Of a stretch of DNA of 64,000 bases, positions 1 through 64,000 are shown in pieces. Position numbers and translations under genes: made by a program. The first letter of the stretch is position 1. Each line of letters starts with the position of its first letter. The notes beneath the pieces are model-generated. The model was not told the origin of the DNA. It did no database searches and worked only from the letters and a program-made list of their open reading frames with translations. Origin of the DNA: a virus. Location: IMG/VR virus record IMGVR_UViG_3300030019_000570, positions 1-64,000 of that record; one strand, given 5' to 3'.

Positions 1-1
1 T

Positions 2-754
2 ACTCAAAGAAATCCATTGGATTTTATTACCCGTAAAGCTATGATCGAAGCACATTTTAGAAATAGAATATCTTCAATTGTACCACTTGCTGATTGTAAA
101 TCCAATGAAGTATGGTCTACTCAAATTAGTACTAAAGTAAGAGATATTTTTCCATCTGGAACAGTTACTCTTTATGGAGGTAAAGATTCGTTTATTCCAT
201 ATTATACTGGAAATTGGAAAACAACTGAACTTGAACCAGAAGTCTATATATCTGCAACAGATATTAGAAAGAAAGTTGCCGGACGTATATTAGCATCATC
301 TGATTTCAGAGCTGGTATAATTTATTCGGTTTTTTCACAATATCCCCGCTCATTTTCAACAGTTGATGTTGCAATCTTTAATGAAAAAGGTGAAATTCTA
401 TTAGGTCAAAAACCTGATGAAAAAGAATGGTGTTTTGTTGGAGGATTTGTTGATGTTACTGATGAATCCGATGAAGCTGCTGCTCGTCGTGAAGGTAGAG
501 AAGAAACAGGTCTTGAACTTGCTGACTTTGAATTCGTTTGTTCAAAACGTGTAGAAGATTGGCGATATAAGAATTCACATGATGCTAAAATTATGACGCA
601 TTTATACAAATGTAAATATACTTTTGGTAGTCCACAACCTCAAGATGATATTGCTGCCTTAAAATGGTTCCCATACGGTCCTGAGCTAGACAAAATCTTG
701 GTTGGAGAACATAAAAAGTTATTAGTTGACTTATTAAAAAATACTGAAAAATGA
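2..754 (+). CDS. nadM: NMN adenylyltransferase-Nudix protein (5' end outside window)
   Basis: The reading frame is open to the window edge, so the N-terminal nucleotidyl-transferase part with its GxFxPxHxGH-type motif is missing. ISATDIRKK near residue 80 matches the SxTxIR ATP-binding motif of NMN adenylyltransferases. The C-terminal half is a Nudix domain with box REGREETGL preceded by GGFVDV. The pair of domains is the NadM-Nudix architecture: NMN + ATP to NAD+, with a pyrophosphohydrolase attached. It shares its transcription direction with a nicotinamide phosphoribosyltransferase 0.9 kb downstream, so the two would give a two-step route from nicotinamide to NAD+. Its TGA stop overlaps the next ATG (ATGA), so UGA ends translation here. 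Confidence 0.85.
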   Translation, partial: TQRNPLDFITRKAMIEAHFRNRISSIVPLADCKSNEVWSTQISTKVRDIFPSGTVTLYGGKDSFIPYYTGNWKTTELEPEVYISATDIRKKVAGRILASSDFRAGIIYSVFSQYPRSFSTVDVAIFNEKGEILLGQKPDEKEWCFVGGFVDVTDESDEAAARREGREETGLELADFEFVCSKRVEDWRYKNSHDAKIMTHLYKCKYTFGSPQPQDDIAALKWFPYGPELDKILVGEHKKLLVDLLKNTEK

Positions 755-1089
755 AAAAATACTACAGAGTATGTAACATAAATACCCATCAAGGTTTATG
801 GTATGATTATAAAGGTATTTTTACAGGATTAATTCATAATGATTTTAATTTTTGTTTAAATTCAAAACTTGAAATGGATTTTGATCCTAAATTAGTAGGC
901 TGGTTATCAGTTACTGAATCATTAGAGGGTTTATATCAATGGTTTCCTAAAGCAGATATTATTAAACTTCAAAAATTTGGATGGTTTGTTCATGAATTTG
1001 AAGCAGTTGATATTAAATTTTATGAAAGATTTCAACACGATGTTATTAAACAAGACACTTCAAAATTTATTAAATTAATAAAACTATAA
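751..1089 (+). CDS. hypothetical protein, 112 aa, aromatic-rich
   Basis: Starts in the ATGA overlap with the nadM stop, so it is translationally linked. It is rich in Trp, Tyr and Phe, and the stretch GLWYDYKGIFTGLIHNDF resembles small phage proteins of unknown function. No catalytic motif or membrane segment is visible. Confidence 0.75.
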   Translation: MKKYYRVCNINTHQGLWYDYKGIFTGLIHNDFNFCLNSKLEMDFDPKLVGWLSVTESLEGLYQWFPKADIIKLQKFGWFVHEFEAVDIKFYERFQHDVIKQDTSKFIKLIKL

Positions 1090-1214
1090 TGGAAACGTAC
1101 TTTAACGCAATTACTACAATGAATTTACAAGAAGGTATAATTTTTACAGGTATTTGTATCGTTGTAATAATTGTATTAGGTACATTCATTAAAAACATTA
1201 ACGATCATATTTAA
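1089..1214 (+). CDS. small single-pass membrane protein, 41 aa
   Basis: ATG overlaps the previous TAA by one base. After about 15 polar residues there is one hydrophobic segment (IIFTGICIVVIIVLGTF) and a short polar tail. It fills the gap between two well-supported genes exactly, which is the main reason to accept it. Function unknown. Confidence 0.55.
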   Translation: METYFNAITTMNLQEGIIFTGICIVVIIVLGTFIKNINDHI

Positions 1215-1217
1215 ACA

Positions 1218-1664
1218 ATGGTAATTAAAGCTCCAAATAATATAAATCAACGAGATATACATAAACCTTCTATGTTTTTAGCAGGTAGTATTGAAATGGG
1301 TCAAGCTGAAAATTGGCAAGATACTATGACAAAATATTTTGAAAAAGATTTTAATATATTTAATCCTCGTAGAGATAATTGGGATAGTTCTTGGGTTCAA
1401 TCTTTTGATAATCCTGAATTTTTTCAACAAGTTTCTTGGGAATTACACGCATTAGATTTTTCTGATATAATTATTATGTATTTTGATCCTAAAACTATGT
1501 CTCCAATTAGTTTATTAGAATTAGGTTTATATGCAACTTCTAAAAAGTTACATGTAATTTGTCCTGAAGGATTTTGGAGAAAAGGTAATATAGAAATTGT
1601 ATGTTCTAAATATAATATTCCTTTATACAATAGTATTGAAGAATTTAAAAATAAATTTAAATAA
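1218..1664 (+). CDS. nucleoside 2-deoxyribosyltransferase-like protein
   Basis: The N-terminal FLAGSIEMGQAENWQ is the signature opening of the nucleoside 2-deoxyribosyltransferase-like family, followed by a glutamate- and aspartate-rich Rossmann-type core (DIIIMYFDP, LLELGLYA) in which LLELG holds the expected catalytic Glu. Length of 148 aa is normal for the family. These enzymes break or exchange N-glycosidic bonds. Lying between two NAD+ salvage genes suggests a role with nicotinamide riboside or nucleotide substrates, but that is inference from position. Stops one base before the next ATG. Confidence 0.72.
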   Translation: MVIKAPNNINQRDIHKPSMFLAGSIEMGQAENWQDTMTKYFEKDFNIFNPRRDNWDSSWVQSFDNPEFFQQVSWELHALDFSDIIIMYFDPKTMSPISLLELGLYATSKKLHVICPEGFWRKGNIEIVCSKYNIPLYNSIEEFKNKFK

Positions 1665-3095
1665 ATGCCAAAATTTCATCCAACAACCGCAACTGATGCA
1701 TATAAATTTGTGCATTGGACGCAACGTCCTTCGGGATTGACAAGACTTATGTCTTATGGAGAACCTCGTGTAGGAGGTCAACACTCTCATATTGTTTTCT
1801 ATGGTATACAATATTTCATAAAAGAATATTTTATGACTGTTGTCACTAATGAAGATATTGAACGTGGTGCTCGTAGAAGTTTAAATACTTTTGGTAACCC
1901 TGGTTATTTCCCTCAAGAAATTTGGGAAAAAGTTCGCGATTTAGGATATTATCCTTTAGAAATCAAAGCTGTAAAAGAAGGAACTGTTGTTCCAACTGGT
2001 AATGTTTGTTATACAATTGAAGCTACTGAAGAGTGGTTTGCACCAATGGTTAGTCACTTCGAACCTTGGTTAATGTGGAATTGGTATCCAGTTGCCGTTG
2101 CTACTCGTATGTATAATATTCATAAAGGTATTACTCCATCATTCAAAATCTCTACTAACAACGCTATGTTGGATTATGTAGTTAATGATTTTGGATTAAG
2201 AGGTGCTCAAGGTCATGAAGCTGCTTGTTTAGGTGGTTCTGCTGCTTTAATCTTTTCTGATGGTTCTGATAATGTTCCAGCAATGGAATTTATTGAAGAC
2301 TATTACGGAGATGCAACCGTAGGAAAATCTGTATGGGCAACTGAACACTCAGTAGCAACTGTATTTGGTCCTGGTCAGGGAGAATTTGATTATGTCAATG
2401 CTCAATTTGATCGCGCTGGTGACGATGCTATGGTATCAATTGTTATTGATTCTTATGATGATACTAATTTCATTAAAAATGTTATTGGTTCAGAAGCAAT
2501 CAAACAACGTATTATCGCACGTCCAGGTAGAACTATTTTACGTCCGGATTCTGGTGTTCCGTTAACAAATATGATTAAGTATTCTGAAATGCTTGGTAAT
2601 ATTTTTGGATATCACTTAAATGAAGTAGATTACAGAGTAATTAATCATAATGTAGGCTTAATTCAAGGAGATGGTATGAATGAAAATTCAATCGTTGATA
2701 TTTATTCAGAATACATTAAAACTGGTTGGTCTTGTGAAAACTTTGCGGTTGGTTCAGGTGGTGGTTTGCTTGTTGAAGGATTGACCAGAGATACAGATCG
2801 TTGGGCAGTAAAATGCTGTTTCGCTGTAATTGATGGAGAATCAAAAGATATTCGTAAATCTCCTAAAGGAGATATGACTAAAGCTTCAAAAGCTGGTATT
2901 TTGAAACTTCATAAAGCCGGATCAGAATTCATTACTATCGAAAGTTCTAAAGAACAATATGGTATTAATAATGGATATGCTGATGAACTTGAAATAGTTT
3001 ATCGTAATGGTAAATTAATGAGAGATCAACATTGGACAGAAATTCGCACTATTGCTAAGAGTTATCTTGAAGCCGATTTAAAAACAAGTAAATAA
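1665..3095 (+). CDS. nampt: nicotinamide phosphoribosyltransferase
   Basis: 476 aa, normal length for NAMPT. ATEHSVA carries the expected active-site His; RPDSGVPL, QGDGMNENS and AVGSGGGLL are conserved PRPP/product-binding segments of the family, and the C-terminal part (KASKAGILKLH, YGINNGYADEL) also aligns by eye with vertebrate NAMPT. Reaction: nicotinamide + PRPP to NMN. With the adenylyltransferase at the window start this forms a complete nicotinamide-to-NAD+ pathway of the kind phages use to rebuild NAD+ after host defence enzymes deplete it. Followed by a strong terminator that ends the first operon. Confidence 0.93.
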   Translation: MPKFHPTTATDAYKFVHWTQRPSGLTRLMSYGEPRVGGQHSHIVFYGIQYFIKEYFMTVVTNEDIERGARRSLNTFGNPGYFPQEIWEKVRDLGYYPLEIKAVKEGTVVPTGNVCYTIEATEEWFAPMVSHFEPWLMWNWYPVAVATRMYNIHKGITPSFKISTNNAMLDYVVNDFGLRGAQGHEAACLGGSAALIFSDGSDNVPAMEFIEDYYGDATVGKSVWATEHSVATVFGPGQGEFDYVNAQFDRAGDDAMVSIVIDSYDDTNFIKNVIGSEAIKQRIIARPGRTILRPDSGVPLTNMIKYSEMLGNIFGYHLNEVDYRVINHNVGLIQGDGMNENSIVDIYSEYIKTGWSCENFAVGSGGGLLVEGLTRDTDRWAVKCCFAVIDGESKDIRKSPKGDMTKASKAGILKLHKAGSEFITIESSKEQYGINNGYADELEIVYRNGKLMRDQHWTEIRTIAKSYLEADLKTSK

Positions 3096-3097
3096 CT

Positions 3098-3132
3098 AAA
3101 TTACACTGGGATTAATTTCCCAGTGTAATTTT
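3098..3132 (+). terminator. intrinsic terminator after nampt
   Basis: 13-bp perfect inverted repeat (AAATTACACTGGG / CCCAGTGTAATTT) with an 8-base loop and a following T run, directly after the TAA of nampt. Confidence 0.9.
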
Positions 3133-3144
3133 TATACTAACATT

Positions 3145-3372
3145 ATGTTTATAACATTTTTAATCTGGTATTTTATCGGAGTAATATTATCAATATTCAT
3201 GTTATCATTTGTTAATGATTTGTGTGATCATGATTATGAAAAATGTGAAGTTGCCTGGGCTTTCATGAGTTGGATTGTTGTAATTTTTAGTATTTATTAC
3301 ATTATTACAATATCAAAAATATTTAAATGGAAACCAAGTTTAAAAAACTTATGGAAAAAGAAAAAGCAGTAA
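3145..3372 (+). CDS. small membrane protein, 75 aa
   Basis: Two hydrophobic segments (about residues 2-24 and 40-58) separated by an acidic, Cys-containing loop (NDLCDHDYEKCE), and a Lys-rich C-terminus expected to be cytoplasmic. Function unknown. Confidence 0.65.
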   Translation: MFITFLIWYFIGVILSIFMLSFVNDLCDHDYEKCEVAWAFMSWIVVIFSIYYIITISKIFKWKPSLKNLWKKKKQ

Positions 3373-3827
3373 TCTTTGATTTAGATCTTACTACTTTGTA
3401 TCATACTAACAGAAGTCCTTTTGATTGGAGTGATTTATCAGGTGACGTGCTTATTAAAAGTGTTGGTGAACTAATGCAATCACTAGCTATGCAAGGATAT
3501 ATGATTTTACTTGTTACAGGGAGACCTGAACGAGTAAGACCTCAAACCGAAGCATGGTTAATTGAAAAACTAGAAGACGGAGGACTTCTGTATGATGATG
3601 AATATAAATTATTCATGAAACAAGGTATAGACTATACTAAATCATATTTATCGAAAGAAGCTACTTTAAAGAAGCTTCAAGAAGAGTATGACATTCTTAT
3701 GGCATTTGATGATGATAATCGTTGTGCTGAGATGTATGTAAGAAATGGTATTATAACAATGATGCCAATGAACTATAAAGTTCCACCAAAAAAAGTTCAA
3801 CAAGAACTAGAATTCCCTAAAGAATAG
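3351..3827 (+). CDS. HAD-superfamily phosphatase
   Basis: FDLDLTT close to the N-terminus is HAD motif I (DxD nucleophile pair), LLVTGRPE is motif II, and AFDDDNRCAEMY near the end is motif IV with the acidic metal ligands. This arrangement matches the small HAD phosphatases of phages, including polynucleotide 3'-phosphatase domains, although no kinase domain is attached. I use the ATG at 3351, which puts motif I about 10 residues in; an upstream ATG at 3327 is possible. It overlaps the preceding gene by 22 bases. Confidence 0.75.
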   Translation: MEKEKAVIFDLDLTTLYHTNRSPFDWSDLSGDVLIKSVGELMQSLAMQGYMILLVTGRPERVRPQTEAWLIEKLEDGGLLYDDEYKLFMKQGIDYTKSYLSKEATLKKLQEEYDILMAFDDDNRCAEMYVRNGIITMMPMNYKVPPKKVQQELEFPKE

Positions 3828-3831
3828 AATA

Positions 3832-4239
3832 ATGACTGATATTGAGAAATATATAATAGGAGCGTTGATTACGAATCCTAAGAATGATAAGGATGTTGGA
3901 TTTAATTCCGCATTAATCACATTACTTAAAGGTATGGCTGCAGGAATTCCATTGGATTTAACTGAAGCTAATAATGCTAATAACACAGAACCTGAAGTTG
4001 ACGCAGGTCTTGATGCTGTATTATCTTTACGTATTACAAAACGTTCTGCATTAAGAAAAGAAATCACAAAAGTCAATACTGATTTTGGTTATAGTGTTGA
4101 TAATAAAGAACTTGATAGAATAATAACAGAATTTGATGCTGGTTCTAAACTTGCAGCTGTAAAGATTCTTAAAGAAATATCACGTTTTGGTTTAAAAGAA
4201 GCTGCTGATTGTGTGAGTATATTACAAACAATTCATTAA
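3832..4239 (+). CDS. protein with ribosomal L7/L12 C-terminal-like motif
   Basis: 135 aa. The last 35 residues, with KLAAVKILKEISRFGLKEA, closely resemble the first helix-turn-helix of the bL12 C-terminal domain, which in bacteria reads KxxVIKxVRxxTGLGLKEAK and contacts translation GTPases. The rest is not recognisably bL12: residues 40-60 are Asn/Asp/Glu-rich, and the L10-binding N-terminal helices are not evident. It could be a phage L12 mimic that binds translation factors, or an unrelated protein carrying the same small motif. An ATG-proximal TAG stop of the preceding gene lies 5 bases upstream. Confidence 0.6.
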   Translation: MTDIEKYIIGALITNPKNDKDVGFNSALITLLKGMAAGIPLDLTEANNANNTEPEVDAGLDAVLSLRITKRSALRKEITKVNTDFGYSVDNKELDRIITEFDAGSKLAAVKILKEISRFGLKEAADCVSILQTIH

Positions 4240-4252
4240 CAAATAAAATAAA

Positions 4253-4495
4253 ATGGTAAAAGCTGATTACGTATACACAAACGCCGATGGTATCATTAAT
4301 ATTGTCGACTTAAATTTAGGAAACATGTCTGTAACAAATGATGCAGAGAATGTTTTAACTGAAATAAATGATTCTGAGGAAATTACCGACATGCGTGTAG
4401 TTTACATAGACTCAGAAGAAGAGTTAAGTGAAATGATTCCTGTTTGGGAAAGTGGTAAATGTGTAAGCGTAACGTTTAAACCATTTGTACCATAA
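4253..4495 (+). CDS. hypothetical acidic protein, 80 aa
   Basis: Clean ORF between two tightly spaced genes; strongly acidic with alternating hydrophobics that suggest a beta-rich fold. No motif recognised. Confidence 0.65.
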   Translation: MVKADYVYTNADGIINIVDLNLGNMSVTNDAENVLTEINDSEEITDMRVVYIDSEEELSEMIPVWESGKCVSVTFKPFVP

Positions 4496-4502
4496 TAATC
4501 TT

Positions 4503-4634
4503 ATGCGAATTCGAATAGTAAATAGAAAATATCTAATTGGTGGTAAATGGTTCAGATTTGAAAAAATGATGAATATACAGTGTATTGGATATAAGTTTGC
4601 GATTGGTAAATTTGAAATAAGACTTTATATATAA
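4503..4634 (+). CDS. hypothetical basic peptide, 43 aa
   Basis: Short ORF (starts MRIRIVNRKY) rich in Arg, Lys and aromatic residues; spacing of 7 bases upstream and 3 downstream fits the operon. Below the size where coding can be judged safely. Confidence 0.45.
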   Translation: MRIRIVNRKYLIGGKWFRFEKMMNIQCIGYKFAIGKFEIRLYI

Positions 4635-4637
4635 AAT

Positions 4638-4775
4638 ATGGAAGAAGAACTTTTAAAAATCTTTCGCAAATATAAAATAATTGCGACCGGTTCTGATCAA
4701 GTTATTATTGCTGAAATTATTGAAGTATTTAATAATCATACTGAACCATATGAATTTCTAGATTCTGAAAAATGA
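4638..4775 (+). CDS. hypothetical protein, 45 aa
   Basis: Short ORF, acidic, probably helical, ending in TGA. About 115 bases without a gene follow it. Confidence 0.5.
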   Translation: MEEELLKIFRKYKIIATGSDQVIIAEIIEVFNNHTEPYEFLDSEK

Positions 4776-4892
4776 TCTTTTGTGTGTTTGAGTGAACAAT
4801 AGTAGCTCTAGATGAAAACACATGTGCTTGACAGTATTAAGAACTGTAATTTGGCCACTAATTAAAATATCTCAAGGGCATGAGAAAACAAA

Positions 4893-5231
4893 ATGGGTTT
4901 AGGTGTATTATTAACCGTTAATCTTAAAGGAAACCTTATGGGTTTTCAAAAACATGTTGACAATCAAATTGTCACTGTTGACGTCTCAGAAGTTGGAGCA
5001 AAACATCCAAATTTCATTTCCAGAAAAATCAAACACTCTGATCGCTATCCTTCGGAATGCGTTCGTAAAGTGCGAATTTCTGAAGAAGTGGTAAATGAAT
5101 GGAACAAACCGGACTGTCCACATTGGGAGAAACCTGCTCAATGGAAATCTATGTCGAAAGATCAAAGATTTAAATCTCATGTCAATCGATATGATGAAGG
5201 TTTCGGAGTTAAGTATGACTTCGTTCAATAG
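4893..5231 (+). CDS. hypothetical protein, 112 aa
   Basis: Basic protein with several Trp and one CPHWEKPAQW segment. A second in-frame ATG at 4938 would remove a hydrophobic N-terminus and may be the real start. No family recognised. Codon use is richer in G/C at third positions than in the neighbours, as is the next gene, suggesting strong expression or a different origin. Confidence 0.65.
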   Translation: MGLGVLLTVNLKGNLMGFQKHVDNQIVTVDVSEVGAKHPNFISRKIKHSDRYPSECVRKVRISEEVVNEWNKPDCPHWEKPAQWKSMSKDQRFKSHVNRYDEGFGVKYDFVQ

Positions 5232-5256
5232 TATTAACTTTTAAAAATTTAACAAA

Positions 5257-5496
5257 ATGTTTAAATTTATTACAAACTTGTTCAAGTCAGTTGATTTTGG
5301 TGCTAAACGTGCTAAAATTATGGGAACTTTTACAAAAGCATTATCTGATGCTCAAAAACTCGACGCTGAATTAAAAGCAAGTATTGATGAAAAAGAAGCC
5401 AAACGCGCTGCTATTCTGAAAGAAATTGATGATCATTCATCTATTCAGGCTCAAAACACTCGATTTATCGAAAATCTTACTAAATTAGTTGAGTAA
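5257..5496 (+). CDS. predicted coiled-coil protein, 79 aa
   Basis: Residues 25-70 are a continuous Lys/Glu/Ala-rich helix (for example DAELKASIDEKEAKRAAI) typical of a coiled coil. Its TAA overlaps the next ATG by one base. Function unknown. Confidence 0.65.
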   Translation: MFKFITNLFKSVDFGAKRAKIMGTFTKALSDAQKLDAELKASIDEKEAKRAAILKEIDDHSSIQAQNTRFIENLTKLVE

Positions 5497-5882
5497 TGAA
5501 AAGAATCTTGGTAATTATTGCCTTATTGATATCACTATGTTCAGCTTCAGCAGAAATTAAACGGTTTAAAACTGAATTATTTAATGCTAAAGTTTTAAAT
5601 GGAGAATGGGGTGGATGGCAAAAATCTAATGTTGTTCTAGTATGGGATAATGTTAGAGACAAGATTACGATTTATTCTACTGATATTCAGTATATTAGTT
5701 ATAACCAATTAGAAATAAAAAAGTTTAATGAAAGTACTATATTTAGTGGAAAATTTATAAATCACCACAAAGAAGTTGGACAACTGACTATTACTATTTT
5801 AAATAATGGTGATATTTATATGTCATTAACTTACCAAGATGCACAACTACTTTATAAGATATACGATATCGATGTGAAGTAA
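5496..5882 (+). CDS. exported protein with signal peptide
   Basis: N-terminus MKRILVIIALLISLCSASAE is a classic signal peptide: two positive charges, hydrophobic core, and an ASA-like cleavage site near residue 19. The Cys is not in a convincing lipobox. The mature part (about 108 aa) has alternating hydrophobics suggesting a small beta barrel. It would act in the periplasm or at the inner membrane, possibly in exclusion or host interaction, which is speculation. Confidence 0.7.
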   Translation: MKRILVIIALLISLCSASAEIKRFKTELFNAKVLNGEWGGWQKSNVVLVWDNVRDKITIYSTDIQYISYNQLEIKKFNESTIFSGKFINHHKEVGQLTITILNNGDIYMSLTYQDAQLLYKIYDIDVK

Positions 5883-5899
5883 AATTTATTGAAAGATAT

Positions 5900-5971
5900 A
5901 ACAATAAGAACAGTTAGATCATTATTTTATCATAAATTGATAATTTATGGGTTTTTATTGTTCTTATTGTT
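5900..5971. repeat. nested inverted repeats upstream of tRNA-island promoter
   Basis: A perfect 12-bp inverted repeat (AACAATAAGAAC at 5900-5911, GTTCTTATTGTT at 5960-5971) encloses a second perfect 8-bp repeat (CATAAATT / AATTTATG, 5931-5949). It ends one base before a promoter-like TACTTTTG. It could terminate the upstream operon, or be an operator; there is no T run directly after the outer arm. Confidence 0.7.
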
Positions 5972-5972
5972 G

Positions 5973-5980
5973 TACTTTTG
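5973..5980 (+). promoter_or_regulatory. Bacteroidota-type -7 element, tRNA island
   Basis: TACTTTTG fits TAnnTTTG and lies 22 bases before the first tRNA. No good TTTG -33 element at the right distance; the outer inverted-repeat arm occupies part of that zone. Confidence 0.5.
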
Positions 5981-6001
5981 TAGTCCCAATAAAAAATATA
6001 T

Positions 6002-6073
6002 GTTCGGGTCTTATAGCGGCTAGTAATCTGGGTTTTCATCCCAGCAAGCGGGGTTCGATTCCCCGTCCGAATA
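6002..6073 (+). tRNA. tRNA-Glu(UUC)
   Basis: Acceptor GTTCGGG/TCCGAAT (G-U at both ends), T arm CGGGG-TTCGATT-CCCCG, anticodon stem CTGGG/CCCAG with loop TTTTCAT. No encoded CCA. First tRNA of the island. Confidence 0.95.
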
Positions 6074-6094
6074 CAAAATATTGATAAATTAATT

Positions 6095-6313
6095 ATGATA
6101 GAAAAAAAATATTATTTACTTAGAATAAGTAATCGTGAAACACCAAGACTTATTTTTAAGTCTTCAAGCATATCAGATCTTAATAAAGTTTCAAGATATT
6201 TAAAAGATGCTATAGAAGATCATGAAATATTTTTTATTACTGAAAATGATAGTAAAGATGTAATTGAAGAATGGATTTCTGAAGAATTAATTTGTGAAAT
6301 ATTCAATAATTAA
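6095..6313 (+). CDS. hypothetical acidic protein, 72 aa
   Basis: Small alpha/beta-looking protein, acidic, packed between two tRNAs with 21 and 3 bases of spacing. No motif recognised. Confidence 0.6.
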   Translation: MIEKKYYLLRISNRETPRLIFKSSSISDLNKVSRYLKDAIEDHEIFFITENDSKDVIEEWISEELICEIFNN

Positions 6314-6316
6314 AAT

Positions 6317-6389
6317 ATAGATGTGGCGCAGTTGGTAGCGTTCTTGCTTTGGGAGCAAGGGGTCGTGAGTTCGAGTCTCACCATCTATA
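6317..6389 (+). tRNA. tRNA-Pro(UGG)
   Basis: Acceptor ATAGATG/CATCTAT, anticodon loop TTTGGGA in stem CTTGC/GCAAG, T arm GTGAG-TTCGAGT-CTCAC, A73. Confidence 0.95.
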
Positions 6390-6399
6390 CAAAATATAT

Positions 6400-6472
6400 C
6401 GCGAAGTGGTAGCAGTGGTAGCTCGCAAGGCTCATAACCTTGAGGTCGGGGGTTCAATTCCCTCCTTCGCAA
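6400..6472 (+). tRNA. initiator-type tRNA-fMet(CAU)
   Basis: Anticodon loop CTCATAA in stem CAAGG/CCTTG. The acceptor CGCGAAG/CTTCGCA leaves a C1-A72 mismatch, the hallmark that lets Met-tRNA formyltransferase act and keeps the tRNA off EF-Tu. The D stem AGC/GCT can give the A11-U24 pair typical of initiators. Only two of the usual three G-C pairs in the anticodon stem are present. A formyltransferase gene lies 7 kb downstream; a second CAU tRNA at 14590 lacks these marks. Confidence 0.85.
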
Positions 6473-6660
6473 CTAAATATCCTCAACTCTGTGACCATAA
6501 ATCGGCAATTGATAATGGTTCAAACAAAGCACAAGACAGCCGAAACTTGATTGCGGCAGAGAGGGATGTTAAAATAAAGGGTGGTAGATAGCAATTATGT
6601 GTAATTCATAAACGTATAAGTTGATTAAAGTTCTACTATATACCCAACCCTTTTTAAAAC
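6473..6660 (+). ncRNA. candidate structured RNA
   Basis: 188 bases without a credible ORF. CTCTG near 6488 can pair with CAGAG near 6560, enclosing CGGC/GCCG; the 3' part forms a longer hairpin, AAGGGT...GGTAG with CTACTATATACCC...ACCCTT, followed by TTTT. Looks like a folded RNA with its own terminator. No family recognised. Confidence 0.5.
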
Positions 6661-6675
6661 TTAAACAAATAGATA

Positions 6676-6891
6676 ATGGATTGGATTTTAATGATTTTAA
6701 ACTTATACGCTTATTATTTGATAAGTAATAAGAGAATAATTGGCTTCATACTTGGAGCAATTGGAAGTATTCTTGGAATAATATTATTCTGGAATATGAT
6801 TTCAATAGTTATAATGTATTTAGCATTTACAGTTTTAAATATTAGAGGATTTTTAAAATGGAATAAAAAATTAAAAGAAGAAACAGTCTAG
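6676..6891 (+). CDS. small membrane protein, 71 aa
   Basis: Three hydrophobic stretches cover residues 3-57, ending NIRGFLKWNKK. The size and the Asn-x-x-Gly...Lys-Trp ending recall half-size PnuC-like phage membrane proteins, which would suit a phage with NAD+ salvage, but the resemblance is weak. Confidence 0.6.
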   Translation: MDWILMILNLYAYYLISNKRIIGFILGAIGSILGIILFWNMISIVIMYLAFTVLNIRGFLKWNKKLKEETV

Positions 6892-6892
6892 G

Positions 6893-7035
6893 TCCAGAGG
6901 GCTCTAATTGTATATGAGGGAAGTGACTCTGGAATTCCTCCGTATTTAAAGTATTGGTGAATGTTATATCTAGAATGGTAATTTATTATCGTCGATGATG
7001 TTTCTATAATATACAATCGCAATTAGTATATCTTT
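6893..7035 (+). ncRNA. structured-RNA domain A
   Basis: No ORF. CCAGAG (6898 region) pairs with CTCTGG about 35 bases later, and ATTGTATAT pairs with ATATACAAT near 7010, giving a folded block that ends TATATCTTTTTT. First block of a roughly 970-base noncoding stretch broken only by tRNA-Arg. Confidence 0.5.
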
Positions 7036-7045
7036 TTTAAAATAT

Positions 7046-7213
7046 AAAATATTGAAATGTTGGCTTGGAAGCAGCAATCATCTAAAGAGTGGGACGAGAC
7101 TACGTTGATAAACCAATTCAAGTTGGAATTTAATGTGGTAAGGTAAGTTGGAGGTCACCCCGTAACTGGTAAGGACTGAAATCCCTTTGGCGTAATAGCA
7201 CATCAATATTTTT
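7046..7213 (+). ncRNA. structured-RNA domain B: mimic of 23S rRNA GTPase-associated centre
   Basis: A perfect 10-bp stem (AAAATATTGA 7046-7055, TCAATATTTT 7203-7212, then T) closes the domain. Inside, 7057-7091 matches E. coli 23S rRNA positions 1057-1091 at 30 of 35 bases as I remember that sequence, including the hairpin loop GGCTTGGAAGCAGC and CTAAAGAGTG. After about 98 inserted bases, 7190-7202 matches 1091-1103 at 12 of 13 (GGCGTAATAGCAC against GCGTAATAGCTCA). These are both loops of the L11-binding, EF-G/RF-contacting element. The base equal to A1067 is G; A1095 and A1096 are kept. Two stem positions (equivalents of C1076 and U1101) changed without compensation, so the fold may differ from rRNA or the copy may be drifting. 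Confidence 0.75.
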
Positions 7214-7220
7214 AAAAATT

Positions 7221-7378
7221 AAATGAGTAACATCCGAGAATGGTCGGTGAGTCAGGTAAGAGGGGAACCCAATGCTGACTTAGAATGAGGAATTAAGTCC
7301 AGATATCCCTAACGAAAAGATGTAGGTGTAGTCCCGTGGATAACATGCGTGTAATTGTCCCTCCCGTTACTCATTTTT
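7221..7378 (+). ncRNA. structured-RNA domain C
   Basis: Closed by a perfect 11-bp stem, AAATGAGTAAC (7221-7231) with GTTACTCATTT (7366-7376), then T. Internal hairpins: CCGA-GAATGG-TCGG, GTCAG...CTGAC around GGGGAACCC, and CCTA...TAGG. No coding potential, no family recognised. Same architecture as domain B: long closing stem and trailing U run. Confidence 0.65.
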
Positions 7379-7383
7379 AAAAT

Positions 7384-7456
7384 GCTCCAGTAGCTCAGTG
7401 GATAGAGCATCGGTTTTCTAAACCGAGGGTCGCTGGTTCAAGTCCAGCTTGGAGTA
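7384..7456 (+). tRNA. tRNA-Arg(UCU)
   Basis: Acceptor GCTCCAG/TTGGAGT, anticodon loop TTTCTAA in stem TCGGT/ACCGA, T arm GCTGG-TTCAAGT-CCAGC, A73. Embedded in the noncoding RNA stretch, 5 bases after domain C. Confidence 0.95.
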
Positions 7457-7641
7457 CAACTAGGTTTATTTATTATTAGCTACGATAGAATAAACCATCA
7501 AAGATGGGGTTGTAGTCTTAACTTATAAAGTTATTGCCCATACCAATTAACAAAACTAACTAGGGTCGAGCTACATTTTGCCACTGTTAGTATTAGACTT
7601 AGAGATCAGAGGTAGCCGTGACTACTCTAAGTTGAACAAAT
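7457..7641 (+). ncRNA. structured-RNA domain D
   Basis: No ORF in 185 bases. GGTTTATT pairs with AATAAACC over an 18-base loop, and ACTTAGAG pairs with CTCTAAGT enclosing GGTAGCCGTGACTA. Likely part of the same large RNA region. Confidence 0.5.
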
Positions 7642-7861
7642 AAAATCTCTTTAATTGAAGCAAAACGGTAACCAGGGGGAGACACCCAACCCAATAAGGG
7701 GTAAGGACGAAAGTTGAGTACGTAGGTTATAAACCATAGCAGTGGTTGAATGTTTTGGTAAATGTAGTTATGATATGGTTAGTGTTCGCAGAAAAGCCTT
7801 CGTTATGACCTAAGTCAATATAATTATTCCACTCTGCTTAAAGTGAATAAAGAGATTTTTT
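7642..7861 (+). ncRNA. structured-RNA domain E
   Basis: Closed by a perfect 11-bp stem, AAATCTCTTTA (7643-7653) with TAAAGAGATTT (7848-7858) and a T run. The interior has GGTAAGGACGAAAG, which recurs as GGTAAGGACTGAAA in domain B, so the two domains share a small motif. No family recognised. Confidence 0.6.
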
Positions 7862-7863
7862 AT

Positions 7864-7940
7864 GCCTACTTATACCCTCAAGCTTATATCTTGTTGAAAG
7901 GTTATTTGGTGACAGCCTGGTTCAATCCCAGGAGTAGGTA
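7864..7940 (+). tRNA. tRNA-like gene with abnormal core
   Basis: Acceptor GCCTACT/AGTAGGT, T arm CCTGG-TTCAATC-CCAGG and A73 are intact and total length (77) is normal. The middle does not make a cloverleaf: the best hairpin is CAAG-CTTATAT-CTTG, which would put UAU in a 7-base loop but leave only about 8 bases for the D arm and 21 for the variable region. It may be a tRNA damaged by insertion of the HNH gene that starts 5 bases later, or a non-decoding tRNA-like structure. Confidence 0.5.
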
Positions 7941-7944
7941 CAAT

Positions 7945-8424
7945 ATGGAAAGAAGTAAAAATGAATTATTAGCAATTGAAAAAGGATATAAAATAACTAT
8001 AAATGGTGATATTTTAAATCCTAAAGAAAAAATTTTAACAGGAACTATTTATAATAAAAATTATAAAAAATTTAATATTAGATTAAATGAAAAACATATT
8101 CCAGTTAAAGTACATAGATTACAAGCATATCAAAAATTTGGAGAAATTATTTTTAACGAAGATATAGTAGTTAGACATTTAGATGGTAACGGATTAAATA
8201 ATTCTTGGGATAATATTGAAATTGGATCATATAGTGATAATATGATGGATAAACCTAAAGAAGAAAGAATTAGAATTGCATCTAATGCTAATAAAAAATA
8301 TTCTGATGAATTAGTTTTAGAAATTAAAGCATACCGAAATTTAGGGCATACTTATAAAGAAATTATGGAAAAATATAATATTAGTAGTAAAGGAACCATT
8401 AGTAATATTATTAATAATAGATAA
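7945..8424 (+). CDS. HNH homing endonuclease
   Basis: 159 aa from the ATG that follows the tRNA-like gene. VHRLQAYQKFGE and VVRHLDGNGLNNSWDNIEIG form the HNH core of free-standing phage homing endonucleases (His-Leu-Asp-Gly-Asn, then Asn), and the C-terminus (LVLEIKAYRNLGHTYKEIME onward) is a helix-turn-helix-like DNA-binding segment. It has no in-frame TGA. The stop lies against the first base of tRNA-Cys, so it sits between two tRNAs with almost no spacer, consistent with homing into tRNA clusters. Confidence 0.85.
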   Translation: MERSKNELLAIEKGYKITINGDILNPKEKILTGTIYNKNYKKFNIRLNEKHIPVKVHRLQAYQKFGEIIFNEDIVVRHLDGNGLNNSWDNIEIGSYSDNMMDKPKEERIRIASNANKKYSDELVLEIKAYRNLGHTYKEIMEKYNISSKGTISNIINNR

Positions 8425-8497
8425 GCCCGTATGGTGAAGTGGTTAACATTCGATTCTGCAAAAATCGCACGCCCAAGTTCGAATCTTGGTATGGGCT
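8425..8497 (+). tRNA. tRNA-Cys(GCA)
   Basis: Acceptor GCCCGTA/TATGGGC with U73, the discriminator expected for Cys; loop CTGCAAA in stem CGATT/AATCG; T arm CCAAG-TTCGAAT-CTTGG. Confidence 0.95.
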
Positions 8498-8513
8498 CAA
8501 AATAAATAAAATT

Positions 8514-8729
8514 ATGAAATCAGGAGATATAGTTAAAATGACTAAATCCTTTAAAAGAGGATTAATTGCAAATGATTGTAAAGATCATGTTGATGAATTT
8601 GGAAAGTGTATAGGTATAGTTGAAGATTTAGTATATCCTGATGGTGAAGGTGATGAATGGAATGTTAGATGGTTACCTTCTAAATTAAGATATGGTTATT
8701 CTCCAGAAGAACTTGAAATAATTAAATAA
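8514..8729 (+). CDS. hypothetical protein, 71 aa
   Basis: ATG at 8514 is preferred because the upstream frame runs through tRNA-Cys. MKSGDIVKMTKSF and EWNVRWLP suggest a small SH3-like barrel. Function unknown. Confidence 0.65.
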   Translation: MKSGDIVKMTKSFKRGLIANDCKDHVDEFGKCIGIVEDLVYPDGEGDEWNVRWLPSKLRYGYSPEELEIIK

Positions 8730-8734
8730 AACCA

Positions 8735-8880
8735 GTAGGAACAACTGAACGTAGATTGAGAAGGCCTAGGAACTTAATAACGAAAGTTTGATAGTTTATG
8801 CATACTTGTCTCGCGCATCGTATTTGGCGCATGGGTATTATTAAGTTTTTACCAGTTTGGCATACAATCACCGTGGCACA
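8735..8880 (+). ncRNA. candidate structured RNA
   Basis: No ORF. AACTTAATAA (8771-8780) pairs perfectly with TTATTAAGTT (8838-8847), followed by TTT; the loop holds ATAC/GTAT and GCGC-rich pairings. ACCAGT occurs on both sides (8731 and 8851). Family not recognised. Confidence 0.5.
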
Positions 8881-8894
8881 AAAAACTTTAAATC

Positions 8895-8968
8895 GGGGTC
8901 TTAGCTCATTTGGCTAGAGCGATTGCTTTGCAAGCAATAGGTGGTGGGTTCGAAACCCACAGATTCCA
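8895..8968 (+). tRNA. tRNA-Ala(UGC)
   Basis: Acceptor GGGGTCT/AGATTCC, loop TTTGCAA in stem ATTGC/GCAAT, T arm GTGGG-TTCGAAA-CCCAC, A73. Ninety-two noncoding bases follow, with a 7-bp hairpin CTAATTG/CAATTAG at 8982-9003. Confidence 0.94.
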
Positions 8969-9060
8969 CTCTTCGAAGAAGCTAATTGGTAAACAGCAAT
9001 TAGTTATCATTGGAAAGCTATTAAGGATGTCGAAAGTCTAAGAATAGTTACTGTTTAACT

Positions 9061-9134
9061 GTTTGCGTAGCTCAGTTGGTTAGAGCACCAGCCTGATAAG
9101 TTGGGGGTCACAGGTTCAAGTCCTGTTGTGAACA
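9061..9134 (+). tRNA. tRNA-Ile(GAU)
   Basis: Acceptor GTTTGCG/TGTGAAC with several G-U pairs, loop CTGATAA in stem CCAGC/GTTGG, T arm ACAGG-TTCAAGT-CCTGT, A73. Confidence 0.93.
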
Positions 9135-9192
9135 CAAAGTAGATATAAAATTAGTATTGGTTCTACAAGATAGTACTGTCTACAATACAACC

Positions 9193-9264
9193 GAGAGCAT
9201 AGTTCAGTGGTGGAACGCTTCCCTTACATGGAAGATGTCGGGAGTTCAATTCTCTCTGCTCTTA
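9193..9264 (+). tRNA. tRNA-Val(UAC)
   Basis: Acceptor GAGAGCA/TGCTCTT, loop CTTACAT in stem CTTCC/GGAAG, T arm GGGAG-TTCAATT-CTCTC, A73. Confidence 0.94.
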
Positions 9265-9317
9265 CAAATAAATTAGGTAAAATTGGGATGATTACCCAAG
9301 TTAAATGAAGATGGAAA

Positions 9318-9887
9318 ATGATTTTAAAACAAGGAATGAAGGTTTTATTAAAACCTAAAGAATGGTATGATGAGAAAAAAGCAGATTTCTTGCCAATATT
9401 GACTAATGATATGGAACAATATTTTGGTAAAGAACATATTATAAAATCTGTAAAAATTGGAGGATCTCAATTAAGAGGTGTTGAATTATTTAATATTGAA
9501 AGTGATTCTAAAGGTTGGTATTTCTCAATAGATATGGTTGATAAGTATTATGATATGCCAATTACAACTAATGGATATGATAGATTAGTAAGTATGTATA
9601 ATACCATAGGATCTAGTTTAACTTCAGGTACTTCAAGTATGTCAAGTGCTTTAAGTATGTATGAACAACTTTCATTACAAGAATTGAGAGGTAGAATGAG
9701 AGGTACTACTGATTTTAGTGGATTATTAGGTTTTTCAAACAGTCTTTCAATTCACGTTAAAGCATTTATACAATATGTTGAGAAGTTTGTTCCATTTGCT
9801 TATGATGGAGTTGTAACTTATACAGATAATGAAAATAATTCATTTACTTTAACACAGTTATATGAGAGATTCACTACCAACAGTTAA
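9318..9887 (+). CDS. tandem paralog 1 of 4, 189 aa
   Basis: First of four neighbouring genes sharing the same layout: an N-terminal GxxVxLKxxxWFDE segment (here GMKVLLKPKEWYDE), a middle YFGKEHII segment, a DMVD-like segment, and a C-terminal block ending in NENNSFTLTQLYERF. This copy has an extra Ser/Thr/Met-rich stretch (residues 90-125). No known family recognised; the N-terminus could be an SH3-like fold. The next gene starts 25 bases before its stop. Confidence 0.7.
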   Translation: MILKQGMKVLLKPKEWYDEKKADFLPILTNDMEQYFGKEHIIKSVKIGGSQLRGVELFNIESDSKGWYFSIDMVDKYYDMPITTNGYDRLVSMYNTIGSSLTSGTSSMSSALSMYEQLSLQELRGRMRGTTDFSGLLGFSNSLSIHVKAFIQYVEKFVPFAYDGVVTYTDNENNSFTLTQLYERFTTNS

Positions 9888-10320
9888 GTATAAAGTAGGA
9901 CAATGTGTACATTTGAAATCTAAAGATTGGTTTGATGTACATGACGATAGAGGTGATGTTAGATTAGGTTTAGCTAGTGATATGAGACCTTATTTTGGAA
10001 CAATTCAAGTTATTACTCATGTTGATACAAATTATTGTGGATATGTTTTAGCAGGTTGCAGTGGTGGTAGTGATAATGAATATACGTATACTGATCAAAT
10101 GATTGATAATATAAAAACTTCTGAATTAATACATAGACATGAAAATATAATTGATCCTGATCAATATTCATGGGATGTTATTACTCCAAATAAATTTCCT
10201 GAACATCTTGAAAAGAATTATACTCCATTTCTTGATGGTGAAACTTTAACATTTACTGATAAAGATAATAATTCATTTACTTTAAAAGAAATATTTGATG
10301 AGTTCTTTAAAGAAGTATAA
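9862..10320 (+). CDS. tandem paralog 2 of 4, 152 aa
   Basis: Same domain order: YKVGQCVHLKSKDWFD, MRPYFGTIQVI, DQMIDN, and LEKNYTPFLDGETLTF before DNNSFTLKEIFDEF. Overlaps paralogs 1 and 3 by about 25 bases each, the same distance on both sides, as expected if the units arose by unequal duplication that kept the overlap. Confidence 0.7.
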   Translation: MRDSLPTVKYKVGQCVHLKSKDWFDVHDDRGDVRLGLASDMRPYFGTIQVITHVDTNYCGYVLAGCSGGSDNEYTYTDQMIDNIKTSELIHRHENIIDPDQYSWDVITPNKFPEHLEKNYTPFLDGETLTFTDKDNNSFTLKEIFDEFFKEV

Positions 10321-10672
10321 AATTGGTGATGTTGTTAGACTAAAATCATTAGCTTGGTTTGATGAAATGATGGAAAATCATGTAGCTGTTGAAGGTGGAT
10401 TAATTTATGATATGCGTCAGTTTTTTGGTAAAGAACAAGTAATTTCAAATAATGAAGCAGGTTATGCATATATACCTTTATATCACTTAGTAGATGATCC
10501 ACGTCATTGGAATTTTAGTAATGATATGATTGAAGGAATAGCTTCATCTTTTCCTGAATATGTAGAAAAGAATTATACACCACTTATTGATGAAGGTGGA
10601 TTGTATTTTATAAATGATAATAATGATGCATATAGTTTAAAAGAAATATATGAGAGGTACAGAGCGATATAA
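10295..10672 (+). CDS. tandem paralog 3 of 4, 125 aa
   Basis: Shortest copy: YKIGDVVRLKSLAWFDE, MRQFFGKEQVI, FSNDMIEGI, VEKNYTPLIDEGGLYF, and SLKEIYERY. Overlaps paralog 2 by 26 bases and paralog 4 by 23. Function unknown. Confidence 0.7.
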   Translation: MMSSLKKYKIGDVVRLKSLAWFDEMMENHVAVEGGLIYDMRQFFGKEQVISNNEAGYAYIPLYHLVDDPRHWNFSNDMIEGIASSFPEYVEKNYTPLIDEGGLYFINDNNDAYSLKEIYERYRAI

Positions 10673-11186
10673 AGTAGGTGATAAAGTATTAATGCAGTCT
10701 TTAGAATGGTTTGAAGATGCATTAAATGGACGAGGTCCAAGACCTCTTTTTGGAGTTGTTGAAAGCATGCGTAGATTGTTTGGAAAAGTTCAAACAATTA
10801 CTATGAGTAGTCAATCTATGAATGATGAGGATAAATATAAAATATCAGGAGCTAATGAATTTAATATCAGTAATGATATGATTAGAGGTTTACTTGAAGA
10901 ATTTAGTCAAACAATAACTCATGATGGTAGATCAGAATATGTTCATAATGATGTTCTTGCTAGTATGACACCATCGTCAGGAACTTATATCATTAATTAT
11001 GGAGATGATCCAAGATTTGGGGGCACAGTAACAAGAACTAAATCATTTTTACAAGTATTAAAGGAGAATTACACTCCGACAATAATTGATGAAGAATTAT
11101 TATTTGTTAATAAAGATAATGAATCCTATACATTAGATGTTTTATATAATAAATTTCATAATACACCTTCAGGATTATTTGAATAA
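10650..11186 (+). CDS. tandem paralog 4 of 4, 178 aa
   Basis: YKVGDKVLMQSLEWFED, MRRLFGKVQTI, ISNDMIRGLL, then an insertion (about residues 90-130) before LKENYTPTIIDEELLF and the shared ending. Followed by a hairpin terminator, so the four genes form one unit inside the tRNA island. Confidence 0.7.
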   Translation: MRGTERYKVGDKVLMQSLEWFEDALNGRGPRPLFGVVESMRRLFGKVQTITMSSQSMNDEDKYKISGANEFNISNDMIRGLLEEFSQTITHDGRSEYVHNDVLASMTPSSGTYIINYGDDPRFGGTVTRTKSFLQVLKENYTPTIIDEELLFVNKDNESYTLDVLYNKFHNTPSGLFE

Positions 11187-11202
11187 ACCACTTCGGTGGT
11201 TT
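11185..11202 (+). terminator. UUCG-loop terminator after paralog array
   Basis: AAACCAC-TTCG-GTGGTTT with a following T/C-rich tract, overlapping the last TAA. Confidence 0.75.
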
Positions 11203-11236
11203 CTTTCTGCTATTAACAATATTTAACTAAATATAT

Positions 11237-11267
11237 TTTGCACTTTCGAAAATTTTTTGTATCTTTG
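11237..11267 (+). promoter_or_regulatory. Bacteroidota-type promoter for HNH gene
   Basis: TTTG (11237-11240), 19 bases, TATCTTTG (11260-11267): a textbook -33/-7 pair. It lies 25 bases before the ATG, so this endonuclease brings its own promoter. Confidence 0.8.
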
Positions 11268-11292
11268 TACTATTAATATAATAGTTCAATTT

Positions 11293-12036
11293 ATGGAAAA
11301 CAAATATTCAAAAGAAAATTTAGAAAAAATTGTAAAAGAAAGTTATTCTTTTGCAGATGTGTGTAGATATTATGGGTTGCCTTTAACTGCTGGTAATTAT
11401 GAAACAATTCAAACTAAGATAAAAAAACATCAAATTAGCACAATTCATTTTAAAAGAAATTCTTCAAATGAAACTAAGAATGTGTACACTTTAGATACAA
11501 TCTTTTGTAAAGATTCAGCATATACACAAACAAGTAAGTTAAGAGATAAATTATTAAAAAATAATCTAAAAGAACATAAATGTGAATGTTGTGATAATAC
11601 TAAATGAATGGGAGAACCTATTCCATTAGAAACACACCACATAGATGGTATTAAAACTAATAATGAATTAAATAATCTTAAATTATTATGTCCAAACTGT
11701 CATGCTTTTACTGATAATTATAAAGGTAAAAATGTTAAAGATAAAGTTATAGATGCATTATATTGTAATTCTTGTGGTAATACTATAACAAGTTCTTCTG
11801 TAAGTGGTTTATGTTTAAGTTGTTCTGCTAAACGAATAGCTAATGATTTTTACGATGAACTTGGTATAACTCGTGAATATTTAAAAACTTTAGTTCGCAC
11901 AGAAACATTTATTAATATTGGTAAATTATACAATAGATCAGATAATGCTATTAGAAAATGGTGTAAACATTTTAATATACCTTCTTCAAAGAAAGAAATA
12001 AATAGTTTGTCTGATGATGAATGGGATAAAATATAA
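11293..12036 (+). CDS. HNH homing endonuclease with in-frame UGA (Trp)
   Basis: 248 codons if the TGA at 11605-11607 is read as Trp. The break falls inside the zinc/HNH core: CECCDNTK, TGA, then MGEPIPLETHHIDGIKTNN and LKLLCPNCHAFTD. Related HNH enzymes have Trp at precisely this place between the first CxxC and the HHIDG motif, so the residue supports UGA as Trp rather than a frameshift or truncation. Downstream there is a second CxxC zinc ribbon (CNSCG...CLSCS) and a helix-turn-helix (NIGKLYNRSDNAIRKWCKHF). It has its own promoter, is free-standing, and ends 5 bases before tRNA-Phe. Confidence 0.88.
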
Positions 12037-12041
12037 TTTAA

Positions 12042-12114
12042 GGACTCTAAGCTAATCTGGTGAAAGCGTATGCCTGAAGAGCATGAGAGGTTGGATCAAA
12101 ACCAACAGAGTCCA
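12042..12114 (+). tRNA. tRNA-Phe(GAA)
   Basis: Acceptor GGACTCT/AGAGTCC, loop CTGAAGA in stem TATGC/GCATG, A73. The T loop is ATCAAAA in stem GTTGG/CCAAC, lacking the usual TTC start, which is unusual. Confidence 0.88.
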
Positions 12115-12117
12115 CTT

Positions 12118-12182
12118 ACGGTTTAGGACCGTTGTTGTTTCGGCAACAAACCACTTGGTAGTGTCGCTACAACCAAGTGGTT
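12118..12182 (+). other. three consecutive hairpins between tRNAs
   Basis: ACGGT-ttagg-ACCGT, TTGTTG-tttcgg-CAACAA, and a 10-bp stem AACCACTTGG/CCAAGTGGTT. No T run strong enough for certain termination; they may be RNA-processing or stabilising elements. Confidence 0.6.
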
Positions 12183-12190
12183 ATTTACAA

Positions 12191-12263
12191 GATCTGATAG
12201 CTCAACTGGTAGAGCATCGCCCTTTTAAGGCGGGGGTTCTGGGTTCAAATCCCAGTCAGATCA
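12191..12263 (+). tRNA. tRNA-Lys(UUU)
   Basis: Acceptor GATCTGA/TCAGATC, loop CTTTTAA in stem TCGCC/GGCGG, T arm CTGGG-TTCAAAT-CCCAG, A73. Confidence 0.95.
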
Positions 12264-12279
12264 CAAAAAAAAAACAATC

Positions 12280-12368
12280 GGGGGTGTGGCGAAATTGGTA
12301 GCCGCAGCTAAATATAGGTTAGACCATAGCGGTCGTGAGACATGGGGGTTCGAAGCCCTCCGCCCCCA
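12280..12368 (+). tRNA. tRNA-Leu-like, expanded anticodon arm
   Basis: Acceptor GGGGGTG/CGCCCCC, Leu-like D arm (TGGCGAAATTGGTAGCCGC), long variable hairpin GGTC-GTGA-GACA, T arm and A73 all look like tRNA-Leu. Between D arm and variable arm there are 25 bases instead of about 18. Pairing GCTA with TAGC leaves a 16-base loop; pairing CTAA with TTAG gives a 7-base loop ATATAGG whose formal anticodon AUA is not a natural one. The decoding assignment is therefore open. Confidence 0.6.
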
Positions 12369-12374
12369 CTAAAT

Positions 12375-12453
12375 TCCCCAATGGCGTAATTGGCAGACGC
12401 GTATTCTTCGGAATATGTCGAGAGACATGTGGGTTCGAGTCCTCCTTGGGGGA
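12375..12453 (+). tRNA. tRNA-Leu-like without anticodon loop (UUCG tetraloop)
   Basis: Acceptor TCCCCAA/TTGGGGG, Leu-like D arm (TGGCGTAATTGGCAGACGC), variable hairpin TGTC-GAGA-GACA, T arm GTGGG-TTCGAGT-CCTCC (one mismatch) and A73. Where tRNA-Leu(UAG) nearby has TATGC-CTTAGGA-GCATA, this gene has TATTC-TTCG-GAATA: a perfect 5-bp stem capped by the very stable C(UUCG)G tetraloop, leaving no 7-base anticodon loop. Either a decayed tRNA or a decoy that LeuRS could still charge, since LeuRS does not need the anticodon. Confidence 0.65.
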
Positions 12454-12459
12454 GCAAAT

Positions 12460-12540
12460 ATGTCAGTATACAAGCGGTTAAAGTAGTTAGTCTCCAAAAC
12501 TAATCCGAAAGGTTCGTGGGTTCAAATCCTACCTGATGTG
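12460..12540 (+). tRNA. tRNA-Trp(CCA)
   Basis: Loop CTCCAAA in stem TTAGT/ACTAA gives anticodon CCA; G73 fits Trp. Acceptor ATGTCAG/CTGATGT has two G-U pairs. The variable region is long (about 12 bases, TCCGAAAGGTTC). Reads UGG; a CCA anticodon is not expected to read UGA efficiently, which matters because late genes here use UGA for Trp. Confidence 0.85.
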
Positions 12541-12545
12541 CAAAT

Positions 12546-12628
12546 GCTTGAGTGGCGAAATGGTTAATACGCGTATGCCTTAGGAGCATATGTCGAAAGA
12601 TGTGTCGGTTCGAGTCCGACCTCGAGTA
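12546..12628 (+). tRNA. tRNA-Leu(UAG)
   Basis: Acceptor GCTTGAG/CTCGAGT, loop CTTAGGA in stem TATGC/GCATA, variable hairpin TGTC-GAAA-GATG, T arm GTCGG-TTCGAGT-CCGAC, A73. Confidence 0.94.
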
Positions 12629-12648
12629 CAAATATAAAAATAGATAAA

Positions 12649-13083
12649 ATGAAATGTTTAGATTATTTAAAAAGAATAGGAGTTAAATTAAATGGCCCTA
12701 ATGTTCATAAAACTGCAATGATTCAACTTTCAGTATGTGAAAGATATGACAAACGATGGAATAGTAAGAATTATTATAATCCTTACACTTTTCAATATGG
12801 TCGACGTAAAGAACATTCAGCTAAAAGTTGGAATCAGATTATAACTCCTCCGATTTTTCCTGATAAACCTAAATATAATTTTGAACGTAAAGAAATAGAA
12901 GTTGAAGGATTTAGATTTTTACAACCCGAGAGTTATATAGATGGTAAAACTTATTTTAAATATGAAGAAACTTCTTTTGTAAGAAAGAATTGGAGACATA
13001 TTGAAAATGAATGTAAATCATATTCTAAAAAATGTGAAGATTATTGGTATTTAAAAGGAATATTTGACGAAAATAACAATTAA
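12649..13083 (+). CDS. hypothetical basic protein, 144 aa
   Basis: Lys/Arg/Tyr/Trp-rich protein ending in an acidic tail. No motif recognised. Together with the next small gene it separates two groups of tRNAs. Confidence 0.65.
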   Translation: MKCLDYLKRIGVKLNGPNVHKTAMIQLSVCERYDKRWNSKNYYNPYTFQYGRRKEHSAKSWNQIITPPIFPDKPKYNFERKEIEVEGFRFLQPESYIDGKTYFKYEETSFVRKNWRHIENECKSYSKKCEDYWYLKGIFDENNN

Positions 13084-13084
13084 G

Positions 13085-13264
13085 ATGGCAGCTAAATGTG
13101 TAAAATTAGGATGTGTTCCTAGAATTAATAATTGGGGAATTAGTTGGTGTACCGAATGTGGTAAATTATTTCCTTTTAATCTAAATCACAAACCGATTAA
13201 TAAGAATTTTCTTACAGAAGAATCTAAACTTATTTATGAGAATTATTTAAAATCAAATCAATAA
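13085..13264 (+). CDS. small Cys-containing protein, 59 aa
   Basis: Four cysteines (CVKLGC and CTEC) could bind one zinc ion. ATG at 13085 follows the previous TAA by one base. Function unknown. Confidence 0.6.
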   Translation: MAAKCVKLGCVPRINNWGISWCTECGKLFPFNLNHKPINKNFLTEESKLIYENYLKSNQ

Positions 13265-13271
13265 ATTAAAT

Positions 13272-13361
13272 GGAAGAGTACTCAAGTGCTTTAAGAGGAC
13301 GGTCTTGAAAATCGTTAGATCGTGTAAAAGCGGTGCGTGGGTCGGAATCCCACTTCTTCCA
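13272..13361 (+). tRNA. tRNA-Ser(UGA)
   Basis: Acceptor GGAAGAG/TTCTTCC, loop CTTGAAA in stem ACGGT/ATCGT, long variable arm, T arm GTGGG-TCGGAAT-CCCAC. The anticodon UGA reads Ser codons UCN; it is not a UGA suppressor. The discriminator is A, where bacterial Ser tRNAs usually have G. Confidence 0.88.
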
Positions 13362-13374
13362 CAATAATTAAACT

Positions 13375-13460
13375 GGAAATAGTAACTTACGAGAAGTAAG
13401 GCTTGCCTGCTAAGCAAAGCGTTCGTTTAGGCGAATAGGAGTTGGAATCCTACATTTCCG
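13375..13460 (+). tRNA. tRNA-Ser(GCU)
   Basis: Acceptor GGAAAT/ATTTCC with G73 as expected for Ser, loop CTGCTAA in stem TTGC/GCAA, long variable arm with CGTTCG...GGCGAAT, T arm TAGGA-GTTGGAA-TCCTA. Confidence 0.85.
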
Positions 13461-13479
13461 CAAATTAAAACATAAACAG

Positions 13480-14424
13480 ATGAAGATATTATTTATTGGT
13501 AATGGAATTTTTGGAGTTCCAGCATTAAAAAAATTACATGAAATTTATCAAGTTACAGTTATAACAACACCACCACGACGTTTCGGTAGAGTAGTACAAA
13601 ATACACCTATTTATATTGCTGGTAAAGCTTTAGGTTGTTTAGTATATACTGCTAATGATATTAATGAACTTGAACATCGTATAATTAGTACTGATTTTGA
13701 TTTAATTGTTGTTGCATCTTATGGACAAATAATTAAAATGAAAATACTTGATTCTGCTAAATATGGTGCAATTAATATTCATGGTTCATTATTACCGAAG
13801 TATAGAGGTGCTTCTTGTATTCAAGCTGCTATTTTGAATAGAGATTCTGAAACAGGAGTTACATTTATTAAAATGAATGCTGCTGTAGATGCTGGAAGTA
13901 TTATTACTCAACGTAAAATGTATCTACCTGTAGGAATGGGATATATTATGCTTCTTGATCAATTATCAAACTTAGCTGCTGAAAATATTCTTCTAACAAT
14001 CACTAAATATACTCGTGGAGTTATTTTAAGACCACAGATAGAAAGTGAAGCTACATATTGTTGTAAAATAACTAAAGATGATTGTTTACTTGATTTTAAT
14101 AAAAATGTTGATGATGTATATGCAAAAATGAAGGCATATGAATCGAATCACGGAGTATTCTTTTATTTACCAGATAACAATACTGAAGTTAAAATTAAAG
14201 ATGCATGTATGTATACTGGACGTGTTAAAGGTGATTTCTTAGATGGAGAATTAATTTGTGTTGAAAATAATAAACTTTTTATAAATTGTAATAAAAGTAG
14301 TCTTCAGATTGTTTCATTACAATTACCTAATAAAAAGGTTATGTCAGCTAGAGATTTTATTAATGGTCATAAGAAGTTAATCACACAATTTGCTGATTTA
14401 CAAATAATTGTACATAATGTATGA
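13480..14424 (+). CDS. fmt: methionyl-tRNA formyltransferase
   Basis: 314 aa, normal length. The hydrolase-type formyltransferase triad is visible as Asn99 and His101 in NIHGSLLPKYRG and Asp137 in AVDAGSIITQ; GVTFIKMNAAVDAG and the basic loop PPRRFGR, which clasps the acceptor stem in E. coli Fmt, are also present. A C-terminal OB-like domain (from about residue 205) completes the architecture. It transfers a formyl group from 10-formyl-THF to Met-tRNA-fMet. The same island encodes an initiator-type tRNA with the C1-A72 mismatch Fmt needs. It ends in TGA five bases before tRNA-Tyr; reading through would run into the tRNA, so UGA is stop here. Confidence 0.93.
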   Translation: MKILFIGNGIFGVPALKKLHEIYQVTVITTPPRRFGRVVQNTPIYIAGKALGCLVYTANDINELEHRIISTDFDLIVVASYGQIIKMKILDSAKYGAINIHGSLLPKYRGASCIQAAILNRDSETGVTFIKMNAAVDAGSIITQRKMYLPVGMGYIMLLDQLSNLAAENILLTITKYTRGVILRPQIESEATYCCKITKDDCLLDFNKNVDDVYAKMKAYESNHGVFFYLPDNNTEVKIKDACMYTGRVKGDFLDGELICVENNKLFINCNKSSLQIVSLQLPNKKVMSARDFINGHKKLITQFADLQIIVHNV

Positions 14425-14429
14425 AAAAT

Positions 14430-14513
14430 GGGATGTTATACCGTAGCTTATAGCGGGCCTGACTGTAACTTAGGTGTCTTCGGACTCGGGTGGTTTGACT
14501 CCACCACATCCCA
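14430..14513 (+). tRNA. tRNA-Tyr(GUA)
   Basis: Acceptor GGGATGT/ACATCCC, loop CTGTAAC in stem CCTGA/TTAGG, long variable arm typical for bacterial Tyr, T arm GTGG-TTTGACT-CCAC, A73. Confidence 0.93.
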
Positions 14514-14515
14514 CT

Positions 14516-14586
14516 AAAGTATTAGTCTTTAGACAATAAGCAAGATAAAAATAAGGAGTGGCACTTGCGTTCACCAATAATACTTT
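14516..14586 (+). ncRNA. tRNA-sized structured element
   Basis: AAAGTATTA and TAATACTTT form a perfect 9-bp end stem over a 53-base interior containing GTCTTTAGAC and GTGGCAC...TTCAC hairpins. The size and position between two tRNAs suggest a degenerate tRNA or small closed RNA like the larger domains near 7 kb. Confidence 0.45.
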
Positions 14587-14589
14587 TCA

Positions 14590-14662
14590 CACGATGTAGC
14601 TCAGTTGGTAGAGTAGTCCTTTCATGCAGGACGGGTCAGGAGTTCAAATCTCTTCATCGTGA
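14590..14662 (+). tRNA. tRNA with CAU anticodon (elongator Met or Ile2)
   Basis: Acceptor CACGATG/CATCGTG fully paired, so not an initiator. Loop TTCATGC in stem GTCCT/AGGAC has G37 and C38, unlike usual elongator Met. It could be Ile2, whose C34 is modified to lysidine to read AUA; sequence alone does not settle this. Confidence 0.88.
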
Positions 14663-14680
14663 CAAACTAAACAAAATAAA

Positions 14681-14878
14681 ATGGATAAATTATTATTAGT
14701 ACTTTCAATTCTTACATTACCTGGAACATTGTTACTTATTACAGGTTTAGCAGATCTTTCTACTGTTAAAGAAGAGAAGGATAAAATAACGTATAATATT
14801 GCAGTATTTCTTAGATTTACATCAATATTAACATTAGCATTAGCTATATTTGGAATTATTGCTTACATTTTAAATTAA
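14681..14878 (+). CDS. small membrane protein, 65 aa
   Basis: Two hydrophobic segments (about residues 4-24 and 42-63) around a charged loop. Function unknown. Confidence 0.6.
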   Translation: MDKLLLVLSILTLPGTLLLITGLADLSTVKEEKDKITYNIAVFLRFTSILTLALAIFGIIAYILN

Positions 14879-14882
14879 AATT

Positions 14883-15047
14883 ATGACTCTGTATAAAAAA
14901 CTAAAGTGGACGTTCTTTGCAACACCACGACATGCAACTGAATGGGCTGAACAAAATGAAATGAGAATAACAGCTGCATTAGGAGTTGTTTTTGTAACAT
15001 TTTTAATATTATTATTATTTGGTCAACTTCCAACATGGGCTGGATAA
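14883..15047 (+). CDS. small membrane protein, 54 aa
   Basis: Polar N-terminus (MTLYKKLKWTFFATPRHATE) and one hydrophobic segment near the C-terminus. Four bases after the previous gene, probably co-translated. Function unknown. Confidence 0.55.
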   Translation: MTLYKKLKWTFFATPRHATEWAEQNEMRITAALGVVFVTFLILLLFGQLPTWAG

Positions 15048-15148
15048 ATGACGCTGCTCGATGAGTAGATGTCCTGGTGGGTCGCATTACCGAAATTGCG
15101 ATAGTAGAACATGGGATAGCACTACTTAAAAAAGAGCCCTCCCACCAC
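15048..15148 (+). ncRNA. candidate structured RNA leading into tRNA-Thr
   Basis: TGGTGGG (about 15073) pairs with CCCACCA just before tRNA-Thr, enclosing hairpin TCGCA...TGCGA. No ORF. Could be a processing element. Confidence 0.4.
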
Positions 15149-15220
15149 GCCCGAGTAGCTCAGTGATAGAGCAATGGTATTGTAAACCATTTGTCGTCGG
15201 TTTGACCCCGACCTTGGGCT
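15149..15220 (+). tRNA. tRNA-Thr(UGU)
   Basis: Acceptor GCCCGAG/CTTGGGC, loop ATTGTAA in stem ATGGT/ACCAT, T arm GTCGG-TTTGACC-CCGAC, U73. Confidence 0.94.
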
Positions 15221-15237
15221 CTATTAAAAATAAAGAG

Positions 15238-15618
15238 ATGATTAAAAACATTATTAAAAGTTGGAAACATATTCCATATACATTGAAACATTATATAGCT
15301 TTTTTAAAACTTGAAAAGAAGTTATTAGGTTATTATAAGTATAAGTTTCATGATTTGGATAAAGTGTTAATGTATCTATTCATTCCTTTTATAGGAACAC
15401 ATCGAATTAAAATGATACATCGTAAGATTAATAGACATCATATTACATTTTATAAAACGAATTGTAATTATGAAGAAGCTATTATTGATTGGGAATGTTC
15501 AAGGTTTACAAAAGCTGATAAACCTAGAACAGCAAGAGAAATTGTTAATGATAGACCTGATAAAAATTCAAGACACTATTATGAACTAGTAAGACAATTA
15601 AATAAATTTAATTTATAA
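15238..15618 (+). CDS. hypothetical HD-motif-containing phage protein, 126 aa
   Basis: ATG at 15238 is chosen because the upstream frame lies in tRNA-Thr. KYKFHDLDKVLMY followed by HRKINRHH recalls the DUF5662-type phage proteins that carry His-Asp and paired His residues. Strongly basic. Function unknown. Confidence 0.65.
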   Translation: MIKNIIKSWKHIPYTLKHYIAFLKLEKKLLGYYKYKFHDLDKVLMYLFIPFIGTHRIKMIHRKINRHHITFYKTNCNYEEAIIDWECSRFTKADKPRTAREIVNDRPDKNSRHYYELVRQLNKFNL

Positions 15619-15620
15619 TT

Positions 15621-15884
15621 ATGGATAAAAATCAAAGTGATAATATTTGTCCTAATTGTGGGGCTATATTAAATGCAAATACAGCGTGTACAGATGGTAC
15701 TAAAGCTGGACCTGGTGATATTTCAATATGTTTGTATTGTCAATCAGTTAATATATTATCAGAACATATGACAACTCTTAAACTTTCACAAGAAGAATAT
15801 GACGCTCTAGATGCTGATATAAGAGCTAAAATTGAAAAAGTCATAGAAGTAGCTAAGGCAATGAACATTAAATACAAAGAATAA
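15621..15884 (+). CDS. zinc-ribbon protein, 87 aa
   Basis: CPNCG near residue 10 and CLYC near residue 37 form a four-Cys zinc ribbon; the C-terminal half is helical. Overlaps the next ATG by one base. Confidence 0.68.
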   Translation: MDKNQSDNICPNCGAILNANTACTDGTKAGPGDISICLYCQSVNILSEHMTTLKLSQEEYDALDADIRAKIEKVIEVAKAMNIKYKE

Positions 15885-16183
15885 TGACAGTAAGAGAATT
15901 ATATGAGTATTTAGGAGGATTACCTTATAATAGTCAACATTGGGATGATGAAGTTGTTATTCCTTTAGACTATCCTTCTATGGGTAGTCGTATATCAGAA
16001 CCTATTCTTCGAACTAATTTTGGTTTTGATTGGGATTCTAGTAAATGTTTTATAGTAACAGAAGCCAAACTTGTAAAGAGTTTTAAAGCTCCTGGAACAG
16101 GTGAACCTTTAGAAGTAATTGAATTAAAGAATTTGACTAAACCGTCGAATCCTAAAGATAAAAGTGTTGGAGAAACTTCGTAA
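15884..16183 (+). CDS. hypothetical protein, 99 aa
   Basis: Begins TVRELYEYLGGLP and has DDEVVIPLDY, a layout common in small phage proteins of unknown function (TVxEL...L...DxEVVI). The C-terminal tail is polar and probably unstructured. Confidence 0.65.
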   Translation: MTVRELYEYLGGLPYNSQHWDDEVVIPLDYPSMGSRISEPILRTNFGFDWDSSKCFIVTEAKLVKSFKAPGTGEPLEVIELKNLTKPSNPKDKSVGETS

Positions 16184-16236
16184 GAAGACTGATCTAGTCT
16201 CGGTAGGCACGTGCACAGTGATCCTACCCGTACCAT

Positions 16237-16310
16237 GCAGTAATAGCTCAGTTGATCAGAGCACTCGCCTTCCAAGCCTGGGGTCGTGGGTTTGAACCCC
16301 ACTTACTGCT
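16237..16310 (+). tRNA. tRNA-Gly(UCC)
   Basis: Acceptor GCAGTAA/TTACTGC with U73 as in Gly; loop CTTCCAA. The anticodon stem CTCGC/GCCTG has two mismatched pairs, so it may be weak. T arm GTGGG-TTTGAAC-CCCAC. A hairpin CGGTAGG/CCTACCCG precedes it. Confidence 0.85.
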
Positions 16311-16318
16311 CTTACATG

Positions 16319-16391
16319 GTGACATTAGCTCAATTGGTAGAGCGCTGGTTTGTGGTGCCGGTCGTTGCGGGTTCGATCCCCGTGTGTCACA
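16319..16391 (+). tRNA. tRNA-His(GUG)
   Basis: Acceptor GTGACAT/GTGTCAC, loop TTGTGGT in stem CTGGT/GCCGG. A G at position 16318 could serve as G-1; base 73 is A rather than the usual C. Confidence 0.92.
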
Positions 16392-16414
16392 CAAGAACAA
16401 TTAAATTTTAAATT

Positions 16415-16780
16415 ATGTATTACAAAGCAATTAAAAGAAATTCAGATGGTCGTGAATTGTATTCAGAAGTATTATGTCTTATTAAAGTAAAAGATTATGT
16501 GAAAGCAACACGTAATTATACAGAAGTTATTCCAATTATTCCAGAAGTAATTGAAATTGTACCTGAAACAATGCGACAAATGGGTTGGAGGAGACAATCA
16601 TTTTATTTAGATGATACTCAAGGAAATCAACACAATTTTTTCAATTGTGATAATTTTAGTCATTTAGCACAAATCTTTCGAGATAAAAAAGTTTTTGTGT
16701 ATCATTCTCGTAGAGGTGGAGAAATCCGTCGCTCTATAGTTGGTACAATTGATGAAACCAATACAGAACATTGGTTTTAA
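16415..16780 (+). CDS. hypothetical protein, 121 aa
   Basis: Mixed alpha/beta protein with a basic C-terminal half (FVYHSRRGGEIRRSIVG). No family recognised. Confidence 0.6.
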   Translation: MYYKAIKRNSDGRELYSEVLCLIKVKDYVKATRNYTEVIPIIPEVIEIVPETMRQMGWRRQSFYLDDTQGNQHNFFNCDNFSHLAQIFRDKKVFVYHSRRGGEIRRSIVGTIDETNTEHWF

Positions 16781-16791
16781 CATGGTATAAA

Positions 16792-16812
16792 GGTTCGTAG
16801 CTCAGTGGTTAG
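16792..16812 (+). pseudogene. 5' half of a tRNA gene
   Basis: GGTTCGT then AGCTCAGTGGTTAG is an acceptor strand plus D arm. No matching 3' half (expected ACGAACC) follows; instead a broken HNH gene begins 24 bases on. A tRNA split or truncated by a homing endonuclease event is the simplest reading. Confidence 0.7.
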
Positions 16813-16835
16813 TAAACAAGTAAAAATTAGTAAAA

Positions 16836-17013
16836 ATGGATGAAATGAGAGTGTGTAAAACACATGGTGAAACAACATTTAGATCCAAATGAAAAAGATT
16901 TTGGAATATCAGCAAAAGGATATACTAGAGCATGAGAAAAAGTTAAAGAAGAATTAGATAAATGTATTATGGTCTGTGCTAATTGTCACAGAGAAATACA
17001 TTCAGAAGAATAA
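16836..17013 (+). pseudogene. HNH endonuclease remnant with in-frame UGA
   Basis: The first part (MDEMRVCKTHGETTF) matches the N-terminal KxHGxTxF zinc segment of HNH endonucleases. A +1 shift at about 16875 leads into HLDPNEKDFGISAKGYTRA, TGA (16933-16935), then EKVKEELDKCIMVCANCH and REIHSEE, which is the C-terminal HNH core. Relatives have Trp at the TGA position. The middle of the gene has been deleted, so it is a relic, but it was a UGA-as-Trp gene. Confidence 0.8.
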
Positions 17014-17014
17014 T

Positions 17015-17101
17015 GTACACGTTGCCTTAGTTGGTCGACAGGTCCAGGCTGTTAACCTGGTGAATAATATTCCACCGCAGGTTCGAATCCTGCCGTGTAC
17101 G
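17015..17101 (+). tRNA. tRNA-Asn(GUU)
   Basis: Acceptor GTACACG/CGTGTAC with G73, loop CTGTTAA in stem CCAGG/CCTGG, T arm GCAGG-TTCGAAT-CCTGC. The variable region is about 15 bases (TGAATAATATTCCAC), abnormally long for Asn and able to form a hairpin GAATA/TATTC. Confidence 0.9.
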
Positions 17102-17110
17102 CTTCTATAT

Positions 17111-17181
17111 TGACCGATGGTGTAATGGTAGCACACATCCCTTTGACGGATGTCGCCCAGGTTCGAGTCCTGGTTGGTCAA
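17111..17181 (+). tRNA. tRNA-Gln(UUG)
   Basis: Acceptor TGACCGA/TTGGTCA, loop CTTTGAC in stem CATCC/GGATG, T arm CCAGG-TTCGAGT-CCTGG, A73. Confidence 0.93.
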
Positions 17182-17203
17182 CTAAATTATAAATTATAAA
17201 ATA

Positions 17204-17482
17204 ATGAATGAATACGGTGAAGATTCAGAGTATAAATGGTATTTCTTTACAGGTTGTCTTATGGAATGTGCTAATGCAAGTTGTTGTCTTTATGGTGGTA
17301 ATATTGGCTATGATAAATTTAGTTTTAGTGATATGATAAAAGTAAATGGAACAAGAGGTTATCCTGGACAATGTTCAGCAACTGTTGGACTACTTATTAT
17401 TGATGAACATTTAGATCATCCTAAATTTATAGAATGGATGAATAACTTACCTGATGAAATAAGAAATAATTTACCTTTTTAA
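17204..17482 (+). CDS. Cys-rich hypothetical protein, 92 aa (paralog of next gene)
   Basis: SEYKWYFFTGC...SCCLYGGN and a C-terminal FIEWMNNLPDEIRNNLPF. The following gene shares this layout. Four to five cysteines are conserved, perhaps metal-binding. Here Trp codons are TGG and there is no internal TGA. Confidence 0.65.
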   Translation: MNEYGEDSEYKWYFFTGCLMECANASCCLYGGNIGYDKFSFSDMIKVNGTRGYPGQCSATVGLLIIDEHLDHPKFIEWMNNLPDEIRNNLPF

Positions 17483-17492
17483 AAATAGAATA

Positions 17493-17840
17493 ATGAGATT
17501 AGTAACAGTAAATTTAGATATAGATCCTGAATCTGGACTTGAAGAAGAATTTGATGATGTACCACAATCAGAATGGTGATTTTGGACATGTTATTACAAA
17601 AGTGAACCCGATGGACTTTGTTGTGTATATGGTTATCAAGATCCAGATCAACCACATCAGTTAATATATAGTCAACAAATTGAAGTTTGTGGTCGATATG
17701 TTAGAGGTTTTGGTTCATGTTGTTATGATCATGAATTATTTGCATTAACTAATAATACAGATAATTACGAATTTATATGTTGGTTTGAAAAACTAAGTTA
17801 TGAAATTAGAAAAGAATTAATGATAATATTACCTTTTTAA
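17493..17840 (+). CDS. Cys-rich hypothetical protein with in-frame UGA (Trp), 115 codons
   Basis: Codon 29 is TGA (17577-17579), directly after TGG: SEW, TGA, FWTCYYKSEPDGLCCVYGY. The neighbour at 17204 has SEYKWYFFTGC here, so an aromatic residue fits the UGA. The frame then stays open to TAA at 17838, ending in LSYEIRKELMIILPF like its paralog. Read with UGA as stop, only a 28-residue fragment would be made. Confidence 0.7.
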
Positions 17841-17847
17841 TAAAAAT

Positions 17848-17988
17848 ATGATTAAAAAATTAATTAAATGGTTTAAGAAACCAAAGAAACAAAAGACTTG
17901 TTTTGCTGATGCAGATGGTATGTCACATGCAGGATGTGCTTCTATGCCTTCTTGTGATAAATGTTCTTGTTACAGATATAAACTGTAG
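17848..17988 (+). CDS. small Cys-rich basic peptide, 46 aa
   Basis: Lys-rich N-terminus then four to five Cys (AGCASMPSCDKCSCYRY) that could bind zinc. Seven bases after the previous stop. Confidence 0.5.
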   Translation: MIKKLIKWFKKPKKQKTCFADADGMSHAGCASMPSCDKCSCYRYKL

Positions 17989-17994
17989 TAAAAT

Positions 17995-18086
17995 GTCTAA
18001 GTGGCGAAGTTTGGCTGAAACGCATAAGACTTAAAATCTTATACCCTTTGTGGTGAACACCGTGGGTTCGATCCCCACCTTAGATA
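17995..18086 (+). tRNA. tRNA-Leu(UAA)
   Basis: Acceptor GTCTAAG/CTTAGAT, loop CTTAAAA in stem TAAGA/TCTTA, long variable arm with GTGGTGAACACC, T arm GTGGG-TTCGATC-CCCAC, A73. Confidence 0.93.
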
Positions 18087-18153
18087 CTTAAAAATACTAG
18101 TAAATCTTAATTTATTTAAGTTGGCTTCGTGGGTTAAAAGGAATCCACACTAT

Positions 18154-18227
18154 AGCTTGTTAGTTCAGTTGATTAGAATGCCGCCCTGTCACGGCGGAGG
18201 TCGCCGGTTTGAGCCCGGTACAAGCTG
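18154..18227 (+). tRNA. tRNA-Asp(GUC)
   Basis: Acceptor AGCTTGT/ACAAGCT with G73, loop CTGTCAC in stem CCGCC/GGCGG, T arm GCCGG-TTTGAGC-CCGGT. Last tRNA of the island. The 67 bases before it hold a small GTGG...CCAC hairpin and no gene. Confidence 0.94.
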
Positions 18228-18232
18228 CTTAG

Positions 18233-18259
18233 AAGGAGATCTATTAGGTCTCCTTTTTT
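18233..18259 (+). terminator. terminator closing the tRNA island
   Basis: AAGGAGA...TCTCCTT hairpin followed by TTTTTT, five bases after tRNA-Asp. Confidence 0.85.
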
Positions 18260-18274
18260 AATTTAAAAAATATT

Positions 18275-18580
18275 ATGAGGAAATTAAAACGGATATATTG
18301 GGAAATAGCTGAAGAAAAAGAAATTAAAGGTACTTATAAGATATCTGAAGATTATATTATCGAATATATAATTTTTGATAATAATTCTGTTCGTAAAATG
18401 AAAACTTTAATCGTATGTGAAAACAATAGATGTAATCATGTATCAGGTGATGAATCTATAAATAAACTTAGACAACATGCTGAACGAGATTTAGATCGTC
18501 GTATAAAACTTTATAATATGAATGACGACTCACATGAAATCAATATATGGTTTCATGAATATAAACATAAACACAAATAA
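18275..18580 (+). CDS. hypothetical protein, 101 aa
   Basis: Charged alpha/beta protein with two Cys (CENNRC) and a His/Lys-rich end. First gene of the small-gene operon after the tRNA island. Confidence 0.65.
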   Translation: MRKLKRIYWEIAEEKEIKGTYKISEDYIIEYIIFDNNSVRKMKTLIVCENNRCNHVSGDESINKLRQHAERDLDRRIKLYNMNDDSHEINIWFHEYKHKHK

Positions 18581-18588
18581 AATAGATT

Positions 18589-19026
18589 ATGCAGAAAAAA
18601 ACTTTAACACTTAAAGATTTTGACGGTAAGGTATTAGTATCTTACTTAAAGGAAGATGATCGATTGCAATCAGCAATTGATTATAGATGCGAAGGTGGCC
18701 CAAAAGCTATCCTCGAAGTAGTAAAAGGTGAAAGAATCGGAGTAGTTGTTGCACTTGGTGCAGGAGTATTCGGATGGTCACTTTGTAACAAAAAGGATCA
18801 ATTGGTTCCAGTTGCTGAAACATCTGGAGAAATTGTAGTTATTTCTGTACCTGGTGATACGTTTGACAAAGCAATTGGTTTAGACAAAGCACTTCAACGT
18901 GCAAAAATTGCTCAATCATTGGATGCTGAAAACCGTGTGAGTTTCTACAAAAAAGTTCCGTACACTCTTTCAAACTTGTTTGAACAAATGACGGAGCGTG
19001 CTGAAATCTACTACGCAAATAAGTAA
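18589..19026 (+). CDS. hypothetical protein, 145 aa
   Basis: Compact protein with ERIGVVVALGAGVFGWSL and SGEIVVISVPGDTF, suggesting a beta-rich core with a helical C-terminus. Higher third-position G/C than its neighbours hints at strong expression. Not recognised. Confidence 0.7.
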   Translation: MQKKTLTLKDFDGKVLVSYLKEDDRLQSAIDYRCEGGPKAILEVVKGERIGVVVALGAGVFGWSLCNKKDQLVPVAETSGEIVVISVPGDTFDKAIGLDKALQRAKIAQSLDAENRVSFYKKVPYTLSNLFEQMTERAEIYYANK

Positions 19027-19027
19027 G

Positions 19028-19339
19028 ATGATTGTAATTAAAGGTAAAGAATTCGAAATGGTTCAGTCAAATACGACTGGACCATTTTTTGATTTAAGTT
19101 TACTTGTAAAAGTAAATGAGGGCAAGGACACTGAACGTACAGAAATGAAATTAGTAGCTCACGGATTACCTTTTGAAGTATGTATGCAGAAGATTGTAGG
19201 AATTAAAATGGCTGACAAAGATGGAGTTTATACTGTTGCTGAATTTATTGCAAAGTATAAAACTGTAGTTGATGAAGTTGCTAAATTAATTACTAATGAA
19301 GAGAAACCTAAAAAAGTAAAAGAAGATTCAGATGAATGA
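19028..19339 (+). CDS. hypothetical protein, 103 aa
   Basis: ATG at 19028, one base after the previous stop. Lys/Glu-rich C-terminal tail. Ends in TGA overlapping the next gene (ATGAATGA), a case of UGA as stop. Confidence 0.65.
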   Translation: MIVIKGKEFEMVQSNTTGPFFDLSLLVKVNEGKDTERTEMKLVAHGLPFEVCMQKIVGIKMADKDGVYTVAEFIAKYKTVVDEVAKLITNEEKPKKVKEDSDE

Positions 19340-19706
19340 TTCTATATTAATAATTAACGAAGAAGATCTATTACAAGATATTACTCTTGATCGTATAAAT
19401 GATTGGATGGTTGAAGCAGGTGAAGATTTCCTAGATTATTGTGGAGATATAAATCATGAAAAATTTGCATATCAATTTATGGGTTTTGCTTTAGCAAGAC
19501 ACCCTGAATGGGGTCCAGAATTAATAGATTCTTGTAATGGAGATCATATTTATACACAATTAGTAGCACAAGTATATTATGATAAGTATGAACATTCTGG
19601 AGATGCTGGCGATTTATTTTATCAAGATTTATGTGATTTTATTAATCATACAACATATACTAAAAAGAAAGTTAATCAATTTTTAATTGAAGAAATAGAT
19701 GGATAA
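19332..19706 (+). CDS. hypothetical acidic helical protein, 124 aa
   Basis: Asp/Glu-rich, predicted mostly helical, with FAYQFMGFALARHPEWG as the most conserved-looking segment. Overlaps both neighbours by 8 bases. Confidence 0.65.
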   Translation: MNDSILIINEEDLLQDITLDRINDWMVEAGEDFLDYCGDINHEKFAYQFMGFALARHPEWGPELIDSCNGDHIYTQLVAQVYYDKYEHSGDAGDLFYQDLCDFINHTTYTKKKVNQFLIEEIDG

Positions 19707-19989
19707 TATAACCTGGAATAAATTAGGACAAGATGTTAATGCAAAACCAGTAGAAACTACTGAAGAAAAAAAAGTTGTATTAACACACGATGAAATTAAA
19801 ATACAAGTTGGAAAACTTATTGAACAATGCGATGCATTAGTAGCTTCGGCAAATACTTTATATAGTGAATTCATTAATAAAGAATTATATGATTCATTAG
19901 TAATGCTTGAATCAGGACAGAAATCATTGAAAAAAGTATACATTAAAGAACCAATGGTCGATAAAGTATTAGAAAAAGCAGAAGCATGA
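19699..19989 (+). CDS. hypothetical helical protein, 96 aa
   Basis: Long helical segment (residues 25-85) with Lys/Glu/Leu; possible coiled coil. Ends in TGA overlapping a tiny downstream ORF. Confidence 0.65.
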   Translation: MDNITWNKLGQDVNAKPVETTEEKKVVLTHDEIKIQVGKLIEQCDALVASANTLYSEFINKELYDSLVMLESGQKSLKKVYIKEPMVDKVLEKAEA

Positions 19990-20057
19990 TAAAAATAATA
20001 TTAATTGCATTAATTATTTTAATAGGATTATTTGCAATTTTAATTGATAAAGATTAA
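19986..20057 (+). CDS. possible 23-aa membrane peptide
   Basis: MIKIILIALIILIGLFAILI is one hydrophobic helix; ATGA overlap with the previous stop and one-base overlap with the next ATG place it in the operon. Too short to be sure. Confidence 0.35.
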   Translation: MIKIILIALIILIGLFAILIDKD

Positions 20058-20338
20058 TGGAAAATCCAGAATTAAGGTATTGGAAATGTATGATTGGTCC
20101 TATAGAAAAAGATTCATTTATGGGATTATCTGATGGAGCATTACGTGATTCAATAAAAGGTAGGTTCTTTTCATTGTTTAGTAAACATGCTGATAATTGT
20201 GTATCAAGTTGGGGTGTTGATGAAGAAAAGTTTGAACTCATTAGAGAAATCGAAAGATATTCAGTTGATGATTTAAGACATGTAATAACAGAATTAAAAA
20301 TGATGAAAGATGCTGAAAGAGCAAATAATAGAGCATAG
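20057..20338 (+). CDS. hypothetical protein, 93 aa
   Basis: Helical, ending VDDLRHVITELKMMKDAERA, which reads into the overlapping start of the YqeY-like gene. No motif recognised. Confidence 0.65.
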   Translation: MENPELRYWKCMIGPIEKDSFMGLSDGALRDSIKGRFFSLFSKHADNCVSSWGVDEEKFELIREIERYSVDDLRHVITELKMMKDAERANNRA

Positions 20339-20681
20339 GCTCACTAACCGAGAAACAAGAACACTTTTAGGAGTAGTTCTTGGAGAAATTGAAAGAATTG
20401 AAAAAGGTCCTAAGAAAGTAGCAGGTTACATTGCTACAGACGAGGAAGTTGTTTCAGTTCTTAAGAAGATGATAGCTAGTAACATTGAATGTAATACTAA
20501 CTTAGAAGAAAATGTTATACTTGAACAATTCTTACCACAACAATTAAATGATTTAGATATTAAAGATATTCTAAATGAATATAAATTTAATTCAGTTGGA
20601 GAATGTATGAAACATTTTAAACAATATCACGCTGGTTTATATGATGGTAAACAAGTAAGTAAATTATTCACAAATAAATAG
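20310..20681 (+). CDS. GatB/YqeY-like protein
   Basis: 123 aa. LLGVVLGEIERIEKG, then ATDEEVVSVLKKMI and ENVILEQFLPQQL match the YqeY family in order (helical domain with ATDEEVIxVLxK and ILxxYLPxQL). The family is the stand-alone version of the tRNA-binding tail of the Asp/Glu-tRNA amidotransferase GatB. Its biochemical role is unsettled, but tRNA binding is likely, which fits the translation-centred gene set of this phage. Overlaps the previous gene by 29 bases. Confidence 0.75.
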   Translation: MLKEQIIEHRLTNRETRTLLGVVLGEIERIEKGPKKVAGYIATDEEVVSVLKKMIASNIECNTNLEENVILEQFLPQQLNDLDIKDILNEYKFNSVGECMKHFKQYHAGLYDGKQVSKLFTNK

Positions 20682-20689
20682 AAATAAAG

Positions 20690-21055
20690 ATGAAATTATC
20701 AAATGCGCAAGTAGGTGCTTTAGCATCAAAGATTAAAAAAGAATTAAAAGAAAAGTATCAAGATCCAATTTATGCTGCAAATGCTGCAATTAGAGAATCG
20801 GATGAATACAAAAATTTCTTCGAACTTAATGAAGATTGTATTATGTTACAAACGATTTCTGATAAATGGAAGGTTCGTTCATATCGTACAAACGATACTA
20901 TGAATGAAATTCGTTCTGCATATTTTGAAACTATTCTTAAAGATGCTCCTAGTTTTAGTACAGAGGATATCGAAAATGAAATTCACTTGGCTACGATTGA
21001 TGTTCAGAATATAGATGAACTTATCAAAAAGGTTGCAAATAAATTTGCAGTCTAA
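20690..21055 (+). CDS. hypothetical protein, 121 aa
   Basis: Helical, charged; no motif recognised. Followed by a terminator. Confidence 0.65.
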   Translation: MKLSNAQVGALASKIKKELKEKYQDPIYAANAAIRESDEYKNFFELNEDCIMLQTISDKWKVRSYRTNDTMNEIRSAYFETILKDAPSFSTEDIENEIHLATIDVQNIDELIKKVANKFAV

Positions 21056-21062
21056 AAAATTC

Positions 21063-21084
21063 AGAGAGAGCTTAGGCTCTCTCT
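21063..21084 (+). terminator. intrinsic terminator
   Basis: Perfect 9-bp hairpin AGAGAGAGC-ttag-GCTCTCTCT then ATTTTA. Confidence 0.85.
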
Positions 21085-21097
21085 ATTTTAACTAACT

Positions 21098-21397
21098 ATG
21101 ATTATAGAAGAAAAGGATTTTAAAATAGTACATGAAGGTGGAAATTTTGTTTTGTATTCAACAACAGGATCAGAAACCAACAAATCAAAACCCGTAGGTT
21201 ACTACTTACAATTAGAGAGTGCTCTAAGAGCAATAGTAACTATAAGAAAAGATAAAAAATATACTGGGGGTGAATCGTATACCCAGCTATCTCACGATTT
21301 AAGATCTTATACTAAAGCAAAGAGTGATTTTAATGCTGTAGTTTATTCAATTTATAATCCGATTTCAGACCTTAAAAAACAAGTCATAACTTATTAA
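21098..21397 (+). CDS. hypothetical protein, 99 aa
   Basis: Begins with beta strands (FKIVHEGGNFVLYST) then a helix with LESALRAIVTIRKDKK. Resembles small phage proteins of unknown role. Confidence 0.65.
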   Translation: MIIEEKDFKIVHEGGNFVLYSTTGSETNKSKPVGYYLQLESALRAIVTIRKDKKYTGGESYTQLSHDLRSYTKAKSDFNAVVYSIYNPISDLKKQVITY

Positions 21398-21407
21398 ACT
21401 TAAAATA

Positions 21408-21800
21408 ATGACACATGCTGAATATTTAGAGCAACAAGAATTAATAGAATATAGAAAACATACTCAAGCTAGTGCAAGAGATATGAATCTAGATTGTATT
21501 ATTGGTGAAGACATCAATACAATTAATGATGAAGTAGGTGGACAAGATGGAATGTATAGTAACTTTCCAATTAGTAGAGTCTATAGAAATGCCGAATCTA
21601 TTAGAGTTTATTGTTTAACATCACAAGGTGGAGTTGCAATAATTCAAATAGACGGACGTCCTCAAGTAGTAACATTAGGTGAAGATGATGGATATTTCTT
21701 TCTTAATTCAGCTAGTTTATATTGTGGTTTCTACGGAAATAAAACTAGTTTTGTTTGGGCTCTTTCTGAAGCGTTGTCATTATTCAATAATATAACTTAA
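21408..21800 (+). CDS. hypothetical protein, 130 aa
   Basis: Acidic protein; helical N-terminus and a beta-rich remainder (GGVAIIQIDGRPQVV). Not recognised. One base before the next gene. Confidence 0.65.
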   Translation: MTHAEYLEQQELIEYRKHTQASARDMNLDCIIGEDINTINDEVGGQDGMYSNFPISRVYRNAESIRVYCLTSQGGVAIIQIDGRPQVVTLGEDDGYFFLNSASLYCGFYGNKTSFVWALSEALSLFNNIT

Positions 21801-21801
21801 T

Positions 21802-22188
21802 ATGATTAACATAATCGTTATTTACTTTATTCTTATTCTTCATTGGTTAGCAGATTTTGTTTTTCAAACTGATTATCAAGCAAAAAATAAGCATAAAAGT
21901 TTTAAAGCTTTATTAGCACATGCAGCTATTTATTCGCTGATATTATATGTGCCTATGCAAATCCTACAAGAAGTAGGTTACTTCGGTGCACAGTATTGGT
22001 ATACATCATTATTATTTGCTTTAATTCAGTTTGTAACGCATACTGCAATTGATGCAATAACTAGTAGAATTAACTCAATTCTATGGAATAACAAACAAGT
22101 ACATGACTTCTTTGTAAGTATTGGATTTGATCAGTTTTTACATTTAAGTATTTTATTTGGAAGTTTTAATTTAGTTTATTATGGATAA
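21802..22188 (+). CDS. DUF3307-like membrane protein
   Basis: 128 aa with three to four membrane segments. HWLADFVFQTDYQAKNKHKS, then HAAIYSLILY, FVTHTAIDAI and a C-terminal FDQFLHLSIL match the DUF3307 pattern of conserved His and Asp residues along the membrane helices. Function of the family is unknown; the His/Asp set suggests a membrane hydrolase or metal site. Confidence 0.75.
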   Translation: MINIIVIYFILILHWLADFVFQTDYQAKNKHKSFKALLAHAAIYSLILYVPMQILQEVGYFGAQYWYTSLLFALIQFVTHTAIDAITSRINSILWNNKQVHDFFVSIGFDQFLHLSILFGSFNLVYYG

Positions 22189-22420
22189 TTTAAATTTTGA
22201 TGAAACAGGTTGGCCTATTTCAAATATTCCAGAATATACTGAAGAAGATAGACTTATTGAAGAAGCTGCATTTAAAAAATGTTGTGGTTCTTGTGAAAAT
22301 TTTATAAATTATCATGGTGAAGCTGGATTTTGTAAGAATTCAAAACTTAAACCATGTGACCCGAAAGCTATGATTGATATGTTTAAACCTAAATGTAGAA
22401 AATGGAAAAACAATTTGTAA
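22181..22420 (+). CDS. Cys-containing protein, 79 aa
   Basis: CCGSCENFINYHGEAGFCKN has the CxxC...C layout of a small metal-binding module; more Cys near the end (CDPK, KCRKW). Overlaps both neighbours. Confidence 0.65.
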   Translation: MDNLNFDETGWPISNIPEYTEEDRLIEEAAFKKCCGSCENFINYHGEAGFCKNSKLKPCDPKAMIDMFKPKCRKWKNNL

Positions 22421-22752
22421 CATATGAGATTGCTAAGCAATTAAAAAGATTAGGATTTGATGAAGAATGTTTAGGAATTTATTGTCCAGAACTTGATATT
22501 CATAATGTAGGAGTGAATTGGAATACTAATAATATTAATGATATTAAAAAAGAATGGTATTCAGCACCTCTTTGGCAACAAGTAATTGATTGGTTAATTG
22601 AAAAACTTTTATTAAATGATGATTATTTTGAATTAGAATTAAGATATTTTTCAGATTATTCTGGAGGAATTTATTTAAAGGATAAAGAAATAATTGATTT
22701 TGATAATAAGGAAATGTTAATCGAATCATTAATTCAATTATTAAACAAATAG
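22402..22752 (+). CDS. hypothetical protein, 116 aa
   Basis: FVTYEIAKQLKRLGFDEECLG and APLWQQVIDWLIEK form the standard layout of a common phage protein family of unknown function (YExAxxLKxxGF...xPxxQQVxxWLxE), often next to repeat-type small genes. Confidence 0.7.
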   Translation: MEKQFVTYEIAKQLKRLGFDEECLGIYCPELDIHNVGVNWNTNNINDIKKEWYSAPLWQQVIDWLIEKLLLNDDYFELELRYFSDYSGGIYLKDKEIIDFDNKEMLIESLIQLLNK

Positions 22753-22756
22753 AATT

Positions 22757-23032
22757 ATGTCAGAAAGAAAAATAAATTTACAAAACATATTATCCGAAAA
22801 ATTAGGTGATGAAAAATTATCTATTAATGAAGTTGTAATTGAAGCAATGAAAGAAGTATGTAAACAACTCCTTGAATTAGCTGCTGAAAATGCTTATATA
22901 GAACGATATGAAACCGGTTTTGGTGGTTCACATTATAATGAATGTAAATCTAAAACATTTGAAGTTGGACAAGAAGAATTTGTATCAATTGACAAACAAT
23001 CAATTTTAGACACAATTAATCAAGTAGAATAA
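22757..23032 (+). CDS. hypothetical protein, 91 aa
   Basis: Ends FVSIDKQSILDTINQVE; the closing DxQSIL motif recurs in the gene at 23409, suggesting a shared small module. Confidence 0.65.
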   Translation: MSERKINLQNILSEKLGDEKLSINEVVIEAMKEVCKQLLELAAENAYIERYETGFGGSHYNECKSKTFEVGQEEFVSIDKQSILDTINQVE

Positions 23033-23193
23033 TGCCACCTTGTAGAGTAAGATCGTGTCATTGTGAACAATGTCGATATTCAAAAAATAAACATAGTAAA
23101 CGTAGACTTAAAAAAGTTATAAAACGATTACTAAATAAGAGAAGAAGAAATCCGCAATTTGACGGAACAGTGTTTAACCATTATTGGGCTTAA
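23032..23193 (+). CDS. small basic Cys-rich peptide, 53 aa
   Basis: CRVRSCHCEQCRYS followed by many Lys/Arg; possible zinc- or nucleic-acid-binding peptide. ATG overlaps the previous TAA. Confidence 0.5.
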   Translation: MPPCRVRSCHCEQCRYSKNKHSKRRLKKVIKRLLNKRRRNPQFDGTVFNHYWA

Positions 23194-23194
23194 T

Positions 23195-23458
23195 ATGAAA
23201 ACACCAGAAGAATTAGAAGAACATTATATGAATTCTAATAAAGGTAAAGGAAATTATTTACCATTTACAGACTTTATAAAACAAATTCAAGATGATGCAT
23301 ATTTACAAGGTCTTAAAGATGCTGAAATGGGATTTAGATTTATGAGTGACATGAGTACTAAAACTCAAGGATTTCATAATTTACAAGAACGAATTAAAAA
23401 ATTAGAAGATGATAAATCCGGAGAAGTATGTTTTGACGAAAATAGTGAAATCGACTAA
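23195..23458 (+). CDS. hypothetical protein, 87 aa
   Basis: ATG at 23195, one base after the previous stop. FIKQIQDDAYLQGLKDAEMG is a helical module typical of phage accessory proteins with DAY-xx-G/A-xxDA; the next gene has the same module. Confidence 0.6.
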   Translation: MKTPEELEEHYMNSNKGKGNYLPFTDFIKQIQDDAYLQGLKDAEMGFRFMSDMSTKTQGFHNLQERIKKLEDDKSGEVCFDENSEID

Positions 23459-23624
23459 AGATTACACTTATAATGATTATGTAAAAGCAATTGAAGAAAT
23501 TCAAAAAGATGCATATAATCAAGCAATTGAAGATGCTGTTAATGATGCTGAATGTTATGATCCTCCTCATGAAGATAAACAATATGCACTTGATAGACAA
23601 TCAATTTTAAAATTAAAGAAATGA
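23409..23624 (+). CDS. hypothetical protein, 71 aa
   Basis: Carries IEEIQKDAYNQAIEDAVND, a second copy of the module in the preceding gene, and ends DRQSILKLKK like the gene at 22757. Overlaps upstream by 50 bases, so the true start may be later. Confidence 0.55.
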   Translation: MINPEKYVLTKIVKSTKDYTYNDYVKAIEEIQKDAYNQAIEDAVNDAECYDPPHEDKQYALDRQSILKLKK

Positions 23625-24358
23625 AATTAAAAGTAATGGCGATGAGTGATTTGCATGGTAATTTACCAGAAGTCATAGAATCCGCAAACATAGCAATAAT
23701 TGCAGGAGATATATCACCATTAGAAATTCAATTTAATAAACCTGCTATGAAAGTATGGTTAGAAACTGAATTTGCAGGATGGGTGAAATCTTTACCTGTT
23801 GATAGAGTATTTTTGGTTGCTGGTAACCATGATGCTTATTTTGAAAGTGCCAGTAGAGCTAATATATTAGCATTCACTCAAGCATGTGGTAAACTCACAT
23901 ACTTAAAAAATGAAACCACTCATTATTATGATGATTGGGGTCAATTATGGTCTATATTTGGAACACCTTATTGTCATATATTTGGTACTTGGCCATTTAT
24001 GAGAACAGAAGAATTTATGACCGATAAATTTAAAGAAATACCTGATAAAGTTGATATTATTATAACACATGATCCAGCATTTGGAGTAGGTGATACTGAT
24101 GTTATTTTAGAAGGTCCTATACATCGTTCACAACGAATGTTTCAACACTTAGGTAATGAACCGTTAAGAGCACGAATAACTGATGTAGAATATAAATTAT
24201 TAATTTGTGGACACATTCACGGTGGTGATCATATTTATAATGAAGGATGGAAAGCAGTAAATGTAAGTCATTTAAATGAATTTTACAAACCTGTTTATAC
24301 GCCATTTTATATTGAATTAGAACACGATAGTGTAACAGAACCAGAAACCGAAGCCTAA
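23621..24358 (+). CDS. calcineurin-like metallophosphoesterase
   Basis: 245 aa. All metal-binding motifs are in order: SDLHGN (D-x-H), AGD, GNHDAY, THDP and GHIHGG. It belongs to the small metallophosphoesterase group; substrate may be a nucleotide, cyclic nucleotide or phosphodiester. One of four enzymes of this fold in the window. ATGA-type overlap with the gene before it. Confidence 0.88.
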   Translation: MKLKVMAMSDLHGNLPEVIESANIAIIAGDISPLEIQFNKPAMKVWLETEFAGWVKSLPVDRVFLVAGNHDAYFESASRANILAFTQACGKLTYLKNETTHYYDDWGQLWSIFGTPYCHIFGTWPFMRTEEFMTDKFKEIPDKVDIIITHDPAFGVGDTDVILEGPIHRSQRMFQHLGNEPLRARITDVEYKLLICGHIHGGDHIYNEGWKAVNVSHLNEFYKPVYTPFYIELEHDSVTEPETEA

Positions 24359-24624
24359 TGGAAGAAGACAAAGAATTACAAGACATCATTGAAATGGAAT
24401 TTGAGTATAAAAAATCTTGTGAATTACATGAACAGTTTACAAGTAAAGTAATACATAGAAGATTGGCGTTTCAAAATAGTTGTTCACATGTTGAAACTTA
24501 TATAAAGGATTATATTAATCCATTAAATAGTAAAGCATTTCATACATATTACTGTAAACGTTGTAATAAATATTTATATAAAAAGAGAAATAATGAAAGT
24601 AATAAATCCAATATTATTAAATAA
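24358..24624 (+). CDS. hypothetical protein with CxxC, 88 aa
   Basis: Acidic helical N-terminus; HTYYCKRCNKYLYKK near the end resembles half of a zinc ribbon, with CSHVET as the possible other half. Confidence 0.6.
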   Translation: MEEDKELQDIIEMEFEYKKSCELHEQFTSKVIHRRLAFQNSCSHVETYIKDYINPLNSKAFHTYYCKRCNKYLYKKRNNESNKSNIIK

Positions 24625-24940
24625 AGAGAAATTTATTGAGATTATGAGTATAATTTATGAACAATTTGAACATGATCGAAAAGTAAATAAATTACTTGAA
24701 GAAATATTTGAAGATGGTCAAGGATATCCTAAAAATAATGGCATAATCTGCGCATTAACAGATTTATTAAAAATTTTATTATTTGATGAAGAAGATATTG
24801 AGTATTTTATGTATGATTTAGATTTCGGAAAAGAGTGGCAGCCTGGAATGATTAAGTGTTTGAATAAAGATACTGGAGAAGAAGATGATATTAATTTATC
24901 TACCGCAGAAAAATTGTACGATTATTTAATTAGTAAATAA
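24593..24940 (+). CDS. hypothetical acidic protein, 115 aa
   Basis: Helical, Asp/Glu-rich. Overlaps upstream by 32 bases; the ATG at 24644 is an alternative start. No family recognised. Confidence 0.6.
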   Translation: MKVINPILLNKEKFIEIMSIIYEQFEHDRKVNKLLEEIFEDGQGYPKNNGIICALTDLLKILLFDEEDIEYFMYDLDFGKEWQPGMIKCLNKDTGEEDDINLSTAEKLYDYLISK

Positions 24941-24950
24941 AAGAAATAAG

Positions 24951-25637
24951 ATGATTTGGTTTACAAGCGATACACATGCGTATCATAAGAATATAACAAA
25001 AGGTGTCTCTACTTGGGACGATAAAGACATTAGTTGTCGTGATTTTCCAACACTTGAAGAAATGACGGATGCCGTAGTTAACTCAATTAACAAATATGTT
25101 ATGGAGGATGATGAATTGTATCACGATGGTGATGTAAGTTTTGGAGGAATTGAAAACATTTGGAATTTTCGTAAGAGAATCAAATGTAAAAATTTTCATT
25201 TAATTCTCGGAAATCACGATGACCATATCAAGAAAAATAAAATTCTTCCTAATTGTCATTGGGTTACTAAAGTTGTAAAAATAGATGGGTGTGATACTAT
25301 ACAAAATGATTATATTGAAGATGCAACTTTTATAGATCCACTTAATCCTGTTAGAGCTCAAGATTTATTTACTTCTGTAGATAAATATCTTGAATTAAAA
25401 ATTGAAAAGAAAACTATAATCTTATCCCACTATGCTTTTGAAGAATGGTATGAGATGGATCTTACAGGATCATATCATTTACATGGTCACAATCATCATA
25501 GATTTGATGATAAAGAATTAAATACTAAATATCGTAGAATGGATATTGGTATAGATTGGGAAGAATTTCGTCCATATTCTTGGGATGAAATCAAAGAGAT
25601 AATGAAAAATAGAAAAATTAAAAAACACAATTCATAA
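24951..25637 (+). CDS. metallophosphoesterase
   Basis: 228 aa. TSDTHAYHKN (D-x-H), DGDVSFG, LGNHDDH, LSHYAFEEW and HLHGHNHH give the complete calcineurin-like set. This matches the phage and bacterial phosphoesterases often annotated near NAD or nucleotide repair genes. Distinct in sequence from the enzyme at 23621, so not a recent duplication. Confidence 0.88.
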   Translation: MIWFTSDTHAYHKNITKGVSTWDDKDISCRDFPTLEEMTDAVVNSINKYVMEDDELYHDGDVSFGGIENIWNFRKRIKCKNFHLILGNHDDHIKKNKILPNCHWVTKVVKIDGCDTIQNDYIEDATFIDPLNPVRAQDLFTSVDKYLELKIEKKTIILSHYAFEEWYEMDLTGSYHLHGHNHHRFDDKELNTKYRRMDIGIDWEEFRPYSWDEIKEIMKNRKIKKHNS

Positions 25638-25638
25638 A

Positions 25639-25728
25639 ATGAAAAACTTTAAACTAAACATAGAAAATCCAAATACTGATACCGATATTGATCCAAATCC
25701 AGTACCTCCAATAACTCCTGTTAATTAA
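25639..25728 (+). CDS. possible 29-aa peptide
   Basis: Asp/Pro/Asn-rich (MKNFKLNIENPNTDTDIDP). Start is one base after the previous stop and its TAA overlaps the next ATG; accepted only for this spacing. Confidence 0.4.
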   Translation: MKNFKLNIENPNTDTDIDPNPVPPITPVN

Positions 25729-26102
25729 TGGATAATAAATTTAAGTTTTGTATTAATTTAGTAAGATGTATTCCAATTCTTTCAACATTTTGTATAATAA
25801 TTTCACTCATTTTTGCATTATTTGAAATTAATATAGTAAAAATATTTTATCCATTTTCAAGTTCTATCATTACGGGAATTTTATTATATTCTCTTTCAAA
25901 GATATTTAAATTTTGTTTATGGCATAGAGTATTAATAATTAACTTATTATTGGTTGCAAGTTTTACTTGGATTAATACTTTATTTAAATTAACATCAAAT
26001 TTAATGACAATACGGATGATGTTACTAATTACTAGTTTATCATCTATATTAGCATTAATAATTTTTATAAAAAATGGGAGTATTAGAAAAACTTCTTGTT
26101 GA
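25728..26102 (+). CDS. membrane protein, 124 aa
   Basis: Four hydrophobic segments cover most of the protein. Basic loops. No family recognised. Confidence 0.65.
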   Translation: MDNKFKFCINLVRCIPILSTFCIIISLIFALFEINIVKIFYPFSSSIITGILLYSLSKIFKFCLWHRVLIINLLLVASFTWINTLFKLTSNLMTIRMMLLITSLSSILALIIFIKNGSIRKTSC

Positions 26103-26376
26103 AGCATTAACCATGTGTAGAAGTGGTAATTGTGATAACATAACACCACAAGAATTGGAAATGTTATCTGAAATGATTCATAAACCTGAAACTGTTGGAC
26201 GAGAAGATGCAGCAAAATTTTTAGGAGTGTCACTAACTAAATTTCATGAATTAAAAGATTCTGGAGTAATTAAAGAACCAAGAAAGCGAAAAGGTTTTAA
26301 AGAAAAAGAATACTATTTATCAGATTTACGTAAGTCATTGGAAATCATCAAGTTAAATGATGAAAAAATTCATTAA
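26074..26376 (+). CDS. helix-turn-helix DNA-binding protein
   Basis: 100 aa. VGREDAAKFLGVSLTKFHEL plus DSGVIKEPRKRKGFKEKEY is the excisionase/MerR-like winged HTH layout (HTH_17 type). It lies just before a new promoter and could regulate it. Confidence 0.72.
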   Translation: MGVLEKLLVEALTMCRSGNCDNITPQELEMLSEMIHKPETVGREDAAKFLGVSLTKFHELKDSGVIKEPRKRKGFKEKEYYLSDLRKSLEIIKLNDEKIH

Positions 26377-26396
26377 TATTTATCATTAAAAAATAT

Positions 26397-26404
26397 TATT
26401 TTTG
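26397..26404 (+). promoter_or_regulatory. Bacteroidota-type -7 element
   Basis: TATTTTTG fits TAnnTTTG, 55 bases before the next start codon. The -33 region lacks a clear TTTG. Confidence 0.55.
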
Positions 26405-26458
26405 TATTGAAGTTCTAGCTAGATTTCAGTTTTACAAACAATTTAATATTTTTTTATT

Positions 26459-27244
26459 ATGGCACTTACATTAGATGGCACAACTCCGATGCCTAATTTC
26501 GGAGGAGGATCTGGCGCAGGTTTAGGCGTTGGAGGTGGAGTTCTTGGTGGACTTTTAGCTGGTGGTCTTGGTGGAGCATTAGCAGGTGGTTTATTCGGCA
26601 ATCGTGGTGGTTGGGGTGGTAATGGATACGGAGCAGCTCCTGCAGCAACAGCTGTAGCAACTGACGTTGTTCTTAATCCTGCTTTTCAATCATTACAAAC
26701 ACAAATTACTAATTTAGGATCTCAAGTTGCTTCTGGTGACTTAAATAGTATCTTGAATAGTGAATTTCGTAGAGTTAACAGCGCTATAGATAATAGTTCT
26801 GCTGACATTTTAAATTCGGTAGCTAATCTTTCTACAGCACAAGCTACATCAGCATTTACTACTTTGCAAGGAATTAACGATTTAGGTCGTGATATTACTG
26901 CACAAAGTAATCAAGGTCAGTTACAACAATTAAATTCATTTAATAATTTAACAACTACAACATTACAAGGTTTTAATGGAGCAGCAATGCAAAATCAAAA
27001 CGCTACAAATCAAATTATATCACAAGGTACAGCTAATGCAATGGCAATGGCTCAATGCTGTTGTGAAATAAAATCAGCAATTGCTGCTGATGGTGGAGCA
27101 ACTCGTGCATTAATTAATGATTTGAATGTTCAAAGTTTACGTGATCAACTTGCTACTGCAAACGGTAAAGTAAGTAATAACGAACAAAATCAATATCTAT
27201 TAAGTACGATTTTAGCTCACTTTACTCCTACTGCTGTTGTTTAA
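26459..27244 (+). CDS. Gly-rich protein with helical repeats, probable virion-associated
   Basis: 261 aa. Residues 15-60 are almost only Gly, Ala and Leu (GGGVLGGLLAGGLGGALAGG); the middle is helical with heptad-like Asn/Gln/Ser/Leu; the end has CCCEIKSAIAADGGATRALI and LNVQSLRDQLATANGKVSNN, a C-terminal motif seen in proteins of several phage and plasmid groups. Higher G/C at third positions and its own promoter suggest strong expression. Function unproven. Confidence 0.65.
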   Translation: MALTLDGTTPMPNFGGGSGAGLGVGGGVLGGLLAGGLGGALAGGLFGNRGGWGGNGYGAAPAATAVATDVVLNPAFQSLQTQITNLGSQVASGDLNSILNSEFRRVNSAIDNSSADILNSVANLSTAQATSAFTTLQGINDLGRDITAQSNQGQLQQLNSFNNLTTTTLQGFNGAAMQNQNATNQIISQGTANAMAMAQCCCEIKSAIAADGGATRALINDLNVQSLRDQLATANGKVSNNEQNQYLLSTILAHFTPTAVV

Positions 27245-27269
27245 AATAATTTTAAAAAAAATTAAAATT

Positions 27270-27563
27270 ATGGCAAGCCCAATTACAATAGGAACTACTG
27301 CTACAATTGTAGTCGAAAAAAATAGAAAAAGAGTTAATGTTAGATTTCAAAATACCAGTCCGAATATAATTTATTTGAAGAAAATTCCTTTAAAAGGAGC
27401 TTATTCTATTGTATCTCCAACTGATTATGAAGTTCAATTATTTCCAGCATCATCATCTCAAGAAGGTGGTGAAGCTTTTGAAACAAACTCTATTTCATCT
27501 TTTATGGCAATTTCAGCTGCAGCAGGAAGTACGTTAGCAATTTATGAAACGTATAAAATTTAA
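27270..27563 (+). CDS. hypothetical beta-rich protein, 97 aa
   Basis: ATG at 27270. Layout (KRVNVRFQNTSPNIIYLKK ... ISAAAGSTLAIYETYKI) is like small beta-sandwich head or decoration proteins of phages. It follows the Gly-rich protein and may share its transcript. Confidence 0.65.
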   Translation: MASPITIGTTATIVVEKNRKRVNVRFQNTSPNIIYLKKIPLKGAYSIVSPTDYEVQLFPASSSQEGGEAFETNSISSFMAISAAAGSTLAIYETYKI

Positions 27564-27567
27564 TAAT

Positions 27568-27747
27568 ATGACTGAAGACTATGTAAAAATTCCTTTAGTA
27601 AAAGTTATTGAATTAATACTTATGGAAGAACGAAATAAAATAAGAAAACATTATCTCGAAACTTTAGGTAAGCCTACAAGTGATGTGATGGATACTTATG
27701 TTATTGAAGACTGTGAGATTTTAAAAATCTTGAAATGTGAAAATTAA
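27568..27747 (+). CDS. hypothetical protein, 59 aa
   Basis: Small charged helical protein; start at 27568 after the preceding stop. Ends just before a terminator. Confidence 0.55.
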   Translation: MTEDYVKIPLVKVIELILMEERNKIRKHYLETLGKPTSDVMDTYVIEDCEILKILKCEN

Positions 27748-27756
27748 AAATTATTT

Positions 27757-27783
27757 AAGGAAGGGGTAATACTCCTTCCTTTT
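27757..27783 (+). terminator. intrinsic terminator
   Basis: AAGGAAGGGG...CTCCTTCCTT hairpin followed by TTTT. Confidence 0.85.
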
Positions 27784-27796
27784 TTATTAAAAAATT

Positions 27797-28099
27797 ATGG
27801 ATGAGAATACAAATATAAATACAGACGGGATTCAATTACCCGTTGCAAAAATACCTGCATCAGAAGCAATTCAAGGTACAGGAACTTTAAAACCTATAAC
27901 ATATCCTATGGTTGAAGAGTTAACTTTTAGAGCAGTTATTAAAAGTGAAGCAGAAGGATATGCTTTATTACGAGCAGTTCAAATAATTGTAAATGAATTT
28001 GGAGCAGAATCTTTAATAACCGTAATGGCTACTATGGAAAAGAAACCTGAATTATTACAAAAAGCAAAACAATATTTACCTTATATAAATATATTATAA
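27797..28099 (+). CDS. hypothetical protein, 100 aa
   Basis: N-terminal 30 residues look unstructured; the rest is helical (ALLRAVQIIVNEFGAESL). Not recognised. Confidence 0.65.
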   Translation: MDENTNINTDGIQLPVAKIPASEAIQGTGTLKPITYPMVEELTFRAVIKSEAEGYALLRAVQIIVNEFGAESLITVMATMEKKPELLQKAKQYLPYINIL

Positions 28100-28582
28100 A
28101 TGTTTGAAATAAAAATACACAGTGCAGTTGATCTTATTACTAATTCATCAACTACAATATATACATTTCATGATGGATGTATTGGACCTTTGAAAGAATT
28201 AATAAATGAGATGTTATCAGTACTTAATCATGGTGAAAAATTTGATGATATAATGATTGCCGGAGTCTTTTTAGATTCTTACAGATATATTGATACTTTT
28301 GAAGATCATAATGAAATAGGTGAATTTACTTATGAGGAATGTATAAATATTCCTAGAGGTACATTGACTCCTTATGATTATGTAAAAGCTATCATTGAAG
28401 ATATATTACATAATCGAGTTGATAAACCTGAATGGATGACTAGAGTTGAAGAATATGTTAGAGATGATAGTTATGCTGATTCTAACTTATATATTGTGGC
28501 TAAAGATCCTATTTACCAACCATTGTGTGATAAATTATTACGTTTTTTAAACAGTTCTGAATCAGCTGAACATTATGATTAA
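28100..28582 (+). CDS. hypothetical protein, 160 aa
   Basis: Acidic protein starting FEIKIHSAVDLITNSSTTIY, an opening I have seen in phage proteins of unknown function. Overlaps the radical SAM gene by 8 bases, suggesting coupled translation. Confidence 0.65.
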   Translation: MFEIKIHSAVDLITNSSTTIYTFHDGCIGPLKELINEMLSVLNHGEKFDDIMIAGVFLDSYRYIDTFEDHNEIGEFTYEECINIPRGTLTPYDYVKAIIEDILHNRVDKPEWMTRVEEYVRDDSYADSNLYIVAKDPIYQPLCDKLLRFLNSSESAEHYD

Positions 28583-29435
28583 AAGAAGAAAAGAAGAAGA
28601 TGCTAATTATAGAGCTATTTGGTGTAATGGTAAAACAATTCGTTTTGCAATTGATCCAAGTAAACCTATTACTGAGTTGAAGTATCCAGAATTTTATGAT
28701 GTAAAAGTTACTGGAAATTGTGAGGGTGAATGTCCGTGGTGTTATATGGATAGTAAGAAAGAAACTCATTATGAGAATATTGTTGATAAATTTAAAACTT
28801 TCTTCAGTAATGTTTCAAAAGAACAATTACCTTTTCAAATAGCATTTGGTGGTGGAGAACCAACTTCACATCCTGATTTTGTTGAATTGATGAGAGTTTG
28901 TAAGGAAGAGTTTGATATTACTCCAAATTATACTACTAATGGTATGTGGTATCATTTAGATGAATTTAATCCTCAAGAACAAGCAAATTTATTAAATGCT
29001 ACAAAACAATATTGTGGAGGAGTTGCTATAAGTTGTCATCCACATTTGAAAAAATATTGGGATAATGCAGCAAAACTTTATGTGGGAAATGGAATTAAAC
29101 TTAATTTTCATCATATAATTTCTGATAAACAATCAATTGATGATTTTGTTAAAATTTATAATGAGTGGAAAGATAAAGTTGATTACTTTGTACTTCTTCC
29201 TTATGGTAATGTAGGACGTGCTCCTCATAAAGAAATTGATTGGGATTATCTTGTAACTCAGTTACCAGAAGACGCGAGTAAAATAGCATTTGGTGCAAAT
29301 TTCTATCCTTATCTTAAAGATGGTGATCACAATATAAAGATAAGTTTATATGAACCCGAAATTATGAGTAAATTCTTAGATCTTAAAGATATGAGTATTT
29401 ATCCAAGTAGTTTCAGTAATGAAAAAATTAATTAA
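28575..29435 (+). CDS. radical SAM protein
   Basis: 286 aa. CEGECPWCYMD holds the three Cys of the CxxxCxxC cluster; FGGGEPTSHPD is the SAM-binding GGEP motif, followed by a beta/alpha barrel (YTTNGMW, AISCHPHL, LNFHHIISD). There is no SPASM-type C-terminal Cys cluster, so it is a core-only enzyme. Substrate is not evident; radical SAM enzymes in phages have been linked to nucleotide or protein modification. Neighbours give no hint. Confidence 0.88.
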   Translation: MIKRRKEEDANYRAIWCNGKTIRFAIDPSKPITELKYPEFYDVKVTGNCEGECPWCYMDSKKETHYENIVDKFKTFFSNVSKEQLPFQIAFGGGEPTSHPDFVELMRVCKEEFDITPNYTTNGMWYHLDEFNPQEQANLLNATKQYCGGVAISCHPHLKKYWDNAAKLYVGNGIKLNFHHIISDKQSIDDFVKIYNEWKDKVDYFVLLPYGNVGRAPHKEIDWDYLVTQLPEDASKIAFGANFYPYLKDGDHNIKISLYEPEIMSKFLDLKDMSIYPSSFSNEKIN

Positions 29436-29436
29436 T

Positions 29437-29523
29437 ATGGGATTATTACTAACATTTATAGGTGGAGTATTCACAGGAGTTATTTTAGGACTTGTGTGGT
29501 TACTTTCACAAGCTGACAGATAG
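29437..29523 (+). CDS. possible 28-aa membrane peptide
   Basis: MGLLLTFIGGVFTGVILGLV is a single hydrophobic helix; fits exactly between two genes. Confidence 0.4.
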   Translation: MGLLLTFIGGVFTGVILGLVWLLSQADR

Positions 29524-29525
29524 TT

Positions 29526-29840
29526 ATGGAAGATGAAGAATTTTTAATGGAAGAAGAGCCAATAAGTTTTGAAACTGCTGTATTGGCTAAAGAAAAAGGA
29601 TTTTTTGATCCATATCATCCTACATTAGTGTATGATGATGCACCTCAATCTCTTTTACAAAGATGGTTAAGAGAAAAACATAAAATACATATTACAATTT
29701 ATTCTTGTTCTCAAGAATCTTGGATGTATAATATAACAACACCTCACCAACAATTACCTGATGGTATATATGGAGAAGACTTTGAAGATTATGAAGATGC
29801 ATTAGAAGATGCTTTACAAGAATCTTTAAAAACAATTTAG
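29526..29840 (+). CDS. hypothetical acidic protein, 104 aa
   Basis: FLMEEEPISFETAVLAKEKG and QSLLQRWLREKHKIHITI match a widespread phage protein layout (SFExAxLxKxxGF...TQxxLxxWLREx), function unknown. Confidence 0.7.
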   Translation: MEDEEFLMEEEPISFETAVLAKEKGFFDPYHPTLVYDDAPQSLLQRWLREKHKIHITIYSCSQESWMYNITTPHQQLPDGIYGEDFEDYEDALEDALQESLKTI

Positions 29841-29841
29841 C

Positions 29842-30234
29842 ATGTTAAGATACGAAACAAAGAAAATAATTAATTCATATGATCTTGATAGATTAATTAG
29901 AGAAACTTACGGAAAACCTTATATGTTTCAACAACAAGATGGTTGTAAAAGTAGAGGAGTAGATTATATAACAATACCTGTAAGAGAACCCGATTATTAT
30001 GAAAATACTTCATTAGAATTTGAAATAAATGGTGATGAAATGGGTGTTTCTTTTGATACTTGGTTAAATACTACAGTTGAAGAAATAAATGAACTTCATC
30101 CTGAATCTTATAAAGGTCAAAATGATTTATGGTGGGAAAGAAACTTTTATCCACATATTGAAACAATTGTAAACGATCTTTATGAAAGAGGGTTAATTGA
30201 AGCGGGTGAGTATATGATTAATATTGATTGGTAA
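29842..30234 (+). CDS. hypothetical protein, 130 aa
   Basis: Acidic, Trp- and Tyr-containing; no family recognised. Confidence 0.65.
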   Translation: MLRYETKKIINSYDLDRLIRETYGKPYMFQQQDGCKSRGVDYITIPVREPDYYENTSLEFEINGDEMGVSFDTWLNTTVEEINELHPESYKGQNDLWWERNFYPHIETIVNDLYERGLIEAGEYMINIDW

Positions 30235-30237
30235 TTG

Positions 30238-30645
30238 ATGAGTAAAATATTGGTATATGCTGACGGAGCTTATTCTTCTGCAAGAAATCAAGGAGGATGG
30301 GCATTTGTTGTTGTAAAAGACGAAATTAAAATTCATTCAGCATTTTTTCCTATAACAGGAGGAACTAATAATGTTGCTGAAATAATGGCTGCATTAGAAG
30401 CTTGTTTATGGTGTAAAAGTGTTGGATATACTGAAATAACTATGTTATGTGATTCTATGTATGTTATCGGTGCTATTAGTTTAGGTAATAAACGAAATAA
30501 AAACAAAGAACTATTAGCAGAATTGGATAAAGCTGTTGAAGGAATGAATATTACATGGTCCCATGTTAAAGGGCACGAAGGAAATAAATATAATGAACTT
30601 TGTGATGTACTCGCTGTAGAGGCATCACATTTTAAAGAAGATTAG
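30238..30645 (+). CDS. rnhA: ribonuclease HI
   Basis: 135 aa. Catalytic residues are visible as Asp9 (YADGAY), Glu48 (AEIMAAL), Asp72 (LCDSMYV) and a C-terminal Asp in ELCDVLAVEA, matching D10, E48, D70 and D134 of E. coli. WSHVKGHEGN is the family handle-loop region. It removes RNA from RNA-DNA hybrids, for example primers. ATG at 30238 is preferred over the TTG three bases before. Confidence 0.9.
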   Translation: MSKILVYADGAYSSARNQGGWAFVVVKDEIKIHSAFFPITGGTNNVAEIMAALEACLWCKSVGYTEITMLCDSMYVIGAISLGNKRNKNKELLAELDKAVEGMNITWSHVKGHEGNKYNELCDVLAVEASHFKED

Positions 30646-30650
30646 AAAAA

Positions 30651-31223
30651 ATGAGAGGAAGTGGGATTAGAACAATTGTAGAGGAAAGACCTAAGAACGT
30701 AGCAGTAATGGATGTATTTTCAAAATTGGTACAAGAAAGAATTATTTTTATTGATGGGGTTATTGATGAAGACTTAGCAAATGGCATTATTGCTCAAATG
30801 TTATACCTTGATTCATTAGACAAGGTAAAACCAATTAATATTTATATTAATACTTATGGTGGAAGTGTATATGATGGATTAGGTATATATGATATTGCTG
30901 AAAAAATTTCAGCTCCTATTAGAACTGTAGCTATGGGTAAATGTTGTTCTATGGGAGTTCCATTAGTACTTATGGGTACAGAACGTTGTGCTACTAAACG
31001 TACAAGATTTATGATTCATCAACCATCTGGTGGTGCTGATGGTCAAGTATCTGATATCAAAATTACACTTGAAGAAATGTTATTACTTAAGACAGAATTA
31101 TATAATATTATTTCTGAAAGAACGGGACAAACTTACGAACAAGTTGAAAAAGATTGTGATCGTGACAAATGGATGAGTGCTGAAGAAGCACTAGCATACG
31201 GAATTATCACAAAAATTCTTTAA
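30651..31223 (+). CDS. clpP: ClpP-like serine protease
   Basis: 190 aa. Catalytic Ser100 lies in GKCCSMGVPL, His123 in FMIHQPSGG, and Asp about 172 in the DCDRDKWMSAEEA segment, the same spacing as E. coli ClpP. INTYGGSVYDGLGIYD is the substrate-groove strand. Usually phage ClpP proteins act in head maturation or tune host proteolysis; here it sits among early genes, so a regulatory role is as likely. Start overlaps no gene; the end overlaps the next ATG. Confidence 0.9.
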   Translation: MRGSGIRTIVEERPKNVAVMDVFSKLVQERIIFIDGVIDEDLANGIIAQMLYLDSLDKVKPINIYINTYGGSVYDGLGIYDIAEKISAPIRTVAMGKCCSMGVPLVLMGTERCATKRTRFMIHQPSGGADGQVSDIKITLEEMLLLKTELYNIISERTGQTYEQVEKDCDRDKWMSAEEALAYGIITKIL

Positions 31224-31567
31224 TGAAAAAGTCTATTGAATATGTAACTTATATAAAGGATGATTTAACTATTTTGGTTGAACCATCTGGGTTATTTGTT
31301 TATGAATCAAGTGTATATCTTTATCATAAAGATTACTTTGCACTTTGTAATCAAAAATATTTCTCTAACCCTAGAGAAATTAATGGAGTAGTTGAATCTT
31401 TTTGGAAGACTCCACATATTCAAATTTGTTCGGAACTATTTGCGGCTCCTGAACAATGGCTAATAGATAATGGTTTTACAAGATATACCAAACCTAAAAA
31501 AGATGAGAAAGTTACAAACAATGTAAAGGTTAAAGGTAATGCCAAACAGAAAACTAAGTCTGATTAG
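31223..31567 (+). CDS. hypothetical protein, 114 aa
   Basis: Beta-rich N-terminal part and a Lys-rich, probably disordered tail (KVKGNAKQKTKSD). Overlaps clpP by one base and the ferritin-like gene by 29. Confidence 0.65.
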   Translation: MKKSIEYVTYIKDDLTILVEPSGLFVYESSVYLYHKDYFALCNQKYFSNPREINGVVESFWKTPHIQICSELFAAPEQWLIDNGFTRYTKPKKDEKVTNNVKVKGNAKQKTKSD

Positions 31568-32042
31568 CGATACCCTCGGTACATTATTAATAAAGCAAGT
31601 AGCTCATGAATTGAAAAATTTCAATTTATATATGAGTTTTGCTAATTATTTTAGTGTAGAAGGTGTTACTGATTTAGAAGAATATTATAGAAAACGTGCA
31701 GCTGAAGAAAAAAATCACCACCAATGGATAATGGATTATCTGTCAGAAGCTGATTATAAATTCACATATCCTGCTGTAGAACTAAACACTGAGAAATTTG
31801 AATCTTATGAAGTACCATTTTCACAAACTGTTGATAGAGAAATCTTGACTACACAACTGATTTATGCTATTTATGAAGCTGCGTTAGCTGAAAAAGATTT
31901 TATGACTGCTTCATGGTTATATGATAAATTGATCAAAGAACAAATTGAAGAAGAAAACGTTTCAAGAATGGCTAAAACCATTATTGAAGAAAAAGCCGAT
32001 ATCTACGTCCGTGCTGAGAAGATTCTTGAACTTTTAGATTAA
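31539..32042 (+). CDS. ferritin-like protein
   Basis: 167 aa, normal for non-haem ferritin. HELKNFNLYMSFANYF (first helix with metal-ligand Glu), YRKRAAEEKNHHQWIMDYL (second helix with Glu-Glu...His), a long crossover, then LIYAIYEAALAEKDFMTASW and KEQIEEENVSRMAKTI, the four-helix bundle with diiron ligands in their usual places. It would oxidise and store iron or protect from peroxide. An unusual cargo for a phage; a host-derived origin is likely. Confidence 0.85.
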   Translation: MPNRKLSLISDTLGTLLIKQVAHELKNFNLYMSFANYFSVEGVTDLEEYYRKRAAEEKNHHQWIMDYLSEADYKFTYPAVELNTEKFESYEVPFSQTVDREILTTQLIYAIYEAALAEKDFMTASWLYDKLIKEQIEEENVSRMAKTIIEEKADIYVRAEKILELLD

Positions 32043-32044
32043 AT

Positions 32045-32224
32045 ATGAACTATTTAGTATTAAATGAAGAAGAGGAACTACTCGATGTACTTAATTTTAA
32101 TTCTGATAAAGAATTAAATGACTATAAAACTGCAAACCCTACTCACATTATTAAAGAAGAAAAAGATCTAATTATTGATGAAGATGACTTTTTTTACGAT
32201 GATGATGATGAAGCAGTGTGGTAG
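32045..32224 (+). CDS. small acidic protein, 59 aa
   Basis: Very acidic, ending FFYDDDDEAVW; could be a DNA mimic but this is only charge-based. Overlaps the following GTG start by 7 bases. Confidence 0.5.
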   Translation: MNYLVLNEEEELLDVLNFNSDKELNDYKTANPTHIIKEEKDLIIDEDDFFYDDDDEAVW

Positions 32225-32514
32225 AACAAGTAAAGTATGTTGAATTAGTAGCAGTTAGAGAGGGTACATATACAACATATGTTTTTAAAGATTTTAAATC
32301 TCATGAATATATTATGTGTGCAAAACCCCCTAACTGGCAAGTTCCAGAAATAAGTGTTGGGGATAAAGGCTTTGTTAATTATCAAGTTGTTGAGGCGGGT
32401 GATGAATATGTTACTCCGGAAGGAGAACGAATGGTTTATAAATACTCCAGTATTTATTTCTTGAATTTTGTAAATAAAACAGATGTTTTAAAAAATAAAG
32501 AAATAATATTGTAA
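32218..32514 (+). CDS. hypothetical protein, 98 aa
   Basis: GTG start (no usable ATG before the conserved-looking part). Beta-rich with GDKGFVNYQVVEAGDEY, suggesting a small barrel. Function unknown. Confidence 0.6.
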   Translation: MVEQVKYVELVAVREGTYTTYVFKDFKSHEYIMCAKPPNWQVPEISVGDKGFVNYQVVEAGDEYVTPEGERMVYKYSSIYFLNFVNKTDVLKNKEIIL

Positions 32515-32517
32515 GAT

Positions 32518-33369
32518 ATGAGTACATTGATAGAAGAAAAAATGAAAGAAGCGATTGGTAAAAAACAAGTAGACATTAATACGTTTATTTGGAAAGGTAA
32601 TAAAGTTCTTGATGAACAGGGAAAATACAAACAAACCGAAAAGAAATTAACGGCTATGATTGAATATGAACTGAATGAATGTTATGACCATTGTAAAACT
32701 ATGCTATTTAACAAGGATATTCAAAATCCTGGTAGATATGTAGTTTTAGAAACAATTGCAGACCAGAAAGATAAGTGTGGAGCTGAACTGTTTTTGAGAT
32801 ATGTTGATCAAAAAAATAATTTAAGTCGTTTTACACTATTAGGATCAATAAATGAATTCCTAAAAAACAACAAAGAAGCCTTTAAGAATTACAAACCTGT
32901 GGTAGGCGATGTATTTTCGGGTGTACCTAATGAATTTACAAAAATTCCATTGAGTATGATTATAGACGGATGTCTTGATCGATTAGGTACTTTTAATAAA
33001 AAACACATAACTAGAACATTCATCCTTAAACAAGGAATCTGGTTGACTCCCTCTGAATCTAAAGAACTTGCAGAATCTGAAGCTGGTGAAACTAGAGATC
33101 GATTAGAAGTTATTAGAGAACGTTTGAATATTAAAGACATTGAGAAATTGTATATTAACTCTAAAGGTTTGAACTATACACAAATGCGAGCAATGCTTAA
33201 TATTAAACCTAATAAAAAATATATGGATCTAACAACTCATCAATTGGAAACTTTAAGATATAGAATCTTATTTAGCCTTGAAGAAACTGTTAAAGATCAT
33301 ATTTCAGCATGGGAAAAAAGAATGGAGGAAATCGAATCAGTAGCTGAGTTTAAAGGATTTAAATTATAA
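32518..33369 (+). CDS. hypothetical protein, 283 aa
   Basis: Large, charged, mostly helical protein directly before the DNA polymerase cluster. No catalytic motif visible to me. The position suggests a replication or recombination accessory protein. Confidence 0.7.
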   Translation: MSTLIEEKMKEAIGKKQVDINTFIWKGNKVLDEQGKYKQTEKKLTAMIEYELNECYDHCKTMLFNKDIQNPGRYVVLETIADQKDKCGAELFLRYVDQKNNLSRFTLLGSINEFLKNNKEAFKNYKPVVGDVFSGVPNEFTKIPLSMIIDGCLDRLGTFNKKHITRTFILKQGIWLTPSESKELAESEAGETRDRLEVIRERLNIKDIEKLYINSKGLNYTQMRAMLNIKPNKKYMDLTTHQLETLRYRILFSLEETVKDHISAWEKRMEEIESVAEFKGFKL

Positions 33370-33372
33370 AAA

Positions 33373-33612
33373 ATGGAAAGAGCAATTGTATTACCAGAAG
33401 CAACTAATAGTCATATTTATCCAAATCTTATTGAACCTGGACCTAATAAAATGATTATTGTATATCTTGATAATAACATGGTTGGATTTATTGAATATAT
33501 AGATTGTGATTGGTCTTTAATAATTGGAACAGAATGGAAAGATTCTGATTCTAGTTTAGAAACTCTTATTAGAGATAATCCTCAATATACTTATAGACTA
33601 ATTGAATCATGA
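33373..33612 (+). CDS. hypothetical protein, 79 aa
   Basis: Small beta-rich protein (KMIIVYLDNNMVGFIEYIDC). Similar in layout to the next gene, possibly a distant paralog. TGA stop overlaps the next ATG. Confidence 0.6.
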   Translation: MERAIVLPEATNSHIYPNLIEPGPNKMIIVYLDNNMVGFIEYIDCDWSLIIGTEWKDSDSSLETLIRDNPQYTYRLIES

Positions 33613-33857
33613 CAAGTAGAATCATAACTAAAGAGTTAGTGGATGATGTTCAAAAAGGAGAGTTCTACGGAATTCTCCTTATTTTGAATGAAAGCAATGA
33701 CGTTATAGGATTTGTTTACCACTATGAAGAAAAAGAAGTTTGGGTTATTGAAACTGTAGATTTTTTATCTGATGATTTCGGTACATTTAATGAATTATGG
33801 GATTATTGGGAAGTTAGCCCAGATTTCGATGATTTTAAAATGATTGTGAGAGAATGA
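33609..33857 (+). CDS. hypothetical protein, 82 aa
   Basis: Acidic beta-rich protein (GILLILNESNDVIGFVYHYE). It ends in tandem stops TGA-TAA, and the TGA overlaps the polymerase start, so UGA must terminate here or the next codon would. Confidence 0.6.
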   Translation: MTSRIITKELVDDVQKGEFYGILLILNESNDVIGFVYHYEEKEVWVIETVDFLSDDFGTFNELWDYWEVSPDFDDFKMIVRE

Positions 33858-35773
33858 TAAGTGAAGTGTATGATATCGAATGTTTAAGTAATTTATTTAC
33901 TTATACAGGTTACTGTAGACAAACAAAAGATTATCATCAATTCGTAATTCATAGTTCTCGTAATGATTACATTGCTTTTATAGCACATCTTCGTCGTGAG
34001 AAAGATATGATAATGATTGGATTTAATAACGATAGTTATGATTATCCAATTCTTCATCATCTCATTAATCACTACGATGAGTATCAATTTTTAAGTGGTT
34101 ATGAATTATCTCAAAAGATATATACAAAATCACAAGAAATAATTGCTACTCAATTTTCAGCTGTAGCTGAATGGAATAAACATATCAAACAAATTGATTT
34201 GTTTAAAATATGGCATTTTGATAATGTCGCCAAAGCAACTTCACTGAAAAATCTTGAAGTAGCTATGAATTTACCCTTAGTCGCCGATATGCCATTTGAA
34301 CATACTGAATGGATTGATGCAAGTCAAATTGCAGCAGTTCTAGAGTATAATAAAAATGACGTGTATGCGACTAACGTATTTTTGGACATAACTCAAGGAG
34401 ATACTGAACTTAGTAACTATAAAGGAAAAAATAAATTGTATCTAAGATATTTGATTAAACACAAATATGGAATTGATTGTATTAATTACAACGATATTAA
34501 ATTAGGTACTGAATTAATTTTAAAACTTTATTGTGATAAATTTGGTTTCAATATGAAAGAAGTTCGAAAAGCTAGAAGTTACAGACCTCTAATTAAATTA
34601 GATGATTGTATTCCAGCTTGGTGTGACCTACGAACTAAACCTTTCTTAGGATTGGTTGAAAAGTTTCGATCAACACATATTCATGATGCTATTTTAAAAG
34701 GTGTATTTGCACATAGTGTCATATATAATCAAACAAAAATAGATTTTGGTGCAGGAGGAGCTCATGCTTCAATTAAAGCTGGAGTTTATAATGCAGATGA
34801 TTATTATATGATACTTGATGTAGATGTTGATGCAATGTATCCAATGTTAGGTATTTCACAAAGAGTATTTCCTGAGCATTTAGGATCTGAATTTGTGGAT
34901 ATCTACGATGGAGAAATCGTTTCTAAACGTTTAGCTGAAAAGAAGAAACCGAAAAAGGAACGAGATTTTGTAATTGTTGAAGGATTTAAACTTGCTGCCA
35001 ATGGAAGTTACGGTAAAACTAATTCTGAAGACAGTTGGTTATATGATCCGTTGTATACCTTAACAACGACCATTAGTGGTCAAATATTCATCTCAATGTG
35101 GATGGAGAAAGTATGTGAAAAATTTGATGATGTTACAATTATTCAAGTAAATACTGATGGTTGGACTATGCGTATTCCAAGAAAACATCATGAAGGTATT
35201 TTGCAGTTGTCTACTGAATTATGTGAATCTGTAGGATTAAGTTATGAAGCTAACTATTATAATAAAATGGTAATTAGAGATGTTAACAACTATTCTGCTA
35301 GATATATTGATGGAAAAATTAAAGCTAAAGGCGATTTTGAAATTGATAGAGAATTACATAAAGATCCATCAATGAAAGTTGTACGTATTGCATTAGAGAA
35401 GTATTTCTTTGATGGAATACCTGTAGAAACTACTATTAGAAGTCACACCAATATTTATGATTTTGGAATGAGATTAAGAACTAATAGAGATTCTACTGCA
35501 CAGTATAAATATATTGATGAAGAAGCTCAACAAATAAAAGTAATGGATTTAAGTAGAACTACCCGATATTATATCTCCAATCACGGAGGATCATTAAGAA
35601 AGAATTTTAATAATGGTAAGATATCTGGAGTGAATATAGGATTTATAGTTACGATATTCAACACCTATGTTGAAAAACCTATGGGTGAATATGATATAAA
35701 TTATGATTTCTATATACTTGAAGCCAAGAAAATTATTAATCAAATTGAATCAACTCAGTTATCATTATTCTAA
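33854..35773 (+). CDS. family B DNA polymerase
   Basis: 639 aa. Exonuclease motifs: YDIECLS (Exo I, Asp7 and Glu9), MIGFNNDSYDY (Exo II) and EYNKNDVYA (Exo III). Polymerase motifs: DVDVDAMYPMLG (motif A), KLAANGSYGKTN (motif B) and VNTDGWT (motif C, replacing the usual DTDS). The short length and NTDG variant fit the compact polymerases of crAss-like and related Bacteroidota phages. It has 3'-5' proofreading. First gene of the core replication cluster. Confidence 0.92.
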   Translation: MISEVYDIECLSNLFTYTGYCRQTKDYHQFVIHSSRNDYIAFIAHLRREKDMIMIGFNNDSYDYPILHHLINHYDEYQFLSGYELSQKIYTKSQEIIATQFSAVAEWNKHIKQIDLFKIWHFDNVAKATSLKNLEVAMNLPLVADMPFEHTEWIDASQIAAVLEYNKNDVYATNVFLDITQGDTELSNYKGKNKLYLRYLIKHKYGIDCINYNDIKLGTELILKLYCDKFGFNMKEVRKARSYRPLIKLDDCIPAWCDLRTKPFLGLVEKFRSTHIHDAILKGVFAHSVIYNQTKIDFGAGGAHASIKAGVYNADDYYMILDVDVDAMYPMLGISQRVFPEHLGSEFVDIYDGEIVSKRLAEKKKPKKERDFVIVEGFKLAANGSYGKTNSEDSWLYDPLYTLTTTISGQIFISMWMEKVCEKFDDVTIIQVNTDGWTMRIPRKHHEGILQLSTELCESVGLSYEANYYNKMVIRDVNNYSARYIDGKIKAKGDFEIDRELHKDPSMKVVRIALEKYFFDGIPVETTIRSHTNIYDFGMRLRTNRDSTAQYKYIDEEAQQIKVMDLSRTTRYYISNHGGSLRKNFNNGKISGVNIGFIVTIFNTYVEKPMGEYDINYDFYILEAKKIINQIESTQLSLF

Positions 35774-35789
35774 ATATATGTTAATTTAG

Positions 35790-35820
35790 TTGTATATGTC
35801 AAGATTTTTTTGTATCTTTG
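35790..35820 (+). promoter_or_regulatory. Bacteroidota-type promoter before helicase
   Basis: TTG (35790-35792), 20 bases, TATCTTTG (35813-35820), with the ATG 57 bases downstream. Confidence 0.75.
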
Positions 35821-35876
35821 TGTAGATAAATTTTTAATCAACCAAGTACTTAAAAGTATGATAATAAATTTTTTAA

Positions 35877-37109
35877 ATGACACTTGATAGAACCGAGCGT
35901 CAAAAAGAAGGAGTTAGAAAGTGGATGGCGAATGGCTGTAGAGGTAGTTGGATGTATTGTACCGGATTCGGGAAAACATTTAGTGCCATTATGGCTATCA
36001 AAGCATTTCTAACTAAAAACAAAGATCGAGTTATTGTGGTTGTTGTACCTACTGAACATTTAAAAATTCAGTGGATTCAAGAACTATCGAAACACAATCT
36101 TCTTTATGCAGTATCTGTTGAGATAATTAATACTGCTGCAAAAATAAAATCCGAAGTTGATTTTATTTTATTAGATGAATGTCATAGATATGCATCTGAT
36201 ACTTTTTATAATATATTTCAAAATAGACAACCGAAAATAGTATTAGGTTTGTCAGCAACTTTTAGTAGACTTGATGGTAGACACGAATTACTTGAGCGTT
36301 ATTGCCCAGTATGTGATACAGTTACTGTTAAAGAAGCTATTGAAAACAAATGGTTATCCCCTTACGTTGAGTATAAGATAATTATTGAACCTGATGATAT
36401 TGAAATATATAAAAAGGCAAATAGAGAATTCAATGAAGCGTTCGCTGTATTTGATTTCGACTTTAAGTTAGCTATGGATTGTATGACTAACATAATTGCC
36501 CGTAGAATATATGGAAAGAAAATGGGTATGGCTGTTGCAGAATTAGATGCAGTTGTTTTTACTTGGGGAAGAGCTTTACGTGCTCGTAAGAAATACGTAA
36601 TGGAACATCCTAAGAAAATAGAAATTGCTCGTAAAATTTTAGCTGCCAGACCAAATGAAAAGGCAATTACGTTTTCGTCAACAATAGCACAAGCTGAAAA
36701 GATTGGTGGAGGATTTGTTGTCCATTCTGGTAACACTAAAAAGAAGAACAGAATAACAATGGAAGATTTCGCTAAACTATCAACAGGTGTTGTACATACT
36801 GCGAAAAGTTTGGATGAAGGTGCTGATGTTAAAGGTTTAAGTGTTGCAGTTGTATTATCTAATACATCCTCACAAACTCAGAAAACTCAACGAGTTGGAA
36901 GAGTTATACGGTATGAAGAAGGTAAGAAAGCTGAAATATTTACACTTGTTATCAAGGGAACTATGGAAGAGGGATGGTTTAGTACATCATCAGCAGGTAA
37001 AAGTTATATAGAAATAACTGAAGCTGAATTAGATGAAATACTAGACTTCAATGAGTCTGAAAATTTGGTTCATGAAGCCAAAGAAGTAGGTCAAATGTTT
37101 AGATTTTAG
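35877..37109 (+). CDS. SF2 DNA helicase (UvsW/RAD25-like)
   Basis: 410 aa. TGFGKT (residues 29-34) is the Walker A motif, LLDECHRY the DEAH-type box, GLSATFSR motif III, and QTQKTQRVGRVIR motif VI with the arginine finger. Compact SF2 helicases of this type remodel forks and recombination intermediates. Driven by its own promoter. Confidence 0.9.
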   Translation: MTLDRTERQKEGVRKWMANGCRGSWMYCTGFGKTFSAIMAIKAFLTKNKDRVIVVVVPTEHLKIQWIQELSKHNLLYAVSVEIINTAAKIKSEVDFILLDECHRYASDTFYNIFQNRQPKIVLGLSATFSRLDGRHELLERYCPVCDTVTVKEAIENKWLSPYVEYKIIIEPDDIEIYKKANREFNEAFAVFDFDFKLAMDCMTNIIARRIYGKKMGMAVAELDAVVFTWGRALRARKKYVMEHPKKIEIARKILAARPNEKAITFSSTIAQAEKIGGGFVVHSGNTKKKNRITMEDFAKLSTGVVHTAKSLDEGADVKGLSVAVVLSNTSSQTQKTQRVGRVIRYEEGKKAEIFTLVIKGTMEEGWFSTSSAGKSYIEITEAELDEILDFNESENLVHEAKEVGQMFRF

Positions 37110-37112
37110 AAT

Positions 37113-37400
37113 ATGAATGGAATGTATATTTTAGACGGAAAAACACCTGTTAAATGTGATGATTTAACAGAGTGGTCGATACAGATGTCAACAATGAACA
37201 GAATAGTCGCAAAGACTGTTATTGGTTGTGCTGAAGTTTCAACAGTATTTTTAGCTATAGATCATCAATTTGGTGACGGTGTTCCGTTATTATTTGAAAC
37301 AATGATCTTTGGTGGAGAATACGATATGTATCAAGATCGATATTCAACATGGGAAGAAGCCTTAATTGGTCATGACTGTGCTTGTGATATGATTAGATAA
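37113..37400 (+). CDS. hypothetical protein, 95 aa
   Basis: VSTVFLAIDHQFGDGVPLLFETMIFGGEYD and TWEEALIGHDCACD match a phage family in which a beta hairpin precedes YxTWxEAxxGH. Function unknown. Confidence 0.7.
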   Translation: MNGMYILDGKTPVKCDDLTEWSIQMSTMNRIVAKTVIGCAEVSTVFLAIDHQFGDGVPLLFETMIFGGEYDMYQDRYSTWEEALIGHDCACDMIR

Positions 37401-37474
37401 GTTTTTTATAAACCCACAACTTACCAAAAACCCATTATTACAATCCCTTAAAGGATATTACAGGAAAGGAAAGC

Positions 37475-37489
37475 GTAGTTTTAAACTAC
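37475..37489. promoter_or_regulatory. palindrome upstream of 37495 gene
   Basis: GTAGTTTTAAACTAC, an almost perfect 15-base inverted repeat ending five bases before a start codon; another imperfect repeat (ATTACAATCC...GGATATTA) precedes it. Operator or RNA hairpin controlling translation. Confidence 0.5.
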
Positions 37490-37494
37490 AATTA

Positions 37495-38109
37495 ATGCAA
37501 CAATTTGAACTTTCTTCGAAAGAAGAAATCAATATTTATATAAATAGCGGGTTAACACCTACAGAACTATTTATATTACGATTACTATTTTTAGCAATTG
37601 ATGGTGACTCTAGCCAATTAATAAATTATTTGTCAAACGTTCAAGACGGAAAACAATTATTTAGACAGGTTTTAGTTTCACTAAAAGAGAAGAAAGTAAT
37701 ACTATCAACATTTAAAGTACCCTGTGAAGGAGAATCGTTGAACTATCAAAATATACCTTTTAATAAGAATTTTATTAAAATGTATGCTCGAGAATCTAAT
37801 GAGATTGGAAAAGAGTTATTTGATGCTTACCCACCTTTTATCAATATTAATGGTAAAATGTGTAGCATTAAAAACTTTACCAAAGCTGGTTTGTACTCGT
37901 TTGATGAGTTTTGTTTATATTATTCGAAGGCGATAAAGGCTGCTGGAGTAACTCATGAAAGAGTTATGAATGCCCTTGAATATGGAAAAGAGCATAATTT
38001 AATTGCTTATTCTATCATTGAATACATCGCATCTCATAAATGGGTTGAGATTGAATATATAAGAGATAGTGGTAATGTGAATGGCTACAATAATTCAGAA
38101 CTATTGTAA
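37495..38109 (+). CDS. hypothetical replication-cluster protein, 204 aa
   Basis: Helical N-terminus with TELFILRLLFLAIDGD and a basic middle. It precedes the DnaB-like helicase with a one-base overlap, the position where phage helicase loaders or initiators lie, but I see no ATPase motif. Confidence 0.65.
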   Translation: MQQFELSSKEEINIYINSGLTPTELFILRLLFLAIDGDSSQLINYLSNVQDGKQLFRQVLVSLKEKKVILSTFKVPCEGESLNYQNIPFNKNFIKMYARESNEIGKELFDAYPPFININGKMCSIKNFTKAGLYSFDEFCLYYSKAIKAAGVTHERVMNALEYGKEHNLIAYSIIEYIASHKWVEIEYIRDSGNVNGYNNSELL

Positions 38110-39179
38110 TGGGTGTAGCTAAATTATATAAAAACGTAAAGAGGGGTCAACAAGGTAAAAATATTGGAATTTCAACTGGAATTCCTAAATTGGATAAAGT
38201 AATTTATGGAATCCAAAAGAAATATCTTTATACCATTGGGGCTGATACCTCGGGAGGTAAGACATCATTCGCGCTTGATGTCTTTATTTATAATCTTATT
38301 AAGAATGCAGGAAATACTCCCATTTCCATTTTATACTATTCTTTTGAAATGGCTGCCGATGTGCTATATGCCAAATTGTTATCGCGTCATATATGGGATG
38401 CATATGGAGAAATTGTAACCTATGAGGATATTTTATCTCTTACATCACCAATATCTGACCGTCACATGGAGCTTGTGCGCAGGTCCGAAGGATGGTTATT
38501 AGGATTAGAGAAACATCTTGTTATCTATGACAAAGCATTAACACCTAATGGAATTTATGTAACTTGTAGAAATTGGCTAAGTCAATTCGGCGAATTCATT
38601 CAAGTTGATGAACACACTGAGGACTATAAGGATAGTGATCCTAGTCGTTATAAGGTTGTTCTCATAGATCACGTTGGTCTTATAAGTGGTACTGACTCTA
38701 AAAAAGTTAGGATTGATACAGTAGTTGATACTATGATTTATTTAAGAAATAAATGTGGTTTAACTGGCGTATTTGTTCAACAATTAAATAGAGGTGCTAA
38801 GTCAATGGAGAGAAAAAACTCCGGTTATGAACTTATCCAATTGGATGATTTCAAAGACACTTCTGGAACTACTGATGGTTCTGAGGTTGTTATAGGTCTA
38901 TACTTCCCTCATAGAGAAAAAATTGCTAGATGCGAGGGTTATCCAATACAAAACATACTAAAGAAACGCTTTAGGTTATGTCAGATTCTTAAGAATCGTT
39001 ATGGACAGTCTGATGTTAATTTAGGATTAGGTTTTTATGGAGAAATAGGAATGTTTAGAGAATTACCTAAACCAGAGGAAATTGGCGATTATGAGCCATA
39101 CTTAACGTTAAATCATAGTACACAGATAAATACGAAACCAGATGAAGAAATTGATGAAAAAAACGTATTTAAATTTTAA
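38109..39179 (+). CDS. DnaB-like replicative helicase
   Basis: 356 aa RecA-fold protein: GADTSGGKTS is Walker A, YYSFEMAAD the motif that follows in DnaB, VVLIDHVGLI Walker B, GVFVQQLNRG the sensor strand, and DDFKDTSGTTDGSEVVIGLY the C-terminal arginine-finger region. The N-terminal DnaB domain is lacking, as in compact phage helicases. It would unwind the fork 5'-3' ahead of the polymerase. Confidence 0.88.
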   Translation: MGVAKLYKNVKRGQQGKNIGISTGIPKLDKVIYGIQKKYLYTIGADTSGGKTSFALDVFIYNLIKNAGNTPISILYYSFEMAADVLYAKLLSRHIWDAYGEIVTYEDILSLTSPISDRHMELVRRSEGWLLGLEKHLVIYDKALTPNGIYVTCRNWLSQFGEFIQVDEHTEDYKDSDPSRYKVVLIDHVGLISGTDSKKVRIDTVVDTMIYLRNKCGLTGVFVQQLNRGAKSMERKNSGYELIQLDDFKDTSGTTDGSEVVIGLYFPHREKIARCEGYPIQNILKKRFRLCQILKNRYGQSDVNLGLGFYGEIGMFRELPKPEEIGDYEPYLTLNHSTQINTKPDEEIDEKNVFKF

Positions 39180-39181
39180 AA

Positions 39182-39880
39182 ATGGCAGAATTAGGCGCAA
39201 TCGTTGGAGGTAGTGGTTCAGGAAAATCAACCTCTCTTAGAAACTTAGACCCAACAAAAACATTTGTGATAAATGTAGCAAACAAACCCCTTCCGATCAG
39301 AGGGTTTAGAAAGAATTATAAAGCATTAACCCCAGCTCCTGATGGACGTGGTTATGTTGGAAATCTTTATAACACGTCAAGTGTTGAAAAAATCGGACAA
39401 ATTTTAAAAGTGATAAACATGACAATGCCACACATTGAACAAGTTATTATTGACGATAGTCAATATTTAATGAGTTTTGAAGCGATGGATAGAGCCTCTG
39501 AAAAGGGGTTTGACAAGTTTACACAAATTGCTCAGCACTTTTATTCGGTATTAAAAGAAGGTATGAATATGAGGGATGATTTAAAAGTATTTATACTTAC
39601 TCATTCTGAAAATATTGGTGATGCTTTGAATCCTAGTTTCAAGATTAAAACTATGGGTAAAATGATTGACAACATGATTACTGTTGAAGGTTTATTTACT
39701 TATGTAATTTTTACTTGTAATACTAAAGATGATGAAGGTAACATGCAGTATAAATTTATGACTCAAACAGATGGAACAACTACAGCCAAAACTCCTATGG
39801 GATGTTTTGATGAATTGTATATCGACAACGATTTACAACTTGTATTTGATAAAATCAACGAATATAATAACGCAGAGTAA
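39182..39880 (+). CDS. RecA-fold ATPase (Sak4-like)
   Basis: 232 aa. GGSGSGKSTS is Walker A and QVIIDDSQYLM Walker B; KVFILTHSENIGD follows as sensor. Single-domain ATPases like this (AAA_24/Sak4 type) in phages help single-strand annealing recombination. It lies next to a candidate SSB, a common partner. Confidence 0.8.
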   Translation: MAELGAIVGGSGSGKSTSLRNLDPTKTFVINVANKPLPIRGFRKNYKALTPAPDGRGYVGNLYNTSSVEKIGQILKVINMTMPHIEQVIIDDSQYLMSFEAMDRASEKGFDKFTQIAQHFYSVLKEGMNMRDDLKVFILTHSENIGDALNPSFKIKTMGKMIDNMITVEGLFTYVIFTCNTKDDEGNMQYKFMTQTDGTTTAKTPMGCFDELYIDNDLQLVFDKINEYNNAE

Positions 39881-40449
39881 TGATCAAACAAATTGCAATA
39901 ACATTTGATTTTAATACAGAGACTGAAGAAGTTACGAATATTAAAACCGTAGGTAGTGAAGTAAAAGCTAAAAAAACTACTACCACTAAGAAATTAAAAG
40001 AAGCTGTCGAAGAAATGGCAAGCGAGTCCTTAATCACCCTAGAATCTAATAAATTAGTATTCAATAATAAAGCTGTTGCCGATATGGAACTAGAATACGA
40101 ACAGCGTATTGTGATTGAATATAAAAAATCAGGTAGAGTAATGTCCCCTATTATTCGTAAAGATGAAGAAGCTGGTAACAAAGTAACTAAATCTAATACG
40201 GTAACATATAAAGGTAAGGCAAATACAGTATTAGCTGAATTTGGTTCTGAATTTACTTTGGAACCATTATCCGAAGGTGTATGGAAATTAGTTTCCAAAA
40301 CACCTAAAAAAGAAGTGAGCAACGAGCAATCGCCAACTCCTTCGTTCTCATTAGAGGACGTTATCTCACAAGCAGAGGCTACTGAGCCTGACTTGTTAGT
40401 TGAATCAGATGAAACTACCCAAATAGATGAATTCACATTTAAATTGTAA
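39880..40449 (+). CDS. hypothetical protein, 189 aa
   Basis: Lys/Glu-rich with a polar Pro/Ser tail and an acidic end (DETTQIDEFTFKL). The acidic-hydrophobic tail resembles that of the following SSB candidate. Overlaps the ATPase by one base. Confidence 0.65.
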   Translation: MIKQIAITFDFNTETEEVTNIKTVGSEVKAKKTTTTKKLKEAVEEMASESLITLESNKLVFNNKAVADMELEYEQRIVIEYKKSGRVMSPIIRKDEEAGNKVTKSNTVTYKGKANTVLAEFGSEFTLEPLSEGVWKLVSKTPKKEVSNEQSPTPSFSLEDVISQAEATEPDLLVESDETTQIDEFTFKL

Positions 40450-40461
40450 TTATAATAAATA

Positions 40462-41178
40462 ATGAGTGCATTTTCATTTAATACAACAGCAGGTGCTTCA
40501 CAAAGTGCTGCAAAATCGAGATTAACAGGTAATGATATCTATACTGTAAAATTTGACGGTTGTGAAATCGTTGATATCAAAGGTGTTAAAGATCCATCTA
40601 TGACGTATAAAGTTTTGAAATTGAAATTTTCTAACGAAGATGGAACTTTTGAACATACTATTTTTGAACCAAAGCAAGCGGATTTTAGCAGAACAGAGAC
40701 TGAGTTCACTAAAGACGGTAAGACTGAAAAAATTCCACAAGCATCTGGAGTAGAAAATATGATGTTATTGTTTAAACATGCGATTGATGCTATTGCACCA
40801 AAAGTAGGTAAACAAATCGATGATGGTTCTAAAAACCTTGGAGCACCAGATTGGAATGGATTGAGACTTTTAGTTTCACAAATTCTTGATTCAGGTAAAG
40901 GTACTGAAACTAAAATCAAATTAATGATTAATAATAAAGGAGAAGCACAGTTTCCAGGATTCTTCTCAGGCGTGAGTAGAGAAGGTAAAGCGTATATCAG
41001 AAATAACTTCATGGGTGAAAAACTAGCGTTTAGTACTTATGAACTTACTCGTATTAATAACGCAGCTACCGCAAGACCAACTCCAATGGCTAATACGGCA
41101 CGTACTAATACTCCAATTAATATAACAACAACCCAGAGCGATCCTTTAGATTTCTCATTTGAAATGCCAAATTTGTAA
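40462..41178 (+). CDS. candidate single-stranded DNA-binding protein
   Basis: 238 aa. An OB-like beta-rich core (YTVKFDGCEIVDIKG, MTYKVLKLKFSNED) is followed by a disordered Thr/Pro/Asn linker and a short acidic-hydrophobic tip DPLDFSFEMPNL, the layout of SSB proteins whose tip recruits partners. Placement between ATPase and primase supports this. No sequence-level match to known SSB, so the call is by architecture. Confidence 0.6.
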   Translation: MSAFSFNTTAGASQSAAKSRLTGNDIYTVKFDGCEIVDIKGVKDPSMTYKVLKLKFSNEDGTFEHTIFEPKQADFSRTETEFTKDGKTEKIPQASGVENMMLLFKHAIDAIAPKVGKQIDDGSKNLGAPDWNGLRLLVSQILDSGKGTETKIKLMINNKGEAQFPGFFSGVSREGKAYIRNNFMGEKLAFSTYELTRINNAATARPTPMANTARTNTPINITTTQSDPLDFSFEMPNL

Positions 41179-41189
41179 AAACTTTTGAT

Positions 41190-41197
41190 TATCTTTG
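41190..41197 (+). promoter_or_regulatory. Bacteroidota-type -7 element before primase
   Basis: TATCTTTG, 23 bases before the primase ATG, with TTTG sequences upstream at 41172. Confidence 0.7.
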
Positions 41198-41217
41198 TGA
41201 CTTAAACAATTAATACT

Positions 41218-42231
41218 ATGTACGAATTAGATATAGCACCAAAGATAACTAAAGAACTTTTACTCACAAAATACTCCCAAGAAACGTTCATGGAACATTA
41301 CTTGGGAGTATCTATTAAAAAAGGACTATTCAAGAGTCCACCCACTTTGAGGGTTGATCATACACCAACATGTAGCTTTTATAAGGATAAAAAAGGTACT
41401 CTATTTTTTAAAGACTTTGCTGGACCAAGTTTCGACTTTCTCGGCGCAGTAATGCATATTTTTCAATGTAATTATTATAAAGCTTTAAGAATTATTGCTA
41501 ATGATTTTGGAATTATAAAAGTAGATAATATGCAAATGAATCCTCCACTTATACCATATTCAGGTTCAATCTTACAGGAAACTGAAAAGGCGAACATTCA
41601 AGTTGAAGTCAAGGACTTTAGCCGAAAAGAATTGGATTGGTGGAATTCATTTGGTGTATCAATCGTAACCCTTAAAAAGTATAAGGTGTTTTCTATAAAA
41701 TCTGTTTTCTTAAATGGAGTTTATTTTTCATCTTCTACAGAATCTTGTCCTATTTATGGATATTATGGTGGAAATACTTCAGATGGTGATGAGTTGTGGC
41801 GATTATATATGCCAACTAAAAGAAACTATAGGTTTCTTAGCAATTGGAAATCAACGATGATTCAAGGTGCCAAACAACTATCAAAATCTGGAGATTTCAT
41901 TGTAATAACTAAATCACTTAAAGACGTAATGGCTTTAGATGAATTTGGTATAACAGCAGTAGCCCCTAATAGTGAAAATATATTCTTAACTCAAGCTCAG
42001 TATGAAAAATTACAGCTTAAATTTAAAGATATTTATTTGTTATACGATAGGGATCTACCGGGTGTTAAAGCTGCCAATAAAATTAGGAAAGCCTTTCCAG
42101 GTGTAAAAGTACTCTTAGTTCCAAAAGTAAAAGACTTTACTGATTATGTCAAAAAGTATGGAACATTAAAAACATTTAATTTAATAGAAGAATGGCTAGA
42201 AAAAAGAAAGACGAATCTACCACTTGAGTAG
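41218..42231 (+). CDS. DnaG-type primase with Toprim domain
   Basis: 337 aa. The N-terminus (PPTLRVDHTPTCSFYKDKKG, then FFKDFAGPSFDFLGAVMHIF) follows the DnaG zinc-domain pattern but lacks the full CHC2 Cys set. The C-terminal half is Toprim: IVITKSLKDVMALDEFG (with Lys where Glu is common) and LLYDRDLPGVKAA (DxD). It makes RNA primers, probably with the DnaB-like helicase encoded upstream. Confidence 0.82.
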   Translation: MYELDIAPKITKELLLTKYSQETFMEHYLGVSIKKGLFKSPPTLRVDHTPTCSFYKDKKGTLFFKDFAGPSFDFLGAVMHIFQCNYYKALRIIANDFGIIKVDNMQMNPPLIPYSGSILQETEKANIQVEVKDFSRKELDWWNSFGVSIVTLKKYKVFSIKSVFLNGVYFSSSTESCPIYGYYGGNTSDGDELWRLYMPTKRNYRFLSNWKSTMIQGAKQLSKSGDFIVITKSLKDVMALDEFGITAVAPNSENIFLTQAQYEKLQLKFKDIYLLYDRDLPGVKAANKIRKAFPGVKVLLVPKVKDFTDYVKKYGTLKTFNLIEEWLEKRKTNLPLE

Positions 42232-42641
42232 AAGGAGAGGTGACGGTTGAAAAACCGAAGAAGAAAAGGAGTTCGGGTTATTCCAAACAAAAAGGTAATA
42301 CTTACGAAAGACAAATTGTAAATGAGCTAAAAGAATTAACAGGTAATGAGAACATATGTACTGCACGAAGTGAATCTAAGAAATTAGATGATATGAAAAT
42401 TGATATTTCAGATCCCGACAATGCTATTCCTTGTTATATTCAGACTAAGAAAACACAAAGTACCCCAAGCGTTAAGAAAATTAATGCAGAAGTTGGACTA
42501 AAGGATAAACCTTTGTGTATTATATGGAATATACAGGAAAAGAAAGAAGGAAATACAAATATTACTTCAAACGGTGAGTACGCTATTATTCCAAAAGAAT
42601 TTTTTTATGAATTATTAAAAAGTCATAATGATAAAAGGTAA
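42192..42641 (+). CDS. Holliday-junction-resolvase-like nuclease, possible in-frame UGA
   Basis: The core (YSKQKGNTYERQIVNELKEL ... RSESKKLDDMKIDIS ... YIQTKKT) has the PD-(D/E)XK resolvase layout: Glu in the first helix, then Asp and a QxK-type motif. Two starts are possible. A GTG at 42240 gives 133 aa. An ATG at 42192 gives MARKKKDESTT, a TGA at codon 12 (42225-42227), then VEGEVTVEKPKKKRSS in the same frame. The ATG version overlaps the primase by 40 bases and would need UGA decoding; the GTG has AGGAGAG just upstream. I annotate the longer frame and regard the start as unresolved. Confidence 0.65.
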
Positions 42642-42837
42642 GCTTTACAAATTAGGTACAGTTGTAATATTCTGTACTAAAACTGATATAAATCCAGATC
42701 GTAAATGTTACGAAGGATTTATTATTAAAACAGAGGATTATTCAACTTTAGGATATTTTTCTACAGGTTGGAATAAAGAATCTTCTGAAGAATATATTGG
42801 TCAATTAAGTTTGAACAATGTGTTGATAGAAAAATAG
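42628..42837 (+). CDS. hypothetical protein, 69 aa
   Basis: Small beta-rich protein; ATG overlaps the previous gene by 14 bases. No motif recognised. Confidence 0.6.
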   Translation: MIKGKLYKLGTVVIFCTKTDINPDRKCYEGFIIKTEDYSTLGYFSTGWNKESSEEYIGQLSLNNVLIEK

Positions 42838-42854
42838 ATAAATTAAAAAATAAA

Positions 42855-43361
42855 ATGAAGAATATGAATGTATATTTAGATATTGATGACGTTATTTTTG
42901 ATTGGCATCGTGATTATGCTAAACGCTTTAATTGTGCGGTTCCTAGTAAATGGGATAAGACTAAGCGAATGGGTAAACGATTAAAAATTCTTTCTGATGA
43001 AAAGGATTTTTGGATGAATTTGACAATTAAAAACAAACCGAACTTTATCCCAAGAGGTTTCGTAAGTGCACGAGGTATTAATAAAGATTGGACGATAGCG
43101 TCCTTGAGGAAACATAATATACCCGGAAGAAGCAATGTACACCAAGTACACTGGGGTCAGAGTAAAGTGGAGTTGTTGAAGAGTTTAGATTGTGACTTAT
43201 TTATTGATGATAAATATGAAACATTTAAAGAATGTAATAAGAGCGGAATTTTCTGTTTACTTATGGATGCTCCTCACAATCAACACATAAACACTGAATA
43301 TCGAATCTATACATTAGATATCGAAACTATATTAAGTTTATGGCGCAAATTGCGGAAATAA
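42855..43361 (+). CDS. HAD-family 5'(3')-nucleotidase-like
   Basis: 168 aa. VYLDIDDVIFDWHRDY is motif I with DxD nucleophiles; FVSARGINKDW resembles the motif II region, and DLFIDDKYETF is motif IV. The layout matches short 5'-deoxynucleotidases. Could remove phosphates from dNMPs in nucleotide-pool control. A second Met three residues in is an alternative start. Confidence 0.72.
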   Translation: MKNMNVYLDIDDVIFDWHRDYAKRFNCAVPSKWDKTKRMGKRLKILSDEKDFWMNLTIKNKPNFIPRGFVSARGINKDWTIASLRKHNIPGRSNVHQVHWGQSKVELLKSLDCDLFIDDKYETFKECNKSGIFCLLMDAPHNQHINTEYRIYTLDIETILSLWRKLRK

Positions 43362-44362
43362 AAATAATTCCAGGCACTTTTACATTAATTAAAATTAGTG
43401 ATGAAGAATATTTCAGTGCTGAATATAAAGACTATATTTCTAATTCTAGACTATCATTGATAGACCCTAGTGAAGGAGGATCTATGGAGAATTATATTAA
43501 CGGATATTCAGGTGGATTTTCAAGTTCTTATGAACTAGGATCTGCTGTTCATGCTAGTGTATTACAACCAGAATTTTATACGATTTCTAATTTAGCTAAA
43601 CCAAGTGGTAAACTTGGCTTATTTACTGAGGAAGTATATAAATTTCGAAAAGAAGGATACAGTATTAAAGATTCAATGAAGTTAGCTTCTGTATCGGCGG
43701 ATTATTATTCTAGTCAATTTACACAAACTAGAATCAGTACAGCTTTAAAAACTGCACTTCCTTTTTATATCAATCGTTTAAGAGCTAAAGAAATAATTGG
43801 AACACAAACATTATACTTATCTCAAGCAACGCAAGATAAACATGATTTATGTATGAATGGTATTGCAGCTAATCCTGCAATTAAAAAAGTATTATATCCT
43901 GAAGGATTATTACAAACTCCTGAAGTTTTTAATGAATATGCAATATTTGTAGAAGTTGATGTAACAGTTGACGGAATTACTAAACGAGCTAAATTAAAAG
44001 CCAAACTTGATAATTTTACAGTTAATCATGAAACTAAAGAACTTACACTAAATGATCTTAAAACAACAGGTAAACCAGTGAATTTCTTTATGGGAGGAAA
44101 ATCTGTAAATGCAGAAGGAGATACTATTCAACACGAAGGATCTTTTCAAAAATTTCACTATTATAGACAAATGGCAATGTATGGTTGGTTAATGAGTTGC
44201 TTAATGCAATCATCAGGAATCGATTATCAATGTAAAATGAATATGGTAGTTGTTGAAACTATTCCTACATATAAATCTAAAGTAATTCCTGTTACAAATG
44301 GTCACATTAAACAAGGTCTTGCTGAATTCAAAAAATTATTAATATTAGTTACACATGGATAG
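43340..44362 (+). CDS. PD-(D/E)XK exonuclease-like protein
   Basis: 340 aa. AKLKAKLDNFTV followed by LTLNDLKTTG gives the D...(D/E)xK active site; EGSFQKFHYYRQMAMYGWLM is the Q-x-x-x-Y helix downstream. This is the RecE/RecB-like nuclease fold used in phage recombination. Overlaps the nucleotidase gene by 22 bases. Confidence 0.75.
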   Translation: MAQIAEIKIIPGTFTLIKISDEEYFSAEYKDYISNSRLSLIDPSEGGSMENYINGYSGGFSSSYELGSAVHASVLQPEFYTISNLAKPSGKLGLFTEEVYKFRKEGYSIKDSMKLASVSADYYSSQFTQTRISTALKTALPFYINRLRAKEIIGTQTLYLSQATQDKHDLCMNGIAANPAIKKVLYPEGLLQTPEVFNEYAIFVEVDVTVDGITKRAKLKAKLDNFTVNHETKELTLNDLKTTGKPVNFFMGGKSVNAEGDTIQHEGSFQKFHYYRQMAMYGWLMSCLMQSSGIDYQCKMNMVVVETIPTYKSKVIPVTNGHIKQGLAEFKKLLILVTHG

Positions 44363-44741
44363 ACATTCAGTAGAATCTACTGTTATTACTTTAAATGGGT
44401 TAGTTTGTGATGATAAAAGAAGTGTTTACCATAAAGTTTTTTCATTAGGCAATTTTGAGTCTGGTGATATGAATGATAAGTTGATGCTAATTTCATTAGT
44501 TGCTTTAGCCTATAGAAAGATGAAAGAAAAAGATGTGGAAATGACACCTTTAAAACTGCTGATGAAACTTACAAGAGAAGAAAAGAGTAATTCTGGTTTT
44601 TATCAGTTCTTAGAAGCTCTTGCAATTCTTGTTGAAGATTTATCCTATGGGTGCACAAAGATTGACACTTGTGGTATGAAAACCTCACAAGAGATTATTA
44701 ACAAAATTAAAGAAATTTTATCACAATGGCTTCCATTTTAG
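44355..44741 (+). CDS. hypothetical protein, 128 aa
   Basis: Helical; no motif. Overlaps both neighbours, placed between nuclease and AAA+ ATPase. Confidence 0.6.
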   Translation: MDRHSVESTVITLNGLVCDDKRSVYHKVFSLGNFESGDMNDKLMLISLVALAYRKMKEKDVEMTPLKLLMKLTREEKSNSGFYQFLEALAILVEDLSYGCTKIDTCGMKTSQEIINKIKEILSQWLPF

Positions 44742-45673
44742 ACCCAGACGTACCACAATTATTTGTATTAGAAGATTTTATAGAAATGCATAGAGAAAAT
44801 AGTAGAGAAGAAGATGACGAAGAAAACAAAGTATCAATATGGGTTAAAACCGGAGATATTATTCGTGCGTCAATTGATGAAGAAAAATTTGAAAAACTAG
44901 AACCAGGTGTTTATACAGTTGATTATTCTAGAGAAGCAGGTTTATTTATAAAACAAATGGATGTAAAGTCTGATGAATTATTTGTATTTAGTGATTCAAT
45001 TACAACAAAACTAATGGAAGAAATTAACATGTTTTGGGATAAAGCGGATCGTTATAAAGAAAACAAATTAATTCACAAACGTGGTATTCTTTTAGAAGGA
45101 TATCCTGGAACTGGTAAAAGTTCAATCATTTCAATCTTATCGAAAGAAATTATGAACAGAGGTGGTGTTGTATTTAAAATTACAGGTTATCGTAATTTAG
45201 ATCATTATGTAGAATTTCTACGTACATGTTTTAGAAAAGTACAACCAGATACTCCGGTTATAACAATTCTTGAAGATTTGGATCAGTATGAAGATGTTGA
45301 GATGGAATTATTAGATTTTTTAGATGGTAAAACCCATTTAGATCATCATGTTGTTATTGCAACAACAAATAATACTCAAGTAATTCCTGATACTTTCTTA
45401 AGACCAAGTCGTATAGACTTAAAAATAGAAATACCTTTACCTTGTGAAAACACACGTAAAGAATATTTTGAACATAAAAATGTTCCTAGTGCTGATATTG
45501 CCGAGCTTGTAGAAAAGTCGGATAAGTTTTCATTAGCTGATCTGAAAGAATTATATATTAGTATATATCTATTGGATTACTCTGTGGATGAAGCAATTGC
45601 AAAAATTGATTCTCCGAGAGATAAAAAAAGTTATATGGAATCTCCTATACACAAAACAGTATTGGGAATTTAA
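44726..45673 (+). CDS. AAA+ ATPase
   Basis: 315 aa. LLEGYPGTGKSS is Walker A, VITILEDLDQYE Walker B, VVIATTNNT sensor 1 and FLRPSRIDL the arginine-finger/sensor region, as in BCS1/FtsH-type AAA+ proteins. The first 110 residues are a separate beta-rich domain. Might unfold proteins or remodel replication complexes. Confidence 0.85.
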   Translation: MASILDPDVPQLFVLEDFIEMHRENSREEDDEENKVSIWVKTGDIIRASIDEEKFEKLEPGVYTVDYSREAGLFIKQMDVKSDELFVFSDSITTKLMEEINMFWDKADRYKENKLIHKRGILLEGYPGTGKSSIISILSKEIMNRGGVVFKITGYRNLDHYVEFLRTCFRKVQPDTPVITILEDLDQYEDVEMELLDFLDGKTHLDHHVVIATTNNTQVIPDTFLRPSRIDLKIEIPLPCENTRKEYFEHKNVPSADIAELVEKSDKFSLADLKELYISIYLLDYSVDEAIAKIDSPRDKKSYMESPIHKTVLGI

Positions 45674-45717
45674 CATTTTTTAACAAGGTGTATAGCTTTT
45701 ATTCCAAATAAAAGCAT

Positions 45718-45725
45718 TATCTTTG
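45718..45725 (+). promoter_or_regulatory. Bacteroidota-type -7 element
   Basis: TATCTTTG, 68 bases before the next gene; a 9-codon ORF (MKIKLLQKM) lies in the leader at 45754. Confidence 0.7.
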
Positions 45726-45792
45726 TATTGTAATTAGATGAGGAAAACGCATAGATGAAAATTAAATTATTACAAAAAATGTAAAAGGACTT

Positions 45793-46479
45793 ATGAAAAC
45801 AGTAGAAGTACAAGGGTACAACAAACAAGCAGCTTTAGAAGCAACAGGATTAGACGTGAAATTAGAAATGTTGAAAAACGCTACACAAGCATGGAAAAAA
45901 GAAGGATCTCCAGTAAATACAAAAGATCTTAATCGTTTCATGGCTGATTATATCAAGAAAAATAAAGCAGTTGGTGCTTATTTAGTAGTTGATGCAGCGT
46001 CTGATGATACTCGTTTACGTCCATATAGTGTGATTAATGAAACAACTATTGGAAAACGTAAAACTATCACAGTATACCAAATCAAAGAAGCTGAACTAGC
46101 AGTTAAATTTCATACTGAAAAGAAAACAGTAATTGATCCAGAAACAAAAGAAGAAAAAGAAGTAGAATTCCAATCTCCTTATCGTAAAGAAACAATTACA
46201 GTAGAATTCAAAAATGAGGATGGTGAATTAGAAACCAAAACTAAAGAAGTTGAAATTCCTGAAGTTAAAGTTATCGCTACCGGTGCTGTTGAAGCTCGTG
46301 CTGATAAAAAAGATTTAGCTCTTAAAATCATGAAAGAGTTGATCGAAGCAAACAAAAAAGACTACGTTATTGAAATCGTAAAAGAAGTAACTGACGGTCA
46401 AAAATATGCAGGTTATGGACAATATACTCCATCAAAATCTGCAAAATTAGGTAAATTCTTGTTTTTCGTACAAGAGTAA
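45793..46479 (+). CDS. hypothetical protein, 228 aa, probably highly expressed
   Basis: Lys/Glu-rich with a beta-rich middle containing repeated Lys/Glu/Thr strands, and a C-terminal TDGQKYAGYGQYTPSKSAKL. Own promoter and terminator and clean, G/C-shifted codon use imply strong expression as a single-gene unit. Not recognised. Confidence 0.7.
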   Translation: MKTVEVQGYNKQAALEATGLDVKLEMLKNATQAWKKEGSPVNTKDLNRFMADYIKKNKAVGAYLVVDAASDDTRLRPYSVINETTIGKRKTITVYQIKEAELAVKFHTEKKTVIDPETKEEKEVEFQSPYRKETITVEFKNEDGELETKTKEVEIPEVKVIATGAVEARADKKDLALKIMKELIEANKKDYVIEIVKEVTDGQKYAGYGQYTPSKSAKLGKFLFFVQE

Positions 46480-46530
46480 TCACTAGGGAATTAGCAACCC
46501 AGTCTTTAGACAAATAGCTAATATTTTTAA

Positions 46531-46562
46531 AAGGTCGATAGATTAATTTCTATCGGCCTTTT
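46531..46562 (+). terminator. intrinsic terminator
   Basis: AAGGTCGATAGA...TCTATCGGCCTT hairpin (one G-U-type change) followed by TTT. Confidence 0.88.
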
Positions 46563-46606
46563 TCATTTTATAAACATAACGGCGTAACAGCACATACAAA
46601 AAATAA

Positions 46607-47989
46607 ATGGATAAAAAGAAAGTAGTAAAAAGCGATGCTTCAGTAGATGCCGCATTTGATGGAAGAACACTGATTTCAGTTGATAGAGATAATTCGCAAT
46701 CAATTAAGATTGGTTCAGAAACAGTTGGCAAGATATCTGGATATAAGTTTAAGATCTTAGTTCGTAATAAACCAGCCATTGAAGGTGAATTTACCCGCGA
46801 AGAAGTTGACTTAATGTACAGATTGTATTCTGCCGAAGGATCAAATTTAACTCAACGCACAATATCAAGATATTTCCCGAACTATACATTTCAGGATTTC
46901 AAAAAGATATTAAAAGCCTTTGGTGTTACCAAAGCCGCTTCTCCTATAGCACCGCATGTTATTGAGGAGAAATCAACAGATGAGTTAATCACATTAACTC
47001 TACAAAACAAAGAAAACGATTTTCTAAGAAAATTAGAACAAGATAGAACTCGGTTAACTGAAACCAAACTAAGAGAAATGACTGGTAAGTATTATGACTT
47101 GAAACAACAAGTCGCAAACTTTTCAGAATTTATTAGTTCATTAAACATCACTGGAACAGCTGTAGTAAATACTCCACTAGTAAAAAATGATGTTACACTT
47201 ATGGTATATCTAAGTGATATGCATATTGGTGCCGAAGTTTCAGATTATTCTATATATGGAAACCGTTTTGATTATGATGTAGCAACAGAACGCTTATTCA
47301 AAATCTATGAAAAAGCACGTTCATTAGCATTAGTAACCGGAGCTACAAATATAATTGTTTGTAATAATGGTGATGCCTTAGATGGTTATAATGCTGAAAC
47401 AACTCGTGGAGGTCATACTTTACCTCAAAATATGAATAATAAAGATCAATTTAAGAATTATGTAAAAATGATGACTAAATTTTTCTCTAATCTTTCTTCT
47501 TGTGGTCAATTCTCTAACATTAAATATGTTAGTGTTGAAGGTGGAAACCATGATGGAGATTTTGGATTTGTTGCAAATAAAGCTTTAGAAGCTGTATTAG
47601 AAGTAATCAATCCTAATATTGAAGTTGAAATTTTTGAAAAATATATTCAACACTTTACAGTTGGTAATCATACTTTTGTATTATGTCATGGTAAAGATGC
47701 AAAGGATGTATTTAGAAATATGCCACTTGTAATCAACGATAAGACCGAAAATCAAATCAGAGAATACTTGGATTATAATGAAATTACTGGTAAAAATGTT
47801 CACTTTATAAAAGGTGATTTACATCAATCTGCAACTACTTATGCTAAAAAGTTCAGATATAAAGCAGTAGCTTCATTCTTTGGTTCTAGTGAATGGATTC
47901 ATAAAAACTTTGGTAATACACCAGCAGCTTGTGATTTCGATATTGTAGATGGTGATAGTATTTTAGAAACTCGTTTAGTATTAAGTTAA
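46607..47989 (+). CDS. metallophosphoesterase with N-terminal DNA-binding-like region
   Basis: 460 aa. Residues 45-110 contain a helix-turn-helix-like stretch (LYRLYSAEGSNLTQRTISRY). The catalytic domain has YLSDMHIG (D-x-H), NNGDALDG, EGGNHDGD, LCHGKD and KGDLHQ in order. The size and layout match large phage metallophosphoesterases related to SbcD/Mre11-type nucleases that process DNA ends. Confidence 0.8.
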   Translation: MDKKKVVKSDASVDAAFDGRTLISVDRDNSQSIKIGSETVGKISGYKFKILVRNKPAIEGEFTREEVDLMYRLYSAEGSNLTQRTISRYFPNYTFQDFKKILKAFGVTKAASPIAPHVIEEKSTDELITLTLQNKENDFLRKLEQDRTRLTETKLREMTGKYYDLKQQVANFSEFISSLNITGTAVVNTPLVKNDVTLMVYLSDMHIGAEVSDYSIYGNRFDYDVATERLFKIYEKARSLALVTGATNIIVCNNGDALDGYNAETTRGGHTLPQNMNNKDQFKNYVKMMTKFFSNLSSCGQFSNIKYVSVEGGNHDGDFGFVANKALEAVLEVINPNIEVEIFEKYIQHFTVGNHTFVLCHGKDAKDVFRNMPLVINDKTENQIREYLDYNEITGKNVHFIKGDLHQSATTYAKKFRYKAVASFFGSSEWIHKNFGNTPAACDFDIVDGDSILETRLVLS

Positions 47990-47990
47990 T

Positions 47991-48326
47991 ATGGAAGAAG
48001 AAAAAATATATCAACCTCATGAATTGTATTTTTCAATTTATAAAGATCCAGAAGAAGATTCATCTGATTATTGGGCTGTAGGTTGGACAGTTTGTTTTAC
48101 TACAATTGAATGGTTTAATGAAGAACACTGTCAATCTGATGATTTAGGTGGACATAATGTAAATAACGAAGCTTTAATTAAAGCTGGATTATGTGATACT
48201 GAATTATTAGAATCAGTATTTGAAGTAGAAATAGGTGATACAAAAGAAGAAATTCATCAAAATTTATTAGATGCTGGATTTATTTTTAATGTCGAATTTG
48301 ATAATTTTATGAATCAATACAGTTAA
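47991..48326 (+). CDS. hypothetical acidic protein, 111 aa
   Basis: Trp- and Asp-rich; one base after the preceding stop. No motif recognised. Confidence 0.65.
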   Translation: MEEEKIYQPHELYFSIYKDPEEDSSDYWAVGWTVCFTTIEWFNEEHCQSDDLGGHNVNNEALIKAGLCDTELLESVFEVEIGDTKEEIHQNLLDAGFIFNVEFDNFMNQYS

Positions 48327-48327
48327 T

Positions 48328-48909
48328 ATGAAAAGACTTCCTAGTGATTTTACAAAAGAATTATGGGGAAAGCAAATGTTAGAAGATTTCAGGCCTGCTT
48401 CGGCAGAACCTGAAATCGAAGACATTTACAAACATAATTATATGGTAGTGTCTAATATGAGAATGAAAACTCTTAAAAAGACTATACCATTTTCTAAATG
48501 TGCAACAGATGGATTGATTGAATTTTCTTATGGAGGTAAAACTTTTATGGGAATTCAAGAAGTTAAGTTTAAAAAAGCTTATACAGATTGGCAATTAAAA
48601 CAACAATTAGTTCAAGCTTTAATGTATGAATGGATGTTTGAACAAGCCGAAGTTGAATATAAACTTAGTGTTTTTATATTAAATAGCGAATCATATTTTG
48701 CTTATGTGTATAATGATGAAATTCAACAACTTAAAAAAACTTTGTGGTCAATTTTTCCTGAAATAACCGAAACTCCTTGTAAAGCCTATAAAAATAAGCT
48801 TATTCAGGATGTTATCCGAAAGAAAGTTATTCCAATTAATAAATCACAAATTACAGATAATTATTCAATGCACGGAACAATCCGTGATATATGTAAACAC
48901 TGTTTATAA
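48328..48909 (+). CDS. PD-(D/E)XK nuclease-like protein
   Basis: 193 aa. ATDGLIEFSYGGKTFMGIQEVKFKK shows Asp, then a beta hairpin and Glu-Val-Lys (ExK), followed by a helix QLKQQLVQALMYEWM with the conserved Gln. This is the nuclease core, probably for DNA degradation or recombination. Confidence 0.7.
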   Translation: MKRLPSDFTKELWGKQMLEDFRPASAEPEIEDIYKHNYMVVSNMRMKTLKKTIPFSKCATDGLIEFSYGGKTFMGIQEVKFKKAYTDWQLKQQLVQALMYEWMFEQAEVEYKLSVFILNSESYFAYVYNDEIQQLKKTLWSIFPEITETPCKAYKNKLIQDVIRKKVIPINKSQITDNYSMHGTIRDICKHCL

Positions 48910-49280
48910 TGAAGTATTATTTAATTAAAGAAACAACGTGGTTTTACGATCCCCACGGTACTCCAGATTTTGGAGGAGAAACAAAAGAAGTTATTGAGGA
49001 TGATGAAGAATCAGGTATAACAATTGATGGAACATATATTAGTGGATATCGTTATAATGATTATTTGGATTGTAAAGATGAAGAAATGGATTTATATTTT
49101 GATGATGATGATGAAACTGATTTTGAATATTATCTTAAACCTGATGATTATGACAAAGTTATGAAACTATCTGGTCAAGATGGTTATAATTGTGAAGAAA
49201 CTGATTTTGAAATTAAAGAAATCTCCGAAGAACAATATAATAGATACAAAGAAATTATCAATGAATACAGTAAAATATAA
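48909..49280 (+). CDS. very acidic hypothetical protein, 123 aa
   Basis: Asp/Glu dominate (MDLYFDDDDETDFEYYLKPDD within it). One-base overlaps at both ends. Might be a nucleic-acid mimic, judged only by charge. Confidence 0.65.
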   Translation: MKYYLIKETTWFYDPHGTPDFGGETKEVIEDDEESGITIDGTYISGYRYNDYLDCKDEEMDLYFDDDDETDFEYYLKPDDYDKVMKLSGQDGYNCEETDFEIKEISEEQYNRYKEIINEYSKI

Positions 49281-50044
49281 TGGATATTAGTGTATCGGAA
49301 TTGTTGAAAGGAAAAGCAACAATTATAAAAAATAAAGAATTTTTCCAAACTAAAAATTATGCAGAGCCTTTTTTGGAAAGAATGTCTGCATTTACAGATG
49401 ATTTTCGTATTCAGGTTAAAATGCCTGATCAAATGACAGGTAGCAAAGATGCAACTGATTTAACTTATAATAGAGTTCTTATTCAAGCAGTGATGCCGAG
49501 AGAACATTCAATTGATGACCATGATGAAGTTATCGGTTTTTTATATGGTATTGATGTTAAGAAACCTGTTGCTAAAATATATAGAGGGTATTTAAACCAA
49601 GCATGTACTAACTTGACAGTATTCAATCCTCAGTGGATGGATGTGCAAGAAATGACTCCTGGTGATCCCTTAAATTACAATGCTGTTAAACAATTGATGG
49701 AACAAACCAACGATTTTCAAACAACATTAAAGAAATTAAAAGCCACAACTATTAGTAGAAATTTGAGAAAACAATACTTAGGTGAGTGGGTTGACTATTC
49801 AATGCGTGAAAGTCAAGACTATGGATATGGTAAAGTAAAAATTGCAGTATCCACCCCGATTGATGCTTATAAGCAATTATTCATTGATCAAGACAGTGCT
49901 TATTACATTCCAGAAGGAGTAGATCCGAATATGTTTGATGTATATAATGCATTTACTCAAATTATTACCGATGATAAAAAGGATATTGTTAATAAATTCG
50001 AAAAGTCAATTATAATAGGAAAAATGCTTGGAGTTGTATCCTAA
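49280..50044 (+). CDS. hypothetical protein, 254 aa
   Basis: Mixed alpha/beta protein with no catalytic motif visible. Last gene before the GIY-YIG insertion. Uses TGG for all Trp. Confidence 0.65.
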   Translation: MDISVSELLKGKATIIKNKEFFQTKNYAEPFLERMSAFTDDFRIQVKMPDQMTGSKDATDLTYNRVLIQAVMPREHSIDDHDEVIGFLYGIDVKKPVAKIYRGYLNQACTNLTVFNPQWMDVQEMTPGDPLNYNAVKQLMEQTNDFQTTLKKLKATTISRNLRKQYLGEWVDYSMRESQDYGYGKVKIAVSTPIDAYKQLFIDQDSAYYIPEGVDPNMFDVYNAFTQIITDDKKDIVNKFEKSIIIGKMLGVVS

Positions 50045-50098
50045 TCATTATATTTTATAGTTTTTACATAATATAGTTTTTTCATAAAATTATTTTAT

Positions 50099-50106
50099 TA
50101 TTTTTG
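50099..50106 (+). promoter_or_regulatory. Bacteroidota-type -7 element before GIY-YIG gene
   Basis: TATTTTTG, 24 bases before the ATG. Like the HNH gene at 11293, this endonuclease brings a promoter. Confidence 0.6.
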
Positions 50107-50129
50107 TATAAACTAAAAAATTATAAAAT

Positions 50130-51020
50130 ATGGGTAAAACATTAACAACACAAGAATTTATTGAGAAAGCAAAATTAGTTCATAATGAAAAATACGATTA
50201 TTCTAAAGTTGATTATAAAAAATCATCTAAGAAAGTAATAATTGTATGTAAAGAACATGGTGAATTTGAACAAACTCCGAATATTCATTTAGATAATCAT
50301 GGGTGTCCAGCTTGTTCTAAATTAAAAAAGCGAAACGATATTTCAAAAATTCCAAATATAAAATTATCTAATTATATTGTTTCAAATCCGATTGAACTTT
50401 CAGGAAAATTAGAAATAATAGGATCTATTTATTTATTTATAAATCCTATAAATAATAAAAAATATATTGGAAAAACAATTATGAAATTAAGTAGTAGATT
50501 TTCTGCACATTTAAATAAATCAAAACATTCTGATTACTATTTTTATAGATCCATCCGTAAATATGGATGAAATGTATTTGAAAAACATGTATTATATCAA
50601 ACAGAAATAGTTGATAACAATAAAGAAAATAAAAAATTAATAGATTCTATTATTTGTGGAAAAGAAATAGAATTTATTAATTTATTTGAATCAAATAATC
50701 CTAAATTTGGATATAATGAAACAAATGGAGGTGAAGGAACAGCTGGATGTAAATTTTCTAATAAAGTTAAAGAAAAAATGAGTAATGCTAGAAAAGGTAA
50801 AGGAAATTCAATGTATGGAAAAACATTAGATAAAAATCCTAGATCTATTCCAATTTTACAATTAGATTCTAATAATAATATAATAAAAAGATGGAGCTGT
50901 GCTGTTGAAATACATCAAGAATTAGGATACTCTATTAGTAGAATTAGAGATTGTTACAATAATAAATGTGAGATATATAAAAAATATAAATGGATAAAAG
51001 AAGAAAATTATGGAAAATAA
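50130..51020 (+). CDS. GIY-YIG homing endonuclease with in-frame UGA (Trp)
   Basis: 296 codons when TGA at 50568-50570 is read as Trp. Residues 1-75 form a zinc-finger-like domain (VCKEHGEFEQTPNIHL, GCPACSK) common in phage endonucleases. The GIY-YIG core is SIYLFINPINNKKYIGKT with an Arg at SSRFSAHL, then RSIRKYG, TGA, NVFEKHVLY; family members have Trp or a similar residue in KYGW-x-x-F at this exact spot. The glutamate EIEFINLF and NETNGGEG complete the domain, then a NUMOD-type tail (ARKGKGNSMYGKT, IPILQLDSNN). Confidence 0.9.
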
Positions 51021-51327
51021 AATAAGATGTCCAAAATGTAGTTCAGATAAATTAACAGCAAACAAGAAAGGATTTAGTGGAGGAAAAGCTGTAATAGGTG
51101 GATTATTAACTGGTGGTATTGGATTAACTGCTGGTTTTATTGGTAGTAATAAGATACAAATAACATGTATAAATTGTGGTCATATGTTTAAACCTGGACA
51201 AGGTATTTCTGAAAATGAATTAACTGATGAAGAAATATTATCATCTAATTCATCTAATCAAGGATGTATGTATACTATGATTGGTATATTTGCATTAATT
51301 GTATTTATAACAATATTATTTTTATAA
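51010..51327 (+). CDS. zinc-ribbon membrane protein, 105 aa
   Basis: RCPKCSSDKL and CINCGHMF form a zinc ribbon split by a Gly-rich hydrophobic segment (GGKAVIGGLLTGGIGLTAGF); a second membrane helix ends the protein. Unknown function. Confidence 0.68.
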   Translation: MENKIRCPKCSSDKLTANKKGFSGGKAVIGGLLTGGIGLTAGFIGSNKIQITCINCGHMFKPGQGISENELTDEEILSSNSSNQGCMYTMIGIFALIVFITILFL

Positions 51328-51330
51328 AAT

Positions 51331-51501
51331 ATGGAACCAGAAGAATTAAAAACAGTTGATATTACAGTAATGTTGACAATGAGTGTAGAAGTACCTATTG
51401 ATACAACTGATGATATATTAAGAGAAGAAACTATGACTATATTAACTAGAGATTTACGTCATACAGATTTTGAAATTGAAGAAATATTAATTGAAGATTA
51501 A
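51331..51501 (+). CDS. hypothetical acidic protein, 56 aa
   Basis: ATG at 51331, TAA overlapping the next ATG. Beta-alpha-beta-like pattern, very acidic. Confidence 0.5.
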   Translation: MEPEELKTVDITVMLTMSVEVPIDTTDDILREETMTILTRDLRHTDFEIEEILIED

Positions 51502-51770
51502 TGAAAGTAATTAAAGTAATTTATAATAATGAGTGTGAATTCATTATGAAAATTGTTGCTGAAGTAACTGAACCTCATATCTTAGAGGAATATAACATCA
51601 GTTATCGTCAAGATAGAAAAAAAGCTCGTGAAATAATGGAAAGACACGGAACAAAAAAACTTCCGTTAATAGTATTGGAGGATGAGAATCTTGAAGAATA
51701 CACTGCTATTTGGAGTGAACAAAACCCAGATTGGAAAGTAGAATTAATTAAGAAAATGAGTGATGAGTAA
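51501..51770 (+). CDS. hypothetical protein, 89 aa
   Basis: RHGTKKLPLIVLEDENLEEYTAIWSE recalls glutaredoxin/thioredoxin-like folds (a Pro after KL and a strand), but the CxxC is absent. Overlaps the next small gene. Confidence 0.6.
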   Translation: MKVIKVIYNNECEFIMKIVAEVTEPHILEEYNISYRQDRKKAREIMERHGTKKLPLIVLEDENLEEYTAIWSEQNPDWKVELIKKMSDE

Positions 51771-51933
51771 ATATAGAATATATGTAGACAATAATAATTT
51801 AGATAAAACGATTGAAATAGAAGCACATGATGTATATGCACATTATCAAGCAGGTATAAACTTACTTAGAGATAAGAATAATAATACAATTGCATCTATT
51901 CCACTAGGTTTAATTATTACTAAAATTGACTAA
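51763..51933 (+). CDS. hypothetical protein, 56 aa
   Basis: Starts MSKYRIYVDNNNLD, beta-rich; its stop is directly followed by the dUTPase start. Accepted for spacing and composition. Confidence 0.5.
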   Translation: MSKYRIYVDNNNLDKTIEIEAHDVYAHYQAGINLLRDKNNNTIASIPLGLIITKID

Positions 51934-52419
51934 ATGAAAGTAAACGTAATAAATAAAAGTACAAATAAACTTCCTGAATATGCTAAACCAGGTGATGCTG
52001 GTATGGATTTAAGAGCTGATTTCTCACGAGGAATTAGTGATGAATATATGTATGGTGCTGTTTATGATGAAGTAAGAGAAGTTGTATTAGTATACCCAGG
52101 TGGTAGATACTTAGTTCCTACTGGTCTATTTACTTCATTTCCACCAGGATATGAATTTCAAGTTAGACCTAGAAGTGGATTAGCTCTTAAAGAAGGTATA
52201 ACTGTTCTAAATACTCCAGGAACAATAGATGCAGGTTATCGTAACGAATGGGGAGTAATCCTTATGAATTTAGGTGATGATGTATTTGAAATTCAACATG
52301 GTGATAGAATTGCACAAGGTGTACTTGGGAAAGTATGTTTGTGTGAATGGAATGAAGTTGAAACATTGGATGAATCAGATAGAGGAAAAACAGGATTTGG
52401 AGCAAGTGGGGTAAAATAA
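51934..52419 (+). CDS. dut: dUTPase
   Basis: 161 aa trimeric-type dUTPase with all five motifs in order: PGDAGMDLRAD (1), RPRSGLALKEGI (2), NTPGTIDAGYRNEWGV (3), GDRIAQGVL (4) and RGKTGFGASG (5). It hydrolyses dUTP to dUMP, which ThyX encoded downstream can methylate, and keeps uracil out of DNA. An insertion between motifs 1 and 2 (about residues 28-50) is longer than in E. coli. Confidence 0.95.
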   Translation: MKVNVINKSTNKLPEYAKPGDAGMDLRADFSRGISDEYMYGAVYDEVREVVLVYPGGRYLVPTGLFTSFPPGYEFQVRPRSGLALKEGITVLNTPGTIDAGYRNEWGVILMNLGDDVFEIQHGDRIAQGVLGKVCLCEWNEVETLDESDRGKTGFGASGVK

Positions 52420-52697
52420 TGAGTAAACTACAAACAATGAAAATTTTGGATGTCCAATGGGGTACTCCAAAAATGCCTGATGATGTTAGGAGATTCTTTT
52501 TTGATTATTATGACAATATTGGTAATGATGTATGGGTTGATTATACCGTTGGAGATTCATCAGAATATGAATATAAAGAAGATGAAGATGGAAATGAAAT
52601 CTGTGATATTAGCGAACTTAGTATTTTAGATAACTGGTTATGCTCTGAATGTGAGTTAGAACTAGGAGAAGAACTATTATTAAAACATTGGTGGTAA
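52419..52697 (+). CDS. hypothetical acidic protein, 92 aa
   Basis: Asp/Glu/Tyr-rich, two Cys near the end (LCSECE). One-base overlaps on both sides. Confidence 0.6.
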   Translation: MSKLQTMKILDVQWGTPKMPDDVRRFFFDYYDNIGNDVWVDYTVGDSSEYEYKEDEDGNEICDISELSILDNWLCSECELELGEELLLKHWW

Positions 52698-52864
52698 TGA
52701 AAATTAGAGTAACATACGATCAAATATTTTATACAGAAGAACTAGGAATTATCAGTGATGATATGGAAGTTATTCAAGAAGCTATTAGAGATAGACTTTT
52801 TGAAGATGCAGATGAAGTAGTTTCGTTTTTACAATTGGAAAAATTAGAAGATGATAGTAAGTAA
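52697..52864 (+). CDS. hypothetical acidic protein, 55 aa
   Basis: Helical acidic peptide; overlaps the ligase start by 14 bases. Confidence 0.5.
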   Translation: MKIRVTYDQIFYTEELGIISDDMEVIQEAIRDRLFEDADEVVSFLQLEKLEDDSK

Positions 52865-54047
52865 AATACATTTAGTAACAAGAAATGCAAGGGATAAAGT
52901 TCAAGTTGTAGTTGCTGAATTAGAACAAAATGGTAATAGCTTTACTATTAAAAGGTCAACCGGACAATATCAAGGTAAAATGACAGAACAACCAGAAGTT
53001 ACTATTGAAAGAGGTAAAGCTAAGAGGTCTGTTATTGAACAAGCTAATTTAGAGTTTAACAGTAAAATCAATAAATATCTTGATAAAGGATATAAACGAT
53101 TAGACAGTTTAACAACTAAAAAGTTTGAGGAATTATCTGAGTCCGAAATCAATGATATTGTTCCAACACTTCGTTCTGATACTAATGGTAATCTTAAACC
53201 AATGCTTGCTAAAAAATCAGAAGACTGTCAAAATTCTGTGTTTAATAAACCACTTTATTGTTCAAGAAAACTTGATGGAGTAAGGTGTATGATTAAAATC
53301 AAATGGGATGAAGAACTTCAAAAAGTAGTTACAGTTTCAAGAGGTGGTAAAGACTATGATATAGCTGCTAGTAAAATTATGGCTCAACTTGAATCATTTT
53401 TAAAAGAACATCCAACTTATGTATTTGATGGTGAATTATATCATCATGGAACACATTTACAAACTATATCAGGTGTTGCTCGACTTAAAACTTGGGAAGA
53501 TCGTTGTGATATGTTAGAATTTTGGATTTATGATTTAGCTATTCCTGATATGATATTTACGGATAGACTTTCAATTTTAGAAGAATTTGCATTTGAATGT
53601 GAAAAACCTGAATTTGATAAAATTAAAGTAATTGAACATGTTTTAAGTTCTAGTTGGGATGATATTCAACGATTACATGATCGTTGGGTACTTGAAGGAT
53701 TTGAAGGATTAGTTGCGCGTAAGCCTGATAAAATGTATGAATTTGGTAAACGTGGTTCAACTATGATTAAAGTTAAACAATATAAAGATGATGAATTTTT
53801 AATTGTTGATTATCAAGATGGATTGAGACCAGAAGACTTCTGTTTTATTTGTGAAACTAAAGATGGTAAACCGTTTGCTGCGAAGCCAATTGGTGATAGA
53901 GAGTTGAAAGCTTGGTATTTAGAAAATATTAATGATATTATTGGACATAAAGGTAAAGTTAAATACTTTAACTATTCTATTGATGGAATTCCTATCCAAA
54001 CTATATTTCAAGCTGTTAGATATGATGAGGATATTGATAAAAAATAA
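52851..54047 (+). CDS. ATP-dependent DNA ligase
   Basis: 398 aa. YCSRKLDGVRCM contains motif I (KLDGVR) with the adenylated Lys; FDGELYHHG is motif III, DILEFWIYDL-like strand motif IIIa, EGFEGLVARK motif IV and MIKVKQYKDDE motif V. The first 100 residues form an extra WGR-like domain (ARDKVQVVVAELEQNGNSFT). It seals nicks in replication and repair. Confidence 0.9.
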   Translation: MIVSKIHLVTRNARDKVQVVVAELEQNGNSFTIKRSTGQYQGKMTEQPEVTIERGKAKRSVIEQANLEFNSKINKYLDKGYKRLDSLTTKKFEELSESEINDIVPTLRSDTNGNLKPMLAKKSEDCQNSVFNKPLYCSRKLDGVRCMIKIKWDEELQKVVTVSRGGKDYDIAASKIMAQLESFLKEHPTYVFDGELYHHGTHLQTISGVARLKTWEDRCDMLEFWIYDLAIPDMIFTDRLSILEEFAFECEKPEFDKIKVIEHVLSSSWDDIQRLHDRWVLEGFEGLVARKPDKMYEFGKRGSTMIKVKQYKDDEFLIVDYQDGLRPEDFCFICETKDGKPFAAKPIGDRELKAWYLENINDIIGHKGKVKYFNYSIDGIPIQTIFQAVRYDEDIDKK

Positions 54048-54050
54048 ACG

Positions 54051-54305
54051 ATGCGAAAACTAATTAAATTCGGAGCCGATTGGTGTGTTCCATGTAAAAC
54101 TGTCGATAAAATTCTTATCGAATTGAGAAAAGAAACTGATATTGTTATTGAACACATCGACATTGATGAAGACGATAATAATCTAGTAGGATATTACAAT
54201 GTACGTAATATTCCAACAATCATCTATTTTGTAGATGATCAACAAGTGGGTAAAACTGTAGGTTCAGTATCTAAAGAAAAGATACTAGAATCTTTTAATG
54301 TTTAA
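54051..54305 (+). CDS. thioredoxin
   Basis: 84 aa, slightly short. WCVPC (residues 11-15) is the redox active site, NIPTIIYF holds the cis-Pro. It would reduce disulphides, possibly supplying electrons to a ribonucleotide reductase not seen in this window. Confidence 0.88.
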   Translation: MRKLIKFGADWCVPCKTVDKILIELRKETDIVIEHIDIDEDDNNLVGYYNVRNIPTIIYFVDDQQVGKTVGSVSKEKILESFNV

Positions 54306-54316
54306 AAAATAAAATT

Positions 54317-54553
54317 ATGTATGCATTATATAAAGTAGAAGTGTGGATTAAAGCTGATTTAGAATCAAGAACTCCATTAGCTGAAATACTGCAACAAGCT
54401 GAAAATATTCCATCTGGTCAAGTTAACTTTATCGAAGATGAAAATTACAAAACAGCAACAGAGAAATTCATCACCCCAGTAGAGGGTGGTGAAGCTACTC
54501 TAAAAATATTCTCTGATAAAGGAGAAGAGTTATACACAAATGAAAAACGATAA
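54317..54553 (+). CDS. hypothetical protein, 78 aa
   Basis: Alpha/beta pattern, acidic; overlaps the next gene by 14 bases. Not recognised. Confidence 0.6.
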   Translation: MYALYKVEVWIKADLESRTPLAEILQQAENIPSGQVNFIEDENYKTATEKFITPVEGGEATLKIFSDKGEELYTNEKR

Positions 54554-54821
54554 AAGTAATTTAAAAAATAAAATATTATCCGATTTTAAAAAATTTATAA
54601 AAAATTCATCTTTTCATAAAATGAATTTTAATAATAAAATGGTTAATAAGAAAGTATCTGAATATATATATTTATATTTTAGTGATATAATTATAAAAAA
54701 TGATTATGTATTAATTTGGAGTGATAATACATCACTACTTTCTGCAAAATCATTAGGAATTAAAGGATATTCGAATAAATATAAAAATTTTACTTATAGA
54801 GTAATAAATAAAATCAATTAA
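54540..54821 (+). CDS. hypothetical basic protein, 93 aa
   Basis: Lys/Asn-rich helical protein with markedly higher A/T than its neighbours, suggesting recent acquisition. Confidence 0.55.
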   Translation: MKNDKSNLKNKILSDFKKFIKNSSFHKMNFNNKMVNKKVSEYIYLYFSDIIIKNDYVLIWSDNTSLLSAKSLGIKGYSNKYKNFTYRVINKIN

Positions 54822-54822
54822 A

Positions 54823-54969
54823 ATGGCTACAACAGTAAAACAATGTAACTGCACAGGACCTGCTGCAGAATTTCAAGACAAAACTTATGGTAAAGGAATG
54901 CGTTTGCATAACGAAAAACTTGTAGGTAAAGGTGCTAAATGCACTGTGTGTGGAACAATTAAAAAATAG
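54823..54969 (+). CDS. small zinc-ribbon peptide, 48 aa
   Basis: CNCTGPAAEFQDKTYGKGMR and a final CTVCG give a four-Cys set; the pattern matches a small phage protein often found in Bacteroidota phages. One base after the previous stop. Confidence 0.6.
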   Translation: MATTVKQCNCTGPAAEFQDKTYGKGMRLHNEKLVGKGAKCTVCGTIKK

Positions 54970-54971
54970 TA

Positions 54972-55628
54972 ATGATAGTTGATAATTTTGAACAAATTAA
55001 ACAACTTTTAACTTTCAAATCTGAGGATGAGTTTTATCATCTTCAGATTCTGAAAAGAAAGAAAGATTGTCCAGAGCATGAACGAGCTCGTAATAACAAT
55101 GCTCGTTGTGTTAAGACCTACTATATAAAAAATATTGAGTATTTAGAGTCGAAGAAATCCGAAATTATTGGATTGTGTGAAATGTTTAATGCTCGTGCAT
55201 ACATAAATCTTAATACCAAAAGCTTTGAGAAAGCGGCTTTACAATTAACTAAAGAAACAGTTAATCGAATTATATTCAAACAATATGAGCATGTATATCG
55301 TGCTTATGAAACTGTAGTAGGTGCTAAAGAATCTAATGTTGGTGATAAACGATGGATTATTGATGTTGATGAAAAAAATATGGAACTTGTATCTAAAACA
55401 ATTTATGAAATTACTAAATGTCAATCTAATCGACCTAAAATAGGTGAAAGTACAAGTGGAATTCCAGTATATCAAAATACAATTGCTTTAATTCCAACTG
55501 TAAATGGATATCATATTATAACACACCCGTTTAATCTTAAACAGATTGAACCTTTTAAAGCGTTACATCCTTTTGATATTCAAAAGAATAATCCAACGCT
55601 TTTATATTTTAATAAAAAAGAAGAATAA
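54972..55628 (+). CDS. hypothetical protein, 218 aa
   Basis: Basic N-terminal half and a C-terminal half with KRWIIDVDEKN, a D-x-D after a strand, and VNGYHIITHPFN with a His strand. D-x-D plus His strand recalls archaeo-eukaryotic primase or nucleotidyltransferase folds, but evidence is thin. One-base overlap with the phosphoesterase gene. Confidence 0.6.
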   Translation: MIVDNFEQIKQLLTFKSEDEFYHLQILKRKKDCPEHERARNNNARCVKTYYIKNIEYLESKKSEIIGLCEMFNARAYINLNTKSFEKAALQLTKETVNRIIFKQYEHVYRAYETVVGAKESNVGDKRWIIDVDEKNMELVSKTIYEITKCQSNRPKIGESTSGIPVYQNTIALIPTVNGYHIITHPFNLKQIEPFKALHPFDIQKNNPTLLYFNKKEE

Positions 55629-56344
55629 TGAAAAAAATAATAATTGGAGATATCCATGGAAGAACTAACTGGAAACAGATAGTTGAGAAAGAAAAGGATG
55701 CTGATGAGTTTATCTTCATGGGAGATTATTTTGATCCTTATGATTGGACTATATCACTTGTTGATATGGTTCGTAATTTTAACGATATTCTTGAATTTAA
55801 AATAGCCAATCCAACTAAAGTAATAATGCTTATAGGAAATCATGATTTAGCTGCATTTGAAAGTTTTGCTAATAAATGTAGATATGTTGATGGAACTTAT
55901 GAAAATATGGCTCCAGTTCTTTATAATGCAATTAAGACAGGAGTTATTAAATTATGTCACTTTATTGATGATAATATAGTATGTTCTCATGCAGGATTTA
56001 CTAAAACTTGGCTAGATGAATCTGAACTTTCTTTTGATGAAGATGGTTTAAATGAGGATTTTAGAAAACATGTTGAAGATAAAACGTGTCTTGATAAATA
56101 TGATTTTATTTGTAAAGAATTTTGTCAAGACGGTTCTGGTGATGATTTATGGCAGGGACCTTTATGGGTTCGTCCTGTAAGTTTATTACAAGATATGATT
56201 GATGGTTATATCCAAGTAGTAGGACACACTAGAATTAGAAAGAATTCACCACAAGAAGTTGAAAATCTGTTATTAGCAGATTGTTTAGAACACGATGAAT
56301 ATTACAGTTATGAAAATAATAAATTTAAATACAATAAGATATGA
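55628..56344 (+). CDS. Ser/Thr-phosphatase-like metallophosphoesterase
   Basis: 238 aa. IIGDIHGRTNW (D-x-H-G), MGDYFDPYD (GDxxD), IGNHDL (GNHD), CSHAGF and VVGHTR are the PPP-family motifs. Related phage enzymes act as protein or dinucleotide phosphatases. Fourth metallophosphoesterase of the window. Confidence 0.87.
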   Translation: MKKIIIGDIHGRTNWKQIVEKEKDADEFIFMGDYFDPYDWTISLVDMVRNFNDILEFKIANPTKVIMLIGNHDLAAFESFANKCRYVDGTYENMAPVLYNAIKTGVIKLCHFIDDNIVCSHAGFTKTWLDESELSFDEDGLNEDFRKHVEDKTCLDKYDFICKEFCQDGSGDDLWQGPLWVRPVSLLQDMIDGYIQVVGHTRIRKNSPQEVENLLLADCLEHDEYYSYENNKFKYNKI

Positions 56345-56667
56345 AAGAAATAGTAGATAATTATTTAGCACTTAAAAGTGCAGCAACTAAGCATATGATG
56401 AAATATGTTATGGATAAAAGTATTCCATTAAGTGAAAGGTGGTATGAATTCGTAAGATCTGGTTTAGGTGAAGATGATTACTACTACTTTGATTCACATT
56501 TTGTGGATGTATCCGTTTATTATAACGATGCTGATAAATACAGCGTTAGCAGTGTTGAAGATTTAGTTACAAGATTAGCTAATCAAGGTATTGATGAAAC
56601 TATCATAGATAATGTAAAAGAAGAAATGCTAAATGCATTTAAAAAATCATATACATACAATTGGTAA
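56341..56667 (+). CDS. hypothetical protein, 108 aa
   Basis: Helical acidic protein with IPLSERWYEFVRSGLGEDD, an element common in phage unknowns. ATGA overlap upstream. Confidence 0.65.
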   Translation: MKEIVDNYLALKSAATKHMMKYVMDKSIPLSERWYEFVRSGLGEDDYYYFDSHFVDVSVYYNDADKYSVSSVEDLVTRLANQGIDETIIDNVKEEMLNAFKKSYTYNW

Positions 56668-56918
56668 TGCAAGAACAAGAACAAGAATTTGCAGAGAACT
56701 TAGACGATAAGTTCTCTGAAGAATTAATCCAGGCGAAAGAAGATCAAATGTTATTTAACGAGATCATGCAATCCGGATTATTATACTCTAGAGCTGGAAG
56801 AGATGCACTAGGTGTAAGACTACAACCTCAAAGACGTGAGTCCTCAAAGGTTCGTAGAAATGAGAAATGTCCATGTAATAGTGGATTGAAGTACAAAAAA
56901 TGTTGCGGCTTAAATTAG
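56667..56918 (+). CDS. SEC-C zinc-motif protein, 83 aa
   Basis: C-terminal RRNEKCPCNSGLKYKKCCG is a SEC-C metal-binding motif (CxC...CC), as in the SecA tail. The remainder is acidic and helical. ATG at 56667 preferred over TTG at 56661. Confidence 0.78.
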   Translation: MQEQEQEFAENLDDKFSEELIQAKEDQMLFNEIMQSGLLYSRAGRDALGVRLQPQRRESSKVRRNEKCPCNSGLKYKKCCGLN

Positions 56919-56924
56919 AATATT

Positions 56925-57434
56925 ATGGCAAATTTATGCAGTAACATAATTAACGTAACATATTTTGATGAAACTGAGGAATTAAAATTAAAGACATCAA
57001 GATTATTACACGAAGAATTACAAGAAAATTTTAGTAGTTTATATCCAGAATACTGTAATGCAGAAGATTGTGAAGATGAATACGAAATTGAATGTTATTT
57101 TGAAGTTGGTAGTAAATGGGTAGCTCCTTTACAATTCTTTCATCATTTATGTAACAAATATAATGTAGACATTATAGGAGTTGCATACGAATTTGGTGGA
57201 GGTTATGTAGAATCATTTGAATTACATAATCAATTAGTAGAAGTAGAAGAACATGGTCAACATGTAATAACTTTTGTAGACGTTGATGAAGATGCAGAGA
57301 TTGAAACTATTGAAGTTTTACCTAATGCTCAAGATGATGAGATTTTAGACAAAGAATGTCCTAAAATTATAGAAGATGATGATTTTGAATTAAATTGTAA
57401 AACAATTTTAGGTGATGGTGAAACATACTATTAA
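56925..57434 (+). CDS. hypothetical acidic protein, 169 aa
   Basis: ANLCSNIINV opening and ...EYEIECYFEVGSKWVAPLQF recall phage proteins with an Api92-like fold (N-terminal NxxxI and SKW motif). Overlaps thyX by 20 bases. Confidence 0.68.
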   Translation: MANLCSNIINVTYFDETEELKLKTSRLLHEELQENFSSLYPEYCNAEDCEDEYEIECYFEVGSKWVAPLQFFHHLCNKYNVDIIGVAYEFGGGYVESFELHNQLVEVEEHGQHVITFVDVDEDAEIETIEVLPNAQDDEILDKECPKIIEDDDFELNCKTILGDGETYY

Positions 57435-58545
57435 TGCAAAGATAGTAGCTGATTCTATTAACTCACAAGGCAATAGAATCACTACTTTCGTGTTAACTTA
57501 CCCGAGAATTATTCATGCTGAGATGATGACTCACAGAGTATTCTCAAGGAATGCAGCTTCTAGTAGAGCTATTCCTTTTAATAAAATGGTTAAATCTGTA
57601 GAAGATGATCCATTTATTCCAATTGCTTGGCAAAAGGATCATAAAGGAATGCAGGGAACTAAATATATTGTTGATCCTATTGAAATTAAAAATTGTATTA
57701 AACAATGGTTATTTGCAAGAGATGAAGCAGTAAATCATAGTGAAAATTTACATGGAGATTATTACATATATGATGGAACAGATATACCTCTTCAAATGGG
57801 AGTAACTAAACAACTTTGTAATCGTTTACTTGAACCTTATCAATGGTATACTTGTTTAGTAACTACTACTGAACTTGAAAACTTTTATAAGTTAAGATGT
57901 CCTCAGTATTATAATATTACTACAGGAACATATTTTAAATCTAGAAAAGATTGGATTAAATTTTATTTAGAAAATGGTGGAGTTAATACTAATTTAAGTA
58001 TATATAATACAGAATATTGGCAATCTATTAATTATTCACAAGCAGAAATACATATCCAAGCATTAGCTGAAGCTATGTGGGATGTCCAGAACGAATCTAA
58101 GCCTAGTTTATTGGAAGCAGGTGAATGGCATATTCCTTTTGGTGATAAAATATTTTCAGAAGATAAAATTGAAGATTTTCTTAGAACTCAAGATGTTCAA
58201 TGGGTTACAGCAGAAGGTCATGATGCAGAATTAGAAAAAATTGCATTAAAAATAGCAACTGCTCGTGCAGCTCGTCTATCTTATATGACATTTGATGGAG
58301 AAATTGATTATAACAAAGATATTCAACTTCATGATATGTTACTTAATAGTAAACATATGTCACCATTTGAACATTGTGCTCGTGTAATGACTGAGGAAGA
58401 ATATCATTTATTTATTAGAGGTAAAACTAAAGAAGATGAATCCGATAATCCTAAATCAATCTATGGTTGGTGTAATAATTTTAAAGGATTTATTCAATAT
58501 CGTTATTTATTAGAACATGGAACAGGAACAAGCGAAACGTTATAA
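57415..58545 (+). CDS. thyX: flavin-dependent thymidylate synthase
   Basis: 376 aa from ATG at 57415; longer than the usual 220-300 aa because of an insertion near residues 75-120. THRVFSRNAASSRAIP is the ThyX motif (RHRxxSxNxxSxR), and HMSPFEHCARVMT and GWIQ-like YRYLLE segments follow. Converts dUMP to dTMP using methylene-THF, FAD and NADPH. Works with dUTPase upstream. Confidence 0.9.
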   Translation: MVKHTINAKIVADSINSQGNRITTFVLTYPRIIHAEMMTHRVFSRNAASSRAIPFNKMVKSVEDDPFIPIAWQKDHKGMQGTKYIVDPIEIKNCIKQWLFARDEAVNHSENLHGDYYIYDGTDIPLQMGVTKQLCNRLLEPYQWYTCLVTTTELENFYKLRCPQYYNITTGTYFKSRKDWIKFYLENGGVNTNLSIYNTEYWQSINYSQAEIHIQALAEAMWDVQNESKPSLLEAGEWHIPFGDKIFSEDKIEDFLRTQDVQWVTAEGHDAELEKIALKIATARAARLSYMTFDGEIDYNKDIQLHDMLLNSKHMSPFEHCARVMTEEEYHLFIRGKTKEDESDNPKSIYGWCNNFKGFIQYRYLLEHGTGTSETL

Positions 58546-58822
58546 TGAAGGAAAACCTCAATGGTCATTAGTTCATTATAAAAGTTTAGAACCAATGGTT
58601 AGAGTTTTAGAATTTGGATGTGAAAAATATGATAGGGATAACTGGAAAAAAGGTATGCCTACTAATAAAATTTTAGAATCTATGCAACGACACTTAGCTG
58701 CTTTGATGGATGGTGAACAATTTGATTCTGAGACAGGAATATCTCATATGGGTCACATTCAATGTAACGCAATGTTTTATAATTATCATACAAAGAATGG
58801 CGAAATCGAAAGCAAAATTTAA
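58517..58822 (+). CDS. dATP/dGTP diphosphohydrolase-like protein
   Basis: 101 aa. RYNEGKPQWSLVHYKSLEP, EFGCEKYDRDNWKKGMP and MQRHLAALMDGE with Glu/Asp residues match the small phage dNTP diphosphohydrolase family (DUF5664-type, MazG-like all-alpha fold). It would trim the nucleotide pool. Overlaps thyX by 29 bases. Confidence 0.78.
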   Translation: MEQEQAKRYNEGKPQWSLVHYKSLEPMVRVLEFGCEKYDRDNWKKGMPTNKILESMQRHLAALMDGEQFDSETGISHMGHIQCNAMFYNYHTKNGEIESKI

Positions 58823-58991
58823 ATTAAATGGTGGGAATCCTGTATTATTGTGCTCTAAATGTAGTACGATTATAAAGTATTCTCATCATTTTACAGAAGA
58901 TGAAACTAAAGCTGCAAGTGGGGAAATTAAAATACCTGCGCAGTTTTGTGATAAATGTGAGGAGAAAATGAAAATCTATGGAGATGAATAG
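58797..58991 (+). CDS. zinc-ribbon protein, 64 aa
   Basis: LLCSKCSTII and FCDKCEEKM give a four-Cys ribbon. ATG at 58797 overlaps the previous gene by 26 bases. Last gene before the late region. Confidence 0.65.
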   Translation: MAKSKAKFKLNGGNPVLLCSKCSTIIKYSHHFTEDETKAASGEIKIPAQFCDKCEEKMKIYGDE

Positions 58992-59013
58992 TGTTGTTGA
59001 AAAGTAAATTATT

Positions 59014-59062
59014 AAATAGGGGAACTCATGGCGAAAGCTGTGGGTTCCCCTATTTTTTTTTA
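59014..59062 (+). terminator. strong terminator ending the early/middle block
   Basis: 12-bp stem AAATAGGGGAAC/GTTCCCCTATTT with an inner GGC-GAAA-GCT tetraloop hairpin and eight or more Ts. The most stable terminator on this strand, placed exactly where UGA-as-stop genes end. Confidence 0.93.
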
Positions 59063-59092
59063 ATTTATGATATTTATTCCAAAAATTATTAT

Positions 59093-59100
59093 TACTTTTG
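59093..59100 (+). promoter_or_regulatory. Bacteroidota-type -7 element for late lysozyme gene
   Basis: TACTTTTG, 26 bases before the ATG. Confidence 0.65.
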
Positions 59101-59125
59101 TGAGTTAAACTAAAACACTTTTATT

Positions 59126-59833
59126 ATGCCTAATGAATTAAACCAATTTGCAACATTCAAACCTATAGAAATAGCTAATGACTCTCGAGCACAAGAAGCT
59201 AGACAATATTATCAAGATAATGGACTTGTTCCAGACAATCCTTTTATGACTAAATTTTTAGATCAAGCTACTACTACACAATCAATTCCTAATATCTCTA
59301 CACCTAGTAAAGATACCGATATAGCTGCGTTATTAGTTAATAAATTAACTAAAGTTCCAATGTCTACTCCTGAAAAAGCATTAAATGATATTAATGTTAA
59401 TGCTTCTGTTTTTACACCAAAAGTATCTGTTTCTCAAAAAGCTAAAGAAGCAATTAAATTCTTTATGGGTAAAGGTTATACTAAAGAAGTAGCTTCTGGT
59501 ATTACTGGTAATCTATATGCAGAATCAGGTTTAAATCATATGCGACCTCAAAATAATGGCGGTCCAGGATTTGGTTTAGCTCAATGAGAAGGACCAAGAC
59601 AAGCGGATTTTAAACGCATTATGGGTAAAGATGTACATTCATCTACAGCACAAGATCAATTAGAGTTTATTAATTGAGAATTAAATAATACACAAAAGCA
59701 TGCAAAAGCAGCTATATTACAAGCTAAATCTCCAGCAGAAGCAGCTTATGCATTTGCTAATAAATATGAACGTATGAAGAAATATAATAAAGAACGTGAA
59801 TCTTACGCTAATACTTTTTACACAACTAAATAA
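59126..59833 (+). CDS. phage tail-type lysozyme with two in-frame UGA (Trp)
   Basis: 235 codons reading TGA at 59585-59587 and 59675-59677 as Trp. After a 100-residue disordered lead comes the lysozyme domain: AIKFFMGKGYTKEVASGITG, NLYAESGLNH (Glu), GFGLAQ, UGA, EGPRQADF, then QLEFIN, UGA, ELNNTQ. Known tail lysozymes have Trp at both places (GLAQW...R and QLxFxxWEL), so the recoding is supported residue by residue. No TGG occurs in the gene. It would cut peptidoglycan in entry or lysis. Bounded by its own promoter and a bidirectional terminator. Confidence 0.93.
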
Positions 59834-59840
59834 AACAAGA

Positions 59841-59877
59841 AAATCCCCTAGCCTTAACGGTTAGGGGATTTTTTTTT
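59841..59877. terminator. bidirectional terminator at convergence point
   Basis: AATCCCCTA...TAGGGGATT hairpin with a T run on the + side and A-rich upstream side, between the lysozyme gene (+) and the giant gene (-). It serves both directions. Confidence 0.92.
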
Positions 59878-62800
59878 ACTTTCTATCAACAGTTGGTAAG
59901 ATTTCCATCATATTTCAATTACCTCTTAAAAACGTAACTAAATCAGATTTACCTGCAAGTACACTCTTAAAATCGGTCATAGTATTAGTCATAATTGAAG
60001 CAAAAGCTGGTTCTCAACTTAATGCTCCAAATACACCACCAAATGGATCAAACTCCCCAAAACTCTTCATACCTACTTTAGTAGCTAGTTGTTCGTATTG
60101 AGACATTTCTTTCATTGGTTTCATACCATCTTCTCCTTTAGACATTAATATATGTCCTAATCAAATCATCATCATAGCGATTAATAAATCATGTAACGCA
60201 ACTTTAGCATTAGCTAATCTTTGAGGATCAGTATTCTTTAAATCACCAGTAGCAAGAGCTCTAATAGTTAAACCTAATGAATACATTAAACCTTCACTAG
60301 GAGAACCAATTCAAGCATTAGCAGGAATAATAGGATCTTTAGAACCTAATTGATCTTTAGTTACTTCTTGCATTTCATAATTACCTTGTTCATCAATTAC
60401 AGGTTTACCATTTTCATCAGTAGTCATTTTTTGATAATATAGAATTTTATTTCCATTATCATCAATTGTAAACTTTTGACCCATATAACCTCTAGGAGAT
60501 TTTTGATCAGGTTTACCAAAATAATATTTAACTTTAGATGGTCAGAATGTTAAGAATTGTCCAAAAATAATACCCATTGCAGTATGTTTAATCAAAGGTG
60601 ACATATCTTGATCATAAAATCCATAAGCCATATCAGAAAAATTCTTAATACTACCACGTTCTTTAGATGTGTATGCTGATGGAATATTATCTTTTTCAGT
60701 TAAAAGTTTTTCACCAAACGAAGAATTCTCACCATTAAACTCGTCAATTATAGTTAAATACAAACTACGTTGTTTATTGTATAATTCATCAGATGCATTA
60801 TATTGATATCCATTAGCTTCGCGATTTTTAAAATAATGAGCATATCTTTTATCTTTAGAAGGATCATATTGTAGTTGTCCTTCTGAATTTAAACTATGTG
60901 CATCATAACAACCATCATGAATCATTTTTGCAAATAATAAGGATAGTCGATTTACATAATCTGGTGCAGTATTGAATCAATACATATTTTCACCCAAGAA
61001 GTTAAATCCGAATTTATCAACTTTCTTTCTATCAACAATGTGATTTAAATCTTGATTAGCAAAACGCATTTCTAAGTTGATAGCTTCATTTAAGGCATAT
61101 GTTTCTTTATTAGGATCTAATACTAATTTATAAGCTTTTGCAAGATGATCTCCATTAAAACTATCATCTCCATAAATTTTACTTCATGCATAAGATGTAT
61201 TCTTAACTGTTCCAACAAGTAACTCTTTAATTAATAATGCAGGTCTTAATGAAATTGCCATTAAACTCGATATTTTTTGTACCTTTTTAATAACAGCTAA
61301 TGCTTCTGCACCTTCTTTATCAGCTACTAACGATTGACCATATACAGCAGTTTTCATTTGATTAAAGAAATCTTCAAGAGCTTCTGTAAGTTCTTTAGTC
61401 TTTCCTGAACTTCATCCGTGAAACTTCATTACTGTTAATGCAGAATGTATATTAGGAAGTACTGTATTAAAGTGTTTTTCTCTAATATTTTCAAAAGCAT
61501 ATTTTAAACCAATAACATCTAAGTTTACTTCAAAAGCATTTACTCCATATTTTTCAATTAAACTTAATCTATAATTGTCATTAGTATTTTTAAATTGATT
61601 ATACATACGTTTAAATCCATTAACTGATTCATAAGATTCAACACGTTGTTCTTCTGTAATATCTCTAGGATCTAATAAACCTTTAGTATCATCTCAGAAT
61701 TTACCAACAGTTTTTCTAAAACCATCTGTAGTAATTGATTTTCATTTACTTAAACTCATTTTCTTAACAAGTGGAGCTTTAAATAAATCAGATCCAATAG
61801 ATGTTCATTCACTAAAGTTTTCGTGCTTTTTAAATTCTTCTAATGTTTCAATATTGTATTTATTTATAGGACTATATTTAAACATATTGAATACTACTGT
61901 TTCTAAATAAGCTCTTTGAGGATTATCAAGATTAGATTTAAGATCTCATGGATTTTTAAATCTAAAATCATTATCAATAACACCATTATGTTGTTCAAAG
62001 AAAACTTTGTGATATTGATCAGCATCTCCAATAATTATTTTTTGAAGAGTAGAACGACCTATTGCTTCATAGTATTTATTAGTTGCACTTACAATTGAAG
62101 CAGATTCTTTATTAAATTCAGAAGCAATTTTGTTATGTGCAATGGTAATCATACCGTGTAAACGAGTCATAGCTTGTGATTGTAGAGCATCGGCAGTATT
62201 GAAATGTTGACCTTGAAATAAACCTACAATCTTATTACCATTCTTATCATATTCTGGAGATGTTCCCATAACCATAGTTCTAATTCAATCAGTAGCATCA
62301 CCAATTCTAATTCCATATCTAGGAGTTGCATAATCAAATGTATCATTTAAATTAGTGTAATATGATACACCTAATGATACAAGATAGTATATATAATTCA
62401 AAGGGTCTGAGAAATCTTGAATTTCAGTTTGGTCTTTATTTTGAAGACTGTTTCCATATTTATCAAGAAGTTCATTTCTAAACTTTAAAAACCATTGTAA
62501 TTTATCATTAGCTGTAGACATTTCTTCATCATCTTGACGATATGAAGCAATTGTTGTTTTTAACGCAGAATTATCAATATTACCAGCTTTAGATAAAATT
62601 TCACCTCATATGGTTTTCATCATATCAGATGCTTTTAAATTTCCTGTTTTAAAATTGTTTTTAAAATCAGATTTAACTTTTACAATTTCATCACCTAATA
62701 AATTAAAATTATGAATAGCTTTATCAATTGGAATAAAATCCGCTTTATCACTGAATCAGTTATATACAGATACATTATTAATTGTTGAACCTTTTAAGTT

Positions 62801-64000
62801 ATCAGTTAAAGCATTTAATACTGTCAAAGCTTTCATTATTTCAATATTAGCTGTACTTGCTGTAAGTATTCTACTATCATTAGCTAATGATTTATTAGGT
62901 TTAAATTTACCTAAAATAGTATTACCTCTAGTAAATTCATTAACTTGATCTAAAGCATTAATAGTAATTGCAATAGCTTCTACACTTCGAGTATTAATGT
63001 TTCTAAATAATAATACACCAGCATGAGATAATTCAGGAATTGAATTTTCATCATTTACTATTTCCCATTCAGGTGTTAAATATTTATTAAGTACTCTTTG
63101 CATTTGAATTGGAGCTTCCTTACCATTAATAAGAATTCCATGTTCTTTATTTTTAGCAGCTTTAAATGACTTAACAAGGTCATTCATTTTACTATCTTTA
63201 GCATTAGTCCATTTTGTTACATAATCTTCAACTTTAGCTTGAAATCTTTCTTCCCAACCTAGTTTAGTTTTATCTTCTTCAATCCTTTCAGTATTTAAAT
63301 TATTTACAATATAAATCTTAGCTTGACCTTCTGAACGAGCAATAGCCTCTTTAACTAAATTTTCAACAGATTTACCTTTTGTTTTAGTTTTATAATCATA
63401 AGCAGGAAATGCAATCTTACAAGTATCAACAATTTCAGAATCTAAATCAGTAGTAGATAAATGATCCCTTTTGATTTTAGAAGGAATAAGAGTTCTTAAA
63501 TCATTACTCATATTACCTGAATTATATTCTAATCCTGATGATGAATTTGATCTGTCTGAAATTTCTTCTAATGTAATAGCGTTAGGATTTATTTCAATAT
63601 TATTACCTTTTTTAGGAACAATTAATTGTAGTATATTTAAAGAAGATTGAGCTGTATCAACATAACTATCTAACAACTGACGTTTTATTCCTAAAATATA
63701 ATCAGTTTCTAATTTCTTAGATGAATCCCAATCAGAATATTTATTTCTTGAAACTTTAATTTCATATAAATTAGGAATTCCTTTATCATCAATTTCTAAT
63801 ACATGAATATTTCCATTCATATGATTAGCAGTACTGTTTACAGATTGACCTATTTTAATAATACTATTAGACGATTGCATTTTTCTACCTCAAACAATTA
63901 AATCATTTTTAAGTGTAGCAATCGCTATTTTGTAATTGTCTAAATTAAATTCTTTTTTCTCAAAGTTAGACGTTCCATCTAATTTATCAAATTCTTTAGA
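59876..64000 (-). CDS. giant late virion-type protein, UGA read as Trp (5' end outside window)
   Basis: One minus-strand frame runs from the window edge to TAA at 59876, at least 1,374 codons. Read conventionally it breaks into at least 17 pieces, all at TGA and never at TAA or TAG; I count 16 in-frame TGA and 5 TGG, all TGG in the upstream third (above about 62.4 kb). Near the N-terminal side, NIHVLEIDD, LYEIKVSRNKYSDW and KRQLLDSYV look like a PD-(D/E)XK nuclease domain (D...ExK...Q). The middle is helical; near the end are hydrophobic segments (MAISLRPALLIKELLVG, LLIAMIMMIWLGHILM) as in phage ejection or cargo proteins. Size, strand and recoding match the very large virion proteins of crAss-like phages. 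No RNA polymerase DxDxD motif is seen in this part. Confidence 0.85.

Follow-up and report, generated by a model that had tools for sequence, protein, structure and literature searches.

A split copy of the GTPase-associated centre in a phage tRNA array

The window, i.e., the whole stretch of 64,000 nucleotides of viral DNA that was analysed (IMG/VR record IMGVR_UViG_3300030019_000570), carries at 7046-7212 on the plus strand a split copy of the GTPase-associated centre of 23S rRNA (GAC, helices 43/44). The element belongs to a phage tRNA array and precedes tRNA-Arg(UCU), which has the same orientation. Its parts are listed below, with rRNA positions given in E. coli numbering.

7046-7055, plus strand: 5' arm of the closing stem P1, counterpart of the helix ending at 1055, pairing perfectly with 7203-7212
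7056-7090, plus strand: 5' half of the GAC copy, equivalent to E. coli 23S 1056-1090, with the H43 hairpin, its 1067 loop and the junction UAAAGAGU
7091-7094, plus strand: GGGA, 5' strand of PI, the stem closing the insert, pairing with UCCC at 7182-7185
7091-7185, plus strand: inserted domain of 95 nt between 1090 and 1091, as read from the sequence
7152-7185, plus strand: class A insert motif ACCCC-N5-8-GGUAAGG ... CCC, common to Pseudomonas and Aeromonas phage elements
7186-7189, plus strand: UUUG linker from PI to position 1091, phage-specific and conserved in the family
7190-7203, plus strand: 3' half of the GAC copy, equivalent to 1091-1104, with the H44 tip and its GCGUAAUAGC loop
7203-7212, plus strand: 3' arm of P1, exact complement of 7046-7055
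7384-7457, plus strand: tRNA-Arg(UCU), neighbour within the phage tRNA array, called by ARAGORN and Rfam

The original prediction had proposed a phage RNA that copies the GAC, closed by a perfect 10-bp stem and carrying about 98 inserted bases inside helix 44, and each of these points was borne out. Window 7057-7091 is identical to E. coli 23S 1057-1091 at 30 of 35 bases, with differences at 1067 (A>G), 1076 (C>A), 1082 (U>C), 1089 (A>G) and 1090 (A>U), and 7190-7202 is identical to 1091-1103 at 12 of 13 bases, the sole difference being 1101 (U>A). When 1-kb pieces of the window were compared on one strand with E. coli 16S, 23S and 5S rRNA by blastn, the element locus gave E = 1.7e-7 and the second-best place, on the same strand, E = 0.046; against rrlB the match was placed at 23S 1057-1088. 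The best placement of the closing stem is 7046-7055 with 7203-7212, and 99 nt (the 95-nt insert plus UUUG) separate positions 1090 and 1091. Two uncompensated stem changes, raised in the same prediction as a warning, are real as well (G1062/A1076 and C1082/A1086). Both mismatches recur in the family described below, A1076 in 7 of 114 rows and C1082-A1086 in 3 of 103 with the window counted. Thermodynamic folding of the window RNA alone was unremarkable (z = -0.65), and the case for the element stands on homology and covariation.

In Rfam 15, searched with the window, the element and 18 related loci, no family matched the window element. Within the window and the 18 loci, large-subunit rRNA (RF02541) did not reach its gathering score, GOLLD and ROOL were not matched at gathering threshold, and no intron family was matched at the element, so no catalytic intron core was found in the insert. 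The leftover Rfam matches were set aside as tRNAs, one distant group I intron and sub-threshold noise, to which a chance match to CAESAR on the opposite strand (E 9.5) belongs. That sole group I match (L111, 2941-3164) sits among the tRNA genes of an element-bearing contig, about 5 kb from the element. A literature search for phage rRNA mimics, run without bioRxiv and most subscription journals, gave no description of the family, and in the general literature on the GAC, L11 and termination no phage GAC RNA was described among the matches listed. These results agree with the remark in the original prediction that its author knew of no described phage RNA of this kind.

Several further features of the window were recorded. 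Between the element and tRNA-Arg, window 7216-7383 holds a second apparently structured RNA (7224-7376, closed by GAGTAAC/GTTACTC), for which neither a relative among the named phages nor an Rfam match was found. By eye, long non-coding structured-looking stretches lie between tRNA genes at 6890-7040, 7460-7840, 8730-8890 and 15045-15145, and tRNA-like ends (GCCTACTT...AGTAGGT) bound 7863-7941, which carries no ARAGORN call and overlaps the start of an HNH endonuclease-like ORF (7843-8424). The window also contains a nicotinamide phosphoribosyltransferase gene (1665-3095), a formyltransferase-like gene within the tRNA array (13486-14424) and four adjacent ORFs (9318-11186) that contain repeated segments and look like paralogues in tandem.

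A family of split elements in large phages

The split GAC element is carried by 19 named phages of eight host genera. In 13 of these both halves were read, and the remaining six, the pEa_SNUABM phages, were included by alignment (99% of the GAP32 element at 82.7% identity). The two-piece layout was seen by blastn in Aeromonas phage 4_4572 and in Pseudomonas phages UNO-G1W1, pf16, Milchi and Astolliot, and the 5' half of the element in Serratia and Erwinia jumbo phages; further named carriers are GAP32, CBB, XbC2, Kaldavass, XacN1, XaC1 and ME3. Paenibacillus phage Pd_22F was rejected as a carrier, as an uninterrupted 23S is present. Public records labelled as phage that contain bacterial 23S are MZ092003.1 (about 84.0 kb), where it was read, and KM209255, CAKLQF020000045 and similar records, where it is annotated.

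A scan of IMG/VR with a 28-base pattern from the 5' half returned 15 loci, 14 of the phage type and one true 23S. With a 3' pattern at least 113 further loci were found, and 98 of those listed have a 5' half upstream; a second 5' pattern gave 96 stretches. Pooling of the pattern and blast loci yielded at least 173 elements, at least 127 of them non-redundant at 85% similarity, and a later scan described below added 44 (one locus shared). A search for the split element recovered it in 174 of 198 loci and, on the reversed letters, in 0 of 198. Among contigs of bacterial and archaeal genomes the 3' pattern occurred at at least 120 loci; of the matches listed, 13 had the split element and 107 did not, and we estimate that chance would give about this many 3'-pattern matches in a genome collection of that size.

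Searched with a covariance model built from 40 elements, 46 phage records, including some that had contributed to the model, gave a match to the element in 45; the record missed (G011) holds a variant with an extra hairpin. The model matched a single place in 42 records and two places in three (G000, G016 and G009), the second place in G000 and G016 being the 3' half of the same element. The element is thus usually present in single copy. One phage locus (L129, reverse complement, 293-762) contains two tandem GAC elements, one with U at 1072 and U-A at 1092-1099 and one with C and C-G.

For the structural analysis a table of 114 rows was compiled. The other 13 of the 127 elements, which lack GAG or have one additional base or an extra hairpin in the vicinity of 1078, were left out; at least two extra-hairpin variants (L059 and L108) remained in the table, out of register. 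The extra hairpin, on the 3' side of H43, was seen in L083, L125, L051, L082, L130, L101, L028, L127, L086, L059 and L108, where UAAAGAGU or a near variant of it follows at some distance. A tree of the element cores (65 columns) was too weak to count independent changes, and its counts of 32 and 25 were not used.

The inserted domain is the diverse part of the element. It measures 43-441 nt in the 127 elements, where the value for L129 spans its two tandem elements, and 34-344 nt in the 44 others. The motif ACCCC-N5-8-GGUAAGG lies close to the insert end in 32 of 127 elements, and a looser GGUAAGG motif occurs in 39 of 127 against 9.4 in shuffles. A second insert class, found in jumbo phages of several genera (L007, L009, L038, L043, L077, L079, L115, L172, L321-L325, L345 and L346), ends in (A/G)CCCUUAGAG before the UUUG linker. 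We also considered whether the inserts hold further pieces of rRNA and do not rely on this idea, since the excess of matches is slight (90 at E<1 for 127 inserts compared to 68-80 in five mononucleotide shuffles) and the best one, in L129 at E 0.002, is its second GAC copy; the next has E 0.006.

Secondary structure and tertiary core

The original prediction had proposed covariance modelling on homologous phage loci as a check, and the closing stem, lower H43, the insert stem and the pair 1082-1086 all covary. All eight P1 pairs tested lay above the maximum of 300 shuffles of the 114 rows, with, e.g., 97 Watson-Crick (WC) and 5 GU pairs of 114 at 1051-1108 against 46 expected. The lower stem of H43 (1057-1059/1079-1081) of the GAC fold is present, and 1058-1080 is WC in 108 and GU in 4 of 114 rows, with four WC types and 49.6 expected. 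The first PI pair is WC in 113 rows and GU in one, again with four WC types, and the second in 107 and 3.

Given a gap-free alignment of 40 rows, RNAalifold recovered P1, H43, PI and the H44 tip unprompted, and 16 of the 22 pairs of its structure show changes on both sides. In the structure as named here, 92.5% of the cells of these 40 rows are paired, compared to 67.7% after shuffling and at most 53.5% after sliding, and the covariation score is 0.613 compared to 0.139 and at most 0.166, respectively. RNAalifold offers one alternative, in which UG of the linker pairs with 1102-1103 and replaces 1087-1102/1090-1101; all these bases are nearly invariant, so covariation cannot choose between the two pairings.

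Loci gathered by an exact pattern in one half have inflated conservation inside that pattern, and each half was therefore judged in loci found via the other. In 68 elements found via the 3' half alone the 5' half is conserved: positions 1060, 1063 and 1075 are kept in 68 of 68 and 1073, 1074 and 1077 in 67, and at the tip 1067 is A in 59, 1068 G in 55 and 1070 A in 53; 1087-1089 were not counted, since rows had been admitted by their GAG. In 32 elements found via the 5' half alone, positions 1092, 1093, 1098, 1099 and 1101 (A) are kept in all 32 and 1095 in 31, and at the tip 1096 is A in 22 and 1097 U in 13. According to these counts the folding core hardly changes and the tip is variable in places. 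The loop bases, on whose retention in related phages the original prediction had staked its case, are kept at the homologous loci.

The UUUG linker reads U 113, U 113, U 112 and G 109 in the 114 rows, for most of which UUUGG was part of the search pattern, and U 31, U 31, U 30 and G 28 in the 32 elements found via the 5' half alone. The marks U1090 and A1101 of the phage type each occur in 112 of 114 rows. An uninterrupted H44 (1087-1102) is absent, as every phage-type element listed has its insert between 1090 and 1091.

Covariation extends to the tertiary core. Among the 103 rows with both letters, the pair 1082-1086 is U-A in 57, C-G in 25 and A-U in 15, i.e., WC in 97 against 41.6 expected, the window itself having C-A. 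U1060 is present in 114 of 114 rows. A1088, which formed part of the admission rule for rows, also occurs in 12 of the 13 excluded ones, as AA-N-GAG or UAAUGAG, with L152 lacking it. In the GAC, U1060 and A1088 are Hoogsteen partners.

Phage ME3 has U1072, U1092 and A1099 where the elements read earlier had C, C and G. A scan for U1092-A1099 gave 97 loci. For the 5' half a strict rule was applied, tighter than that of the main set and without any requirement at 1072, and 55 of the loci passed it; in the 44 non-redundant ones 1072 is U in 43 and C in one (L414). The C1092-G1099 set comprises 113 loci, 84 with a strict 5' half, and its 68 non-redundant ones have C in 67 and U in one (L129). Under the strict rule 42 of the 97 U-A loci and 29 of the 113 C-G loci are without a 5' half and hence uncounted. 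The exception L129 is explained by mispairing of its tandem elements, U1072 belonging to the U-A element, and each element by itself is consistent. The association of 1072 with 1092-1099 has a Fisher p of 1e-28 when kinship is ignored. Position 1072 and the pair 1092-1099 presumably form a base triple in the GAC; if they do, the phages keep the triple through joint change. Since the closing stem, H43, the insert stem, 1082-1086 and 1072/(1092-1099) covary, the tertiary core of the GAC is kept.

The phage RNA thus shares with the 23S GAC (H42-H44; the 58-nt L11-binding domain or thiostrepton loop) its sequence core, the H43/H44 pairs and, as covarying positions, 1082-1086 and 1072/(1092-1099); E. 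coli 23S reaches 50.8 bits with the model R1, which was built from phage elements. It differs in being free-standing, in the separation of 1090 from 1091 by 34-441 nt of insert and the UUUG linker, in U-A at 1090-1101, in a closing stem without fixed sequence and in variation at tip positions 1067, 1068, 1070 and 1096. Comparison of the phage sequences establishes the homology, the split architecture, the secondary structure and the covariation of the GAC core, and lends indirect support to two further points, that the RNA is transcribed together with tRNA genes and that base 1067 matches the host.

Base 1067, genomic surroundings and a possible role in trans

A tRNA gene lies within 2 kb of 81 of the 127 elements, where random placement gives 68.5, and is on the same strand in 81 of 81; within 100 nt the numbers are 53 observed and 29.9 by random placement on the same loci. 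In 37 of 127 loci no tRNA is present at all. A T-run of at least five within 25 nt after P1 was found in 24 of 127 elements against 4.3 expected. The loci share no neighbour gene, and the largest ORF families within about 6 kb, which by eye resemble homing endonucleases, reach 9 of 127. A phage L11 gene was absent from 46 of 46 phage records searched, which may be incomplete, with 14 of 14 controls positive; any L11 partner would therefore be that of the host.

At position 1067 the 127 phage elements have G in 12, A in 112 and another base in 3, the window being among those with G. Host 23S was searched with exact patterns, which pass over genomes whose 23S is incomplete or not identical. Of 60 Bacteroidales genomes searched, 8 matched, and all 8 have G at 1067; the similarity of the window to 23S rRNA, G1067 included, persists against these real Bacteroidota sequences. 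In a Bacteroidota-wide sample 1067 is G in 21 and A in 22 of 43 matched genomes out of 118, and in genomes of the same phylum as a Pseudomonas and a Clostridiaceae genome it is A in 32 of 32 matched (80 searched) and 13 of 13 matched (81 searched), respectively.

Hosts were approached by proxy. Phage loci with G1067 use Shine-Dalgarno motifs less (0.12 compared to 0.34; 12 and 100 loci with at least 4 ORFs; p 6e-4), and Bacteroidota-type promoters are commoner at them (permutation p 4e-4). In the previously unused U-A set, where 1067 is G in 15 of 44, the result was repeated (0.07 compared to 0.32 at 15 and 24 loci, p 2e-4; promoters p 0.008). The window itself has a Shine-Dalgarno motif at 7 of 104 ORFs and a weak promoter excess, on which its host assignment by proxy is based. 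Exceptions to the matching are L089 (G1067, Shine-Dalgarno 0.56) and the Acinetobacter phage ME3 (G1067), and position 1097 gave no sign of following the host. Base 1067 thus tends to follow the host as judged by these proxies, and phage kinship may account for part of the association.

All matched host 23S with G1067 have an extra base at 1078/1079, as far as exact patterns detect it, and a pattern without this base matched 4 times in the same 118 Bacteroidota genomes, always with A1067. The extra base is not confined to Bacteroidota, as a Treponema 23S has one. It was seen in 0 of 12 and 0 of 15 G1067 phage elements in the element listings; these elements are therefore not recent copies of such host rRNA.

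That many large phages carry a GAC-fold RNA, often among tRNA genes, suggests that a decoy of the host ribosome is in use. The free 58-nt domain of rRNA, a known ligand of L11, folds autonomously and bears the name L11-binding RNA construct in PMC4409310. In the RelA complex described in PMC5829649, A1067 makes a stacking contact with the elbow of the A/R-tRNA. The phage RNA, with the fold of the 23S GAC, would act in trans. Its partner could be host uL11, a ligand recognising the 1067 tip (RelA with A/R-tRNA, a translational GTPase or some other effector), or both. Host functions that depend on L11 or the GAC, such as RelA activation and factor-dependent steps including termination, would then be reduced during infection, and the variable insert may stabilise the fold or add a phage-specific function. 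We regard a free-standing decoy that acts in trans and titrates uL11 and/or a GAC ligand as the most likely of the readings, with even odds of being right, and lean slightly in favour of the broader statement that a host-tuned decoy of the factor-docking site, spread over many lineages, titrates uL11, a GAC-reading factor or a defence effector. A conserved fold does not name the ligand. Judging by its contacts, a decoy that binds only the C-terminal domain of L11 would have no need to match base 1067, so the matching is a hint of a tip-reading ligand.

One idea about phage tRNA arrays is that they replace or protect translation RNAs under host attack, and the element could, in the same spirit, be an anti-defence sponge that baits a host nuclease, modifying enzyme or sensor recognising the GAC. 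The same-strand tRNAs near 81 of 127 elements, the host-following of the tip base and the spread across many large phages would all fit such a sponge, which we consider unlikely but credible, as we know of no defence effector aimed at the GAC. Host uL11 might instead be recruited as a scaffold, stabiliser or chaperone for the insert, host translation not being the target; the use of S1 by Q-beta is a precedent for recruiting a host RNA-binding protein. Recruitment would account for a fold conserved down to 1072/(1092-1099) and for a diverse insert that could carry the function, but leaves the host-following of 1067 unexplained, and is in our view distinctly unlikely.

The original prediction had also linked the RNA to the reading of UGA as Trp in the late genes of this phage. 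In such a scheme the RNA would bias release factors so that reassigned stops are read as sense. A 1334-codon frame late in the window (59876-63880, minus strand), for which no PHROG match was found, is open only with 15 UGA as sense. CTA-anticodon tRNAs (tRNA-Pyl according to ARAGORN), possibly amber suppressors, were seen in the element-bearing contigs L009, L010 and L015 and may be counted on the same side. As a general explanation the UGA link is unsupported and tuning of stop codons is improbable, since many carriers are phages of Pseudomonas, Aeromonas, Erwinia and Serratia, which we presume to use the standard code. That an expressed 23S fragment can give UGA readthrough is on record in earlier work quoted in PMC6337102, where the fragment covers nt 74-136 and not the GAC.

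A processing or termination structure acting in cis within a tRNA operon, with no ribosomal ligand, would be in keeping with the shared strand of element and nearest tRNA and with the T-runs after P1. We hold it to be very improbable, because a role in cis does not need GAC-specific tertiary covariation and 37 of 127 loci have no tRNA. A functionless relic or contaminating host rRNA, suggested by the true 23S in some phage records (L022, Pd_22F and those annotated as 23S), is close to untenable, as those records show the uninterrupted layout and are separable from the phage type, whose UUUG, U1090, A1101 and insert come with pervasive compensatory change that contradicts such a reading.

The proposed decoy has partial parallels in known systems. 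Large, ornate structured RNAs such as GOLLD and ROOL are found in phages near tRNA genes, and the GAC RNA resembles them in being structured and near tRNAs. Leaders of ribosomal-protein mRNAs, as described in PMC10931766 for the L1 site of the L11-L1 operon, likewise mimic an rRNA site and capture a ribosomal protein; they act in cis on host mRNAs, whereas the GAC RNA is phage-borne and has no common neighbour gene. The 23S fragment of PMC6337102 is a free piece of rRNA that alters termination in trans, as proposed here, but it was expressed in the laboratory and comes from outside the GAC.

Phages bring tRNAs and some ribosomal proteins, and to our knowledge no natural, widespread phage RNA has been known to reproduce a functional centre of rRNA. 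If the decoy reading is true, the element would be a phage counter-measure against the ribosome's own functional centre, equipped with an interchangeable insert. The family provides a concrete way into the action of large phages on translation factors, on the stringent response or on ribosome-centred defence. It also constitutes a natural library of some 170 non-redundant GAC variants, in which a model RNA tertiary fold evolves outside the ribosome, and which separates the constraints of folding and ligand binding from those of the ribosome.
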